This document shows, piece after piece, positions 1-64,000 of a DNA stretch of 64,000 nucleotides. The position numbers and the translations under genes are program-made. Each line of letters opens with the position of its first letter. The first letter of the stretch is position 1. The stretch comes from an uncultured Lachnospira sp. (lineage in GTDB: Bacteria > Bacillota > Clostridia > Lachnospirales > Lachnospiraceae): the NCBI GenBank assembly GCA_946186125.1, contig CAMHLZ010000012.1, positions 1 to 64,000 on the forward strand, read 5' to 3'. Below the pieces are notes generated by a model that had not been told where the DNA came from, did not search any database, and worked only from the letters and a program-made list of their open reading frames with translations.

Positions 1-2338
1 AAAATTAGTTGAAATCATGACCGAGCTTATATCAGTAATGAAAAAGATTACAACGAATCTGGAAGACAAGAAAAAGTTGCAAATTCAAGTCCAGTCGCTA
101 CAGGAAAAACTAAGGAAAGAGATTGGAAATTTATTTCCTAAAAAAGAATGGGAGTTATTGCAAGGAAAAAATGTTTTTAAAAAAAATGGTCCATTGAGTA
201 AAATTTGTATATCAGAAGAGGAATATAAAAGCATACAATGTTATGATGGGTTTATGACATTTTTTAAAAAATATAATGAAACAAGAGCAAATATATATAG
301 TACAGAAGAAAAAAGTACGGCAATTGCTTTTCGAATTGTGAATGATAATCTTCCAAAGTATGTGAGAAATAGTGATAATTTTCAGCAGATTTGTAAAGAA
401 ATTCCAGAAGTTGTAGAACAAGTAAAGAAAACGTATAATAATTTGACAAGTTATTTTGAAATTGATTGTTATCCAAGCCATTGGGGACAGAAGGGAATTG
501 AAAAATACAATTCTGTAATTGGTGAAATGAATAACCAACTAAACCTTGCGATACAAAAAAGAAAAGAATCAAAATTTAGAAAATATAAGATGCAGGTGTT
601 GTATCAACAAATTCTTAGTGATAGAGAAGAACAGTCTTTTGTGTATCAACAGGATCAGGAGGTTTTTCATGCAATAGATGAACTTTCAGAAGTTGTTGAA
701 AGTAGTGAGTTAAACGAGGCAATTAAATTGTTGAACTCTCATAACATTAACGAAACTGAAATATTTATTCCATATGCAAAATTAGCTGAAGTATCTGTGA
801 AAATGAAAATGGGGTGGAATGGATTAGAGCAGGCATTTATAAATGATTTGCAACAACAGTATCCAAAGAAAGACTATGAAAAATTGGTAGAACAATTAAA
901 AAAAGAGAAAAAAGTTTTTTCATTGCAAGAAATAAAAGAGACTGTTATGACTATTAAACATGAAGAAGATTGGCAGTTTGTCAGTTTATTAGATTGTATT
1001 GAAAGTTATCAAAAACAATTGAAAGAAACAAAAGATGCATATATAGAATATGCAAAAACATACGCAGATTCAAGCAGTTCATCCTTACAAGGAAATGATG
1101 TAGCACCGATAAAAGCATTCTTAGATAGTTGTCTGCAATTGGTACAATGGTGTAAACTGTTTGAATATTCTGATTTGTATGGTAATAGAGATAAAGTTTT
1201 TTATGGAGGAGCAGACACAATCTTACTTATATTCGAGTCACTAAATTCTGTATATAATAAAACGAGAAACTATGTGACTATGCGACCGGGACAAGCTAGA
1301 AAGATGCATTTAATGTTTGATTATCCGGAATTTGGTGGTGGTTTTAGCAATAGTAAAGTGGACTCTTATGGTACAATTTTGCTTCGTGATGAAAAAAATT
1401 ATTATTTAGCAGTTATAAAAAAAGGGATAAAATTATCATTGGAAGATATTACAAATGAAAATGATTGTTATGAACGTTTAAGTTATAGGTTGTTTCCTGA
1501 TGTAAAAAAAATGATACCGAAATGTTCTATTAGCATGAAAGAAGTTAACTCTCATTTTGAGAAATCAAATGATAATTATAAGATTATGAACGAAAAATAT
1601 GCAAAAGAATTACTTGTGGAAAAAGAAGATTATGAACTTTACTTTGTAAATCTTTATGATGATAAGAAGAAGTTTCAAAAAGATTATTTGAAAAAAACCG
1701 GAGACGAAAAAGGGTATAGAAAAGCATTAGAACGCTGGATTCGTTTTTGTATTCGATTTTTACAAGCCTATAAAAGCACAAAGGATTATGATCTTAGTGA
1801 ACTGGAGCCAATTTCTAAGTTTCGTTCCTTAGATGAATTTTACGATAAATTGAATACTTTATTATACAAAATAGAGTGGAAAAATATATCAAGAAAACAA
1901 ATTAAGCAGGAGTCATCTGGTCAGTTGTATTTATTTGAATTATATAACAAAGATTTTTCAGAACATGCAAAAGGTAAGAAAAATCTATTTACATTGTATT
2001 GGGAACAAATTTTTAGGGTGGAAAATTTAAAGAATCCTGTAATTAAATTATCTGGTGGTGCGGAGATGTTCTATCGTAAGGGTGCCATTCAAAAGCCATA
2101 TGTACATAAAAAAGGTTCCATGTTGGTGGATAAAACTTTTATTGATAAGAACGGAGTAAGAAAAACACTTCCAGATAATGTTTATAAAGAGTGGTCAGAT
2201 TTTATGAATAAAAAGATAAAATCTGTCAGCCAGGAGGCAAGTAAATATAAAGATTTTGTCAATTGTCATGAAGCGAAATATGATGTTACAAAAGATATAC
2301 AACAGCTCAATTTGAATTTCATGTTCCTATTACTTTGA
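1..2338 (+). CDS. cas12a: Cas12a (Cpf1), N-terminal/REC-WED-PI portion; 5' end beyond window; terminated early by frameshift
   Basis: Frame is open from position 2 through the annotated ATG at 17. Contains LRKEIGNLF, STEEKSTAIAFRIVNDNLPKY, LSGGAEMFYRKGAIQKPYVHKKGSMLVDK and KYDVTKD, which resemble LbCas12a. Followed by cas4-cas1-cas2 and a type V-A array. Confidence 0.95.
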   Translation, partial: KLVEIMTELISVMKKITTNLEDKKKLQIQVQSLQEKLRKEIGNLFPKKEWELLQGKNVFKKNGPLSKICISEEEYKSIQCYDGFMTFFKKYNETRANIYSTEEKSTAIAFRIVNDNLPKYVRNSDNFQQICKEIPEVVEQVKKTYNNLTSYFEIDCYPSHWGQKGIEKYNSVIGEMNNQLNLAIQKRKESKFRKYKMQVLYQQILSDREEQSFVYQQDQEVFHAIDELSEVVESSELNEAIKLLNSHNINETEIFIPYAKLAEVSVKMKMGWNGLEQAFINDLQQQYPKKDYEKLVEQLKKEKKVFSLQEIKETVMTIKHEEDWQFVSLLDCIESYQKQLKETKDAYIEYAKTYADSSSSSLQGNDVAPIKAFLDSCLQLVQWCKLFEYSDLYGNRDKVFYGGADTILLIFESLNSVYNKTRNYVTMRPGQARKMHLMFDYPEFGGGFSNSKVDSYGTILLRDEKNYYLAVIKKGIKLSLEDITNENDCYERLSYRLFPDVKKMIPKCSISMKEVNSHFEKSNDNYKIMNEKYAKELLVEKEDYELYFVNLYDDKKKFQKDYLKKTGDEKGYRKALERWIRFCIRFLQAYKSTKDYDLSELEPISKFRSLDEFYDKLNTLLYKIEWKNISRKQIKQESSGQLYLFELYNKDFSEHAKGKKNLFTLYWEQIFRVENLKNPVIKLSGGAEMFYRKGAIQKPYVHKKGSMLVDKTFIDKNGVRKTLPDNVYKEWSDFMNKKIKSVSQEASKYKDFVNCHEAKYDVTKDIQQLNLNFMFLLL

Positions 2339-3612
2339 ATTATTCAGCATTAGGAAAAGGACAAATAAATGATGGTGTATTAGATTGTCTATCTCAGAAA
2401 GAAAAATACAATGTAATTGGAATTGATCGTGGTGAAAGGAATTTGCTTGCATACTGTGTGGTAAATCAAGATGGTCATATTTTAGAACAAGGAACATTTA
2501 ATACAATTGTAGGTGGAAATAATCAAGAAGTAGATTATAAACAGAAGTTACAGGAAAAAGAAGTTAATCGACAAGAAGCCAGAAAAGAATGGAAAAACAT
2601 CGGAAAAATTAAAGAATTAAAGAGTGGTTATTTATCTCAAGTTATCTATCAATTAACTCAAATGATGGTAAAATATGATGCTATTGTCGTTATGGAAGAT
2701 TTAAATGTTGGATTCAAACGTGGTCGATTTAAAGTTGAACGACAGGTTTATCAAAAATTCGAAAAAGCACTTATTGATAAATTAAATTATTTAGTAACCA
2801 CAAAAGATGAAAATCAACATGGTATAGCAGGTAGCGTTAGTAATGCATATCAATTGACTGAAAAATTCAAATCATTTAAAGATATGGGAAAACAAAATGG
2901 AGTGTTATTTTACGTGCCTGCAGGTTATACCTCGAAAATTGATCCAACTACCGGATTTGTAGATGTTTTGAATCGAACAGGATTAACAAATACTACTGCA
3001 AGAAAAGAGTTCTTTGCAGCCTTTGATGATATTTTCTATTCTAAAGAAGATGAAATGTTCGCATTTTCTTTTGATTATAGTAGGTTTAAAGTGTTTCAGG
3101 AAATGCATAGAAAAAAATGGACAGTTTACACGAATGGTATTAAATACATATATTCATCTAAGCAAAGAAAAGAAATTTTAATAGATGTTACAAGAATGAT
3201 GAAGGAAGTATTAGAAAAGGCTGGTATAACAAACTACGATAATCTATATCGTCAAATATTGAATATTGAAGCAGATAAAACGCATGCTGAATTTTGGAAA
3301 TCGTTACAATATGTATTTGAAAGAACCATGCAATTAAGAAGTAGTCAAACTGATAATGGAGAGTCAAATTTGGAAGACAAGATAATATCACCGGTTAAAA
3401 ATGTTGATGGAGTGTTTTATGAGTCAAATGGAGATTATCATGATCTTACAAATCCGGCAGATGCTGATACAAACGGAGCCTTTCATATTGCAAAAAAAGG
3501 ATTGCTTCTTGTTGAAAATGTAAAGAAGACAGGTAGAGGAGCAAATGGAAAATGGCATCCTAAAACGAAAAACATTTCTAATAAGGATTGGTTTGCATTT
3601 GTTCAAAAATAA
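2335..3612 (+). CDS. cas12a: Cas12a C-terminal RuvC/Nuc portion, separated from the N-terminal ORF by a frameshift (homologous frame extends upstream to about 2290)
   Basis: RuvC-I VIGIDRGERNLLAY, RuvC-II VVMEDLNVGFKRGR and RuvC-III DADTNGAFHIAKKG all present. FEFHVPITLNYSA is encoded in this frame just upstream of the nominal TTG start. Confidence 0.95.
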   Translation: MNYSALGKGQINDGVLDCLSQKEKYNVIGIDRGERNLLAYCVVNQDGHILEQGTFNTIVGGNNQEVDYKQKLQEKEVNRQEARKEWKNIGKIKELKSGYLSQVIYQLTQMMVKYDAIVVMEDLNVGFKRGRFKVERQVYQKFEKALIDKLNYLVTTKDENQHGIAGSVSNAYQLTEKFKSFKDMGKQNGVLFYVPAGYTSKIDPTTGFVDVLNRTGLTNTTARKEFFAAFDDIFYSKEDEMFAFSFDYSRFKVFQEMHRKKWTVYTNGIKYIYSSKQRKEILIDVTRMMKEVLEKAGITNYDNLYRQILNIEADKTHAEFWKSLQYVFERTMQLRSSQTDNGESNLEDKIISPVKNVDGVFYESNGDYHDLTNPADADTNGAFHIAKKGLLLVENVKKTGRGANGKWHPKTKNISNKDWFAFVQK

Positions 3613-3623
3613 GAGGTGATTTT

Positions 3624-4181
3624 TTGCAAGGTGAAATATTAATTACACAATTAAATGATTTCATTTTTTGTCCGGCATCTATCTATTTTCACAATTTATA
3701 CGGCAATACAGACAGAATGCTGTTTCAATCAAAAAAGCAAATTAATGGAACAGCTGCTCATGAAAAAGTAGATAATAATACTTATAGCAGTAAAAAATGT
3801 ATTCTGTCTGCAATTGATGTATATTGTGAAAAATATGGATTATCTGGGAAAATTGATTTATACAATGTTGACACTGGCGTATTAACAGAAAGAAAACGAA
3901 CTATTAAAACAATTTATGACGGATATATTTTTCAAGTATACGCACAGTATTTTGCATTGATAGAATTAGGATATCATGTAAAAAAAATAAATTTGTATAG
4001 TATGACTGACAATAAAAAATATAACATAAAACTACCGGGTGACGATGAAGAGATGTTAAACAAATTTGAACAAACCATTCAGGATATGAGGAGCTTTCGC
4101 TTAGAACAATTTGAGCAAAGTAATCCTTTGAAATGTAAGAATTGCATCTATGAACCTGCTTGCGATAGGGGGATAAAATAA
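3624..4181 (+). CDS. cas4: CRISPR-associated exonuclease Cas4
   Basis: FCPASIYFH, GKIDLYN...LTERKRT and C-terminal CKNCIYEPAC cysteine cluster. TTG start at 3624 preceded by AGAGGTGAT; the listed ATG at 3588 lies inside cas12a. Confidence 0.9.
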   Translation: MQGEILITQLNDFIFCPASIYFHNLYGNTDRMLFQSKKQINGTAAHEKVDNNTYSSKKCILSAIDVYCEKYGLSGKIDLYNVDTGVLTERKRTIKTIYDGYIFQVYAQYFALIELGYHVKKINLYSMTDNKKYNIKLPGDDEEMLNKFEQTIQDMRSFRLEQFEQSNPLKCKNCIYEPACDRGIK

Positions 4182-5156
4182 ATGTTAGAAAGAACAGATT
4201 TTAATAAAAAACAATTAGTCTTCTTATTTACACTACAAGGTGAAAAGTTAGCATTTAAAAATGATAATCTGGTAGTGTTGGATAGTGAAGGTAAAATAAA
4301 ATATCAGACAACCTGTTATCAGATTTTTATGATTTTTGTGGTGGGCGATTTATCAATTACAACAGGATTAATTCGAAGAGCGAGTAAGTTTCAGTTTACG
4401 ATTTGTTTATTTACTGCATCTTTTAAATTGTATTCTATAATTGGTAATCGTATGGAGGGAAATACATTATTACATCGCAAACAGTATGCATATGAAGGTG
4501 ATGAAATAGCACAGTTTATTGTTTATAATAAAATCCGAAATCAACGTGAAACTCTTAACAAGATTCGAAAGAAAAGTAAGTTTTGTAAGGAAACAATAAA
4601 CATTTTGGATAGCTATTTGAAACAATTGAATGAAAATCAGTTACCAGCCGACTCTTTATTGGGAGTGGAAGGATCGGCTTCCAGAGTTTACTTTCCGGAG
4701 GTGTTTAGCAATGTTATGTGGAAAGGAAGAAAACCGAGAGTAAAAGCTGATTATGTTAATACGATTTTAGATATTGGTTATACATTACTTTTCAATTTTG
4801 TAGACTCTCTTCTACAGGTATTTGGATTTGATGTATACTGTGGCGTGTATCATAAAGAGTTTTATATGCGAAAATCTTTGGTTTGCGACATTATGGAACC
4901 TTTAAGACCAATTATTGATTGGAGAGTACGAACTGCAATTAATTTAGAACAGTTTCAAAAAGAAGATTTTCAAATTATTCAAAACCAGTATTGCTTGAAT
5001 TATAAAAGCTCAGCTAAATATGTTACGGTTTTATTGGAAGAGATTTTACAACATAAAAATGAGATATTCATTTATGTGCGTGATTATTATAGGAATTTTA
5101 TGAAAGGAAGAGAAATTGAAAAATACAGATGTTTTGAATTGGGGGTGAAAGAGTGA
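4182..5156 (+). CDS. cas1: CRISPR-associated integrase Cas1 (type V-A)
   Basis: GVEGSASRVYF, GVYHKEFYMRKSLVCDIMEPLRPIID; catalytic E/H/D-type motifs present. Confidence 0.95.
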   Translation: MLERTDFNKKQLVFLFTLQGEKLAFKNDNLVVLDSEGKIKYQTTCYQIFMIFVVGDLSITTGLIRRASKFQFTICLFTASFKLYSIIGNRMEGNTLLHRKQYAYEGDEIAQFIVYNKIRNQRETLNKIRKKSKFCKETINILDSYLKQLNENQLPADSLLGVEGSASRVYFPEVFSNVMWKGRKPRVKADYVNTILDIGYTLLFNFVDSLLQVFGFDVYCGVYHKEFYMRKSLVCDIMEPLRPIIDWRVRTAINLEQFQKEDFQIIQNQYCLNYKSSAKYVTVLLEEILQHKNEIFIYVRDYYRNFMKGREIEKYRCFELGVKE

Positions 5157-5428
5157 TTATTATCAGTTATGATATTTCCGATGATAAACTTAGAACCAAG
5201 TTTTCTAAGTATTTAACACGATTTGGACATAGAATACAATATTCTGTATACGAAATTGATAATAGCGAACGAGTGTTGGAAAATATTAAGACAGATATAA
5301 CAAATAGGTTTGAAAAAAGGTTTACTCAGTCGGATAGTGTTTATATTTTTCAATTATCAGCAGCATGCAAGACAATACGGTATGGATATGCAAAAAATGA
5401 AGAAAAAGATTTTGTTGTTTTGAGTTAA
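5153..5428 (+). CDS. cas2: CRISPR-associated Cas2
   Basis: 91 aa, MIIISYDISDDKLRTKFSKYLTRFGHRIQYSVYEI; overlaps cas1 end by 4 nt. Confidence 0.95.
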   Translation: MIIISYDISDDKLRTKFSKYLTRFGHRIQYSVYEIDNSERVLENIKTDITNRFEKRFTQSDSVYIFQLSAACKTIRYGYAKNEEKDFVVLS

Positions 5429-5431
5429 AAA

Positions 5432-5461
5432 TTGCAAACCTTAGTCTTAATATGGTATAAT
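5432..5461 (+). promoter_or_regulatory. Candidate leader promoter for the CRISPR array
   Basis: TTGCAA (5432-5437), 18 nt, TGG-TATAAT (5456-5461, extended -10) between cas2 and the first repeat. Confidence 0.55.
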
Positions 5462-5558
5462 CAATTTAATATAGTCTGGATAACATAGAAAATTGGATGG
5501 TTTTAACAAAAAAAGTAATTATTATTAGTTGAAAATAGTTGAGTATGACCTGTTAAGG

Positions 5559-7482
5559 GTTTGAAAGGCTATATAATTTCTACTTTGTGTAGATTCCATG
5601 GTCCTTGACATGCCGACCAAAGTTTGAAAGGCTATATAATTTCTACTTTGTGTAGATAATCACCACCTAGACCTAGTTTAATTAAAGTTTGAAAGGCTAT
5701 ATAATTTCTACTTTGTGTAGATTGATGTGTCTTTCAATAGATAAATCAGAGTTTGAAAGGCTATATAATTTCTACTTTGTGTAGATACTGACAGGAATCC
5801 ACTTCTGTGTAGGGTTTGAAAGGCTATATAATTTCTACTTTGTGTAGATATTTCTATCTCCTTTCCAACATCATTTGTTTGAAAGGCTATATAATTTCTA
5901 CTTTGTGTAGATAGGCAGACTTTTTGCGGACTTCTTGCGTTTGAAAGGCTATATAATTTCTACTTTGTGTAGATGCTACAGTTGCGTTATTTGTGCGTAA
6001 TTCAGTTTGAAAGGCTATATAATTTCTACTTTGTGTAGATAATAGTAACTCTAATCTGATTTGAACGTTTGAAAGGCTATATAATTTCTACTTTGTGTAG
6101 ATCAGAAGATGGTTGGTTTAGAGCGTCACAGTTTGAAAGGCTATATAATTTCTACTTTGTGTAGATAGTAATACGCCTACAATTCCAACCGTGTTTGAAA
6201 GGCTATATAATTTCTACTTTGTGTAGATGTCATCCCAAAAATTCCAAAAATTCCGTTTGAAAGGCTATATAATTTCTACTTTGTGTAGATGAAACATCAA
6301 CTTCTGTTTTAACAGGGTTTGAAAGGCTATATAATTTCTACTTTGTGTAGATCTATTGCAAGACATTACAATACCTTTAGTTTGAAAGGCTATATAATTT
6401 CTACTTTGTGTAGATTCATATTTTCTGTTTTTTTCCATGAATAGTTTGAAAGGCAATATAATTTCTACTTTGTGTAGATATTCATCTTGACAATCCTGAA
6501 AAGTATGTTTGAAAGGCTATATAATTTCTACTTTGTGTAGATACACTGAATTTGCGTACAACAGGGATAGTTTGAAAGGCTATATAATTTCTACTTTGTG
6601 TAGATCATGTAGTGGAACTACTAACGGATTCGTTTGAAAGGCTATATAATTTCTACTTTGTGTAGATTGCAATTGATACATTTGCGGACATGGTGTTTGA
6701 AAGGCTATATAATTTCTACTTTGTGTAGATATTATTGAGCCATTAACAGATATTAGAGTTTGAAAGGCTATATAATTTCTACTTTGTGTAGATTCCATTT
6801 TCGTAAGCTTCAACCGCTCGTTTGAAAGGCTATATAATTTCTACTTTGTGTAGATTACAGAGAGTTTATGTCGACTTATCCACGTTTGAAAGGCTATATA
6901 ATTTCTACTTTGTGTAGATAAGAAGTATTAGATATAACAAAAAAAGCGTTTGAAAAACTATAGAATTTCTACTTTGTGTAGATTATGGTACGACAGGAAT
7001 ATATATGCAGTTTGAAAAACTATAGAATTTCTACTTTGTGTAGATACGAGCTTGTAGGGGTATTTCTATGCCGTTTGAAAAACTATAGAATTTCTACTTT
7101 GTGTAGATAATTAATCATCTCCCTTCAATTTCAGTGTTTGAAAAACTATATAATTTCTACTTTGTGTAGATGTCCGTGTTATTGGGACTTTTAGTCCGTT
7201 TGAAAAACTATAGAATTTCTACTTTGTGTAGATTTTCAGTAATACTTTTTTATTTGGAAAGTTTGAAAAACTATAGAATTTCTACTTTGTGTAGATTAAT
7301 CAGGTCACATATAGCCTGGAATGTTTGAAAAACTATAGAATTTCTACTTTGTGTAGATTTTGTGAATTTGCCTAATCATATCAGGGTTTGAAAAACTATA
7401 GAATTTCTACTTTGTGTAGATACAGATGCGACGATATGAAAAATGCATTTGAAAGGCTATAGAATTTCTACTTTGTGTAGAT
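5559..7482 (+). CRISPR. Type V-A CRISPR array, 31 x 36-nt repeats, 30 spacers of 25-30 nt
   Basis: Counted by eye. Repeats 1-22 GTTTGAAAGGCTATATAATTTCTACTTTGTGTAGAT (repeat 15 has GGCAATATA). Repeats 23-30 GTTTGAAAAACTATAGAATTTCTACTTTGTGTAGAT (repeat 26 has CTATATAAT). Repeat 31 ATTTGAAAGGCTATAGAATTTCTACTTTGTGTAGAT. Invariant AATTTCTACTTTGTGTAGAT Cas12a handle. Confidence 0.99.
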
Positions 7483-7536
7483 AGAGCCTTGTTAATGGGT
7501 TAAGGTGTAAAATAAACATTCAAACAAATTAAGGAG

Positions 7537-7719
7537 ATGATACAATCAGTGAACGAAAACGAATTAGATTTACAATTAAAACAAAATGCTATTGAAAAGT
7601 ACGGTAATATTATACGTATAAAAAAATATGGTGCTGAAGAAATAGCATATCAAGAAAAAATAATTAAAGCTGAATTAAAAGCTTTGGATATTGATATGAA
7701 AGAATTGGAGGAATATTAA
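7537..7719 (+). CDS. Small hypothetical protein (GTG at 7549 fits the AAGGAG spacing better)
   Basis: 60 aa, coding-like composition; AAGGAG directly before 7537; next small ORF begins 1 nt after the stop. Confidence 0.55.
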   Translation: MIQSVNENELDLQLKQNAIEKYGNIIRIKKYGAEEIAYQEKIIKAELKALDIDMKELEEY

Positions 7720-7720
7720 A

Positions 7721-7876
7721 ATGGAAGAAAGCGGAATGACTGATTTACAATTTAAAGCATATACAAGACTAATTATAAAACTTTTAGAAAACGCAAAGAG
7801 TCAACCAACAAAGGAAGCTACCGATGAAAGTTTAGATGAATTAATAGCTGATTTCAAAGATGATCTTAGTTTCTAA
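7721..7876 (+). CDS. Small hypothetical protein, 51 aa (MEESGMTDLQFKAYTRLIIKLLENAKSQ...)
   Basis: Open frame immediately after 7537..7719 with GGAGGAA upstream. MTDLQFKxxxRLI-type small proteins are common on Firmicute accessory DNA (from memory). Confidence 0.6.
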   Translation: MEESGMTDLQFKAYTRLIIKLLENAKSQPTKEATDESLDELIADFKDDLSF

Positions 7877-7942
7877 ATAATTAAATTATGCTAACAAGCA
7901 GAGAATAGAGTAAACAGCAACGTAAAGTGTATCAATAAAAAG

Positions 7943-7991
7943 CCTGCTATCATTTAGTGATGTGTTGTATGTCGTTTTCGATGATAGCAGG
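7943..7991. repeat. Inverted repeat CCTGCTATCAT/ATGATAGCAGG (11-bp perfect stem, 27-nt loop)
   Basis: Arms at 7943-7953 and 7981-7991. Confidence 0.7.
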
Positions 7992-8075
7992 TAGACAAAT
8001 ATATATAATAATAAACGTCGAAAATACTTAGTTATATTGATTAAGGCATTACATGATAAAGGGTAAGAACAAAAA

Positions 8076-8678
8076 ATGAATAGAGAAATATATGCAACAG
8101 ATGGAGAATATACCTTATTGCCATTATCTGATGAAGATCGTGAAAATTACGCAGAGTTGTACAAACAGATAAATGGTGAACATACACTTTTTTTAAATCC
8201 TTATTGCAAAGATATGATGTGGAAACAGGTTCTTGAAGGAACAGAAAAAGTTTTTTCAATATTTAATTGTAATGGAGAATACTGTGGAAGTACGGAGATA
8301 CAGCGTCCGGAATCAGATATCCCGGAAATAGGTATAGATCTTCTTGAAAATATGAGAAATAAAGGAATAGCAACCAGAGTTGTTGTTATGTTAGCAAAAA
8401 GGGCTTATCAAGATAAACCAGTAGAATACTATCTGATAAGAATATCATCTAAAAACAAACACAGCAAACACGTTTTTGAGAAATTAGGTGCAATTCCTAT
8501 AGGAACTACCGAAAGTAGATTTAATACTTTAATGAATAGTTTAAGAAATATCATAGAAAATACGGACGTATGTAATGATGTTAAGGAAAGATTTGAAAAA
8601 TATTTTGGCGAATGTACCGATACTGATGAGGAAGAGATAGTATACGAATATAAATTAATTCCAAAAATATTTATATAA
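8076..8678 (+). CDS. GNAT family N-acetyltransferase
   Basis: IGIDLLENMRNKGIATRVVVMLAKRA...RISSKNKHSKHVFEKLGAIPIG, a GNAT acetyl-CoA-binding pattern. Confidence 0.75.
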   Translation: MNREIYATDGEYTLLPLSDEDRENYAELYKQINGEHTLFLNPYCKDMMWKQVLEGTEKVFSIFNCNGEYCGSTEIQRPESDIPEIGIDLLENMRNKGIATRVVVMLAKRAYQDKPVEYYLIRISSKNKHSKHVFEKLGAIPIGTTESRFNTLMNSLRNIIENTDVCNDVKERFEKYFGECTDTDEEEIVYEYKLIPKIFI

Positions 8679-8767
8679 TCTTTAATTAGTGTTCAAACAA
8701 TATATATACAAGCCCAGCCTGACTTGAAAGAATTAAATACATTTTTTATTTCATCATATAAAACTAT

Positions 8768-9058
8768 TTAGATTTTTTTTGATAAAGATGTTAAAAAATC
8801 TGTTATATCTTCATCTGTATGATTATGATTTTTTAGCCAATTAATAGAGTTTGTTATTATTTCCGGCGGAATTTCATCAGGGTTATAATTGGCCTTTAAT
8901 TCTATAGCTTCTTTGATCCATCCACCCAAAGTTTTACCGTCTGCTTTAGCCCTTGCTTTTAAATATTCATGGTATTCTTTGGGAACATCTAAAGGAATAC
9001 GACTATAGTTATTCTTTTGCCACTTGATGCTAGCCTTTTTTTGAGCTTCAGTTGACAT
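8768..9058 (-). CDS. Ribbon-helix-helix/Arc-type antitoxin-like DNA-binding protein (orphan)
   Basis: SRIPLDVPKEYHEYLKARAKADGKTLGGWIKEAIEL RHH pattern; AGGAGGTGA RBS upstream. Confidence 0.7.
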   Translation of the reverse strand: MSTEAQKKASIKWQKNNYSRIPLDVPKEYHEYLKARAKADGKTLGGWIKEAIELKANYNPDEIPPEIITNSINWLKNHNHTDEDITDFLTSLSKKI

Positions 9059-9086
9059 ATTGTCACCTCCTAATTATCATTTTTTA

Positions 9087-9124
9087 ATTATAACAAATGT
9101 ATATTATAATATCAATGTACATTT
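9087..9124 (-). promoter_or_regulatory. Candidate promoter and operator of the RHH gene
   Basis: Minus-strand TTGATA (9110-9115) - 17 nt - TATAAT (9087-9092), overlapped by inverted repeat AAATGTA/TACATTT (9095-9101/9118-9124). Confidence 0.5.
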
Positions 9125-9185
9125 TTAAGGATTTTTTATTAAAAATATATGTAATTAATTTATAATCAAATTTAAAAAAAATCAT

Positions 9186-9217
9186 TTGACATATTATCGG
9201 TATACCGATAATATAAT
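9186..9217 (+). promoter_or_regulatory. Candidate sigma-A promoter overlapped by a 24-bp perfect palindrome
   Basis: TTGACA 9186-9191; 17 nt; TAATAT 9209-9214 (or TATAAT 9212-9217). Palindrome ATATTATCGGTATACCGATAATAT at 9191-9214. Confidence 0.65.
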
Positions 9218-9289
9218 ATTAAGAGGGTAAGCGCAGAATAGCAGCCCGTTCCACAAATTACTCTTTTTATGAGATAATATATCTTGCTA

Positions 9290-9816
9290 CCAAAAAGTAT
9301 TTACTTCCCGTTTTTAACAGGATGCATAAAAAACTGTTAAAACGAGATATCATTTACGCTGACGAGACAACCTGTCAGGTGTTACGCGAAGATGGAAAGG
9401 AAGCACAGTCAACTTCCTATATGTGGATTTATTCTACCGGAACAGATGGCCTTCCTGTTGTTTTATATGAATACCAACCGGGAAGAGGTGGTGCATATCC
9501 ACAGGAATTCCTGAGTGGTTTTCGTGGAAAACTACAGTGTGATGGTTATCAAGGCTACAATAAAGTAGAGGATGTTCAGTTAATCTGCTGTAGTGCACAT
9601 GCCAGAAGAAAGTTTTATGAAGCACTTTCAGCAGAGAAGAAGAAAACCCTTAAGCTGTTGGATGTGAATTCCAAGGAAACAATCAAGGAGCCTGAGATTC
9701 CTCAGAAAGACCTTGAAAAATATATTCCTGCTGAAATAGGAGTGGCTTATTTCAATAAACTCTTCTATTTGGAGAAAACCTATAAAGATTTATCTCCTGA
9801 AGAGCCTCAGGGGTAA
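9290..9816 (+). pseudogene. IS66-family transposase remnant
   Basis: KRDIIYADETTCQVLREDGKEAQSTSYMWIYSTG...YQPGRGGAYPQEFLSGFRGKLQCDGYQGYNKV...CSAHARRKFYEA is IS66 TnpC-like; lacks N-terminal and C-terminal parts. Confidence 0.85.
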
Positions 9817-9932
9817 TTGATGTGGAAACAGTTACGGTTGAGAATCATCCGGAACTGCCACTTAGCAAAAAATAAAGTAACAGGTAAGTATGTGCGTTGT
9901 ATTATTCATCGCTTACTTAAGAGGTGATAAGT

Positions 9933-10457
9933 ATGGATTTTATTACAGAATTAAAAAAACAAAATATGAGTATTAGAATTTGTTCTCAAAAAAGTGGAAT
10001 TCCTTATGCGACACTTTATCCAATAATAAAGGGAAAAGTAGACATTGGAACATGTGCATATTATACGGTTGAAAAACTAGCCAAAGCTTTAGGTTATCGC
10101 CCTGATCAAATAGTATACCATAAAGAAGACTTCCAAACTTTTAGAAATAATCTTCATCATCAAATTAAAAGAGATGAATTACAAACAGTACTTAGTATAA
10201 TTGAAAATGAAGATGTTGAGTATTATAGGTTCCATAGCGATTTTATTAAAATGATGTATCTTGTTGCAACAGTTGATTATATTAGTAAAAAATATGATAT
10301 TCCATTATGTGATAAATATAATGATATACGGCTACTAAAGCTAGAACAACCGTACTTTGTCGGAGATTCAGCATTAATAAAAAATGAAAGCAGGCAAGTT
10401 ATTAAAGAATTTTCTAAGTATAATATCATTGAAGGAGATTTATATGATGCTGTATGA
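9933..10457 (+). CDS. HTH antitoxin-like protein (XRE-type N-terminus)
   Basis: MDFITELKKQNMSIRICSQKSGIPYATLYPIIKGKVDIGTCAYYTVEKLAKALGY; overlaps the following NTase gene by 14 nt. Confidence 0.7.
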   Translation: MDFITELKKQNMSIRICSQKSGIPYATLYPIIKGKVDIGTCAYYTVEKLAKALGYRPDQIVYHKEDFQTFRNNLHHQIKRDELQTVLSIIENEDVEYYRFHSDFIKMMYLVATVDYISKKYDIPLCDKYNDIRLLKLEQPYFVGDSALIKNESRQVIKEFSKYNIIEGDLYDAV

Positions 10458-11157
10458 TAAAAAAATAACAAAAGAAAATGCATATTTTATTATTAATCAA
10501 TTCGCAAAAGAATACAGAAAAGAACTTGGGAAAATCCCTGGGGAAATAATAATTGTAGGTGGTGGTAGTATTATGTTAAATTATAAATTTAGAGATACTA
10601 CACAAGATTTTGATGTGATATTAAGAACTTCATCAGAAATTAAAGATGTTATCAAGAAATTTGCAGATAAATATGAATTACCAAGGGATTGGATGAATTC
10701 AGACTTCAAAAATACTATATCGTATTCTGATAGACTTTCTGAAGTATCAAAACATTATCGAACACTTAATAATGGAACACTTGAAATACGGACTGTTTCT
10801 GGTGTTTATTTAATAGCAATGAAGCTGAGAGCACATAGGGATTATAGAAATGATATTTCCGACGCAATAGGTATTTTGATTGAGGAAATGGAATCTGGAA
10901 ATTCAATTTCTTTTGAAGATATTCAAAATGCATATAAACGATTATATGATAATGATTTACCTTCAGGACTAATAGAAAGATTAAACATAATTTATAATAT
11001 GAATATCAATGAACTGAAATCCTATTATAAAAAGCAATTGTTATTAGAAAAAGAAATAGGTTCACGGGTTATTTCATATATCGACAATGGTGCACACATA
11101 AATACCCATAATGTCGATTATGTCATAAATAAAATTAAAGATAAAATGAAAAAGTAA
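10444..11157 (+). CDS. Nucleotidyltransferase-fold protein (AbiEii/DUF6036-like), putative toxin
   Basis: IIIVGGGSIMLNYKFRDTTQDFDVIL: GG/GS...DxD NTase motif. AAGGAG upstream of ATG 10444. Confidence 0.75.
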   Translation: MMLYDKKITKENAYFIINQFAKEYRKELGKIPGEIIIVGGGSIMLNYKFRDTTQDFDVILRTSSEIKDVIKKFADKYELPRDWMNSDFKNTISYSDRLSEVSKHYRTLNNGTLEIRTVSGVYLIAMKLRAHRDYRNDISDAIGILIEEMESGNSISFEDIQNAYKRLYDNDLPSGLIERLNIIYNMNINELKSYYKKQLLLEKEIGSRVISYIDNGAHINTHNVDYVINKIKDKMKK

Positions 11158-11158
11158 G

Positions 11159-11210
11159 CCCACCTTCAACTATTCGCAAAACAACAGTTTAACGAATAGT
11201 TGAGGGTGGG
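11159..11210 (+). terminator. Long hairpin after the TA-like pair
   Basis: CCCACCTTCAACTATTCG / CGAATAGTTGAGGGTGGG, 18-bp stem with one G-T wobble, 16-nt loop; no T-tract. Confidence 0.55.
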
Positions 11211-11242
11211 AATTACATACATTACCAAGGTCTGCCTATTAT

Positions 11243-11701
11243 CTAATTATTTATATATTTTTTATCAACTTCAACATCATACCCAGTTACACGTAATATC
11301 ATCATAGTTAGTTTGCTGCCTGGGCGGCTGCTCGAACAACTACCCGGATTTAAATACATAACGTTGTGCTCATCAGTTACATTATATACATGAGTATGTC
11401 CTGAAATAATAATATCTGATTTTGGAAAATTGTATGGTAAATTTCGTATATTATGAATTAAATAAAAATTAAGCTTATCAATACGAAATGCCAATGTATC
11501 AGGAATATTAACTGCCCAGATTCCTTTATCACAATTACCTTTAACCATATACATTGGTGTTCCGATTGATTTAATTTGCTTATAACATTTCTCAGTACCA
11601 AAATCACCTGCATGAATTACATAATCACAACTCTTAATAATATCAACGCAATCTTGGCATAATTTACCATGTGTATCAGAAATAACAGCTAATTGAATCA
11701 T
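11243..11701 (-). CDS. YfcE/MJ0936-type metallophosphoesterase
   Basis: MIQLAVISDTHG...VIHAGDFG...VKGNCD...ISGHTHV...NPGSCSSSR. Confidence 0.9.
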   Translation of the reverse strand: MIQLAVISDTHGKLCQDCVDIIKSCDYVIHAGDFGTEKCYKQIKSIGTPMYMVKGNCDKGIWAVNIPDTLAFRIDKLNFYLIHNIRNLPYNFPKSDIIISGHTHVYNVTDEHNVMYLNPGSCSSSRPGSKLTMMILRVTGYDVEVDKKYINN

Positions 11702-11790
11702 ATAAATCTCCATTCCGCAGACGCTTTGTAGCGACACAAATTGATGTATGAAAACTTGATTACAAGTATAATATCATACGATATACCTAC

Positions 11791-11820
11791 AAATACCCAC
11801 GGATATTACCGTGGGTATTT
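11791..11820 (-). terminator. Rho-independent-type hairpin
   Basis: AAATACCCACGG/CCGTGGGTATTT 12-bp stem downstream of 11834..12061. Confidence 0.7.
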
Positions 11821-11833
11821 GCTGTCAACATCA

Positions 11834-12061
11834 TTAAACAGTAATGTCAATATTTTGTCCCAGGTATGGAGTGACAGATTGTTCCATCATTTTTACCATA
11901 CCGGCACCTTCTGCATCAGCCATATCAAGTTGTCCTGATAAAACCTTTAATCCTACGGCTTCCTTTAACGAACCTAAATCCGCACTGTTAATAGCATCAA
12001 TTGTGCTTGCCATAGAGATACTTGAAATACCTCCAATACCCATATATATCCCTCCTTCCAA
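11834..12061 (-). CDS. YjfB-like putative motility protein
   Basis: Small protein ending SVTPYLGQNIDITV, as in the YjfB family. Confidence 0.65.
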   Translation of the reverse strand: MEGGIYMGIGGISSISMASTIDAINSADLGSLKEAVGLKVLSGQLDMADAEGAGMVKMMEQSVTPYLGQNIDITV

Positions 12062-12073
12062 ATAAAATAAACT

Positions 12074-12802
12074 TTATAATGTAATCTGATTTGGCCATCC
12101 CTCAATATTCCCATTAAGTATAGCCGTAAACAATCTGTTTTTAACGCCGGGATTATCCAAATTTATTTGTCTAAGCAAATTTTTAACATACCCTCTCTTT
12201 GTATTACCATCGGCAATACACGGATTTTTTATAATCGGCAAATCATATTTATTCGAAAAACCGATAATCTCAGATTCGCTGATTAACATCAAAGGTCTTA
12301 TTAATGTTAAACCGGTTTTATCCCAGTTTGTAACGGGTAAGAATGTTGAAAACCTGCCTTCGTACATAAGTGAAAGCATCATAGTTTCTATAAAATCGTC
12401 TTTATGATGAGCATATGCAACCTTACTACATCCAAGTTCAAGAGCTTTTTCATTTAATGCACCTTTTCTGAGTTTAGAACAAAGTGAACACGGATTAGAT
12501 TCTTTTCGTTCATCAAAAACAATTGATGAAATCTTCGTCTCCACAACGTGTAACTTTACATCTAATTGTTTACATAAATTATTTATGTAAACATAATTCA
12601 TATTCTTCGAACCCAAATCAACCAGAATAGCTTCAAGATTATAATTTACAGGATAAAACTTTCTTAAACCTGACAGTGCATATAACAAGGTAAGACTGTC
12701 CTTTCCACCCGAAACACCAATTGCAATCCTGTCATCATCATTAATCATATTATACATATCAATGGCCTGACGGGTATAACTGTATAAGCGCTGTAACTTC
12801 AT
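12074..12802 (-). CDS. TtcA-like tRNA 2-thiolation PP-loop ATPase
   Basis: IGVSGGKDSLTLLYAL PP-loop; CSLCSKLRKGAL; AYAHHKDDFIETMMLSL. Confidence 0.85.
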   Translation of the reverse strand: MKLQRLYSYTRQAIDMYNMINDDDRIAIGVSGGKDSLTLLYALSGLRKFYPVNYNLEAILVDLGSKNMNYVYINNLCKQLDVKLHVVETKISSIVFDERKESNPCSLCSKLRKGALNEKALELGCSKVAYAHHKDDFIETMMLSLMYEGRFSTFLPVTNWDKTGLTLIRPLMLISESEIIGFSNKYDLPIIKNPCIADGNTKRGYVKNLLRQINLDNPGVKNRLFTAILNGNIEGWPNQITL

Positions 12803-12825
12803 ACTTAAAAACTCTCCACAAATAA

Positions 12826-13446
12826 TTACAAATTGACATAAGTTGCGATTAAATCAACCGTTTTATCTATACCAATCCTGCCACTGTCTACACACAAATT
12901 ATAAGTTGAAGCCCTGCCCCATTCCTTATTGCTGTAATAATTATAATAATTTGCACGACGTTTATCTGTTTTAATAATCATATCTTTAGCTTTATTAGGT
13001 TTTAAGTCATATTTCTTTGAAATTCTTTCAATTCTTTTATCAAGATCAGCACATATAAAAACACTAAAAACGTTTTCCATATCCTCGAGTGCATAATCTG
13101 CACATCTTCCAACTATAATACATGTTTCTTTTTCTGCAATCTTTTTAATTGTATCAAATTGAGCAAGAAAAACCTTTTGATTAATCGGCATTTCTATCAT
13201 GGTCTGAGGGTTATAAATACCGGCATATGTATCCATTACCATTGAATATAAGAAACTGTTAGTAGGTTTTTCATCATGCATTTCAAACATTTCCTGACAT
13301 AAACCACTTTCCTTGGCAGCTAATTCTAACAGTTCTTTGTCATAACATTTGATGCCCAATTTTTCTGCAAGCTTAATTCCGATTTCCTTTCCGCCACTGC
13401 CAAATTGTCTTCCAATTGTAATAACAAAATGTCTATCCATAATCAC
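12826..13446 (-). CDS. Cytidylate kinase-like family protein
   Basis: VITIGRQFGSGGKEIGIKLAEKLGIKCYDKELL. Confidence 0.85.
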   Translation of the reverse strand: MIMDRHFVITIGRQFGSGGKEIGIKLAEKLGIKCYDKELLELAAKESGLCQEMFEMHDEKPTNSFLYSMVMDTYAGIYNPQTMIEMPINQKVFLAQFDTIKKIAEKETCIIVGRCADYALEDMENVFSVFICADLDKRIERISKKYDLKPNKAKDMIIKTDKRRANYYNYYSNKEWGRASTYNLCVDSGRIGIDKTVDLIATYVNL

Positions 13447-13535
13447 TCACCCTTCCTTTCGTATGAATACCCAAGAGTTAATTATATTTTAATTATATAA
13501 TATTTTAATAAAATTAACAAGAAAACAGTCCAAAA

Positions 13536-14447
13536 TTAAAGAATTGTAAGTAGTTTTTGGAAATAATCAGGCAAATCACTTTCAAATTCCATATACTTCT
13601 GTGTACGCGGATGAATAAAGCCCAATACTTTAGCATGTAACGTCTGGCCTGTAAGATTATAAGCTGATTTTGCCGGTCCGTAGACATCATCTCCTAAAAG
13701 CGGATGGTGTATGCTTGACATATGAACTCTTATTTGATGAGTTCGTCCTGTTTCCAGTCGACATTCAATATGCGAAAAACCCTTCATATTTTTTAATACT
13801 TTATAATGAGTAACTGCATTTTTACCATTTTTATAATTTATAGCCATCTTTTTTCTTTCAATAGGATGCCTTCCGATTGGAGCATCTACTACTCCTTCTG
13901 CATCTTTAAATGTATTATAAACAATAGCCTCATAACGTCTGGTAATGGAATGATTTTTAAGTTGCAAAGCAAGACAATTGTGAGAAAAATCATTTTTGCA
14001 TACAACAAGAAGACCGGTTGTATTACGGTCAATCCTATGTACGATTCCAGGTCGTAATACACCATTAATGCCAGATAAATCATTTTTACAATGATACATA
14101 AGTGCATTTACAAGAGTTCCTGAATAATGGCCTGGTGCAGGATGAACAACCATTTCTTTAGGTTTATTGATAATAATAACATCTTCATCTTCATATACAA
14201 TATCAAGCGGAATATCTTCCGGCAATATATCTGGTTCACTCGCCTCAGGAATTGAAAAATGAATTATATCATCCTTAGAACATTTATAATTAGACTTTAC
14301 AGTCTTATTATTTACTAATACAATCTGTTCCTTGATTATTTTTTGAAAATAACTCCTGGAAATGTCAGGATATATTTCAGATAAGACTTTATCAATCCTC
14401 AGGTTATTCATATTTTCTTCAACAGTATAAAACACATCTTCTGCCAT
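13536..14447 (-). CDS. rluD: RluA/RluD-family pseudouridine synthase
   Basis: PGIVHRIDRNTTGLLVV and S4-like N-terminus. Confidence 0.85.
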   Translation of the reverse strand: MAEDVFYTVEENMNNLRIDKVLSEIYPDISRSYFQKIIKEQIVLVNNKTVKSNYKCSKDDIIHFSIPEASEPDILPEDIPLDIVYEDEDVIIINKPKEMVVHPAPGHYSGTLVNALMYHCKNDLSGINGVLRPGIVHRIDRNTTGLLVVCKNDFSHNCLALQLKNHSITRRYEAIVYNTFKDAEGVVDAPIGRHPIERKKMAINYKNGKNAVTHYKVLKNMKGFSHIECRLETGRTHQIRVHMSSIHHPLLGDDVYGPAKSAYNLTGQTLHAKVLGFIHPRTQKYMEFESDLPDYFQKLLTIL

Positions 14448-14453
14448 ATGCAC

Positions 14454-14999
14454 TTATCCTTTAAATTTTATAATCATATTTAAATCGTCTTCTTTAATAC
14501 CAAATAACATAATAATAAATAGTACTGCAGTTGCAACGGTTACATAACAGTCAGCTACATTAAATACCGGAAAATCGATTGCTTTTAGATAAATAAAGTC
14601 TACAACATATCCATTTGTAATACGATCAATAAAATTGCCAATAGCTCCTGCAATCATAACTACTAAAACCCATTGCAATGCTAAAACATTTCTTTTTGAA
14701 TTAACTCGGTTTAGCACAACTTCTGTTCTGAATAGAATAAAAATTATCATTATCAGGACAACTATAGTAAATATAGTAAACAGATGAATCTTACCGGAAA
14801 AAATCCCCCACGCAGCTCCGCGATTTTCCAGATATCTGAATTGTAACACATCATCTATCAAAGAATATGCTTCTTTATTTTTTAAACGAATAACTGCCAA
14901 ATTTTTTGTATACAAATCAAGTATCAAAAGAATTGCTCCAATTAAAAACCAACTGCAGATTTTAATTATACGTTTTAAATTATTCACTGTCTGCTCCAA
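14454..14999 (-). CDS. lspA: Signal peptidase II
   Basis: ENRGAAWGIF, GAIGNFIDRITNGYVVDFI, FPVFNVADCYV. Confidence 0.93.
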   Translation of the reverse strand: MEQTVNNLKRIIKICSWFLIGAILLILDLYTKNLAVIRLKNKEAYSLIDDVLQFRYLENRGAAWGIFSGKIHLFTIFTIVVLIMIIFILFRTEVVLNRVNSKRNVLALQWVLVVMIAGAIGNFIDRITNGYVVDFIYLKAIDFPVFNVADCYVTVATAVLFIIMLFGIKEDDLNMIIKFKG

Positions 15000-15002
15000 T
15001 CA

Positions 15003-16088
15003 TTACACTATAATATTCTTAACAGCCATTAACATATCTTCTCGCGTAACAGTTTTATCAATGACTGCCTTACCAATTCCATCGATGAGAATAAATTTAA
15101 TTACTCCTGAATCCATCTTCTTATCATTTAACGTGGCAGATACAACCTGTTCTGCATCTATTCCATTAGTATCTGTTGGTAAATCATACTGCTTTATAAG
15201 ATCTATTCCATTATTATATTCTTCACATGAAATCATATTCTTTTTTACTGAAATCTCTAAAGCTGCTTTCATGCCGATTGCAACACATTCTCCGTGCAAT
15301 AATGAAAAATCCTTCAATTTTTCAACAGCATGACCGATAGTATGTCCAAAATTAAGAGTTGCTCTCTCACCTTTTTCAGTAAAATCATTCTCCACTACCT
15401 CTTTTTTGGCATAACAGCTTGTAGTTACAATATATTCTAAAGCAGCTTCATCCAATGTTTTAACTTTATCTATGTTATCATTCAGCCATAGGAAGAAATC
15501 CCTGTTACGAATAAAACCGTATTTTATAACTTCTCCGATACCTGAAATGAATTCGCGGTTCGGAAGTGTTTTTAAAGAATTAAGATTAATGTATACCAAC
15601 GAAGGCTGCTTAAAAGCACCAACCATGTTTTTATACCCCTTAAAATCTACACCTGTTTTTCCACCTATACTGCTGTCCACCTGAGCAAGTAAAGATGTAG
15701 GAATCTGTATAAATCTAATTCCTCTCAAATATGTTGCTGCAGCAAAACCGGTCATGTCTCCCACTACTCCACCGCCAAGTGCAATTAACATATCATTTCT
15801 ATCGAATTTCTCTTTTATTAAAACTTCATAGATTTCATCTATCATGTCAAGATTTTTACTTTTTTCACCGGCAGGAAATTCAAATAAAATACATTTACTA
15901 CACAAACTGCTTACAATATCCCTGACTTCTTTAGCGTATATAGGTCCGACATTTGATTCAGTAACTATACATATTTTCCTTTTCTTAACGTCAAACTTAC
16001 TTATTTCATCACTTAACATATGCCATGAATTATTAATAATAATGTCATAGCATGGCTGTTCGTTATATAATACATTTATCCTTTTCAT
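15003..16088 (-). CDS. aroB: 3-dehydroquinate synthase
   Basis: ALGGGVVGDMTGFAAATYLRGI, QVDSSIGGKTGVDF, LNFGHTIGHAVE. Confidence 0.95.
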   Translation of the reverse strand: MKRINVLYNEQPCYDIIINNSWHMLSDEISKFDVKKRKICIVTESNVGPIYAKEVRDIVSSLCSKCILFEFPAGEKSKNLDMIDEIYEVLIKEKFDRNDMLIALGGGVVGDMTGFAAATYLRGIRFIQIPTSLLAQVDSSIGGKTGVDFKGYKNMVGAFKQPSLVYINLNSLKTLPNREFISGIGEVIKYGFIRNRDFFLWLNDNIDKVKTLDEAALEYIVTTSCYAKKEVVENDFTEKGERATLNFGHTIGHAVEKLKDFSLLHGECVAIGMKAALEISVKKNMISCEEYNNGIDLIKQYDLPTDTNGIDAEQVVSATLNDKKMDSGVIKFILIDGIGKAVIDKTVTREDMLMAVKNIIV

Positions 16089-16168
16089 TGTCAAAATCCT
16101 TTCAAAAATGATAAAACTGTCACATATAATAGAATTATTGTGACAGCTTATAAAAATCTTAATCAATA

Positions 16169-16711
16169 CTAAATAAGATCTGAAGATCCATCCAGTGTTC
16201 CGTCAAGTAATTCAGGTAAATCTCCTGAAATCTCTACTGAACTAGGTGTAACTATAAATATGTAATTCGATACTTTTTGAAAATTACCATCAAGTGCGTA
16301 ACATGAACCTGATGCAAAATCGAATATTCTCTGAGCCAGTTCAACATGTAAACCTTCAAGATTCAATATAACAGCTCTTTCTTTTATCAAAGTATCTGTA
16401 ATGTCCTTTGCATCATCTACAGATGTAGGCTTAATTACACATACTTCCATACCATTTCTGCTCTTCATCGGAACAACATTTGTATTCCTCTGGGACTTCA
16501 TCCTTGCCGGTTTTGCCGGCTCGCTTAATGATAAATCATCATCTTCCTCATCTTTTTCTCTGACTCTTGTAGATTTTAATGGCTTTTTCTTAGGAAATCT
16601 TATCTCTTCAATTTCCTCTGTCTCATCATAATCACCGTCAATATCATCAAAATCGTCATCATCATCATTAAGACGAAGTAAATCTAAAAATCCATCTGTT
16701 AATTTTCCCAT
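16169..16711 (-). CDS. sepF: Cell division protein SepF
   Basis: VCVIKPTSVDDAKDITDTLIKERAVILNLEG...QRIFDFASGSCYALDGNFQKVS. Confidence 0.95.
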   Translation of the reverse strand: MGKLTDGFLDLLRLNDDDDDFDDIDGDYDETEEIEEIRFPKKKPLKSTRVREKDEEDDDLSLSEPAKPARMKSQRNTNVVPMKSRNGMEVCVIKPTSVDDAKDITDTLIKERAVILNLEGLHVELAQRIFDFASGSCYALDGNFQKVSNYIFIVTPSSVEISGDLPELLDGTLDGSSDLI

Positions 16712-16735
16712 TTATAACAACCTCCACGTATATTC

Positions 16736-17431
16736 TTAATCTTTGTTGTAATTTCTCTCGCCGAAAATGCCTGTACCTACTCTTACCATCGTCGAACCTT
16801 CTTCGATTGCAACCTGGTAATCTCCGGTCATTCCCATCGATAAACAATCCATAGTAACATTATCAATGTTTTTCTCTTTTATGTCAACAGCTAATTGCTT
16901 TAATTTTTTAAAAAATGGTCTGTTATCTTCAGGATTATCCGTAAACGGTGCAATAGTCATCAATCCTTTTATCCGTATATTAGGGAATGTTGCAATAGTT
17001 CTTATAACATCTTCAGTTTCCTCAACACTTAAACCAAATTTTGTATCCTCATTTGCAACATTTACCTGAATAAGAATATCCATAATCACATTGTTTTTTT
17101 CCGCTTCATGTTGAATCTGTTCTGCAAGTCTTACAGAATCAACAGAATGTATTAACTTAACTTTATCAATAATGTATTTAACCTTATTCCGTTGTAGATG
17201 CCCAATAAGATGCCAGCGTATGTCTTTATTCATAACGGGATATTTATCATTAATCTCCTGAACCTTATTTTCTCCAAAATCTCTGATATTCTCAACATAC
17301 GCCTCTTCAATCAATGATACCGGCTTAGTCTTGCTTACGGCAATTAAAGTAACTTCATCCCGGTTTCTGCCGGCTTTTTTACATGCTGATTCAATATTTT
17401 GTTCAACCTGTTGTAAATTATTCTTAACCAT
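16736..17431 (-). CDS. YggS-family PLP homeostasis protein
   Basis: LIAVSKTKP, FGENKVQE, WHLIGHLQRNKVK, SMGMTGDYQVAIEEGSTMVRVGTGIFG. Confidence 0.95.
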   Translation of the reverse strand: MVKNNLQQVEQNIESACKKAGRNRDEVTLIAVSKTKPVSLIEEAYVENIRDFGENKVQEINDKYPVMNKDIRWHLIGHLQRNKVKYIIDKVKLIHSVDSVRLAEQIQHEAEKNNVIMDILIQVNVANEDTKFGLSVEETEDVIRTIATFPNIRIKGLMTIAPFTDNPEDNRPFFKKLKQLAVDIKEKNIDNVTMDCLSMGMTGDYQVAIEEGSTMVRVGTGIFGERNYNKD

Positions 17432-17453
17432 GATTACCTCCATATAAAACATT

Positions 17454-18875
17454 TTATTGAAATACAATTTTATTTTCATCTGTCAATGAAGCATTCAATA
17501 CAATGTGATCATATATCTGTACTCCATAATTATCCTGAGAGTCAACAATATAATAATCATTACTTTCATTTAAAATATCTATTGCCCTGAACTCAGTATA
17601 ACCTGAATTAACATTATATACACCTTTAAACACTTCACGTTCAGTTCCAACCTGGAATCTCTCCATCGTATCATCTTTTACTAATATGGTACCATTTTCG
17701 AGTTTAGCAGGGTCAACATAACAATATTCATCATCTTTCTTTGCTATATCAATTTCAATAAATTCAATTGTCTGATTAGTGCCGTCGAAAGCCTCCTTTT
17801 TAAATCCTTCACGAACACCGCTTCCATCAACTGTCGGAGTAACGCTGTAGTATCCCAAAGGGATTTTATAATACTCTTTTTCCACAACTGATGATTTAGG
17901 AATCTTCAATCCTTCAATATCAGTTCCTAAAATCTGAATATCTAAGAACCGATAGTCGGCATATCTGACCATATATCGTCTAAATGAAAGTTTTCCAAAA
18001 TATTTTCCACCTGAATTAATAATCTCAAGCTGCGCGGTTGCTTTTAAATTATCTTTTAAAAATCTGACATCTACATAATCATTCTGTGAATATAACTGGG
18101 CATCTTCCTGAGATAATTCAACAACAACACTCCAGTCTTCACTGTTAATAACTTTGTATACAGGCTGTCCTTTTTCAACAAGGTCTCCCGATTTAACCTT
18201 AACCTTAGAATATCCTTTATCATTGTATACCGATTCAGAAATATCATTTATTGTATAGTTTTCATAACCATCTGTATAAAATAATACAATACCTGAATAT
18301 GGAGATTTTAAAACCTGAAAGTTACCAATTGATTCTTGAAGGTTTTCACTTATACTGTTCAATTTATTAAGGTTAATACATTCAAGCAATAACGAATTAA
18401 TATCATATTTAAAATTATACACTTCATCAAAATGTATACTTGAATGTCCATTCTTAAATCTTACAATTTCATCTATTATCTGCTGCTTATTTTCTTTTGA
18501 CAGGCCGGCGGAATCTTCGTCACTCTCCGACTCCAGCAGCTCACTAAGTCTGCCACTTTCATCCAGTGTATATACAGTTGATACTTTTGAAACCCTTGAA
18601 CCGTCTTTTACATAAAAATTTATATATCCCGGATTATCAGCTCCAACAACCGTTTCCTGGCGAAGAACAAGACCTTTATAAGATTTATTTGAATATGTGG
18701 CACTTTTCCCTTTTACAACCTCATAGATGGCTACTTTATCTCTTGCAAAATAAGAACCTACATAAATAATAATATAGCAAAAAATCAAAGCAAAAATAAC
18801 AACACCAACATTTATTGACGGTGTCCTGCGGAATCTTACGACTTTTTTCTTTTTGTTAGTTTGTCTTGCTGCCAT
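17454..18875 (-). CDS. HlyD/biotin-lipoyl-like membrane protein next to sepF
   Basis: N-terminal TM; LKSPYSGIVLFYTDGYEN and VKSGDLVEKGQPVYKVI lipoyl-like segments. Confidence 0.65.
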   Translation of the reverse strand: MAARQTNKKKKVVRFRRTPSINVGVVIFALIFCYIIIYVGSYFARDKVAIYEVVKGKSATYSNKSYKGLVLRQETVVGADNPGYINFYVKDGSRVSKVSTVYTLDESGRLSELLESESDEDSAGLSKENKQQIIDEIVRFKNGHSSIHFDEVYNFKYDINSLLLECINLNKLNSISENLQESIGNFQVLKSPYSGIVLFYTDGYENYTINDISESVYNDKGYSKVKVKSGDLVEKGQPVYKVINSEDWSVVVELSQEDAQLYSQNDYVDVRFLKDNLKATAQLEIINSGGKYFGKLSFRRYMVRYADYRFLDIQILGTDIEGLKIPKSSVVEKEYYKIPLGYYSVTPTVDGSGVREGFKKEAFDGTNQTIEFIEIDIAKKDDEYCYVDPAKLENGTILVKDDTMERFQVGTEREVFKGVYNVNSGYTEFRAIDILNESNDYYIVDSQDNYGVQIYDHIVLNASLTDENKIVFQ

Positions 18876-18954
18876 ATCCAGCCTCCAAAAATTTCCATTA
18901 ATAAACTACTACATATTTGCAAAAAATAATATAAAATCAAAAGGAGGTACATTT

Positions 18955-19164
18955 ATGAATTCAAAAGGGTTAGATTATACCATATTAACGATTGCCATTA
19001 TTGGTGCAATCAACTGGGGACTTGTCGGCTTTTTTAAATTAGATTTAGTCGCATTTCTGTTTGGTCAAATGACAATTCTATCCAGAATTGTATATGCCAC
19101 AGTAGGATTATGCGGTCTATATTTAATAAGCATGTACGGAAGAGTCCGCGATATTGTACAATAA
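18955..19164 (+). CDS. DUF378 family membrane protein
   Basis: MNSKGLDYTILTIAIIGAINWGLVGFFKLDLVAFLFG; AAAGGAGG upstream. Confidence 0.9.
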   Translation: MNSKGLDYTILTIAIIGAINWGLVGFFKLDLVAFLFGQMTILSRIVYATVGLCGLYLISMYGRVRDIVQ

Positions 19165-19176
19165 AACCAAATTAAT

Positions 19177-19218
19177 GTGCCGCTTTTGTGATAAATCTCA
19201 GTGTCACAGAAGCGACAC
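19177..19218. terminator. Hairpin between convergent genes
   Basis: GTGCCGCTTTTGTGA / TCACAGAAGCGACAC pairing with two wobbles. Confidence 0.55.
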
Positions 19219-19236
19219 TATACAAAATGACACAAA

Positions 19237-19635
19237 CTACTGTCTGTAAATCTCTCTCCACTCCATATCACCTCTGTCTAATGATTTTATCAGAAGTTCT
19301 GCAGTAGCAAGATTAGATGCTAAAGGTATATTATGCATGTCGCAAAGACGCATAACATTATTAACATCCGGCTCATGTGATTTAGATGAAGCCGGGTCGC
19401 ACAAAAATATCACAAGGTCTATTTCATTGTGTTCAATCTGCGCACCTAACTGTTGTGCACCACCTAAGTGTCCGGCAAGATACTTATGAATATTAAGATT
19501 AGTAACCTCTTCAATAAGTCTTCCGGTTGTTCCTGTAGCAAACAACTCGTGTTTGCTCAATATACCCCTGTATGCAATACAAAAATTCTGCATTAATTTT
19601 TTCTTAGAATCATGAGAAATCAATCCAATGTTCAT
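19237..19635 (-). CDS. mgsA: Methylglyoxal synthase
   Basis: IGLISHDSKK, ATGTTGRLIEE, GPLGG-like HLGGAQQLGAQI, FLCDP...DVNNVMRLCDMHNIPLASNLATAELL. Confidence 0.95.
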   Translation of the reverse strand: MNIGLISHDSKKKLMQNFCIAYRGILSKHELFATGTTGRLIEEVTNLNIHKYLAGHLGGAQQLGAQIEHNEIDLVIFLCDPASSKSHEPDVNNVMRLCDMHNIPLASNLATAELLIKSLDRGDMEWREIYRQ

Positions 19636-19653
19636 CTTTTCACTCCTTTGTTA

Positions 19654-20787
19654 TTATAATTTATTTCGTTGTAAACTTACATTTAATACCAGACCCACGC
19701 CTATATACAGGCTTAAAAGTGAACTAAGACCATAGCTTACAAAAGGCAGAGGCAATCCGGTATTCGGTATCATTTTAGTTACCACGGCTATATTTACAAA
19801 AGACTGCATAGCAATCAGTGTCGCATATCCATAACACAATATCCTTCCTGCCATATCAGCAGCATTCAACCCGGTTATAATGCATTCAAATGTTATTAGT
19901 GCAAGCAGTATAATAACTGCAGATGAACCTACAAAACCTAACTCTTCACCAACAATACAGAATATAAAATCTGTTTGCGGTTCAGAAATATAATTTCCAT
20001 TCTTAACACTGGTTGTCGTATTATTGTGCAATCCCTTTCCCCATAAGCCTCCTGAACCTATCGCCATAACTGAATTACTCTGTTGGTAACTTATTCTTTC
20101 ATATTCATCATTATTTTCATCATAAAAGCCTACAATTCTGTCATACTGATATGGCTTAAGCACTTTTTGATTTGGCTGTAATATCAGATATACAAGTACA
20201 ATCAGTGTTGGTACGGCAATTGCCACAACCACACCTATAATCTTATAGTCAAGACCTGCCCCAAAAATCATCCCACTGAAAATCAAGGCGATAACAATAC
20301 TGGTTGATAAATCCGGCTGTTTATATACAAGTAAAAGCGGTATGCCAAAAAGCAATAAAGAGCCAAAGAATATCTGTGGTGTATTAATCTTTTCTCTATA
20401 TTTATTAAAAAACATTGCAAAAAATATAATCAAAAATATTTTTGTAAACTCAGACGGCTGAAGCTGAAATCCACCGATAGCAATCCATCTGGCAGCTCCA
20501 CCATGCTCGGCACCGGCTACTTTTACAATAACAAGTAATACAAGGTTAATAATATAAATAAGCCAGTAAAACCTAATGACAAACCTGTAGCTTATCAGAC
20601 CTAAACCAACCATGACAATAAGTCCAAGTATAAGTCCAAGTACCTGTTTCTTTTCATATACCGATGAATTCGTAGCACTTGAAATTACGTTTATGCCCAA
20701 AAGGGTTAAGCCTATTACCCATATCATCAATCTTATATTTAAATGTCTGAATTGATAATTTTTTAATGTATTTACAATGAGACCCAT
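19654..20787 (-). CDS. rodA: Rod shape-determining protein RodA (SEDS)
   Basis: Multi-TM; QPSEFTKIFLIIFFA, YKQPDLSTS, PQTDFIFCIVGEELGFVG, TGLPLPFVSYG. Confidence 0.92.
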   Translation of the reverse strand: MGLIVNTLKNYQFRHLNIRLMIWVIGLTLLGINVISSATNSSVYEKKQVLGLILGLIVMVGLGLISYRFVIRFYWLIYIINLVLLVIVKVAGAEHGGAARWIAIGGFQLQPSEFTKIFLIIFFAMFFNKYREKINTPQIFFGSLLLFGIPLLLVYKQPDLSTSIVIALIFSGMIFGAGLDYKIIGVVVAIAVPTLIVLVYLILQPNQKVLKPYQYDRIVGFYDENNDEYERISYQQSNSVMAIGSGGLWGKGLHNNTTTSVKNGNYISEPQTDFIFCIVGEELGFVGSSAVIILLALITFECIITGLNAADMAGRILCYGYATLIAMQSFVNIAVVTKMIPNTGLPLPFVSYGLSSLLSLYIGVGLVLNVSLQRNKL

Positions 20788-20790
20788 AAA

Positions 20791-21057
20791 TTAATGTTTA
20801 ACCTCTTTAATTGGAATATTGGCAATAAGTGCAGGTACACTTCCGTTTTCAGCTTCTGAATCTGTCTGTGTAATCTGAATATCTAATCCCTCACAGTCAA
20901 TTTCCATATATTTTTTGATGACATTTATAATGTCATTTTTAATCTGTTCCATAATTTCCGGTGAACAATTTGCCCTGTCTGAGACAAGTAGTAGTTTTAA
21001 TCTGTCTTTAGCCACCGAACCTGAATTTTTCTTTTTAAACATATCGAAAATATTCAT
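20791..21057 (-). CDS. minE: Cell division topological factor MinE
   Basis: AKDRLKLLLVSDRANCSPEIMEQIKNDIINVIKKYMEID. Confidence 0.93.
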   Translation of the reverse strand: MNIFDMFKKKNSGSVAKDRLKLLLVSDRANCSPEIMEQIKNDIINVIKKYMEIDCEGLDIQITQTDSEAENGSVPALIANIPIKEVKH

Positions 21058-21084
21058 AAGTTATGATACCATACCTTTCTATTA

Positions 21085-21879
21085 TTAATTCTTCTTAAAA
21101 ATTTCTGATAATTTTGAAAATACACCCTTCTTACCGCTTAAGTCTAATAAAGGTACATCCTCTCCGACAATTCTCTTACAAATATTCATGTATGCCTGAC
21201 CTGCAAGACTGTCTGTCCCAACAAGCGGTTCACCCTGATTTGTAGAAATAACAATATTTTCATCATCAGGAACGGCACCTATTAAATCAATAGCCAGAAT
21301 ATCCTGAACATCGTCTATAGTCATCATTTCACCTTTTTTAACCATATCCATACGGATTCTATTAACAATAAGATCGCATCTTTTCTTAGTCTCACAAGCT
21401 TCTAAAAGTCCAATGATTCTATCCGCATCACGTATAGCTGATACCTCAGGTGTTGTAACGAGAAGTGCTCTGTCGGCACCAACTATGGCATTCTGAAATC
21501 CCTGCTCAATTCCTGCAGGACAATCAAGAATTATGTAATCAAATTCTTCTCTAAGTTCCTCGATCAGTGAAAGCATCTGTTCAGGTGTTACACTGCTTTT
21601 ATCTCTTGTCTGTGCTGAAGGTAAGAGATATAGATTTGAATATCTCTTATCTTTAATCATTGCCTGCTTTGCTCTGCAGTTTCCTTCAACTACATCTACG
21701 AGATTGTACACAATTCTATTTTCAAGTCCAAGAACAAGGTCAAGATTTCTAAGACCTATATCAGTATCTATTAATACTACTTTCTTGTTAAGTTTTGCCA
21801 ATCCTGTTCCTACGTTAGCTGTGGTAGTTGTCTTACCGACACCACCTTTTCCTGATGTAACTACAATTACTTCACTCAT
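21085..21879 (-). CDS. minD: Septum site-determining ATPase MinD
   Basis: VVTSGKGGVGKTTTTANVGTGLAKL deviant Walker A; C-terminal amphipathic end. Confidence 0.97.
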   Translation of the reverse strand: MSEVIVVTSGKGGVGKTTTTANVGTGLAKLNKKVVLIDTDIGLRNLDLVLGLENRIVYNLVDVVEGNCRAKQAMIKDKRYSNLYLLPSAQTRDKSSVTPEQMLSLIEELREEFDYIILDCPAGIEQGFQNAIVGADRALLVTTPEVSAIRDADRIIGLLEACETKKRCDLIVNRIRMDMVKKGEMMTIDDVQDILAIDLIGAVPDDENIVISTNQGEPLVGTDSLAGQAYMNICKRIVGEDVPLLDLSGKKGVFSKLSEIFKKN

Positions 21880-21909
21880 TTTTTGTTATTCCTCCGAATT
21901 ATAATTTTT

Positions 21910-22590
21910 TTAGAAATGTAAATCACTTAACACATCTTTACTTAAAGGTTCTATGTAGATATTATCATCTTCTACAAATGCAATCTTTGTCTCTGGTTTA
22001 TTCTTTTTAAATCTGGATTTATTATCAGCACATCGTGCAATAACATCTCCTATTCTTATCTGTACCGGGCTCATTTCAAGAGCAACTACAAATGAAGATG
22101 CATCTCCGGTGATACCGGCATATACGATACCTTTAAGTGCTCCAAGTACAACAACATTACCGGTTGATATAATCTTTGCACCGGGATTGACATCCCCGAG
22201 TATCACGACACTGCTTTCACATTCAAGAACCTGTCCGTTACGCAGAGTTCCTTTGTAAAACTGACCTGTACTATATGCAACATCAGCTACTTTTTTCTCA
22301 ATACTTTCTTTGTATACTTCTTCACGTTTTTTATCATTGTCAATAACACAGACAATCTTAATATCCGAATTCTCAGATATTATATCAAGGACTTCTCTTT
22401 CTTCTTCTAAAGATAGTTTACGGCCCTCGAAAGTAATTGCCATGGATGCTTCTCCAAAAAATTTTGAAGACTCTTTAAACTTTTCTATAATATCTTCTTT
22501 TAAGTCTTCAAAAGAAAGTTTATCATCCAACATTACCATAATACCATATTTATTACCTTTTATCACTACTGAATTTTTCATTTCACACAA
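21910..22590 (-). CDS. minC: Septum site-determining protein MinC
   Basis: RNGQVLECESSVVILGDVNPGAKIISTGNVVVLGALKGIVYAG. Confidence 0.93.
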   Translation of the reverse strand: MCEMKNSVVIKGNKYGIMVMLDDKLSFEDLKEDIIEKFKESSKFFGEASMAITFEGRKLSLEEEREVLDIISENSDIKIVCVIDNDKKREEVYKESIEKKVADVAYSTGQFYKGTLRNGQVLECESSVVILGDVNPGAKIISTGNVVVLGALKGIVYAGITGDASSFVVALEMSPVQIRIGDVIARCADNKSRFKKNKPETKIAFVEDDNIYIEPLSKDVLSDLHF

Positions 22591-22614
22591 TATCCTTTCA
22601 AAATAACCGGGTTA

Positions 22615-25521
22615 CTACTCACTTGTGACACCACTTGTCGGTACTGAAGCAGTACCCGAAAGAATAGAATCAAGTGTCGACGCATTATAATAATATGAGA
22701 CTACATCTCTTACTATTTCAGCTGTATATCCTGTAGATTCACCATTTGGTATCAGAACGCTGATACCAATCTCAGGATTTGAATATGGTGCATATGCCAC
22801 AAAAAGCGAGTGATTTGAACGTAATTTATTTTCCTGTGCCGTACCTGATTTTCCTGCCACTTCAATTCCAAAATTAGTAAATGTCTTTTGAGCAGTACCC
22901 GTCAATACAACCTGTCTCATACCGCTATGTACTGCATTCCAGGTAGAATTACTAATATCAGTGGTGTTTACAAGTTCAGGTTCTTTTCGTTCAATTATTT
23001 CTCCGGATGAATTTTGTACTCTGTTTAACAAAGTCAGCTTAAAATTATTACCACTATTAGCAACGGATGTAATATATCTTGCAAGCTGGATTGCCGAATA
23101 ACTGTTAGAACCCTGTCCTATAGCAGAACGAACAGAGTTATCAGTTGAATACAACGGTTCATTTTCATCTATTTCAACACCTGAAAGTGATGTAAGCCCT
23201 AATTCATCAGCATATTTTTTTATCTTCGATAATCCTAATTTGCTGTTAAAATTACCGTTATTATCAATACTTAAATCATATCCGACTTCATAAAAGAAAT
23301 AGTTACATGATACAGCCAATGCCGTGGATACATTAATCGCTCCATGATTAGACGGATATTTCCAACATTTAGGAGAAGGTGTTATTTTAGTAAATTCTCC
23401 TTTATCGACAATTATTGTTCCAGGTGAAATAATACCATTTTCAAGACCGGTTATAGCCGTTATCATTTTAAAAGTTGAACCCGGAGCAGTTCTTGTCTGG
23501 GTCGCTCTGTTATACAAAGGCAATGACTGGTCAGAATTAAGTTTATTCCAATATTCAGCATCTACACTTCCTGATAATTTATTATTATCATAACTTGGAT
23601 AAGTAACAAGTGCCAGAACCTGACCGCTATGAACATCTGTAACTACAACCGAAGCTGAACACGGATCTAACGCAATTTGTGCCGGTGTAATCTTAAGATT
23701 CTTAATCTGTTCCATTATAAAATTGTATGCATATCCGGTATTTCCGGATGCAAGCTGATTATAACAGCCTTCATCATAATCTAAAACCTGTTGATCATAC
23801 AAAAGCATACACACTTCATTGCCTGATATTGTACCGTCCTCAACAAGGTAATAGTATATTTTTTTAGAAAATGCCGTATCCGACGGAAGTTCTGCGCAAA
23901 TATACTCGACCAATTTTGCATACAGTTCATCGGAGCTTGAATACTTTTGGTCTGTATCTTCATATAACTTAGCAGATACAAGCCAGTTTTTTGAAATACC
24001 ATATAACAAAAATTCTCTAAGACTTGTATTTTCACTGACCCATGCCTTATACATATCATCATCTGTATCTATGGCAGATTTATCTATAATCTGTGCGTTA
24101 TTGGTCAGATAATCATATATATATTTTAAATAAGTCTCATTCTCCTCTGATAAAGAAGATATAGGAGTATTTTCTTCTGATGTCAAAAAATTACTTACAT
24201 TTGCCAAAACACTTTCCTGTCTTGAAACAAACTTATTATAAACTCTTGACTCATTAGCTGAAGCGTCCTCACGGTTAAATTTATTCAAATCAACTACATT
24301 ATTACATATCATCTGCGCATACACATCACGTACATATATCGGTATAGTCTTAGATGTATCTGTAACAGTAACTTTATAATTTACAATCTTTGAATATAAA
24401 ACACCGGCCAGCTTCTGCTGTAAAATATTATAAGCAGCTTTTTGCAAATTTGCATCAAGACTCAGATAAACATCATTACCCGCTCCACTTTCCGATTCAT
24501 CAGAAATCTCAAGAATATTACCCATATTGTCCACGAACATTTCCTGATAACCTTTACTTCCCTGCAGATTATCTTCCATGTATTCCTCAATACCGGATTT
24601 GCCTACCACATCTGATGAAATATACTCATCTTCTTCATTTTCTATACGCTCATTATACTCAGCAAGCTGATCTTCAGAAATTGTTCCGGTATATCCTAGA
24701 ATATGTGAAAAATATACGCTGTCATTGTAAACTCTCACGGTCTTTTCAGTTACATCAACTCCTATGAGTTCTGCTTTATTCTCATAAATAGCTGCCACTG
24801 TTTCGTTACTTACATTATTAGCAATTTCTGTTGTGATATACTTCTGAAATGAATTTAATGATAACTTATATCTTATCATTGCAATCTTTATTCTGTCCTG
24901 TTTAGTATAGATTTCTTCATTCACGCAATATCTTTCTTCACCACAAAGATATTCCATCACATCTTCTGCCGTGGATTCAGATAATTTCTCCTTATCATTA
25001 TCAAGCTCATCTATGGATTTTTTACCATAAATATCTCTTAAAAATCTCAACTTTGCCATATCTGAAGTAACCGAATATTCATACATTCCATTGCCTCCAA
25101 GCACAATTGAAAAATCATTTGTTATTGTATCATTATTTTTCTCAATAATCTGAATAACTTTGTATATTATAGCATTTAAATGATCATTGTAATCATCATC
25201 ATTATAATCAAGGTCATCTTCGATGGTAATTGAATACGCAAGCTTATTAACAGCTAACGGTATTCCGTTTCTGTCATAAATCATTCCTCTTGTACCTGAT
25301 GTAATAACCTTTTTCTTTGCAGTCTGAATATAGTTTTCAAGGTAATAATCCGATTTTACAATCTGCAAATAAAAAACTCTGTACAGGAGCGAGCTAAACA
25401 TTATCCCAAATAAAACCAGCATAACAAATGCTCTTGATTTCAAAAAATTTATAATTGCCTGAAAAACGTCTTTAATAATTTCCTTAATCAACCTTAGCTG
25501 CACTCCTTTTTTCTCTTTCAT
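22615..25521 (-). CDS. Penicillin-binding protein 2-type transpeptidase with long insertion
   Basis: GTRGMIYDRNGIPLA, APGSTFKMITA (SxxK), SCNYFFYE (SxN), VAGKSGTAQE (KSGT); 968 aa. Confidence 0.95.
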   Translation of the reverse strand: MKEKKGVQLRLIKEIIKDVFQAIINFLKSRAFVMLVLFGIMFSSLLYRVFYLQIVKSDYYLENYIQTAKKKVITSGTRGMIYDRNGIPLAVNKLAYSITIEDDLDYNDDDYNDHLNAIIYKVIQIIEKNNDTITNDFSIVLGGNGMYEYSVTSDMAKLRFLRDIYGKKSIDELDNDKEKLSESTAEDVMEYLCGEERYCVNEEIYTKQDRIKIAMIRYKLSLNSFQKYITTEIANNVSNETVAAIYENKAELIGVDVTEKTVRVYNDSVYFSHILGYTGTISEDQLAEYNERIENEEDEYISSDVVGKSGIEEYMEDNLQGSKGYQEMFVDNMGNILEISDESESGAGNDVYLSLDANLQKAAYNILQQKLAGVLYSKIVNYKVTVTDTSKTIPIYVRDVYAQMICNNVVDLNKFNREDASANESRVYNKFVSRQESVLANVSNFLTSEENTPISSLSEENETYLKYIYDYLTNNAQIIDKSAIDTDDDMYKAWVSENTSLREFLLYGISKNWLVSAKLYEDTDQKYSSSDELYAKLVEYICAELPSDTAFSKKIYYYLVEDGTISGNEVCMLLYDQQVLDYDEGCYNQLASGNTGYAYNFIMEQIKNLKITPAQIALDPCSASVVVTDVHSGQVLALVTYPSYDNNKLSGSVDAEYWNKLNSDQSLPLYNRATQTRTAPGSTFKMITAITGLENGIISPGTIIVDKGEFTKITPSPKCWKYPSNHGAINVSTALAVSCNYFFYEVGYDLSIDNNGNFNSKLGLSKIKKYADELGLTSLSGVEIDENEPLYSTDNSVRSAIGQGSNSYSAIQLARYITSVANSGNNFKLTLLNRVQNSSGEIIERKEPELVNTTDISNSTWNAVHSGMRQVVLTGTAQKTFTNFGIEVAGKSGTAQENKLRSNHSLFVAYAPYSNPEIGISVLIPNGESTGYTAEIVRDVVSYYYNASTLDSILSGTASVPTSGVTSE

Positions 25522-26002
25522 CCAGTACTCTGTTAAGTTTTAACATCAGCCGGTATAATAAAACAGCCACAATAGCTGTATATGCTAACTCCGGTAACAT
25601 AATATGGATGAAATAATATCTTATATTTAACCTGCCCCTTAATAAAAAGCTAAATATATAATACACAAATGTATATGCAAATTCACTTCCGACTAACAAA
25701 GCTATTGGAAGCGTAATCTCTTCATCATAGAACATTTTGTTGAACATTCCATTTATATAACCTATATATAGAAGTAATAATGCGTTGAATCCTAAAACAT
25801 CTCCATAAAACAAATCTAAAAGCATGCCTGAAACAAATCCGACATACATTCCATTTTTTCTTCCGGACATGAAACCTGCACAAAATGTCAAAATCAAAAG
25901 CAGGTTTGGTGATACCGAAGCCAGCGACAGTTTTTTTAACAGTGTACATTGAAGAAGATAGAACACAAAAATCAATACTGTCATAATGAATTTTCTCAAC
26001 AT
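25484..26002 (-). CDS. mreD: Rod shape-determining protein MreD
   Basis: Small multi-TM protein between mreC and PBP2; GFMSGRKNGMYVGFVSGMLLDLFYG. Confidence 0.88.
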   Translation of the reverse strand: MLRKFIMTVLIFVFYLLQCTLLKKLSLASVSPNLLLILTFCAGFMSGRKNGMYVGFVSGMLLDLFYGDVLGFNALLLLYIGYINGMFNKMFYDEEITLPIALLVGSEFAYTFVYYIFSFLLRGRLNIRYYFIHIMLPELAYTAIVAVLLYRLMLKLNRVLDEREKRSAAKVD

Positions 26003-26009
26003 AACCCTA

Positions 26010-26867
26010 TCACTCCTGTCCTTCCGTCTGAGTCTTCAGTTCTGTAATGACAAGCACATCACTTATATGAGCAAAATCCGCCACCGGAACTATGTACCCT
26101 GATTTCGTTAAGTTATTCGAATCATTTGATATTTCTTTTACGTACCCTATCAATATTCCCGGTAAAAATTTGCTGCTGATATTTGAAGTAACAACCATAT
26201 CATTGGCAGTTACGGCAACATCCTTATTAATATTGGTAATCTGAAGAATACCTTCATTAATGTTTTGAAGGTCGCCTTCAACAATACATGTATCACCCGT
26301 GGTAGAAAACTGTGCACTTACATTGCTTGAATCATCAATGATTGAGCGAACTACAGCATAATTCTTACCAACTTTAGTGACAATACCGATTAAACCACCG
26401 TTTCCAATAACATTCATGTCAGTTTTAATACCATCATTACTGCCTTTATCAATGGTAAATGATGAAAACCAATTACTGCTGTCTTTGCTTATAACACTTG
26501 CAGTAATCTTTTCATAGGTTGAATATTGATTACTGAGTCCCAGCAATTCCTGTAACTCGGTAAGTTTGTTATTATTCAGAAGCAGTGTCGTATTTTCCTC
26601 TTTTAAAGCTTCTATCTCAGCCTTAAGTGATTCATTTTCCGACATAACTTCACGCATCTGTTTTAAATCATCAGATCGTCCGGACATCCATCCCCCTGCC
26701 TTATTCATGCCTGATTGCACTGGAATGACAATAGTAGCAACCAGATTTTTTACAGGTCGTCCAAAATCTTCATAAACTAATGACAGCACAATACATGCTA
26801 TGCTTATAAAAGTAAGAATGAATAAAATATATTTAGTTGGAAACACACTTTCATCGCGGTTTTTCAT
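26010..26867 (-). CDS. mreC: Rod shape-determining protein MreC
   Basis: Coiled coil; ITASVISKDSSNWFSSFTIDKGSNDGIKTDMNVIGNGGLIGIV. Confidence 0.95.
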   Translation of the reverse strand: MKNRDESVFPTKYILFILTFISIACIVLSLVYEDFGRPVKNLVATIVIPVQSGMNKAGGWMSGRSDDLKQMREVMSENESLKAEIEALKEENTTLLLNNNKLTELQELLGLSNQYSTYEKITASVISKDSSNWFSSFTIDKGSNDGIKTDMNVIGNGGLIGIVTKVGKNYAVVRSIIDDSSNVSAQFSTTGDTCIVEGDLQNINEGILQITNINKDVAVTANDMVVTSNISSKFLPGILIGYVKEISNDSNNLTKSGYIVPVADFAHISDVLVITELKTQTEGQE

Positions 26868-26884
26868 ATTCTCTCACCCACTCA

Positions 26885-27901
26885 TTAATCATTATATTGT
26901 TTTTCTCTAGGCACGAATGTAAGGCCATGAAGCTTATCGTTAGAGATAATCTCCGCAAGACCTCTGATAACAGCTTCTGAAGGAGCATCACAAATATTTA
27001 CCTTCAGCCCCGTTTCCTTCGTAATCAGTGCATCAATATTATGAATCAAAGCAGAACCTCCTGTAAGATAGCATCCTGCTTCTATAATATCAGCTGACAA
27101 TTCCGGAGGAGTTCTCTCCAAAATCATTTTTACGGAATCCATAATTGAATGCAGACATTCCTGAATAGCCTGATATACAAGCTCTGATGAAATATCCTGC
27201 ATTGCAGGTAATCCTGTAACAATATTTCTTCCGTAAGCAACATGTGTTGCATCGCTTGAATTAATTGCATCGGCTAAGTTCATCTTTAACTGTTCCGCAG
27301 TCTTAGAACCAATAATAAGATTATGTTTTTTTCTTACAATGTTGCAGATTGTATCATCTAACTTATGTCCGCCGGTTTTAATAATTTTACTTAATACGAT
27401 TCCTCCGAGCGAAATAACTGATATCTCGGTAGTATCAGAACCAATATCAATAATAAGCTTTCCCTTTGGACTTTCAACATCAAGTCCGACACCTACAGCA
27501 TCAGCTATTGGTTTTTCCACAACACAGATGTGCTTTGACTTAACCTTTGACTCTGCAATCAAATCATAAAAAGCTCTCTTCTCAACTTCAGTAATATCTG
27601 TCGGCACCGCTATACAGAAATCACCGCCATTATTCTGTCCGTTCAGCTTCTGTAAAAAGCACTCAAACAGAGTACTCATATTTTTAATATCAGCAATTAC
27701 ACCAAATTTAACCGGATAAGAAACTTCAATGTTTGCCGGTGCTTTCTCATACATTTCAAATGCAGGATCACCAAAAGAATAAATCTCTTTTTTATTCTTA
27801 ATAGCTATCACATTTTTTTCATTAATCATTTTCTTATTCGAAACACTGAATATTTTGAAATTACTTGTACCTATATCGATACCATATGCATGTTGTGCCA
27901 T
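26885..27901 (-). CDS. mreB: MreB-like actin homolog
   Basis: YGIDIGTSNFKIF, DIGSDTTEISVISLGGIVLS, CYLTGGSALI. Confidence 0.92.
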   Translation of the reverse strand: MAQHAYGIDIGTSNFKIFSVSNKKMINEKNVIAIKNKKEIYSFGDPAFEMYEKAPANIEVSYPVKFGVIADIKNMSTLFECFLQKLNGQNNGGDFCIAVPTDITEVEKRAFYDLIAESKVKSKHICVVEKPIADAVGVGLDVESPKGKLIIDIGSDTTEISVISLGGIVLSKIIKTGGHKLDDTICNIVRKKHNLIIGSKTAEQLKMNLADAINSSDATHVAYGRNIVTGLPAMQDISSELVYQAIQECLHSIMDSVKMILERTPPELSADIIEAGCYLTGGSALIHNIDALITKETGLKVNICDAPSEAVIRGLAEIISNDKLHGLTFVPREKQYND

Positions 27902-27925
27902 AACTTACAACTTCCTCCATTTCTG

Positions 27926-28615
27926 CTATAATATACCTCTCTGTTGCAGACTGGTATATTTATTATCTCCAATAATAATGTGATCTAACAAAATAATGCC
28001 TATCATCTCTCCGGCATCCTTTATTTTTTTGGTATTGATGATATCTTCTCTGCTCGGACTGGGATCTCCGCTTGGATGATTGTGTATTAACACAATAAAC
28101 ACTGCTCCATGCTTTAATGCCTCCCTGAATATCTCTCTTGCAGATATAAGCGATGCATTCACGGTACCTGTAGTCATGACACAATCACCTATTAACTGCA
28201 TCTTTGTATCCATCATTACCATAATCAACTTTTCTCTGTCCATATGTCTAATATCTTCCATATAGTAATCTGCTATCTTTTCAGAATTATTAAAGATAAC
28301 TTTTTGTCCGGCACTGGTCTTTGAAATTCGTCTGGAAAGTTCAGCAATACACTTTATTTGAACAGCTTTTACTTTTCCTACACCTTTTATGCTCATCAAT
28401 TCCTCAATGCTTAAATCAATAATTCCTAAAAGACCTCTTTTCATTACAGATGCCGATAAAATCTTATCAGCAAGGCAAATCGAAGACTCACCTTTTGAAC
28501 CGGTTCTTATTATAACTGCAAGAAGTTCTGCATCTGTCAGCATCTCCGGTCCTTTTTTCAGACATTTTTCATATGGTCTGTATTCCTGATTCATTTCTTT
28601 GATTGTTGATATCAT
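27926..28615 (-). CDS. radC: RadC-family JAB-domain protein
   Basis: IHNHPSGDPSPSREDI, LLDHIIIGDNKYTSLQQRG. Confidence 0.95.
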   Translation of the reverse strand: MISTIKEMNQEYRPYEKCLKKGPEMLTDAELLAVIIRTGSKGESSICLADKILSASVMKRGLLGIIDLSIEELMSIKGVGKVKAVQIKCIAELSRRISKTSAGQKVIFNNSEKIADYYMEDIRHMDREKLIMVMMDTKMQLIGDCVMTTGTVNASLISAREIFREALKHGAVFIVLIHNHPSGDPSPSREDIINTKKIKDAGEMIGIILLDHIIIGDNKYTSLQQRGIL

Positions 28616-28676
28616 GATTCCTCCTGAACTTCTCTCCAGGCTCAAAAGAAAAACACATTATATAATATCACAAGTG

Positions 28677-29957
28677 TTATAATTTAACAATACCCGCATT
28701 TACTAAATTCTGTAAAGTCATCATAATGCCGTATTTTGCATGATGCCATGTAAGACCGCCCTGAAAATATGCTGTATACGGCGGTTTTAACGGTCCGTCA
28801 GCACTTAATTCAATTGATGAACCCTGTACAAATGCACCTGCTGCCATTATAACTTTTGCATCATATCCCGGCATATCCCACGGTTCAGGCGTTACATAAC
28901 TGTCAACCGGTGCCGCAGACTGTATGCCTTTACAAAATTCTATAAGCCCCTCAGGCGCACCGAATTCTATTGCCTGTATAATGTCATATCTTGGTTCTTT
29001 GCCGTCAGGAACCACCTTAAATCCAAGTTTTTCATAAAGATTTGCAGCAAAAATTGCACCTTTTAACGCACCGGCCGTAACTTCCGGAGCCATAAAAAAT
29101 CCCTGATAAAAACTCTGCATCAGACCAAGTGTTGCCCCAACTTCCTTTCCAAGTCCCGGTGCAGTAAGTCTGTATGCGCAATTTTCTATACATTCTTTAG
29201 TTCCGGCAATATAACCTCCAATTGGCGCAAGTCCTCCACCCGGATTTTTTATCAAAGAACCAACCGTCATATCTGCACCAAAATCAGATGGCTCAATAGT
29301 CTCCACGAATTCACCGTAGCAATTATCTACCATAATTATAATATGTGGTGCTATTGATTTAGCAAACTGTATTACATCACCAATCTCTTCAACAGATAAA
29401 GTTCTTCTTGACAAATAACCTTTTGAGCGTTGAATTGCCATCATTTTAGTCTTATCAGAAATAGCATTTTTAATACTCTCTTTATCAAATAAACCGTCTT
29501 TTGTAAGTTCCACCTGCTTATAAGATACACCATATTCTTTCAAAGAGCCCTTTGACTCTCTGATACCTATAACTTCCTCTAACGTATCATACGGTTTACC
29601 TGAAATAGAAATCAATTCATCACCCGGTCGTAAATTTGCCGACAATGCTAAAGCTAATGCATGAGTTCCACACGTAATCTGCGGTCTTACAAGAGCCGCT
29701 TCAGTATGAAATACATCTGCATAAACATCTTCCAAGGTATCTCTGCCTAAATCATTATAACCATATCCTGAAGTTGCCGCAAAATGAACATCGCTCACTT
29801 TATTTTTCTGCATTGCCTTTAAAACCTTCAACTGATTTAACTCTGCAGTTTTATTAATATCATCAAATCTTTCATTTAAATCTGATAAAACAACCTCACA
29901 ATAATCAAATACTTCACGTGATATACCTGCATCCTTATACATTTCATATAAATTCAT
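28677..29957 (-). CDS. Methionine gamma-lyase-family/aluminium resistance (YnbB-like) PLP protein
   Basis: GYGYNDLGRDTLEDVYADVFHTEAALVRPQITCGTHALALAL...MAIQRSKGY...VDNCYGEF. Confidence 0.9.
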   Translation of the reverse strand: MNLYEMYKDAGISREVFDYCEVVLSDLNERFDDINKTAELNQLKVLKAMQKNKVSDVHFAATSGYGYNDLGRDTLEDVYADVFHTEAALVRPQITCGTHALALALSANLRPGDELISISGKPYDTLEEVIGIRESKGSLKEYGVSYKQVELTKDGLFDKESIKNAISDKTKMMAIQRSKGYLSRRTLSVEEIGDVIQFAKSIAPHIIIMVDNCYGEFVETIEPSDFGADMTVGSLIKNPGGGLAPIGGYIAGTKECIENCAYRLTAPGLGKEVGATLGLMQSFYQGFFMAPEVTAGALKGAIFAANLYEKLGFKVVPDGKEPRYDIIQAIEFGAPEGLIEFCKGIQSAAPVDSYVTPEPWDMPGYDAKVIMAAGAFVQGSSIELSADGPLKPPYTAYFQGGLTWHHAKYGIMMTLQNLVNAGIVKL

Positions 29958-29977
29958 AATGATTAGTACCTTTCTTT

Positions 29978-30925
29978 TTAAATGATATTTTTTTCTTTGC
30001 ATAAATCAAGCATTTTAGTTAACATAATTTTTTTATCGTAATCACAATCTCTATAATCTATAAAATCTACTTCTTTTTCCCGTCGAAACCACGTAAGCTG
30101 TCTCTTTGCAAAATTTCGTGTATTCTTTTTTATAAGTTCAACAGCATCATTAAAATCTGTATTACCGGAAATATATGATACCATTTCCTTGTATCCAATT
30201 CCCTGCATTGAAACCAGATCAGCACTGTATCCCCTGTTCAGCAGCATACGCACTTCATCTTCTAAACCGTTATCAATCATAATATCAACACGTTTATTAA
30301 TTCTTTCATACAGACGTTCTCTGTCATCATTCAGAACAAAATATCTGAAATTGTATGGTGAAGAATTATTTCTCTGTTCTGCATTGTGCTTTGAAAACTT
30401 TCTTCCGGTTTCGTTATAATATTCCAATGCTCTTATAACACGCTTTAAGTTATTTGGATGAATTTGTTCTGCAGAATCACTATCAATCTTTTTTAACATA
30501 TCATGCACAAATTTATTACCATATATTTTAGCTTTTTCTTCCAATTCATGACGATAACTTTGTTTATCACCTTTCTCAATATTAAATTGAATATCATATA
30601 TAATCGATTGAATATAAAATCCGGTTCCTCCCACAATAAGAGGAATCTTCCCCTTTTTGTAGATTTCTTCCATATACGTAAGCGCCATTTCCTTAAAACG
30701 GAATATGTTGAATTCTTCATCCGGTTCTAATTCATCTATCAGATAATGTCTGATTCCACACATTTCATCATTTGAAATCTTTGCAGAACCCACATCCATA
30801 TATTTATAAACTTGAATAGAATCCGCACTTATAATCTCAGCATTTAGCTTTTTAGCCAGTTTTATTGATAATTCAGTTTTTCCGACAGCCGTAGGTCCGG
30901 TAAGGACAACAAGATTTTTCTTCAT
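29978..30925 (-). CDS. miaA: tRNA dimethylallyltransferase
   Basis: VVLTGPTAVGKTELSI, ISADSIQVYKYMDVGSAK, LIVGGTGFYI. Confidence 0.96.
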   Translation of the reverse strand: MKKNLVVLTGPTAVGKTELSIKLAKKLNAEIISADSIQVYKYMDVGSAKISNDEMCGIRHYLIDELEPDEEFNIFRFKEMALTYMEEIYKKGKIPLIVGGTGFYIQSIIYDIQFNIEKGDKQSYRHELEEKAKIYGNKFVHDMLKKIDSDSAEQIHPNNLKRVIRALEYYNETGRKFSKHNAEQRNNSSPYNFRYFVLNDDRERLYERINKRVDIMIDNGLEDEVRMLLNRGYSADLVSMQGIGYKEMVSYISGNTDFNDAVELIKKNTRNFAKRQLTWFRREKEVDFIDYRDCDYDKKIMLTKMLDLCKEKNII

Positions 30926-30945
30926 TGATAATTCCTTTCTTAGAA

Positions 30946-32844
30946 TTAAACAATACGTTTAAACTTCTTCTCTAATTCATATTTACTCATAGAAATAATT
31001 GTGGGTCTTCCATGAGGACAGTTATATGGATTATCCAAATGTAAGAGTTCGTCAATAAGCGCATCTGCTTCACTGATACTTAATTTATTATTTCCTTTTA
31101 CAGCAGCTTTGCAGGACATAGTTGCTATTCTATCCGTTATAATTTCAGCAGTATTATTTGCAGTATCATTTGATAAGCTGTCAAGCATTTCAATAAACAG
31201 TTCTTTTTTTGAAACAGAAAGCATATTATCAGGTACGGCTCTGATGCAGTATTCGTTTCCTCCAAAGTGGTCTATTTCATAACCAATGGAAGTAAAATTT
31301 TCCATGTATTTATTAAGCAGTTCCTCTTCCCTGATTGACAAAGTAAGCACAATCGGTGGATTTATCTGCTGAGATGTATATATCTTATCTTTTAGTTTTT
31401 TCATTGTCTGCTCATATAATACTTTTTCATGTGCAGCATGTTGATCAATTATATACATATTTCCATCATATTCCACTATCCAGTAAGTATCAAATACCTG
31501 TCCCACAATTCTGTGTTCTGCACGAGCTTTTTCAGAAAGCATTCTATCATCAAATAAATCCATCTGAACCGGTGGTTTTTTTTCATTTTCAGTGTTTAAT
31601 TCAGATACAGTCTCATTCATGAAGCCCTCGGGTACATTTAACTGTGCAGGGGCTTTAACCGGCGCAGTAGCCTCTCTTATCATTTGTTCTTTTACAATCT
31701 CAAATGCTCTGTTTTTTTCAAAAGGTTCCGGCATTCTTTTATTAACATCTTTTTTTTCTTTAACAGTTTCATTTTTTCCCGGAAGAACATCCGGAATCAT
31801 TTCCTTGTGCTCAAGAGCTCCTGTAATTGCATGATAAATTGCAGGATATATGTCCTCAGAATTATTGAATCTTAATTCCATCTTGGCAGGATGAACATTT
31901 ACATCTAAATATTCCTGATTAATCTCTATATGAATACAGGTAAACGGATATCTGTGCTGCATCATATACGGCTTATATGCATCCTCAATAGCTCTCGATA
32001 CAATTTTATTTTTAATATATCTGCCGTTTATATAATAATTTTCATAGTTTCTGTTACCTCTTGAAACTACGGGCTTACCGATATATCCGTGAATATTCAT
32101 TAATTCTTTGTTATCATTTATTTCTATTAGATTTGCCGTAATATCCCTGCCGTATATATTATAAATAATGTCTTTTAATTTATTATTACCCGAAGTATGT
32201 ACCTTGGTCTGATTATTATTAATAAAACGAATTGATATTTCCGGATGCGATAACGCAATACGCTCAACCGTATCGGATATATATCCAGCTTCCGTAGCTG
32301 CAGTTTTTAAAAACTTTTTTCGTACCGGCGTATTATAGAAAATGTTTCGAATAATAAATGTTGTCCCTTCCGGTGCTCCGATTTCTTCCATATTTTTCTC
32401 TTCTCCGCCTTCGATAACATAACGTACTCCGGTCATGGCATCAGGGATTTTAGTGATTAATTCAACCTGTGATATTACCGCAATACTTGACAATGCCTCT
32501 CCTCTGAAACCGAGCGAACTTACAGTAATGAGATCTTCTATGGATTTTATTTTACTTGTGGAATGACGCAAAAAAGCAGTACGGACATCAGATGAAACTA
32601 TACCGTGTCCATTATCAGTAATTCTTATAAAAGAAATACCTCCGTCTTTTATTTCAACGGTTATCGCAGTGGCTTTTGCATCAATCGCATTTTCCATCAA
32701 TTCTTTCACTATAGAAGCCGGTCTTTCAACCACTTCACCTGCTGCAATTTTATCAATTGTGTTTTGATCTAATAATTGAATTTTATTCACGCCTATATCC
32801 GCACCCTTTCCAAAAAATACTATAACTGTTGCAATCTCTACCAT
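30946..32844 (-). CDS. mutL: DNA mismatch repair protein MutL (GTG start at 32790 also likely)
   Basis: NKIQLLDQNTIDKIAAGEVVERPASIVKELMENAIDA; endonuclease motif DQHAAHEKVLYE. Confidence 0.97.
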   Translation of the reverse strand: MVEIATVIVFFGKGADIGVNKIQLLDQNTIDKIAAGEVVERPASIVKELMENAIDAKATAITVEIKDGGISFIRITDNGHGIVSSDVRTAFLRHSTSKIKSIEDLITVSSLGFRGEALSSIAVISQVELITKIPDAMTGVRYVIEGGEEKNMEEIGAPEGTTFIIRNIFYNTPVRKKFLKTAATEAGYISDTVERIALSHPEISIRFINNNQTKVHTSGNNKLKDIIYNIYGRDITANLIEINDNKELMNIHGYIGKPVVSRGNRNYENYYINGRYIKNKIVSRAIEDAYKPYMMQHRYPFTCIHIEINQEYLDVNVHPAKMELRFNNSEDIYPAIYHAITGALEHKEMIPDVLPGKNETVKEKKDVNKRMPEPFEKNRAFEIVKEQMIREATAPVKAPAQLNVPEGFMNETVSELNTENEKKPPVQMDLFDDRMLSEKARAEHRIVGQVFDTYWIVEYDGNMYIIDQHAAHEKVLYEQTMKKLKDKIYTSQQINPPIVLTLSIREEELLNKYMENFTSIGYEIDHFGGNEYCIRAVPDNMLSVSKKELFIEMLDSLSNDTANNTAEIITDRIATMSCKAAVKGNNKLSISEADALIDELLHLDNPYNCPHGRPTIISMSKYELEKKFKRIV

Positions 32845-35483
32845 CGGTTTTTCAACTGATTCTGCATTTTATAAAGTGTATTCATTGCCTCTATAGGCGT
32901 CATTGTACCTATATCGAGATTTTTGATTTCTTCAATTATTGAATTATCATTAACAGTGTCAAATAATGACATCTGTTTCATTTCGACAGTATCTTTAAGG
33001 TATTTCTGCTTTCCGGCTTTTTCATTGCCGGCGGCAATTTCCTTTGCCTTAATGCTGATATCAGCATCTACCAGCTCAGAAACGATTTCTTTGGCTCTGT
33101 TGATAACCGAGTCAGGAATTCCTGCAAGTTTTGCTACCTGTATTCCATAACTCTTATCAGCACCGCCTTTTACAATCTTCCTTAAAAATACAATGTCATC
33201 TCCCTGTTCTTTAACAGCAATGCAATAATTATTAACACTTTCAAGTGTACCTTCCAACTCAGTGAGTTCATGATAATGCGTAGCAAACAATGCCTTTGCA
33301 CCTAAAAGTTTACGGTTACTTATATGTTCTACAACAGCCCAAGCAATACTAAGTCCGTCAAATGTACTTGTACCCCTGCCGATTTCATCAAGTATCAATA
33401 AACTTTTTGATGTCGCATTCCTAAGAATATTTGCAACCTCTGTCATTTCCACCATAAAAGTACTCTGTCCTGATGACAAATCATCAGAAGCCCCCACTCT
33501 GGTAAATATTCTGTCACATATACCGATATTTGCCGAAGATGCAGGCACAAAACTTCCTATCTGGGCCATAAGCACTATAAGCGCCGTCTGTCTCATATAT
33601 GTGGATTTTCCAGCCATATTAGGTCCTGTAATAATAGATATTCTGTTCTTATTATTATCAAGTAAAGTATCATTTTCAACAAACAAATGATTAGATATCA
33701 TTTTTTCAACAACAGGATGCCTGCCGTTTTTAATATCTATAATTCCTTTTTCATTGATAACAGGTTTTACAAAATTATTATGCTCAGCAACAAAGGCAAG
33801 TGAAGTAAATACATCTATATTTGCAACACATTTAGCGCTATTTTGTATTCTTACCATCTGACATGCTATTTTTTCCCTTATATCACTAAATACTTCATAT
33901 TCAAGTGTAAACAGCTTCTCTTCAGCACCAAGTATTACGTCTTCAAGCTCCTTTAATTCAGGTGTTATATATCTTTCCGCATTTGTAAGTGTCTGTTTTC
34001 TTGTATAATCTTCAGGCACTTTATCTTTGAAAGAATTAGTTATTTCAATGCAGTAACCAAAAACCTTACTATACTTAACCTTCAGGTTTTTTATGCCTGT
34101 ACGTTCTCTTTCTTTTGCTTCAAGTTCCGCAAGCCAGGTTTTTCCATCTGTTTTTGCTTTTCTTAAACGGTCAATCTCGGCATTAAAGCCGGTTTTTATA
34201 ATCCCGCCTTCCTTTATCGCAATAGGCGGGTCTTCCGTTATCGACTGTTCGATAATTTCAAATAAATCTTCAAGTGTATCAAAGCTTTCATACATCTCAT
34301 TTAATAGCACACACTTATAATCTTTCATAAGATTTTTTATGTGTGGCAACATTTCAAGTGAATTTTTAAATGAAATCAAATCTCTGGGACCTGCAGATTT
34401 ATAAGCAATTTTACTGATTAGTCTTTCAAGGTCATAGATTGGATTTAAATATTCACGTATTTCATCCCTGTTAATCAGTTCTTCATTAATCTCTTCAATC
34501 GCATTTTGTCTGTTTTCAATATCATTTTTTACAATAAGCGGCTGTTCAATATAGCTTCTTAAAAGTCTTGCACCCATTGCAGTTTTTGTTTTGTCAAGAA
34601 CCCACAAAAGAGAACCACGTTTTTGCTTTTCACGAAGGGTTTCTGTAAGTTCAAGATTTCTCCTGGTTGATGTATCAATCACCATATATTTATTTGTAGA
34701 ATATGGTGTTATAGTCGTCAGCTGTGACAAAGAATTCTTCTGTGTTTCAATTAAATACAGCATTAAAGCACCTGCTGCCGTTACTCCTGAATCATAATCA
34801 TTCAGACCGAGTCCGGCAAGGTCTATTACACCAAAATGTTCTTTTAGTGCTTTTTTACACGTTTCTTCATCAAAATACCAGGCATCAAGAGTTGATATTG
34901 CTATTCCGAGTCTGTCTTTTAAATCGTCTAAATCAATTCCGGACACCATAAGTGATGCATTACAAATAATCTCGGTTGGAGTGAATCTGTTTATTTCATC
35001 GAGCATCTCTCTTGATGAATTTACTTCAGTCAGAAGATAATCGCCGGTTGAAATATCAGAAATTGAAATTCCGAACGATGAATCTACATAAACAAGCGAC
35101 ATAATATAATTATGTTTTGTTTCGTCAAGCGCCGTTGAATTAATATTTGTTCCGGGTGTAACAATTCTTACAACATCTCTTTTTACCAAACCTTTTGCAA
35201 GTTTTGGATCTTCCATCTGCTCACAAATCGCAACTTTATAGCCTTTTGCGATAAGTTTATTAATATACGTTTCGGCAGAATGATGAGGAACACCGCACAT
35301 AGGCGCACGTTCCTCTAATCCACATTCCCTGCCTGTAAGGGTGATTTCAAGTTCTCTTGAAGCCGTGAGGGCATCTTCAAAAAACATCTCATAAAAATCA
35401 CCAAGCCTGTAAAACAAAAGGCAGTCGCTATATTGTTTTTTTGTTTCCATATATTGAGCCATCATTGGTGATAACTTTCCCAT
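32838..35483 (-). CDS. mutS: DNA mismatch repair protein MutS
   Basis: YGFCIEIT-like, ITGPNMAGKSTYMRQTALIVLMAQIGSFVPA, DEIGRGTSTFDGLSIAWA. Confidence 0.97.
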   Translation of the reverse strand: MGKLSPMMAQYMETKKQYSDCLLFYRLGDFYEMFFEDALTASRELEITLTGRECGLEERAPMCGVPHHSAETYINKLIAKGYKVAICEQMEDPKLAKGLVKRDVVRIVTPGTNINSTALDETKHNYIMSLVYVDSSFGISISDISTGDYLLTEVNSSREMLDEINRFTPTEIICNASLMVSGIDLDDLKDRLGIAISTLDAWYFDEETCKKALKEHFGVIDLAGLGLNDYDSGVTAAGALMLYLIETQKNSLSQLTTITPYSTNKYMVIDTSTRRNLELTETLREKQKRGSLLWVLDKTKTAMGARLLRSYIEQPLIVKNDIENRQNAIEEINEELINRDEIREYLNPIYDLERLISKIAYKSAGPRDLISFKNSLEMLPHIKNLMKDYKCVLLNEMYESFDTLEDLFEIIEQSITEDPPIAIKEGGIIKTGFNAEIDRLRKAKTDGKTWLAELEAKERERTGIKNLKVKYSKVFGYCIEITNSFKDKVPEDYTRKQTLTNAERYITPELKELEDVILGAEEKLFTLEYEVFSDIREKIACQMVRIQNSAKCVANIDVFTSLAFVAEHNNFVKPVINEKGIIDIKNGRHPVVEKMISNHLFVENDTLLDNNKNRISIITGPNMAGKSTYMRQTALIVLMAQIGSFVPASSANIGICDRIFTRVGASDDLSSGQSTFMVEMTEVANILRNATSKSLLILDEIGRGTSTFDGLSIAWAVVEHISNRKLLGAKALFATHYHELTELEGTLESVNNYCIAVKEQGDDIVFLRKIVKGGADKSYGIQVAKLAGIPDSVINRAKEIVSELVDADISIKAKEIAAGNEKAGKQKYLKDTVEMKQMSLFDTVNDNSIIEEIKNLDIGTMTPIEAMNTLYKMQNQLKNRW

Positions 35484-35498
35484 GTCTTTTACCTTCCT

Positions 35499-36917
35499 TT
35501 ATTCGTCTACGATTGTACCCATATAATAAAAACCTTTTGCCGATTCTAATTTAACATTGTAAATGCTGCCTATCATATCAGGAGTTCCTTTGAAATGAAC
35601 CAGTGTATTATGTGACAATCTTCCGGTCATAAGCGAATTATCATGAGAATTAACATCTTCTACCAATACCGGCTGTATGCTTCCTATTCGTTTTTGTGTC
35701 TCCTCTGCCGAGATTTTCTGTATCTCATCTAACAGTCTGTCAAACCTGTCTTTTATAACATCTTTGGGCACCTGATTTTCCATTTTTGCAGCAGGAGTTC
35801 CCGTTCTCTTAGAATAAATAAATGTAAATGCACTGTCATAACGCACCTGTTTTACAATATCCATGGTATCTAAGAAATCCTCTTCTGTTTCTCCCGGAAA
35901 TCCTACTATTATATCAGTAGTTATAGCGATATCAGGCATAGCTTCTTTTATTTTCTGAACCTCTTCTAAATACTTTTCTCTTGTATATTTTCTATTCATT
36001 ATCTTAAGTATTCTGTTACTTCCCGATTGAATAGGCAGATGAAGATGTCTGCATATTTTTTTTGAGTTTTTCATAACCTCAATCAGTTCATCTGATAAAT
36101 CTTTAGGATGAGAGGTCATGAATCGGATTCTTTTAAGTCCTTCAATAGCATCAACACGGCGTAAAAGTTCTGCAAATGTTATCTTTTCATCCAGTCCCTT
36201 TCCATAGGAATTAACATTCTGTCCAAGAAGCATAACCTCAACAACACCATCTTTCACAAGATTCTCTATTTCCCTGATAATATCTTCAGACTTTCTGCTT
36301 CTTTCCCTTCCTCTTACATAAGGAACTATGCAATAACTGCAAAAATTATCGCAGCCAAACATAATATTCACACCTGATTTAAATGAAAATTTTCTCTCAA
36401 TTGGCAGATCTTCCACTATCATATCCGTGTCTTTCCATATGTCTATGTACATTTTACCGGTCTTGATACGTCTGTATATCAATTCAGCCAATTTAAATAT
36501 ATTATGAGTACCAAATACTATGTCAACAAATTTATAGCTTTTTTTAATCTTTTCTACAACTTCAGGCTCCTGCATCATACATCCGCACATCGCAATCATC
36601 ATGGATGGGTTTTTCTTTTTAAGATTCTGCATATAGCCTAAATGTCCATAAACTTTTAAATTTGCATTTTCTCTGACTGTACATGTATTATATAATACAA
36701 AATCTGCATTTTCAGATTCAGTCTCAACATATCCAATCTCTTTTAAAATGCCAAGCAGTTTTTCAGAATCCTTAGCATTCATCTGACAGCCAAAAGTTTT
36801 CGCCGTACATGTAAGGGGTCTGCCAAGAATTTCGTTCTGTTTCTTTAACCATTCACGACATTGTTCAATATAATAATTCTGTCTTTCCAACTCGTTTGTT
36901 ACATCTGTACTATTCAT
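35499..36917 (-). CDS. miaB: tRNA-2-methylthio-N6-dimethylallyladenosine synthase
   Basis: TFGCQMNAKDSE, FGCDNFCSYCIVPYVRGRERSR, TTDIIVGFPGETEEDF. Confidence 0.97.
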   Translation of the reverse strand: MNSTDVTNELERQNYYIEQCREWLKKQNEILGRPLTCTAKTFGCQMNAKDSEKLLGILKEIGYVETESENADFVLYNTCTVRENANLKVYGHLGYMQNLKKKNPSMMIAMCGCMMQEPEVVEKIKKSYKFVDIVFGTHNIFKLAELIYRRIKTGKMYIDIWKDTDMIVEDLPIERKFSFKSGVNIMFGCDNFCSYCIVPYVRGRERSRKSEDIIREIENLVKDGVVEVMLLGQNVNSYGKGLDEKITFAELLRRVDAIEGLKRIRFMTSHPKDLSDELIEVMKNSKKICRHLHLPIQSGSNRILKIMNRKYTREKYLEEVQKIKEAMPDIAITTDIIVGFPGETEEDFLDTMDIVKQVRYDSAFTFIYSKRTGTPAAKMENQVPKDVIKDRFDRLLDEIQKISAEETQKRIGSIQPVLVEDVNSHDNSLMTGRLSHNTLVHFKGTPDMIGSIYNVKLESAKGFYYMGTIVDE

Positions 36918-36946
36918 CTGTTTCTCCGTTCTTATAATTTTCCAAA

Positions 36947-38200
36947 CTACTGTCTGACCTGACCATTACCTAAAATGATGAATTTTGTTGTTGTAAGAGC
37001 TTCAAGACCCATCGGACCTCTGGCATGAAGCTTCTGCGTGCTTATTCCTATCTCTGCACCAAATCCAAATTCAAATCCATCAGTGAATCTTGTTGAAGCA
37101 TTTACATATACCGCCGCAGCATCTATTTCATCAAGGAATCTCTGTGAATTATTATAATCATTAGTAATTATAGCTTCACTATGTTTTGTATTATATCTGT
37201 TAATATGCTCAACCGCACTGTCAAAATCCGAAACTGTCTTAACTGATATTATGTAATCAAGATATTCCATACCCCAGTCTTCTTCAGTAGCAGGTTTAAT
37301 ATAATCAGATATGCTTACGGCTTTTTCATCTCCTCTGATTTCCACATTATGTTTCTTTAAAACATCTACTATTACAGGTAAAGCCTTATCAATAATGTTT
37401 TCATGTATTACAAGTGATTCACATGCATTACATACACCTATCCTCTGCGTTTTTGCATTTTCTATGATTTTTGCTGCCATATCTATATCCGCACTCTCAT
37501 CAACAAATATATGACAATTACCCGTACCTGTTTCGATTACCGGTATTTTACTATTTTCAACCGTAGCTTTTATAAGACCCGCACTTCCCCTTGGAATCAA
37601 TACGTCAATGTACTCACGCATGGTCATAAATTCCTGTGTAACCTTTCTGTCTGTAGATTCTATAAGTGCAACTGAATCCACCGGTGCTCCTGTAGATTCA
37701 AGAGCTTTTCTTATAATTTCTACAATCTTTGTATTAGAATTTATGGCATCACTGCCACCCTTTAATATAACTGCATTTCCTGTCTTAAAACACAATCCGA
37801 ATGCGTCCGCGGTAACATTTGGTCTTGATTCGTATATAATCCCCGCTACTCCGAGAGGCACTCTTTTTCTTCCAATTTTTAAATTATTAGGACTCTTTTT
37901 CATATTGACTACTTCACCGATAGGATCATCTAGTGCAACAAGTTTTTCAAGTCCCACAGCCATCCCACGTATTCTGTCTTCAGTTAATGTAAGCCTGTCT
38001 ATAAGGCTTTCCTTCATCCCGTTTTCCATTGCTTTTTCAATATCTTTTTTATTTGCTTCGAGAATATCTGCCTGATACTTTACAAGATACCCGGCAACAG
38101 CCATAAGTCCGTCATTTTTTTGATTTGTTCCCATTTTTGAAAGTATACGTGATGCTGCAACAGCTTTTTTTCCTAATTCTTCTAAATACTTATTTTCCAT
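36947..38200 (-). CDS. proA: Gamma-glutamyl phosphate reductase
   Basis: [59 protein letters not shown]. Confidence 0.97.
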
Positions 38201-38747
38201 ATATTTTTACCTCACTAACTATATAATCTGCTTTTTTATCATGTTTTTCTGACGGTATATTGTCATATATCTGAAATTCATATGCTACACCTATAACGCA
38301 GAAAGGATGGTATTTTTCAAGATATCTGTCATAATATCCTCCACCATATCCGTTACGGTTTAATTTTTTATCAAAAGAAGTACCAGGCATAATCATTAGT
38401 GCATCCTTTACTTCCTCTGACGTAACCTCATCTTTAGTCAAAGGCTCTGGGATTGACATATATCCTTCCTGCAAATCATCAATTGATCTGACTATGTAGA
38501 ACTTCATATCCGGTCCTTCTACTTTTGGAAGAGCAAGCTTTATATTATTATTCCATGCATAATTCATTATATCTGATGTTTCAACCTCATTTTTATACGA
38601 AGCATAACATAATATCAATTCTGCATTTTTAAATTCTTCAATATCACAAAGCTTTTTAAAAATCTGTTTACTCTTTTTGGTGACCTCATCTTTAGTTAAG
38701 CTGTCTCTTTGTTTCACAGAAAGTTTTCGCAATTGCTTCTTATCCAT
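38190..38747 (-). CDS. 5-formyltetrahydrofolate cyclo-ligase
   Basis: [19 protein letters not shown] signature ([16 protein letters not shown]). Confidence 0.93.
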
Positions 38748-38970
38748 TTTTTCCTGCCTTTGAAATGGAACCGTCAGGATTTATAAATTCTATGTTTTCA
38801 AGCTGTCCTCTTAAATTATTATGAACAAGCTGTACATATTCCTTTCTTAATCTTTGCTGTTCCTCTTTTTCAGCGGGTGTAAGTCCCTCAGACTTAGATT
38901 TTTTATACAACTCATTAATTCTGTCGAGTTTTTTTTGTTCCATACCATTCAATCCTTTCTTTATTTGCAA
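38740..38970 (-). CDS. DUF896 (YnzC-like) protein
   Basis: RINELYKKSKSEGLTPAEKEEQQRLRKEYVQLVHNNLRGQLENIEFINPDG. Confidence 0.93.
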   Translation of the reverse strand: MQIKKGLNGMEQKKLDRINELYKKSKSEGLTPAEKEEQQRLRKEYVQLVHNNLRGQLENIEFINPDGSISKAGKNG

Positions 38971-39815
38971 TCTTTCGTGAAATTCTTTATGGTTTCAAAA
39001 TATTTTTCTCCCATTTCATATCCATGGTTGTAAAATTCAGTCAGTTTTTCTGTGTCCTGCTCAGCCCTGTCAATCGCAGGAATCTCAGGTCTTATGACAA
39101 CTGCATGATTATCTTCTTCTAACTTGTCAATATAATTCATGACTTTGTTATATCTGGCACTACGCTTATAAATTGTTTCGCTTAATGCCGGATAATCTTT
39201 ATATACTAATTTTGACACATCTAGGGATTCTTTTTCTTTTTTTCTGTATCCTTTATTACGTGTAAGAATAAGAACAGGTCTGTTAATTCCGTCTCTTAAT
39301 GCCTTGATAAGAGGTACCGAATCGGCAAGTCCTCCATCAAGATACGGTGTGCCATCTATTTCAACAATAGTTGAAATATACGGAAGACTGCTTGATGCCT
39401 TACATATATTCATCAGCCTTGTTTTATCACTCTTTTCTTCAAAATATTCAGCCTTACCGGTCTCGCAGTCTGTTGCAACCATTATACATCTGGTTTCGCT
39501 TGCAAAAAATGTATCGTAATCATAAGGAATCAACTCATTTGGTAATTTATCAAATAATAAATCCATGTCTATCAATCCCTTTTTCATAAGCATGTTTTTT
39601 ATACTATAGATAGAATTTTCGTATAAATAATCTATCATACATTTTCTGGTTCTGTATGGTTGTTTTGAAACGTAATTTGCAGCGTTACATGCTCCTGCCG
39701 ATACACCTGAAACATACGGAAAATAAAAATCCTGTTCCATCAAATAATCAAGAATTCCTGCCGTAAATACGCCTCTTGAACCTCCGCCTTCTAATATTAA
39801 TCCAGACTTTTTCAA
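38961..39815 (-). CDS. Patatin-like phospholipase
   Basis: LILEGGGSRGVFTAGILDYLMEQ, GVSAGACNA, DGGLADSVP. Confidence 0.93.
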   Translation of the reverse strand: MKKSGLILEGGGSRGVFTAGILDYLMEQDFYFPYVSGVSAGACNAANYVSKQPYRTRKCMIDYLYENSIYSIKNMLMKKGLIDMDLLFDKLPNELIPYDYDTFFASETRCIMVATDCETGKAEYFEEKSDKTRLMNICKASSSLPYISTIVEIDGTPYLDGGLADSVPLIKALRDGINRPVLILTRNKGYRKKEKESLDVSKLVYKDYPALSETIYKRSARYNKVMNYIDKLEEDNHAVVIRPEIPAIDRAEQDTEKLTEFYNHGYEMGEKYFETIKNFTKDCK

Positions 39816-39891
39816 TTTCTTCCCACACCTTTCACATTAAATTTCATTCCGCAGATGTTTGCAATCTGTGGCGCCTGCGGCGCACATTGAC

Positions 39892-39927
39892 GTGTAAAAA
39901 ATCATATATCAATATGATTTTTTACAC
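39892..39927 (-). terminator. 16-bp hairpin overlapping the 3' end of 39902..41119
   Basis: GTGTAAAAAATCATAT atca ATATGATTTTTTACAC. Confidence 0.65.
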
Positions 39928-41119
39928 TTGTGAAGATATATAAATTATCTTCATAGTTTTTTATATCAACTAAATCTCCTTTTTCTCTAAGGATCGTATT
40001 CTGTTGCGGATAGCCGAATATTTCTATATAATTATATTCTTTTCTCAGCAAACCCTTTTCAGAAGTTCCTGTAAAGATAAATACATCGCTCACCACATTT
40101 TCTAAATGCAGATTCTTGTCGAACTTAAATGCCCGTTTTGCCTTTTTTAAATCAACAAATTCATATCCGGTATCTTTTTTTACAGCAATATAAGGTTCAT
40201 TGCCTATTATAAATTTTTTCGTAAGATCATCCGGCTTTTCAACATTTTTATTAATGCAGTTTGTAATCATTTTTGTTTTCAAATCGTAAAATATGACTTC
40301 TTCTTCTCTTTTAATATTATTTATTTTCGAATATACGAAGTACTTTCCAATAACATCTATATACGGAAATGTTGATGTGTAAAATGCCCGGTCAATTTCA
40401 TCCATCGAAACGCTTTTCTGCATAATCAACATATCAGCAATTATCTGACTGATATTTGCAAAATATATACCTTCAACATGTACTTCATTCTCTGATAAAA
40501 TTCCAAAACGATTATCTTCAAGAAGTGAAACCCCTGTTTTTATTGCACAATGCGTTTCTGAAATAAGCATAATATCATCGATACCGTTGTCCGATATATT
40601 TTTGTCTGCTATAGAATAAAACTTTTGATTATTATTATTGTATAAAAAAGATTTAAATTCAAAAAAACCTGAATAGGTACCTATTCTATTTGATTTTCTG
40701 TACTCATGCTGAACAATCATATATGCTTCATTTAATACAAATATCTTTAATCTTTTTGAATTTAAATACATTGATAAATCATCTTCAAATGCGAAAACAC
40801 TTTCATATAATCCTGATATATAGTTATATCTCATCATCCGTATCTGATATTTTCCGTCATCATTAAGATCATAAGTAAAAAAATAAAGGAAGTCAGATTT
40901 AAAAGACAGATTCTTTATTATTCCCAAACTATATTTTTTTATCTCAGGGAGAATTTCTTTTCTTATATTGCTCTCAGTATCAAATAAAACATATTTTAGC
41001 TTAATTACTCCGGTCACTTCTTTTCCCGACTCTACTTCTTCCAATATAAGATTTTTACCGATTACCTTATTAGTACATTTACTATCTTTTACATTTTTTT
41101 TGAGAATTTTAATATCCAT
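39902..41119 (-). CDS. Hypothetical protein (beta-rich, propeller-like)
   Basis: 405-aa ORF on the same strand as neighbours; no motif recognised. Confidence 0.7.
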   Translation of the reverse strand: MDIKILKKNVKDSKCTNKVIGKNLILEEVESGKEVTGVIKLKYVLFDTESNIRKEILPEIKKYSLGIIKNLSFKSDFLYFFTYDLNDDGKYQIRMMRYNYISGLYESVFAFEDDLSMYLNSKRLKIFVLNEAYMIVQHEYRKSNRIGTYSGFFEFKSFLYNNNNQKFYSIADKNISDNGIDDIMLISETHCAIKTGVSLLEDNRFGILSENEVHVEGIYFANISQIIADMLIMQKSVSMDEIDRAFYTSTFPYIDVIGKYFVYSKINNIKREEEVIFYDLKTKMITNCINKNVEKPDDLTKKFIIGNEPYIAVKKDTGYEFVDLKKAKRAFKFDKNLHLENVVSDVFIFTGTSEKGLLRKEYNYIEIFGYPQQNTILREKGDLVDIKNYEDNLYIFTSVKNHIDI

Positions 41120-41134
41120 ATAGTTCCACTCCTA

Positions 41135-41977
41135 TTACGTTTCAATGTAATCTATCAGATAAAAATCTTCTTTCTTATTTGCAGTAAATAGTGTTCCGCA
41201 ATTTTTTCCATCCAGTATGTTATATATGTGATTAAGATCTTCTCCGTTTGCAATTACCATATTGGCACCGGAAAATGTTGCAATCTCAGCAGCAGCAAGT
41301 TTGGCACTCATGCCACCTGTTCCTACATTACTTCCTGATGTCTCTTTTCCCATCCCTTTCAGCTTGTCAGTTATTTCTGTAACGATATCTATAAATTCTG
41401 CATCCGGGTTTTCATTTGGATCATCTGTGAATAATCCGTCTATGTCAGATAACAGGATAAGAAGGTCTGCACCTATAACTGCAGCTACCATGGCTGAAAG
41501 TCTGTCGTTATCACCAAATTCTATCTCAAATGTTGAAACAGTATCATTTTCATTTACAATTGGTATAACTCCGAGTTTTAATAACTCTGCAAATGTGTTC
41601 TCAGCATTTTTTCTGCTTAAATTGTTAGTTATAGTATATTTTGTCATCAGAACCTGCGCTGCAACCTGTCCATACTCTGCAAAAAGTTTCTGATAAATCA
41701 TCATAAGCTGAGCCTGACCAATTGCTGCAAATGCCTGCTTCTCCGATAAAGTAGTATTATCAAAATCCGTCACATGCATCTTGATTCTTCCTACTGCAAT
41801 AGCTCCTGATGATACAAGAACGACTTCTTTTCCCTGATTATGTAAATCAGATATGATTCTGACTAGTTTTTCGAGTTTTGCAAGATTAATCCTTCCCGTC
41901 TCAGCGTGTGTAAGCGATGAGGAACCTATTTTTATTACTATTCTTTTGCTTTCTTTTAATTTTTCTCTATAATTCAT
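41135..41977 (-). CDS. proB: Glutamate 5-kinase
   Basis: IVIKIGSSSLTH, VLVSSGAIAVG, FGDNDRLSAMVA, GTGGMSAKLAAAEIA. Confidence 0.96.
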   Translation of the reverse strand: MNYREKLKESKRIVIKIGSSSLTHAETGRINLAKLEKLVRIISDLHNQGKEVVLVSSGAIAVGRIKMHVTDFDNTTLSEKQAFAAIGQAQLMMIYQKLFAEYGQVAAQVLMTKYTITNNLSRKNAENTFAELLKLGVIPIVNENDTVSTFEIEFGDNDRLSAMVAAVIGADLLILLSDIDGLFTDDPNENPDAEFIDIVTEITDKLKGMGKETSGSNVGTGGMSAKLAAAEIATFSGANMVIANGEDLNHIYNILDGKNCGTLFTANKKEDFYLIDYIET

Positions 41978-42046
41978 AATTTCTATTTGCCCTTCTGATA
42001 ATTCACGTTTTATATTACTACAAATTCTTTATTAAGTCACGTTTTT

Positions 42047-43630
42047 TTAAGAAAATGGTTTATATTTTGATGAAATCTTATCAAAAACTTTTATACCGTC
42101 CATAGCCGCAGACGTAATACCACCTGCATAACCCGCTCCTTCACCACATGGATATATGCCTTTTATATTACTTTCAAAATTTTCATCTCTTAAAATTCTT
42201 AACGGTGATGATGTTCTGCTCTCTACACCTGCCATTATAACATCACCTCTGTTGAAATCTTTTATTTTATTTGAAAAAAGTTCCATTCCTTCAACTATTG
42301 ACTCAGACATAAAGTCTGGTAAAACATTTCTTAAGTTTGCAAATGCATAACCACCTTTTATTGCCGGTCTTATTTCTCCAAATTCTTTACTCTCTATCCC
42401 ATCTTTAAAATCTTTATATAACTGGACAGGTATATTTCCATTTCCTTCTACGAATGCTTTTTCCTCAAGCCTTCTTTGAAATTCAACGCCTGCTAAAGGT
42501 CCGTCATTTTCAAAATCCTCCGGTGTGACTGAAACTATTATGGCACTGTTTGCATTTTCACCGTCACGTTTTCTGTAACTCATTCCGTTTACAGCAAGTT
42601 TGTTTTTTTCTGAAGAAGAATTGACAACAAATCCTCCCGGACACATACAAAACGAATAAACGCTTCTGCCATTTTCAAGATTTGTAACAACCTTATAATC
42701 TGCAGCCGGCAAAAATGTATTATCATCAGTCTTATACTGTGATAAATTTATCATTTTCTGCGGATGCTGCACCCTGACACCTATTGCAAAAGCTTTAGGT
42801 TCCATATATACACCCTTATCATGAAGCATTTTAAATGTATCCCTTGCACTGTGCCCCATTGCAAGTATCAGATGTTTACACTCCACAAGCTCTGAATGAT
42901 TTAATTCTATGAAACTAAGTCTGCCGTTTTTAATCTTTATATCTGTCAGACATGTATTAAATCTTACTTCTCCACCATTATTTATAATGTCTTCGCGCAT
43001 ATTTTTTACAACATTACATAATATATCAGTTCCAATATGTGGTTTGTTAACATATAGTATATCCTCAGGCGCACCAAATTTCACGAAAGTCTCAAGCACA
43101 AATCTGTTTCTGCCATATTTATCTTTTACAAGTGTGTTTAGTTTTCCGTCAGAAAACGTACCTGCTCCGCCCTCACCAAATTGAACGTTTGATTCTGTAT
43201 TTAAGACATTTGTATCCCAAAATTTCTGAACGGTTTTTTTTCTTTGTTCAACATCTTCTCCGCGTTCAATTAGAATCGGACGGTAACCCTTCTGTGAAAG
43301 AAGATATGCTGCATACATTCCGCATGGACCACTGCCTGCAACAACTATTCTGCTTTCGGGTTCTTCGGTGCCTTTTATCTCAGGCGAATATCTTACAATC
43401 TCCGGTCTTATCACATTTTTATTTTTTGAAAGTAACAGTTTTTCATTTTTAACTTTAAAATCTATAGCATAACTGAACTTCACATCACCTTTTCTTGCAT
43501 CAATTGATCTTTTAAAGATATGATATTCGAGCAATTCGTCTTCTTTTAGTTTTATATGCTTTAATAATTCTTTTTTTATTTCTTCCTCAGAATGTCCCGG
43601 TCTGAGTTTAATCTGATTTATTCTTAACAT
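42047..43630 (-). CDS. FAD-dependent dehydrogenase/oxidoreductase
   Basis: RIVVAGSGPCGMYAAYLLSQKGYRPILIERG; FGEGGAGTFSDGKLNT; YPCGEGAGYAGGITSAAMDGIK. Confidence 0.92.
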   Translation of the reverse strand: MLRINQIKLRPGHSEEEIKKELLKHIKLKEDELLEYHIFKRSIDARKGDVKFSYAIDFKVKNEKLLLSKNKNVIRPEIVRYSPEIKGTEEPESRIVVAGSGPCGMYAAYLLSQKGYRPILIERGEDVEQRKKTVQKFWDTNVLNTESNVQFGEGGAGTFSDGKLNTLVKDKYGRNRFVLETFVKFGAPEDILYVNKPHIGTDILCNVVKNMREDIINNGGEVRFNTCLTDIKIKNGRLSFIELNHSELVECKHLILAMGHSARDTFKMLHDKGVYMEPKAFAIGVRVQHPQKMINLSQYKTDDNTFLPAADYKVVTNLENGRSVYSFCMCPGGFVVNSSSEKNKLAVNGMSYRKRDGENANSAIIVSVTPEDFENDGPLAGVEFQRRLEEKAFVEGNGNIPVQLYKDFKDGIESKEFGEIRPAIKGGYAFANLRNVLPDFMSESIVEGMELFSNKIKDFNRGDVIMAGVESRTSSPLRILRDENFESNIKGIYPCGEGAGYAGGITSAAMDGIKVFDKISSKYKPFS

Positions 43631-43653
43631 TGTACACTCACATTTCTCCATCA

Positions 43654-44853
43654 CTAACAATTCATTCCTGCAATATACCCCGTTGACCACGCCCATTGCA
43701 GATTGTAACCGCCACACAAACCATCTACATCAATCACTTCGCCGGTTATGTAGAGATTGTTTATAATCTTTGATTCCATCGTCAGGCTGTTGATATCATT
43801 TACATCTACTCCGCCTGTAACGACCTGTGCATGTTCATAATCTCCGGTTGCTTTTACAGTAACACTAAATTCTTTTAATGTATCGGTCAACTTATCCATC
43901 TGTCGTTTTTTTATGTCATATACTGACAAATCTCCTGATATTCCCGTATGCTTTAATATTACGTCTGCCAGTTTTTGATTTATAAGCCCATATAACTTCT
44001 GTCTTATATTCAATTCATTTCCATACAATAATTTATTTAAAGTTTTCCTGTCTATCTCGGGTAAAAAATCAACACCGACAGTTACTTTTCTGTTTTTATG
44101 TAAAGCAATTGCTGCAAATCTGCTTACCTGAAAAGCAGGTATTCCTGATACACCATAATCTGTAAGCTGAAGTTCTCCCGTATCTTTTGCGACTGATTTA
44201 TCTTCTATATATAATTCTACTTTTGCGTCAACCCTGATTCCTTTTAGCTCTTTAAATATTTTTTCTTTACAATACAAAGCTGTAAGTGCCGGCAATGGTT
44301 TATTAATTGAATGACCAAGTTTTTCCAAAATTTTGTATCCTGAGCCATCCGAACCTGTTTTTTTATAAGTCATTCCACCTGTACTTACAATAACGCTTCT
44401 GCTTTTTATTATTTTATCCGGACATTTTATATTAAATATTTCGCCATTCTTCTTTATATCCATACATTCAGTGTCATACATTAGTTCCACGCTGTTGTTT
44501 TTTAATAATGTTACCAGCAAATCTCTGAGGGATACCGCCTGATTTGAACGTGGATAAAGGTATCCGTTTTTTTCTTTTGTAAGCATTCCGTTTTTTTCTA
44601 AAAATTCCGTCATATCTTTCTGTGAAAACTCATTTAGAACAGATTCTACGAACTTCATATTTTTACAATGATAATTCTCAAGTCCCTGGTTTTTGTTTGA
44701 ATAATTACAACGTCCATTTCCTGTAGCAAGTATTTTTTTTCCGGGTTGCTCCCTATGTTCGACTATGATTACTTTTTTTCCGTTTTGCGAGGCTATAATT
44801 CCGGCCATCATACCGGAAGCTCCTGCTCCAATGACTGTTACATCATATAGCAT
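43654..44853 (-). CDS. HI0933/YhiN-family flavoprotein
   Basis: VTVIGAGASGMMAGIIA, KKILATGNGRCNYSN, GEVIDVDGLCGGYNLQWAWSTG. Confidence 0.93.
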   Translation of the reverse strand: MLYDVTVIGAGASGMMAGIIASQNGKKVIIVEHREQPGKKILATGNGRCNYSNKNQGLENYHCKNMKFVESVLNEFSQKDMTEFLEKNGMLTKEKNGYLYPRSNQAVSLRDLLVTLLKNNSVELMYDTECMDIKKNGEIFNIKCPDKIIKSRSVIVSTGGMTYKKTGSDGSGYKILEKLGHSINKPLPALTALYCKEKIFKELKGIRVDAKVELYIEDKSVAKDTGELQLTDYGVSGIPAFQVSRFAAIALHKNRKVTVGVDFLPEIDRKTLNKLLYGNELNIRQKLYGLINQKLADVILKHTGISGDLSVYDIKKRQMDKLTDTLKEFSVTVKATGDYEHAQVVTGGVDVNDINSLTMESKIINNLYITGEVIDVDGLCGGYNLQWAWSTGYIAGMNC

Positions 44854-44872
44854 TTTTATATCAACCCTTTCT

Positions 44873-45478
44873 TTAGCTGGTAATTGTTTCAAGATATTTA
44901 TACAGACTATCCAGATCTTTTACATGTACACCTTCAAGCACTTTATTTCTGTCATAAGTCTCTAATTCCTGTGCACCTATTCCCGTTTCAAGATATAACG
45001 TTTCTTTATCTCCTTTATAAACCTTTACTTCATTTTCATCCATCAAAATCCAGTATCCGGATGGTTTTTCTATCGTTTTTCTTATAACAATACCTGACGT
45101 TGAAAATGAAATGAGCTGAATGTTTTTAAGATTGTTTTCACTATTGCTGCTTAAATAGTTTTTTAAATATTCTACAAGTTCTTCCCTGTTCATTCCAATA
45201 TAATCGGCCGGCAATGCTGGTTCTGTATTTGTAATTTTACCGGTCTCGCTATCATATGTCTCAAGAATATATTTTGTATCTTTGCTCACTAAAGCAGAAT
45301 CAGTATTAGCTGCCTCACGGGTGTTATCTAAAACTGCCGGGTTCTCATTTATTGTTCTGTCAATTGTTCTTACATCATTGTTTATATTGTTTTTTGCGTA
45401 ATAATAGCATCCATAATATGCCATTACAAAAACAAAAGCCAGAAATCCAAAACCTGCACCATATAATAATTTTTTCAT
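44873..45478 (-). CDS. Membrane-anchored hypothetical protein, BofC-C-like C-terminus
   Basis: N-terminal TM; GYWILMDENEVKVYKG...DLDSLYKYLETITS. Confidence 0.5.
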   Translation of the reverse strand: MKKLLYGAGFGFLAFVFVMAYYGCYYYAKNNINNDVRTIDRTINENPAVLDNTREAANTDSALVSKDTKYILETYDSETGKITNTEPALPADYIGMNREELVEYLKNYLSSNSENNLKNIQLISFSTSGIVIRKTIEKPSGYWILMDENEVKVYKGDKETLYLETGIGAQELETYDRNKVLEGVHVKDLDSLYKYLETITS

Positions 45479-45550
45479 AGCTTCCCCCTTAAATCATGTT
45501 TTTATTATCATAATTAAAGTATCAGCCATTTTCATAATTTTATACAGATT

Positions 45551-45934
45551 TTACAGCACAAATGCTTCCGGCAAAAGTTCACCTAATGTATATTCTTTTG
45601 TTCCTTTGTCTTTATCATGAACAACTATGATACCGTCATTATCCATAAATTCAGATAAAAATTGTCGGCATATTCCACACGGATATGTAAATTTATTACT
45701 GTCAGATACAATCACCATCATTTTAATTTTTTTATGTCCTTCAGAAACTGCCTTTAAAGCACATGTTCTCTCAGCGCATATTGTTGCCCCGTAAGATGCA
45801 TTTTCAACGTTACATCCTGTAAATACACTTCCATCTTCAGTAACTAATGCTGCACCGACTTTAAAATGCGAATACGGAGAATATGAGTATTTACTCGCTT
45901 TATATGCTAATTCTACAAGTTTTTCTTTATCCAT
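45551..45934 (-). CDS. cdd: Cytidine deaminase
   Basis: YSPYSHFKVGAALV, GCNVENASYGATICAERTC, PCGICRQFLSEF. Confidence 0.97.
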   Translation of the reverse strand: MDKEKLVELAYKASKYSYSPYSHFKVGAALVTEDGSVFTGCNVENASYGATICAERTCALKAVSEGHKKIKMMVIVSDSNKFTYPCGICRQFLSEFMDNDGIIVVHDKDKGTKEYTLGELLPEAFVL

Positions 45935-45938
45935 AATA

Positions 45939-46439
45939 TCAATCCCTCAATATTCCAACAGACTCTAATATCTGTCTTTGCATGGCTTCCATCTCTTTTC
46001 GCTCTTCTTCTTCCTCGTGGTCATATCCAAACAGATGAAGCATACTGTGTGCTACTAAAAATGCAAGTTCTCTCCTTTTTGAATGTCCATACTCCTCTGC
46101 CTGTGAATATACCTTATCAATTGAAATCACGATATCTCCAAGCAGTAATTCTCCCGTCTCCGGATTAAAATAATCCCCGGCATCATTCTCAAGTATATCG
46201 AAATCTCCCGGTTTATCATATTCAATCATCGGAAATGATAATACATCTGTAGGTCTGTCTATACCTCTGTGCTCTTTATTTATTTTATGTATCTCGTCGT
46301 TATCAGTAATTGTCACGCAAATCTCCGTTTCATATGTACATTCGATAAAATCAAGAGACTCACATATTACCATTTTAATAGTATCTTCATAGTTAAAATC
46401 AAACTCTTTTTCCGTTTCTTTTTCAATATAAATACTCAT
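45939..46439 (-). CDS. ybeY: Endoribonuclease YbeY
   Basis: TDVLSFP, LGDIVIS, HSMLHLFGYDHE. Confidence 0.96.
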   Translation of the reverse strand: MSIYIEKETEKEFDFNYEDTIKMVICESLDFIECTYETEICVTITDNDEIHKINKEHRGIDRPTDVLSFPMIEYDKPGDFDILENDAGDYFNPETGELLLGDIVISIDKVYSQAEEYGHSKRRELAFLVAHSMLHLFGYDHEEEEERKEMEAMQRQILESVGILRD

Positions 46440-46441
46440 TT

Positions 46442-47617
46442 CTAACGTCCTTTTCCACATAATATTTCTGAAAATGTCTTTTTTATTTCCTTATATTCAA
46501 TCAGATTAAGACCTGATTCATCTAATAGTCCACTATCAAGTCTTAATGACATAACATTATCTATTATCTTTAATTCTTCCATTTTCCTGCCTATCTTTGA
46601 CATATACTCTTTTGTAGAAATGATTGTGTCTGCTAATAACACTATAGCTGCCTCTTTACTCTGGGGAATCCTAAGCTTTCCGTTATGTTCTTCAATTATA
46701 TCGAGAATTTCTTTTGGAACATCATTTTCCCTTGCTATCACAACCCCGGCCTGTACATAATTATTGCTAAATGCTTTTCCGATGTCATGATACATAGCTC
46801 CTGCCCTTGCAAGCATTGCATCAGCATTAATCGAAATAGCGGCAGCAGCTGATAAATCAGCAACCTCTAAAGTGTGATAATATATTCTTAACGAATTATC
46901 TCTTAATTCCTTCATAGGTGGAAAATCGTCTTTTATAAATTCAATGTATTTTTTCTCTTTAGCCGGTTTTTTCCTTATATTAATCAATTTTAACATTATT
47001 ACACATGCAAAACACATAGCAATAGTAATAATTATTGCAGCGGATCTTTGCAGTATTATAAAATAATCTATGAATCCTTTGATATAATATAACCTTAAAA
47101 CCTCTAAAATAGCAAATACTGCATAATATGCTACAAATGATTTGATGATGTTTTCCATATTATTCATAAAGTCAGTTAAAAGGCATCCAAGCACCCCTAA
47201 TACAATTGATACCATAAATATTTTCACATCGCCCTTATTTAATATAAAGCTATAAGACATGCAATATAGTAAATGAAAGACTATTCCACAATATGGCTTA
47301 TATATAATCGATATCAGCATAGCAGGCATACAAATCGGAACCAGATATTGAGGCATATGCACAAATATTACCTGAGTTGCCATCAGCGCAGCATATAACA
47401 CAGCTACCACAAAAGAACCTGCCGTGACAGCCGAGTATCTGTCAATACATATGCAAAACGCTACTGACATAAAAAGGCAATATGTCAGCAATGCTACTTT
47501 TTCGTAATGAAAATATGGCATAATTAAAATATAATTTCCGCATAATACCATTGTATATACAAGTATTATCATTAGTATTATGATTTTAGTTTTTTTTGTG
47601 TTTTTCATATTCTTCAT
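46442..47617 (-). CDS. HDIG-domain membrane protein (7TM-HD type)
   Basis: Multi-TM N-terminus; YYHTLEVADLSAAAA...AGAMYHDIGKAFSNNY; between phoH and ybeY. Confidence 0.85.
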   Translation of the reverse strand: MKNMKNTKKTKIIILMIILVYTMVLCGNYILIMPYFHYEKVALLTYCLFMSVAFCICIDRYSAVTAGSFVVAVLYAALMATQVIFVHMPQYLVPICMPAMLISIIYKPYCGIVFHLLYCMSYSFILNKGDVKIFMVSIVLGVLGCLLTDFMNNMENIIKSFVAYYAVFAILEVLRLYYIKGFIDYFIILQRSAAIIITIAMCFACVIMLKLINIRKKPAKEKKYIEFIKDDFPPMKELRDNSLRIYYHTLEVADLSAAAAISINADAMLARAGAMYHDIGKAFSNNYVQAGVVIARENDVPKEILDIIEEHNGKLRIPQSKEAAIVLLADTIISTKEYMSKIGRKMEELKIIDNVMSLRLDSGLLDESGLNLIEYKEIKKTFSEILCGKGR

Positions 47618-48557
47618 AAGCCTTTACTATTTTTTGTACTAACGGATGTCTTACAACATCTTGATTTGTTAATTGAACAAATGATACTTCATCTATATTT
47701 TTTAATACTTTCATGGCCGTATCAAGTCCGGAAACGGTCCCCTTGGGTAAATCTTTTTGCGTGAGGTCACCTGTAACTACAACTTTCGAACCAAATCCAA
47801 TTCTGGTAAGAAACATTTTCATCTGCGCGGGCGTAGTATTCTGCGCCTCATCAAGAATGATATATGCGTTATCAAGTGTTCTTCCTCTCATATAAGCAAG
47901 TGGAGCTACCTCTATAAGTCCTTTTTCAGAATTACTGATAAAGCTTTCTGCTCCCATAATCTGATACAATGCATCATAAAGAGGTCTGAGATAAGGGTCT
48001 ACCTTGCTCTGTAAATCTCCCGGCAGAAATCCAAGGTTTTCTCCCGCTTCTATAGCCGGTCTTGTAAGTATAATTCTGTTTACTTCATTATTCTTGAATG
48101 CTGTAATCGCCATTGCCATCGCAAGATAGGTCTTTCCTGTTCCTGCCGGTCCTATACCAAATACAATCATTTTATCCCGGATTTCGTCAACGTATTTTTT
48201 CTGCCCTGTTGTCTTTGGTTTTACCGGCTTGCCACTTATTGTACGGCAGATGATTTCCTTATCAAGCTCCGTCATCGCAGACGTATTACCTTCCATCGAC
48301 AGACTTAACGCATAATTTACATTTTGTTCGGTAATCGTATTGCCTCTTTTTGATAATTCTATCAGCTCATTAAATACTTCTTTAGCCCTCGAAGCACTAA
48401 CTTCCGTACCTATTATCTTTAATTCTGAATCTCTTGCTATGACTGTCACATGCAATGTCTTTTCTATTATTTTTAAATTCTTATCAAATTGACCAAAAAC
48501 ATTTTGTTCATGCCCCGCCGGTATATCCATAATACTTTCAATCACGCTCATTATCAT
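47586..48557 (-). CDS. phoH: PhoH-family ATPase
   Basis: FGIGPAGTGKTYLAMAMA, RPAIEAGENLGFLPGDLQSKVDPYLRPLYDAL, LDEAQNTTPAQMKMFLTRIGFGSKVVVTGD. Confidence 0.96.
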   Translation of the reverse strand: MIMSVIESIMDIPAGHEQNVFGQFDKNLKIIEKTLHVTVIARDSELKIIGTEVSASRAKEVFNELIELSKRGNTITEQNVNYALSLSMEGNTSAMTELDKEIICRTISGKPVKPKTTGQKKYVDEIRDKMIVFGIGPAGTGKTYLAMAMAITAFKNNEVNRIILTRPAIEAGENLGFLPGDLQSKVDPYLRPLYDALYQIMGAESFISNSEKGLIEVAPLAYMRGRTLDNAYIILDEAQNTTPAQMKMFLTRIGFGSKVVVTGDLTQKDLPKGTVSGLDTAMKVLKNIDEVSFVQLTNQDVVRHPLVQKIVKAYEEYEKHKKN

Positions 48558-49776
48558 TATTTCCTTCCATTTGTTGACTGCTGTTTATAATTTGCCGTTT
48601 TCCAATCTCCTCAACAGCAATAATATTTCCTTTTGAAATACATTTTTCACCAGCAATCTCTATTGTAACATTATTTTTTATATTTTGAACCCCCTTTTCT
48701 TCTAATTTTCCCAAAAAATACGCTAATCTGCTTTTCATCAATTCTGATATCTCATCATCAGTATATTCTTTTTCAACTTCTTCATACTCTCTATAATTAT
48801 ATTTTATCCTATATACCGGCAAATAATAATTTGTAAATAAATATAATTGACTATAATCTGCTATAATGTCATATTTTTCATATCCAAAAGGAAAACCTGT
48901 CAGATTCAGGTTGTGATTACCTATTTTAAATGTAAACGCTATTCTTTTTCTTCCTGAATATTGTTTTTCATTGTATTTCATGCTCATTTCGTCTCTATAA
49001 GGATACACAACTTTTCCGTATACAGATGCATCGGCTGATACATAATCCTGACTAAGAAGTTCACCACTGTCACCGTAAATATTCACAATGCCACTTACTA
49101 AAATATCGCCTTTTTTTACATCTTCTCCTGTTTTTATCAATGGTGTCCCACTTCTCGTCACTATCGATTCTATGTATGCCGGCTTTTCTGCAACGATATC
49201 ACACGGAGCCGTATTATTTTGATGGTATTCACGGTCATTGTTCTCTTTTATATGTATTATAAGTCTCGTTCCTTTTAATTCTACGGACACCCATGTAATG
49301 TCCGTAAACTTTTTTCTTAAGTACAATTCTATTTTTGATCCGTTGACATCCTTACATCGCATTCCAAAACTCACATTCTCTGTCTTAAGAGCTTTTACAA
49401 TTCTGTCTTCTGTAATCTTTTTGTTTCCATCAACGGCAATGTTCCAGACATATATCGACATAATCCATACTATCAGCATACATATACAAATTCCCGGTAT
49501 AAATAAATATCTTTTTTTGTATTTTTTGAATATAAAATGTAATCCATATTTTTTTAATATTTTAATTTTGCAATAAGTTTTATGCCTTAAATCCAATATT
49601 TTACCAATATTTTCCACAGCTATGTATAGTGTAATAGAATTATCTCTTTGATGACATATATTCCATATTTTCATCTTATGGTTGTTACACAGATTTAAAA
49701 ATCTCTCTTTATTGATACCGGATATACTTATGATTATATATCCACGGATCCATCTGTATATATATTCCATAACCAC
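48538..49776 (-). CDS. yqfD: Sporulation protein YqfD
   Basis: WIRGYIIISISG...ERFLNLC; KKRYLFIPGICICMLIVWIMSIYVWNI; position upstream of phoH and after yqfC-like ORF. Confidence 0.9.
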   Translation of the reverse strand: MVMEYIYRWIRGYIIISISGINKERFLNLCNNHKMKIWNICHQRDNSITLYIAVENIGKILDLRHKTYCKIKILKKYGLHFIFKKYKKRYLFIPGICICMLIVWIMSIYVWNIAVDGNKKITEDRIVKALKTENVSFGMRCKDVNGSKIELYLRKKFTDITWVSVELKGTRLIIHIKENNDREYHQNNTAPCDIVAEKPAYIESIVTRSGTPLIKTGEDVKKGDILVSGIVNIYGDSGELLSQDYVSADASVYGKVVYPYRDEMSMKYNEKQYSGRKRIAFTFKIGNHNLNLTGFPFGYEKYDIIADYSQLYLFTNYYLPVYRIKYNYREYEEVEKEYTDDEISELMKSRLAYFLGKLEEKGVQNIKNNVTIEIAGEKCISKGNIIAVEEIGKRQIINSSQQMEGNNDNERD

Positions 49777-49777
49777 C

Positions 49778-50029
49778 TCATAATAACATGATTTTTTTTA
49801 AACTTCCTTTTATCTTCATATCGTTTTCATTAAAATATTCAATTTTTAATGAATCACCTGTGATTTTTATTTTTCCGTCTTTTGTATTTAATATCAGACT
49901 ATTCTCATCATACTCAATGATGCTCTTATAGTTTTCAATTATCCCCTCATATTTTCCGGTTATATGCAATAACGGCGCTCCATAACACACATCTCTTGGT
50001 AACATAAGTTTGTCAACTATAGGATTCAT
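49778..50029 (-). CDS. YabP/YqfC-family sporulation protein
   Basis: LPRDVCYGAPLLHITGKYEGIIENYKSIIEYDENSLILNTKDGKIKITGDSLKIEYF. Confidence 0.88.
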   Translation of the reverse strand: MNPIVDKLMLPRDVCYGAPLLHITGKYEGIIENYKSIIEYDENSLILNTKDGKIKITGDSLKIEYFNENDMKIKGSLKKIMLL

Positions 50030-50100
50030 TCTTTCACCTTCATTATAAAGATATCTTAATATATGATTTAATGCTTATCTACTATACCAGAAGTGTTTGT

Positions 50101-50150
50101 AAAAAAAGTGACTGTTCATTAACGATTAATATCGCTAACGCAACAGTCAC
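50101..50150 (-). terminator. rpsU terminator
   Basis: Minus strand GTGACTGTT...AACAGTCAC followed by T7, with a nested TTAGCGAT/ATCGTTAA stem. Confidence 0.8.
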
Positions 50151-50159
50151 TCTCGCACA

Positions 50160-50336
50160 TTAATTATATTTACGTTTTCTTGCTGCTTCAGACTTTTTCT
50201 TACGCTTCACGCTTGGCTTCTCGTAATGTTCTCTCTTACGAATTTCCTGCTGAATGCCTGCCTTTGCACAGTTTCTCTTGAATCTGCGTAAAGCACTATC
50301 TAAAGACTCGTTTTCTTTAACGATTACATTCGACAT
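50160..50336 (-). CDS. rpsU: 30S ribosomal protein bS21
   Basis: Translated by hand: [58 protein letters not shown]. Not in the supplied ORF track. Confidence 0.97.
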
Positions 50337-50572
50337 AGACTCACACCTAACCTCCCTCCAGTTGTGGAATGTGCATAATACAACTGTTTGGGTATTTTTT
50401 TTGCACTGAAAGATATTATATCACATTTTTATAATACGTCAAGTGTATTTTTCAATGTAGTAACTGTCCATTGAATGGACACAAACTTTATCAACAAAAA
50501 CTATTGAATTATTACAATATCAGTGTTATATTCTATATGAAAGACTTGGTCACTCAAAGTGCTCCTTTTATC

Positions 50573-50629
50573 ATTAAATCAAAAACCACATCTCCTGAGC
50601 GCAACAGGGGATGTGGTTTTTGATTTAAT
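50573..50629. repeat. Long perfect hairpin (20-bp stem plus inner CCTG/CAGG)
   Basis: ATTAAATCAAAAACCACATC (50573-50592) / GATGTGGTTTTTGATTTAAT (50610-50629). Confidence 0.9.
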
Positions 50630-50630
50630 C

Positions 50631-50674
50631 TAATATAAAACAGCCAAGACATTTGCCTTGGCTGTTTTATATTA
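50631..50674 (-). terminator. 18-bp perfect hairpin overlapping the stop codon of 50672..51811
   Basis: TAATATAAAACAGCCAAG / CTTGGCTGTTTTATATTA, 8-nt loop. Confidence 0.75.
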
Positions 50675-51811
50675 CATCCCCACAACTTCAAATGGATTGA
50701 TTCCTTTGAAGAAGTTTGCACCACTCTGTTTTTTTATTAATTTCTTATAATAAGAAAGTTTGCTTTGTGGTACTTTAATTACAATATGGCAGAATTTTAT
50801 ATTTGCTTTGTTTTTCATAGTTGAAAGTTCAAATGCTCTCTTTCCAAGTGTCTTAGAATTTAACTTTGTTGTTTTTAATACTATTTCCGTTTCATTGCTA
50901 AATGGTAAAATATAATTTTCTATTTTGTTTACAGTACTTGGAATAATCAATTTTTTAATTTTATGATTGTACTCGAATGCAGATGATTTTATCGTAATTA
51001 CACCTTCCGGTAATTCTACTGTTTCAAACTTATCACAATACGAAAATGCATAACTGCCAATTACTTTTACAGAATTCGGAACTACAGTATTATTGCATGC
51101 GTAGATTAATTCACTCTCCTTTGTATCTATAATAGCATTGCATGATTCTCTGCTGTCATATTTTTTGTTCTTAGAAGATACTCTGATTGTTTCAAGTCCA
51201 GTCAATCCATTAAAAGCTCCCTGCTCAATTTTCTTTACATTTGCAGGTATAGATAGCTTTTTAAGATTATGACAATAGCTTACAGCTCCTGATTCAATAG
51301 TTGTAAGATTATCAGGAAGACTTATTTTTTCCAAATACGAGCAGCCACTAAAAGCATATTTTCTTAATACTTTTAAATTTTCAGGAAGTTTAACACTTTT
51401 TAATATAGTATCCGAAAAAGCTCTTTTTCCAATGTACTCCACACTATCCGGTATCACAACTGATGTCATTGTATCAACACCTGTAAAACAACCATCTTCC
51501 AGTCTGATTACTGTTTCCGGAATAACCAGTTTTTTTACATATACATCTACTTCATCCTCTATACCAAATATACCAGCTCCAATAGATGTAACTTTCCTTC
51601 CATCAATCTCTGATGGAAGATAAATAGCTGTTCTTCTCCTTTTTTCGTTGTATCTTGTGAGCTTTATTCCATCACTATTGTTCGGATCATCCATATAAGA
51701 ATATGTGCCATACTTTGTTTTATAAGTGGCTGTGTCCGCATATACACTTGTATAGGTGTAGAAAAAAGCCATAACTACAAGAATTGTTAATAGTAAACCT
51801 TTTTTCTTCAT
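50672..51811 (-). CDS. BspA-like leucine-rich repeat (LRR_5) secreted protein
   Basis: Signal peptide; repeats such as TSVVIPDSVEYIGKRAFSDTILKSVKLPENLKVLRKYAFSGCSYLEKISLPDNLTTIESGA. Confidence 0.92.
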   Translation of the reverse strand: MKKKGLLLTILVVMAFFYTYTSVYADTATYKTKYGTYSYMDDPNNSDGIKLTRYNEKRRRTAIYLPSEIDGRKVTSIGAGIFGIEDEVDVYVKKLVIPETVIRLEDGCFTGVDTMTSVVIPDSVEYIGKRAFSDTILKSVKLPENLKVLRKYAFSGCSYLEKISLPDNLTTIESGAVSYCHNLKKLSIPANVKKIEQGAFNGLTGLETIRVSSKNKKYDSRESCNAIIDTKESELIYACNNTVVPNSVKVIGSYAFSYCDKFETVELPEGVITIKSSAFEYNHKIKKLIIPSTVNKIENYILPFSNETEIVLKTTKLNSKTLGKRAFELSTMKNKANIKFCHIVIKVPQSKLSYYKKLIKKQSGANFFKGINPFEVVGM

Positions 51812-51915
51812 AAGAAAACCTCCTCTTTTTGTTTAATATATTATTTTTTTTACAACATTATTGTAACATTTATATAATATTTTGTAAAGAATCAATTCGC
51901 ATTTTTTCATAAAAT

Positions 51916-51950
51916 AAAAATACACACAATATCATTACGTGTGTATTTTT
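51916..51950 (-). terminator. Hairpin terminator after 51970..54366
   Basis: AAAAATACACAC / GTGTGTATTTTT. Confidence 0.75.
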
Positions 51951-51969
51951 ACTCAAATCATTTTTTAAT

Positions 51970-54366
51970 TTACATATTAAGTCCACCTATTTGAGCATCA
52001 GGTTTATCTATATTCTTACGTTTGCCCGCCATTTCAAGACTTTCTATTACAGCATCCTTTTGGATACCTGCCTCCTCTGACTCAGGATTCTTAATCTGCT
52101 CGTAGCTTTTAACACTTTCCATTACCTTTAAGGCATAATCAATACGTTTCTGTTCATATTCACTCTTGCCCTTTCCGATAAGTTCCTCCGGTGAATTTAC
52201 ATTCTTTTCCTTCATTTTTCTGTCAAGGTACTCAAGTGTCGCCTTTTTAACCTGCTCCATTGCCTTGTCAGCCTTTTCCAATTGAGCTTTAACCTTCGGA
52301 TCATCTCTTGACAGGCTTTCATTTTCAGCAGAGATTTCACTGCCAATCTTCTTAGCTACCTTGTTAGCTTCCTTGACAGCACTAATCATTGAACGGAACT
52401 TTGAAGAACTACGGAAAAGTTTTGACAAATTGCTTACTTCAAAGCCGGTCACTTCATTCTTAATCATACGAGCCATGCTGCCAAGCGACTCTGCGATTCC
52501 ACCGGCAGAATACTTTCTGTCTGTGGTACTGACTTCCATAAGATTAGGTCCGCCGCCCTTCTTATCAGCCGCTGCTTCGGCAGCTTTCGAATCAAACGGA
52601 TATTTTACTCGCGCACTTTCCAAAGCAGAATCAACTCTTTCTATTACATTTCCAAACAGATTATACGTACTATGCATCAAAGAATTAATAGGCATATTTA
52701 CCAAATCCGAGTTTTTCACTATACAAAGCTGATTCCCTGCCGACATAATATCAGGAATGCTTGTAGCAACCTTTGCATTTTTAATAGCATCTTTTAAATC
52801 ACCTAATCGATTGCATGCGGCATTAATCTCCTTTTCGTTTAATCCCTGACCTCTTAATGTGAACTTTAACATTTCCTTTGATATCTTGGAAATCTTATTT
52901 GCCATCGGTGCAGAAATCACTTTAAGATTGTCCGTGCCGACCAATCGATTATATCCTTTATTTTTTCCCGGTCGAGTTACACCAAAAGAACTGTCATTAT
53001 CAATGCCCTGAACACCGATTATTTTACCATTTTTATCTGTCTGATACGTCATATTGCCGGCATGGCGGTCAGTGTTACCACAAATATAATCAAGAATTTG
53101 CAAATCTGCAATTGATTTGTTAGCTAAGCAAGGCTGTCCAAACGGATCATCACAAACCTTTGAAAATTCCTTTGCGCCATTCTTTCCCAATAAATCCAGT
53201 CCATTAGAAAACTCCATAAAAGTACCTTCTACTACGTTATCATTCTCATCCACATATTTCATATTCGTAGAACGTGCAATGATTTCAGGCATACCGAGCA
53301 ACCCCGCCACTGCACTCATGGCACTGTTCCTCTGGTCAAGACGGTCATTATCCTTAAGCCCCAGTGTGGAAGCATTTATATGATTAGAAGGATCCCTGCA
53401 TAAATCTCCAATTCCATTAGACAAATCCTCAAGTACATCTGCATCTATTTCATCTGTCTTCACTCCAATCTCATTAAGCGCCCCCTTAACACTCCTTTTT
53501 TTTCCAACCAGCGAATAAAACTCGCCAATAAGCTGTTCATCTCCAACTTTCACAGGTTCAACACCGTCAATTTTCTTACCCTTTTGGTTTAAATACTGCC
53601 GATACTTAGGGAGAATTCCGGTAATCTCATCTTTCATTTTTGAGACAATCATCTCATTAGTTATTTCCGCTGGATTTGAAACCTGAGGGAAAGCACCTTT
53701 CTTAAAAAGAGTATTTTTATAGATTCCGATTGAACCTATAAATTCTTTCCCTTCATAACGGCTCGCTGCCTTATTCAACACATCATTAAACTTACCTTTA
53801 ACATTAACATAAGAAGCCTTTGTAAACACACCCTTGCGACGCACACCCTTCGCATCCACCACAGTCATTGGAATACGGGAAGACTGCATATTTCCCATAA
53901 TTCCAAGTTTTTTACCACGAAAATCAACGACCTGTGTTCTGGCATCCTGCTGGAGTTCCGGAAAAGACAGCGGAGTCTTGTCCGGCTGATAATTGTTAAG
54001 AGTGTCATAGTCTTTTGAGAGCATGCCCTGCACTCTGCCAATCACATCCGCAATTCCTGTTTTTAAATTACCCTTTTCACTCTCCACACCGGCTAAAAAT
54101 GTCTCACCGGCAACAGCCGTGTCAATCATCGCCTGCATAATTTCCTCTTTGCCCTTTTCATTAAGAGTTTCCGGTATTCCATATCTCTCATCAATTGATG
54201 AATACTTATCCATCAGTTCGTTTAAGCCTTTTAATTTTTTAACATATTCTTTGTATTGCTCATTTTGATTCAATATACTGCCATTTTCACCCGCAGCCAT
54301 TAATTCTTCCATAATCTTCTTTCTCTCAGCAAGAGAGGGAAATTTTGATATTTTCTTTGGTGGCAT
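51970..54366 (-). CDS. Large kinase-fold-like protein (PI3K/HipA/actin-fragmin-kinase-like signature), function unknown
   Basis: RNSAMSAVAGLLGMPEIIARS...GTFMEFSNG...LQILDYICGNTDRHAGNMTYQTDKNGKIIGVQGIDNDSSFG; no signal peptide. Confidence 0.6.
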   Translation of the reverse strand: MPPKKISKFPSLAERKKIMEELMAAGENGSILNQNEQYKEYVKKLKGLNELMDKYSSIDERYGIPETLNEKGKEEIMQAMIDTAVAGETFLAGVESEKGNLKTGIADVIGRVQGMLSKDYDTLNNYQPDKTPLSFPELQQDARTQVVDFRGKKLGIMGNMQSSRIPMTVVDAKGVRRKGVFTKASYVNVKGKFNDVLNKAASRYEGKEFIGSIGIYKNTLFKKGAFPQVSNPAEITNEMIVSKMKDEITGILPKYRQYLNQKGKKIDGVEPVKVGDEQLIGEFYSLVGKKRSVKGALNEIGVKTDEIDADVLEDLSNGIGDLCRDPSNHINASTLGLKDNDRLDQRNSAMSAVAGLLGMPEIIARSTNMKYVDENDNVVEGTFMEFSNGLDLLGKNGAKEFSKVCDDPFGQPCLANKSIADLQILDYICGNTDRHAGNMTYQTDKNGKIIGVQGIDNDSSFGVTRPGKNKGYNRLVGTDNLKVISAPMANKISKISKEMLKFTLRGQGLNEKEINAACNRLGDLKDAIKNAKVATSIPDIMSAGNQLCIVKNSDLVNMPINSLMHSTYNLFGNVIERVDSALESARVKYPFDSKAAEAAADKKGGGPNLMEVSTTDRKYSAGGIAESLGSMARMIKNEVTGFEVSNLSKLFRSSSKFRSMISAVKEANKVAKKIGSEISAENESLSRDDPKVKAQLEKADKAMEQVKKATLEYLDRKMKEKNVNSPEELIGKGKSEYEQKRIDYALKVMESVKSYEQIKNPESEEAGIQKDAVIESLEMAGKRKNIDKPDAQIGGLNM

Positions 54367-54401
54367 ATTTTTTCATCCTTTCCTCATTGCAAAAACATTA
54401 T

Positions 54402-55502
54402 TTATATGTTAATAAACAATTTTGCTGCATCTTCAATTGCCTTAAAATCAGTAGATTCATCGTCTATAAACAGTAAGCAATTCTTTTCATTTAACACATA
54501 TACCGCTGCAGAAACTTCGCCAAAACGATACATTGTAACCTCCGTGTTACCAACATTTATAACTTGTGAATACTCTGCAAGATTCTTGCCCTGTCCGGAT
54601 ATATTTGCTTCACACTGTTGTTTCATTTGCAAAACACCATAAGCATCATCCTTAGCAGTAGCAGCCAATTTATAAACCAAGTCATCCACACTGATAAGTA
54701 CTCGCTTTATACCGGCTTCACCATCTTGATTTTCTTCCTGTGTTCCATCCGAATCATCCATTTCCAACAAATCATAACTGATAATCTTAGCTCCGACAGG
54801 TATCTTCACTCCATTTAATGTATCAGATATCTCATCATAGTAAGGTATATCTTCAAAACTCACATCAATTTTTTCAAAGGAGGAATCAATAAGTTTTGTA
54901 ATAATCCCCTGTTTCACTTCCACTTTGAAACTATAGCGTATTCCTGCTTCTTTACTAAACATGGCAAATGAAATATCCTCATCAGTTAAATCCGTCTGTT
55001 TTAAAACACTTCCTGTCTCCTGTGATATAGTATCATCAGTTCCTTCTTCCTGTGATTCCACACCATAAGCAATACTATACACACATGTCATATTTTTGGA
55101 TTCAACTGTATCTTTATCATATTCCGTCGATTCTTCACCGGTCGTCTCTATCGTCTCCGATACAATCTCATCCCCACTTATATCTTCAGACTCCTCCTTT
55201 TTTTCGTCACCATCCGTTATAACTGATTGAACAGTCAACTTATCTGTTCCCTCCCATGTCCAGTATACATCACTACTGTCATCCATCTTAAGTCTAAATG
55301 TTCCAGCCGAATCAAGTGACATACTTAACGGATAATCAGTATCATCTCCCAAAGTTCCAAGCTCATAAATCTCAACTTCAAAATCCGTCTCATTCTCTTT
55401 ACCTGATTTCTTAGAATCTCCACAGGACGTTACAAGCCCCATAACAAGCGTCAATGAAACAACAGAATAAAGAGACTTCATTATTTTTTTTGTTTTTTCC
55501 AT
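54402..55502 (-). CDS. Lipoprotein of unknown function with acidic linker
   Basis: MEKTKKIMKSLYSVVSLTLVMGLVTSCGDSKKSG lipobox; E/D/S/T-rich region. Confidence 0.8.
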   Translation of the reverse strand: MEKTKKIMKSLYSVVSLTLVMGLVTSCGDSKKSGKENETDFEVEIYELGTLGDDTDYPLSMSLDSAGTFRLKMDDSSDVYWTWEGTDKLTVQSVITDGDEKKEESEDISGDEIVSETIETTGEESTEYDKDTVESKNMTCVYSIAYGVESQEEGTDDTISQETGSVLKQTDLTDEDISFAMFSKEAGIRYSFKVEVKQGIITKLIDSSFEKIDVSFEDIPYYDEISDTLNGVKIPVGAKIISYDLLEMDDSDGTQEENQDGEAGIKRVLISVDDLVYKLAATAKDDAYGVLQMKQQCEANISGQGKNLAEYSQVINVGNTEVTMYRFGEVSAAVYVLNEKNCLLFIDDESTDFKAIEDAAKLFINI

Positions 55503-55545
55503 CGTGTCTCTCTCCTAAAAAATACTTCACTTTGCAACAACTCTC

Positions 55546-56991
55546 CTATGCCGATACAAAATTCGAGCCATACGGATGCATTAATTTTCTTACAGAATTT
55601 CCTTCCACAGATATATTTTCAATGTTTTGCAGGTATGTCGGAATCGTTGTCTTCCTAATACTGATTATATCTCCATTATTAATGACTCTGTATTTTCCAT
55701 TGACATTAACTCCGCTTGCGTAAATTGTTGTATCATAATAGCCTATACTAAGCCTATTTTCAACAGAATTCCTAAAGTTTCCGTCTGAATCATTATAATT
55801 GCTGCCTGTTCTGATATAGCTTCGATTCGGGTTGAGTCCAAAAAACATTTTCGCACCCGACTTATTATCCATCAATGGATGCCAGAAATTTGCTGATATC
55901 GAATTTACAACGCCATAATTAATCAAATTTCCGTAATTCATCGAAATAGTTCTTAAAGCAATCACACCCTTGTTACGGACTATCACGTCTCCTTTTTCGC
56001 AAATCAACTTCCCCTCGTAATATAATGAATCCAAGGGGAATAAAAACCCTCCATCATCAACAATTAAAGTTCCATGATTTGCAATAATTCCATTGCATAT
56101 AAATCTTCCGGATACAATTAATATTGCTCCATCTTCTATCCTTACGGTATTTCCTCTCGGAAGATAAGTAATATCCTTTACGGTCATAACCTCACCCGAC
56201 TTGATGGTATACTCAGTTTTTCCACTTGTAGTGAGAATTGTAGTATTGCTGACCTTTGTCCCCATATACAGACGTATTTTGTTATGATCATCATCATCGC
56301 TTCTGGTATCTATCCCAAACCGATTATCACCGGTAAAATTGCTGCATAAATAAAATTCATTTCCAGTATTTGGAGCATAGAATCCAAATTGTCCATCACC
56401 GTATTCTCTTACCCTGAACATCCAATACACATCATCAGCATCATAGTTTCCTTCATCACTGTGACATCCGTCAAGTGTCTCATACCACCAGTTATCACAA
56501 CCTGATTCAAATGTGTTTTTATCTATATGTTCAATATATCTTCCCTTATCATTTGTTGGCTTAAAGTAATATCTTCCACCATTACCATCATCCCATTTGC
56601 CCATCCAGAAAGACGGAAGCATACCTCTTGTAATGAATCTGTCCTGATCGCCAACAGGCTCTAACACGGTGTACTCCTCAGATTCCCCATTAATCAGCGA
56701 AACATAAAACCCTTTAGAGCGGCTTCCCTCTCTGTTTCCAGTCTCTCCCGGGACAACATAATCTCCAAAAGTCATCAATACAGGAGTATCACTGGTTGGG
56801 AAATCTGATTTATTTCTTAATAACACCCACTCCCAAATCTCAGAAGATGAATTTGAACTTCTTGTAGGAAATGCTTTTGCATCTCCTATGTATACATTAT
56901 TCATCAAATACATTATAGTAACCGTCATCAATAAAAACCTTGCCAGCATCTTCATTTTCAATGCTCTTTTTTTACATCTCATATTGCTCAC
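55546..56991 (-). CDS. Secreted beta-rich protein (possible lectin-like N-terminal domain)
   Basis: N-terminal hydrophobic segment then AKA; repeated GNTVRIEDGAILIVSGRFICNGIIANHGTLIVDDGG-type beta-helix-like strands. Confidence 0.65.
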   Translation of the reverse strand: MSNMRCKKRALKMKMLARFLLMTVTIMYLMNNVYIGDAKAFPTRSSNSSSEIWEWVLLRNKSDFPTSDTPVLMTFGDYVVPGETGNREGSRSKGFYVSLINGESEEYTVLEPVGDQDRFITRGMLPSFWMGKWDDGNGGRYYFKPTNDKGRYIEHIDKNTFESGCDNWWYETLDGCHSDEGNYDADDVYWMFRVREYGDGQFGFYAPNTGNEFYLCSNFTGDNRFGIDTRSDDDDHNKIRLYMGTKVSNTTILTTSGKTEYTIKSGEVMTVKDITYLPRGNTVRIEDGAILIVSGRFICNGIIANHGTLIVDDGGFLFPLDSLYYEGKLICEKGDVIVRNKGVIALRTISMNYGNLINYGVVNSISANFWHPLMDNKSGAKMFFGLNPNRSYIRTGSNYNDSDGNFRNSVENRLSIGYYDTTIYASGVNVNGKYRVINNGDIISIRKTTIPTYLQNIENISVEGNSVRKLMHPYGSNFVSA

Positions 56992-57029
56992 TCTCCTTTT
57001 TTATCTGCATAATTATTTAACACATATTC

Positions 57030-57443
57030 TTATATGTTTCCTAAATGTTTTTTTAATGTAAGTATATTGTGACCTTCCCTATATTCATAAGCGATGTCAT
57101 CCATTGATTTTTTAACCATAAATATTCCAAGACCTCCAATCTGTGATTCCTGCGCTTTCTGAACCACATCCGGGTCTTCTTTTGACAGTGGATCATACGG
57201 TACACCACCATCAATAAATGTCAGAACCACGCAAAGTGGTTCATTTTCAATCTCTACACGGATAGTCGCCGGTCCTACCTCGGGATTATAGGCATAATGT
57301 GCTATATTGACAAATATCTCCTCTACTGCAATGTCAATCTGCATCTGCAATTTCATAGAACAATCATATTCCTGCAACTGCTCATCCACGAAAGCAAGAA
57401 CATCATCCAAATTTTCAACTTTTGCTTCTATATCCATCTCTTT
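57030..57443 (-). CDS. RsbW-like serine kinase/anti-sigma ATP-binding protein
   Basis: IDIAVEEIFVNIAHYAY (N box), FIDGGVPYDPL (G1), IGGLGIFMVKKSMDDIAYEY (G2). Confidence 0.88.
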   Translation of the reverse strand, partial: KEMDIEAKVENLDDVLAFVDEQLQEYDCSMKLQMQIDIAVEEIFVNIAHYAYNPEVGPATIRVEIENEPLCVVLTFIDGGVPYDPLSKEDPDVVQKAQESQIGGLGIFMVKKSMDDIAYEYREGHNILTLKKHLGNI

Positions 57444-57504
57444 CATTCTCACACCCATGCTGCCTGGCAACACTTATCCTTTCTGTTTTATTGCTGAACA
57501 CATA

Positions 57505-58599
57505 TTACAACATATTTACCGATACTACAGTGTTGTTTTCTATAACAGATTTTTTTACGTCATTATTTAGTTTCTTATCATTTAACCTCATATACTCATC
57601 AGATGTCGGATTAATGAAACCGTTCCTGTCAGATATATGCAGAGCATGTTGTAATTTACCCTCTTCTGACAGAATGTATATCGGTTTTCCATTCAGCAAT
57701 ACACTCATAATTTCTTTTTTCTCATAATCATTACCATTTTTATCACCGAATCTCACTTGATTTATAGCTGTATAACCCATGTTTTTGAGACTATGTCGAA
57801 CCTGCTCTTTTATATTGTCTTTATAGCTTTCTGAAACTTCACAAATATCATTAAGATAATCCTGTAATTTCTCATCATTTACAGAAAGCGACTTAAGATT
57901 TTCCGGATTCAGCTTCAATAAATCATCTGCATTTATTCTACAATAGTAAGGATTAGCCATAATAGCCGCCCTGCCGGATAAGATTTTATATGGTATCTCA
58001 CTTCTTTTTTGGATAATATTAAATGCTTTTTCTCTCTCTTCTGAAACTACTATTCCTAAATGCTTTGCTTCTTGAACCATCTGACGTAACACTGTACATT
58101 TATATAGTTTTGTTGCAATCTCTCTCCATTCAAGTATCAGCCTTTCATCAGTCTTACCGTAAAAAATATCATGATTAACTTCCAATATAGGATTTGTAAG
58201 TGTATTAAACAGTCTGCTTTTTTCTTTTACACTTCCATTGATAAATGTATCATTTATAATACGGTTTTTTTCTTCAGCTTTCTCCGTACATGAATAATCA
58301 AATAGTGTATTTATTGCTTTATTACCCTCAAGGTCAAACTTTTTTGTCGAGAGTATTTCCGCAACAAGTTCAGCTATATCACTTCTTATTGCATCACTGT
58401 ATATATGTTTTTTATCTTTCTCTGATATGCTGATTTTCTTTTTGACATACTGGAAACTTCCGTTTTCTATCTGCTTCATAAAATCTTTTTCAGACATTTT
58501 CATACTACTCATATCTTTATATATAACTGTTTTTAATTCATTTTTCATCTCATAGTTATAAGTTTTTTTATATTTTAAAACAAGTTCCTCAAACTTCAT
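57505..58599 (-). CDS. Hypothetical cytoplasmic protein
   Basis: 364-aa ORF, collinear with neighbours; no motif recognised. Confidence 0.7.
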   Translation of the reverse strand: MKFEELVLKYKKTYNYEMKNELKTVIYKDMSSMKMSEKDFMKQIENGSFQYVKKKISISEKDKKHIYSDAIRSDIAELVAEILSTKKFDLEGNKAINTLFDYSCTEKAEEKNRIINDTFINGSVKEKSRLFNTLTNPILEVNHDIFYGKTDERLILEWREIATKLYKCTVLRQMVQEAKHLGIVVSEEREKAFNIIQKRSEIPYKILSGRAAIMANPYYCRINADDLLKLNPENLKSLSVNDEKLQDYLNDICEVSESYKDNIKEQVRHSLKNMGYTAINQVRFGDKNGNDYEKKEIMSVLLNGKPIYILSEEGKLQHALHISDRNGFINPTSDEYMRLNDKKLNNDVKKSVIENNTVVSVNML

Positions 58600-58625
58600 A
58601 ATCAGTTCCTCCTTTCCATATAGAT

Positions 58626-59393
58626 TTAATAATCAGCCCATGAATATTCTACCATGTAGTCATTGTCCCTTGAGTATATTATATCCGCATTCAGACTTAA
58701 AAAGCGAAAATAATCACTCTCTATCATTTGTACGTTGATATTCATACTATTAAAATTTTTATCAACCACATCCTGTACGTTATATTTTTTTAGAGTCTTC
58801 ATCATCGATGAAATAATCTTCTGTATATATGCCTGCTTTTTTTCATCAAATGGTTCATCTTCAAATAATACGGCTGCCATTTCCCTTGTTGTACATGGAT
58901 TGCCATGAAGATGAACCAGATATGCAAATGCCTCTTTTGATTTTGAGCGTTCAAATATCAGTTGTTCTCCCTGTGGTGTCCTGACATCAAATTTTCCAAA
59001 ACATGTAACAACTAGTTTTTTATCTCCTTTATCAATAATCTTATATCTCAAATCCTGTATTTCTTTCCTGACATCATCCACAGTTGCCGGCTTTAAGATG
59101 TATCCACTGGCATGCATATCCATGGCATCCTTGTAATACTCATCATACGCCGTAACAAAAATAATATTTATTTTCGGCTGTATATCTTTTAATTCTCTAG
59201 CTAGTGTTACTCCGTCAATATTCCCCATATGTACATCCAGAAAAGCTATCTCACATGGATTTTCCAGTGCAAATTCCAACAATTTCAAACTGTCATCAAA
59301 CGCACAAATCTCGTCTTCTTTACACACCCTCTTAATTATGTTTACTGTGTCTTTCAGAACTAATTGTTCATCATCTGCTACAATGATTCTCAT
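58626..59393 (-). CDS. Response regulator, REC plus SARP-like winged-helix C-terminus
   Basis: IIVADDEQLVLKDTV, IAFLDVHMGNIDGVTLA, IIFVTAYDEY; C-terminal FGKFDVRTPQGEQLIFERSKSKEAFAYLVHLHGNPCTTREMAAVLF. Confidence 0.9.
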   Translation of the reverse strand: MRIIVADDEQLVLKDTVNIIKRVCKEDEICAFDDSLKLLEFALENPCEIAFLDVHMGNIDGVTLARELKDIQPKINIIFVTAYDEYYKDAMDMHASGYILKPATVDDVRKEIQDLRYKIIDKGDKKLVVTCFGKFDVRTPQGEQLIFERSKSKEAFAYLVHLHGNPCTTREMAAVLFEDEPFDEKKQAYIQKIISSMMKTLKKYNVQDVVDKNFNSMNINVQMIESDYFRFLSLNADIIYSRDNDYMVEYSWADY

Positions 59394-59466
59394 ATTCTTC
59401 TCCTCGTAATTAACTAAGCAATTTTATTGTATATCGTATATTATGACAAATATATGACAATATATA

Positions 59467-59507
59467 TCAAGGAACTGTTCCTAAACCCATTAAGGACAGT
59501 TCCTTGA
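59467..59507 (-). terminator. Hairpin terminator of the large repeat protein
   Basis: TCAAGGAACTGTTCCT / AGGACAGTTCCTTGA with one bulge. Confidence 0.6.
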
Positions 59508-59527
59508 TTATATGATTTACTACGGTT

Positions 59528-62500
59528 CTAACTAACTTTCACATTAAATACTACAGCATGAGAATAATCGCCTTTTACATATAAACGTATCTTATATATC
59601 GTTCCCGATGCAGCATTCTTCGGTATGGTGAACATACATGCATACCCATCCGTTAGAAACTTATCCGACACATCCTTTTCTGCATCGCCTATAATCTCTG
59701 TAACCGCATAACTCCACCCGCCTTCTTGCGGATTAGATGTTGCAACCTGTAAATTAATTTTTTCTCCCGCTGCCAAATTCAGCTCCTCTTCAGCAGGTGC
59801 TACACCTTTAAAGGCATAAATACCTGCTTTAAGTACCACTTGCAATTTTAGCGGTTCTTCAATTAATACTACAACTTTAATTACAAGCTTAACGTTTTCA
59901 TCCTCATTAGAGATAATTTCTACACGATAAGTAACCTCACCTTGAGTATAGCTGCCCGGTGGTGTAAATGTAGCCTCTGTTTCACTCTTTTTCGCAAAAC
60001 AATTATTACATTTTTCAACATCCGCTCCATTAACTTCTCTGGTTATATCATATTTCCAGCCTAATCCTGATGCATCCATTTGAATATTAAATTTTAAGGA
60101 ATCTCCACCGCTTATGCCAATAGAGGCTGCTTCATCATCACCGCTATATGCAGAAACTGCCAACTGTCTGTCATTCACCGACTGCACAATTGCAGATATC
60201 TCAATGCTCGCATTTATAACTGATAGCACAAACTCCGCTTTTACACTTGCATCACTATCTGAGATAATAGTTATCTTGTACGTATATGAGCTAAACCCGT
60301 ATTTTGTTTCGCTATCATTCGGCACAGTAAAGGTTCCGGTTTTTTCATCCTTCTTTGCAAAGTTACCTGTCACATCAGAAGAAACCGAGCCATTAATTAA
60401 TTTTTGTGCCTGATAACTCCATCCTTTTGATGAGTTTTCTATCTCTACTTCAAAGTCTATAACATCCCCTGATGCAACCGTCAGTGCTGCCTGTTCCCCG
60501 CTTAATGCTTCTTCTGAGTAAGATACATTATTTTTATTGTATTTTATTTCTCCTTCACGCTCATTTATGAGATTCGGAGTGACAGACGCCTTAGCTTTTA
60601 TCGAAACCGGCGAAGCTACTGCTGATACAACCTTAACGGTTGCCATACAGTCTTCATTATCGTTTGATATGATTTCTATACGATAAGTTACCGGTGCTGA
60701 TGTTCTGTTTACCGGTGGTTCAAATGTTGCCTTAAAATCATCCTGCTTTTTAAAGTACTCATCTGCATTTGATACATCTGCTCCATCCGCTTCTCTTACA
60801 ACACGATATTTCCAACCTGCTGTCGAGCCGCTTACACCAATAGTCAGGCTAATATAGCCATCGTTTGCAATACCGATTGATGCCGGCTCACCTGCACTGT
60901 TTGTCTCTGCCACAATTGTATCATCTTCAGAAGATTGAGCTTTTGCTGTAATAAGAATATTCTTTGTACTAATCTTCTTAAATTCCGTCTCTGTAAGCAG
61001 TCTGTTTACTGCTTGTGACATACTCTTAAGTCCGGTAATCTCCTCACCGTAAGTCAGCGCCATTTTTTTCAATCCCCATGTTGCTACATTTGCATCATCT
61101 GAATCATATGGACGTAACGTAACGTTTTCAATCGTTTTAACATCTTTTAACAGGAATCGAACCTTTGCACTTCCACCTTCAGCGAACGTTCCTGTTGCCA
61201 TCAATCCTTCAGCATTTTTTTCATATACCAATGCATCATTGATATCTGTAATCACATATTCCTTATCTTCATTGGTATAATTTTTGTAATCTACCTTCAT
61301 GTAAATTGGTCCGGTATGCCCCGGATTATCAAGCAAATCTGCTGTTGCCGTATCAAATACAAATTCAACCGGAATTATAGTATCTGAAGAACCTGTTTTT
61401 GTACTTGTCACTGACATCGGCATGGCACGGTTTTGTATAACCAGATTATTATCTATACTTGACCATTTATTTAATGTTCTTGTTGTCTCAGTTTCTTCCG
61501 TACCTCCTGTCAGCGTGTATTCTGCAATGGTACCACCCGTAACATTTGCCATCAGACCACCTACGGCCGCTACTCTTATTCCGGTAATCTCCTTCACATA
61601 TTTTTCATTAAAGGTAAAATCTACTGTCTGTCCTGCTTTGATTCTATAGATTTCACTGTCTGACAGATAAACATACGGCGATTCATATACATTACCTATA
61701 GGATCACTTGTTGTCTTATATTGAAGAGCAACCGCAAGGTCATATTTTTCAGGTGTCAATACACCTGTACTTGTCTGTGAACCAAGCTGCAATGTAACGA
61801 CCTGACTTTCACCTGAACTCTTATCCGAGCTGTAAATATCTTCTTTCGAACTATATCTTACATCTACATTGAAATCAACCTTATAGGTATCTATTATTAC
61901 ACCCGATCTTACCCTCTGTATAATAGCATAATCAACCATAACCGGATTATCTGCTTCTCCTGATTTAAGGTAAATAGAAGAAAGCATGTCAAGCTTTGCA
62001 GCTCCAAGTCCCTTATAATAGTATATCTGTTTTGTCACATTATTTTGCATAACCTTGGCATAACGAAGGCGTTGAGGTACCTCCATACTTGTACCGCCTG
62101 CTACTCTGTAATATATAGTCGAATCCATAGTAACTTTACTTAAGTCACCATTTTCGTCTTTCATAAAGACAAATACATTTAATGAATCATTTTCTGACTG
62201 TGGAAGACGTGATATCGAATATGGATTCATATCATCATCATCCGTAATCAAACCACTCATCTCCACATTAAACATGATTTCTTTATGTACATCTGCATTT
62301 TCCACACAGTCCAGTTTTTCAGGCAAACTGTCAGAAGAAGTTGCAATATCCATAATATTTCCATTTAATACATATTCATCATATTCATTAATTGTACGTC
62401 CTTTATCCTCGCCAACCAGTTGAACTGCCATGCTGTTAAGATTCCATGATGAATTACTTCCAACTGCTCTTGCATATATATCCAGAGATGTTATTGAACT

Positions 62501-64000
62501 AATATCCGGAACGCTCAACAAAAATCTGTCATAACGTCCTGCCCTGAACATCAAATCTGTATCACTTACCACGCTGTCATTGACTTTCTTATATGGCTTT
62601 GAATCAAAATCATACATTGATTGCACGATATCAAATTCCTTGTGCTGGTCGTCTCCCTTCCTGTCCTTATAGTTAAGTTTTCCTTTAACCTTACCATAAA
62701 ACTGTACATCATTAGCCAATTCACCTGTTCCTGCTGTAAACAGTAACGAGGCACTTCTAGATGTTCTCGGCTGATAGTAAGTCTTTGTAATTTCACCTGC
62801 TGTACGTGAAACCTTTGTAGTTGTTGAATCATTCTGTGATGCTTCCACATAATCAATTCCTATCCAGTCATAGACATCAAAAGTCCATACGAAGTCAAGT
62901 CCCGTATTTGTCTTACTTTTAACATCTATAGTATCAATCATCAGCTTATCATAAGGCGATGCCTCGGAGGTACTCTGATCAGGAATAATATTAATCGCTG
63001 TCAGATTTCCATAATCTCTGTTCGTTGAAATAGTAAATACTTCTCCTATCCCTGAACGGAAACTATCGGAAGCTAACTGCTGATTAGCCTGAACATAAGC
63101 ACTCGCACCATTTTCAAAAATCAGCTGGAAGTAAAAGTAGTTTGCCGAGCCCGTATCGCCGTTAGGTCCTGAGATTTCTTTATCCGCTGAAACATTAACC
63201 GTAACCTCATATGACTGTGATTTTTTTCCAAAAAGTATATTCTGTTGTGCCATGTCGTATGACATATTGTAGTAGTTATTTGTTATCCAGTCGTATTTTT
63301 CCTCCTCTGTAACCGTACTACTAATAAACTCTATTGTTTTCGAAGGCTGATTTTCCGTAAACAGTATGTCCATATCAGTTCTATGCATAATTGAGTCCAT
63401 TTCATCAGATAAATCATTCTGCATAGATATCTCTTTTCCGTCAATTGTTCTGTAGTATAACATATTGACATTTGTTTTCCCATATTTAGTCTCATCTATC
63501 CACTTTGCTTTTCTGTAACTTACGCTGTCAGCATCCTTAATCTCGTAGATATCAAAACTTGATAACTGCCAATTATCCTGCATAGTTTCATCCAATGTAA
63601 ATGTCACGCCTGTAAAATATGACAAATCGGGTACTGTTACATAGCAGTATGCCTTCATCCCCCTTGATACACTCACTCTGTATGCCGCATCATTTCCTGA
63701 CGTATCCGGCCAATATCCATAAAAGTTTTCAACCTGCGTCTTTAAACTAACCTCATTGGTTGATTTTGACGGTCCCATTGTTGAAACATAGTTCAGACGC
63801 ATCATAATCTCTGCATCAGTAGCACCTTCATTTGAATTATGTGTTCCTATAACAACAAGATAGCGTTTCTCGCCACTATAATTTGGCTTATACTTTACAC
63901 TACCTCTCTTAAGACTACGTGTTGAATTAAATGGACTTACAGTATTGCCAAACTCAATTCCACTCGCACTATCTGCCGGATGATAAGCTATCAGCTTTAA
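59528..64000 (-). CDS. Very large protein with C-terminal tandem Ig-like repeats; N-terminus off the right edge
   Basis: Frame remains open from 63805 to 64000 (...LKLIAYHPADSASGIEFGNTVSPFNSTRSLKRGSVKYKPNYSGEKRYLVVIGTHNSNEGATDAEIMMRLNYVS). Multiple related ~85-aa C-terminal domains. Confidence 0.85.
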   Translation of the reverse strand, partial: LKLIAYHPADSASGIEFGNTVSPFNSTRSLKRGSVKYKPNYSGEKRYLVVIGTHNSNEGATDAEIMMRLNYVSTMGPSKSTNEVSLKTQVENFYGYWPDTSGNDAAYRVSVSRGMKAYCYVTVPDLSYFTGVTFTLDETMQDNWQLSSFDIYEIKDADSVSYRKAKWIDETKYGKTNVNMLYYRTIDGKEISMQNDLSDEMDSIMHRTDMDILFTENQPSKTIEFISSTVTEEEKYDWITNNYYNMSYDMAQQNILFGKKSQSYEVTVNVSADKEISGPNGDTGSANYFYFQLIFENGASAYVQANQQLASDSFRSGIGEVFTISTNRDYGNLTAINIIPDQSTSEASPYDKLMIDTIDVKSKTNTGLDFVWTFDVYDWIGIDYVEASQNDSTTTKVSRTAGEITKTYYQPRTSRSASLLFTAGTGELANDVQFYGKVKGKLNYKDRKGDDQHKEFDIVQSMYDFDSKPYKKVNDSVVSDTDLMFRAGRYDRFLLSVPDISSITSLDIYARAVGSNSSWNLNSMAVQLVGEDKGRTINEYDEYVLNGNIMDIATSSDSLPEKLDCVENADVHKEIMFNVEMSGLITDDDDMNPYSISRLPQSENDSLNVFVFMKDENGDLSKVTMDSTIYYRVAGGTSMEVPQRLRYAKVMQNNVTKQIYYYKGLGAAKLDMLSSIYLKSGEADNPVMVDYAIIQRVRSGVIIDTYKVDFNVDVRYSSKEDIYSSDKSSGESQVVTLQLGSQTSTGVLTPEKYDLAVALQYKTTSDPIGNVYESPYVYLSDSEIYRIKAGQTVDFTFNEKYVKEITGIRVAAVGGLMANVTGGTIAEYTLTGGTEETETTRTLNKWSSIDNNLVIQNRAMPMSVTSTKTGSSDTIIPVEFVFDTATADLLDNPGHTGPIYMKVDYKNYTNEDKEYVITDINDALVYEKNAEGLMATGTFAEGGSAKVRFLLKDVKTIENVTLRPYDSDDANVATWGLKKMALTYGEEITGLKSMSQAVNRLLTETEFKKISTKNILITAKAQSSEDDTIVAETNSAGEPASIGIANDGYISLTIGVSGSTAGWKYRVVREADGADVSNADEYFKKQDDFKATFEPPVNRTSAPVTYRIEIISNDNEDCMATVKVVSAVASPVSIKAKASVTPNLINEREGEIKYNKNNVSYSEEALSGEQAALTVASGDVIDFEVEIENSSKGWSYQAQKLINGSVSSDVTGNFAKKDEKTGTFTVPNDSETKYGFSSYTYKITIISDSDASVKAEFVLSVINASIEISAIVQSVNDRQLAVSAYSGDDEAASIGISGGDSLKFNIQMDASGLGWKYDITREVNGADVEKCNNCFAKKSETEATFTPPGSYTQGEVTYRVEIISNEDENVKLVIKVVVLIEEPLKLQVVLKAGIYAFKGVAPAEEELNLAAGEKINLQVATSNPQEGGWSYAVTEIIGDAEKDVSDKFLTDGYACMFTIPKNAASGTIYKIRLYVKGDYSHAVVFNVKVS

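Follow-up and report, generated by a model that had tools for sequence, protein, structure and literature searches.

The cas12a gene of the type V-A CRISPR locus described here, from a Lachnospiraceae bacterium, is broken by a frameshift, and we consider it quite probable that this is a real and recent loss of Cas12a, in which a gene that was previously normal lost 7 nt through a deletion between short direct repeats. The event is of an ordinary kind, a small deletion that removes a CRISPR effector, and is one more routine case of a costly immune gene being lost. The locus lies at the start of the window, the stretch of 64,000 nt that was analysed, which corresponds to bases 1-64000 of contig C12 in a draft genome of 3.39 Mb and 111 contigs.

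No uninterrupted reading frame for cas12a is present, the frame shifting at about 2293. Two open reading frames, ORF1 (17-2338) and ORF2 (2335-3612), are pieces of the one gene. Against the Cas12a model TIGR04330 (cutoff 300 bits) the N-terminal part scores 348 bits over model positions 76-860, and the C-terminal part 456 bits over positions 872-1286. The two parts match successive stretches of the model, and are therefore a single gene in two frames, with an offset of -1 between them. Domain matches (PF18501, PF21918, PF18516 and PF18510) place REC1 and REC2 in ORF1, and RuvC and NUC in ORF2. The C-terminal end of ORF1 reads KYDVTKDIQQLNLNFMFLLL up to its stop. From 2293 the RuvC frame picks up again, reading RYTTAQFEFHVPITLNYSALGKG. 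An earlier note on this DNA had claimed the frameshift and given both readings, and was correct in this, as judged by the ORF coordinates, the two-part match to TIGR04330 and the alignment across the junction. It had also held the RuvC motifs to be intact; the catalytic sequences IDRGER, EDLN and DADTNGA are indeed all seen in the alignment of the C-terminal part. The features of the locus are collected in Table 1.

Table 1. Features of the type V-A locus, in window coordinates.
Feature	Position	Strand	Basis
N-terminal part of cas12a, as far as the lesion (REC1, REC2, WED/PI)	1..2296	+	domain and model matches; first 227 nt of the gene on C23
Lone AAAAGAT within the K-D-x-R-[FY] motif (WED domain), where the 7-nt deletion lies	2290..2296	+	sequence, homologue alignment
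Out-of-frame tail of ORF1, 13 codons, TGA at 2336-2338	2297..2338	+	ORF reading
cas12a C-terminal part, -1 frame (rest of WED, RuvC, NUC)	2293..3612	+	model, domains, alignment
cas4 (type V)	3624..4181	+	TIGR04328
cas1 (type V)	4182..5156	+	TIGR04329
cas2	5153..5428	+	model match
CRISPR array with 31 36-nt repeats and 30 spacers (25-30 nt)	5559..7482	+	repeat analysis

The first base of the window is also the end of its contig, which falls inside cas12a. The apparent start of ORF1 at position 17 is an artefact of this contig end, the true ATG being located on contig C23. Using the N-terminus of a relative as the query, we found the missing start of the gene at the end of C23 (L114:14539-14820), where it begins MERMYENFTNLYPVTKTLSFKAIP. 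The two contigs overlap by exactly 55 nt (window 1-55, L114:14766-14820), and this 55-mer occurs nowhere else, even when three mismatches are allowed. The exact overlap suggests an edge of a de Bruijn graph with k = 55, i.e., a short-read assembly, and the sharing of the gene between two contigs points to a branch within it that the assembly graph left unresolved. The N-terminus on C23 is intact, ruling out a further lesion where the contig breaks off, and no insertion element was seen at the C23/C12 end. Directly upstream of cas12a on C23, and on the same strand, lies a gene for a WYL/WCX-domain transcription regulator (L114:13431-14435).

The lesion falls in the most conserved crRNA processing motif of the protein, the five-residue K-D-x-R-[FY] of the WED domain, which is incomplete, being broken off after K-D. 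We take the first lysine of the motif to be the equivalent of FnCas12a K869 (AsCas12a K860, LbCas12a K785). In pre-crRNA processing FnCas12a uses K869 as the base (PMC11127173), and LbCas12a K785 is located at the REC2-WED interface (PMC6711708).

The sequence AAAAGAT is found once at this site (2290-2296), and a doubled AAAAGAT is absent from the whole window. If a single residue of unknown identity is inserted between TKD and RYT, to give TKD-x-RYTTAQFEFHVPITLNY, the junction fits without gaps to 7/7 of the Lachnospiraceae-family proteins aligned. The motif has a constant length of five residues in 87/87 homologous genes, drawn from the family of the host together with 80 loci of the GTDB contig collection; it takes the form KDxRY in 53, KDxRF in 24 and same-length variants in ten. 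Losses of 1 nt or 4 nt would shorten a motif of such fixed length by two residues or one, respectively, and were rejected. Only 7 nt restores the five residues, making this the best-supported size, and the comparison supports well the reading of the lesion as a 7-nt loss, as the earlier note had proposed.

That note went further, identifying the lost nucleotides as a second copy of AAAAGAT. Here the size stands, and the exact letters are a plausible reconstruction. Since several codon choices are compatible with a clean 7-nt deletion at this point, a tandem heptamer cannot be read from the surviving sequence. We have estimated its probability using the codons of cas12a-cas4-cas1-cas2 and the frequencies of K and R at position x of the motif. 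From codon usage alone, before any weighting for homology, the probability of a perfect tandem is 0.145, and that of microhomology of at least 4 nt is 0.52. If each extra nucleotide of homology is assumed to raise slippage by 1.5-3 fold the former becomes 0.50-0.90, and with assumed weights in which slippage favours longer repeats the latter becomes 0.86-0.99. An ancestral tandem AAAAGAT is plausible on this basis. Under slippage the allele before deletion may have carried AAAAGATAAAAGAT at the site, and the 7-nt deletion most probably arose during replication, between short direct repeats 7 nt apart in the K-D-x-R-[FY] codons. Slippage between tandem or near-tandem heptamers would be the source of the lesion.

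A perfect tandem heptamer exists in a distant homologue from a clostridial MAG (L071), an intact cas12a that reads AAAGATAAAAGATA at the site (codons AAA GAT AAA AGA TAT). More generally, an exact match of at least 4 nt at an offset of 7 nt occurs in the K-D-[KR]-R-[FY] codons of 19/83 distinct homologues, against a background of 4.6% for codon windows taken at random from these genes. The nominal significance of this enrichment (p ~6e-9) is overstated, since the homologues are related. As a modest general feature, the stretch that encodes the processing motif is prone to forming repeats. We give little credence to the broader proposition that these codons make AT-rich cas12a genes so prone to 7-nt slippage as to form a built-in weak point, through which Cas12a immunity is recurrently lost and on/off variants possibly arise in natural populations.

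Apart from this lesion, the 3,840 nt (3.84 kb) of coding sequence, including the N-terminus on C23, are free of stops and shifts. Given that 6.5% of substitutions would create a stop, this corresponds to fewer than about 46 neutral substitutions, or 1.2% of sites, at 95% since the gene ceased to be under constraint. With no second lesion in the rest of the gene, the frameshift must be recent, or else absent from the living strain. It looks recent, and the earlier note's suggestion of a recent event is supported. Breakage of cas12a is otherwise seen in 4 of about 79 homologues in which the gene is uncut by a contig end (~5%, a rough rate because some of the 79 loci duplicate one genome). These come from public MAGs and genomes, and comprise two frameshifts (L032 and L094), a stop (L083) and a truncation (L067); none of the 79 whole genes is broken at the K-D-x-R-[FY] site. 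We found no papers on natural cas12a frameshifts among open papers.

In the collections searched we came across no intact sister allele of this cas12a, and no relative whose protein identity exceeded about 50% over the C-terminal half. None of four other genomes of the genus contains cas12a. Samples of the family, the order and the 'relatives' set gave at best ≤49% identity over the full C-terminal part, along with a single partial match of about 250 residues at 53%, and the best of 226 homologues in the genome contig collection reached 49%. A search with a single protein returned no close relative, and phage and plasmid records yielded none and one distant relative, respectively.

The alternative that survives best is that of a sequencing or assembly error, the cas12a of the strain itself being intact, a possible cause already named in the earlier note. 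The genome is a 111-contig draft, and the contig ends within cas12a with its exact 55-nt overlap to C23, so that the graph was probably branched there. However, a 7-nt deletion is untypical of short-read or homopolymer errors, and the break lies about 2.3 kb from the lesion. Moreover the 55-nt overlap greatly exceeds the length of a 14-nt repeat, making collapse of such a repeat in assembly unlikely, and we regard error as an unlikely origin of the frameshift.

It is very unlikely that we have sampled a mixed population undergoing reversible slippage, with one versus two heptamers acting as an on/off switch for Cas12a. The excess of 7-nt-offset repeats in the motif over the rest of the gene would suit such a switch, but the one remaining copy would be hard to revert by slippage, two copies are far below the usual phase-variable tracts, and breakage at this site is found in 0/79 whole homologous genes. 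A naturally split Cas12a, in which ORF2 is reinitiated at the TTG at 2335 and the two parts assemble, seems more improbable still. This TTG overlaps the stop of ORF1 (TTGA, 2335-2338) in the geometry of coupled genes, but 2335 is preceded by no visible ribosome-binding site, about 15 WED residues following K-D are missing from both parts, and the TTG simply encodes the leucine in the conserved PITLN. Programmed or leaky -1 ribosomal frameshifting at ACA AAA GAT, giving a full-length protein, is scarcely credible despite the run of four A at the site, for the product would read K-R-Y, two residues short in a motif of invariant length, there is no standard slippery heptamer, the downstream RNA structure is no stronger than that of shuffled sequences (z 0.60), and no homologue is frameshifted here.

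On our preferred reading of a recent 7-nt deletion, the frame would be lost after residue 841, to be followed by 13 foreign residues and a stop, and the RuvC/NUC nuclease part would not be made in frame. We would expect no functional Cas12a to be made, leaving cas4-cas1-cas2 and the array without an effector, and judging from the sequence the deletion has probably switched off the type V-A immune system. In searches of the genome outside the array, 0/30 spacers matched above background (best hit E 0.05); there is no self-targeting spacer, and so no independent sign that immunity is off. Spacer matches in phage records were at chance level only.

The rest of the locus is in good order, as the earlier note had maintained. 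The products of cas4, cas1 and cas2 each match their models, and 31/31 repeats end in AATTTCTACTTTGTGTAGAT, so that every 3′ crRNA handle is intact. Repeats 1-22 begin GTTTGAAAGGCTATATAATTTC, one of them with a single change, and repeats 23-30 mostly begin GTTTGAAAAACTATAGAATTTC. The trailer-end repeats (6948-7482) depart from the 22 at the leader end by several differences in the 5′ half, GGCTATAT to AACTATAG, and the array thus holds two repeat generations. Immediately after the array are two small ORFs of 60 and 51 aa (window 7537-7876), the first of which matches a CARF-associated HTH model weakly and below the cutoff. An IS66 transposase remnant (PF03050; 9322-9816) lies about 1.8 kb past the array, followed at 9924-11157 by an HTH protein and then a DUF6036 nucleotidyltransferase, which may form a toxin-antitoxin-like pair.

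The strain is probably not devoid of CRISPR immunity, since contig C8 carries a complete-looking type III-A locus (L120 = C8:40500-60400) with cas6, cas10, csm2-csm5, cas1, cas2 and csm6, and at least 21 repeats. In its array one repeat-spacer unit occurs twice in a row (L120 8130-8269). Three tandem units of 53 nt are present at L120:14517-14675, each starting TACGTAT with the inverted ATACGTA further on.

We therefore have a natural and apparently fresh knock-out of Cas12a, in which the adaptation genes and a memory of 30 spacers are still there. The locus should help in studying the persistence of such loci over time, and whether adaptation goes on without an effector. That 7-nt-offset repeats are enriched in the codons for crRNA processing provides a small, testable prediction of where cas12a genes break.

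The lesion may be compared with three sets of known systems. The broken homologues L032, L067, L083 and L094 similarly have a cas12a that can still be recognised but carries a frameshift, truncation or stop; none is disrupted at the K-D-x-R-[FY] motif. In type III-A escapers of Staphylococcus epidermidis, interference is abolished by cas genes acquiring small frameshift deletions, which in the laboratory are an established way of losing CRISPR (PMC3784566). These resemble the present case in the nature of the change, a small frameshift deletion in a cas gene, but they arose by laboratory selection with the loss of single adenines, whereas here 7 nt have been lost from cas12a in nature. Lastly, the locus is like other type V-A (Cas12a/Cpf1) systems in its order cas12a-cas4-cas1-cas2-array, in its matches to TIGR04330, TIGR04328 and TIGR04329, in the canonical AATTTCTAC...GTAGAT handle and in its RuvC motifs. 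It differs from them in a C-terminal part that is at most about 49% identical over its full length to any homologue found, and in the frameshift that interrupts its effector gene.
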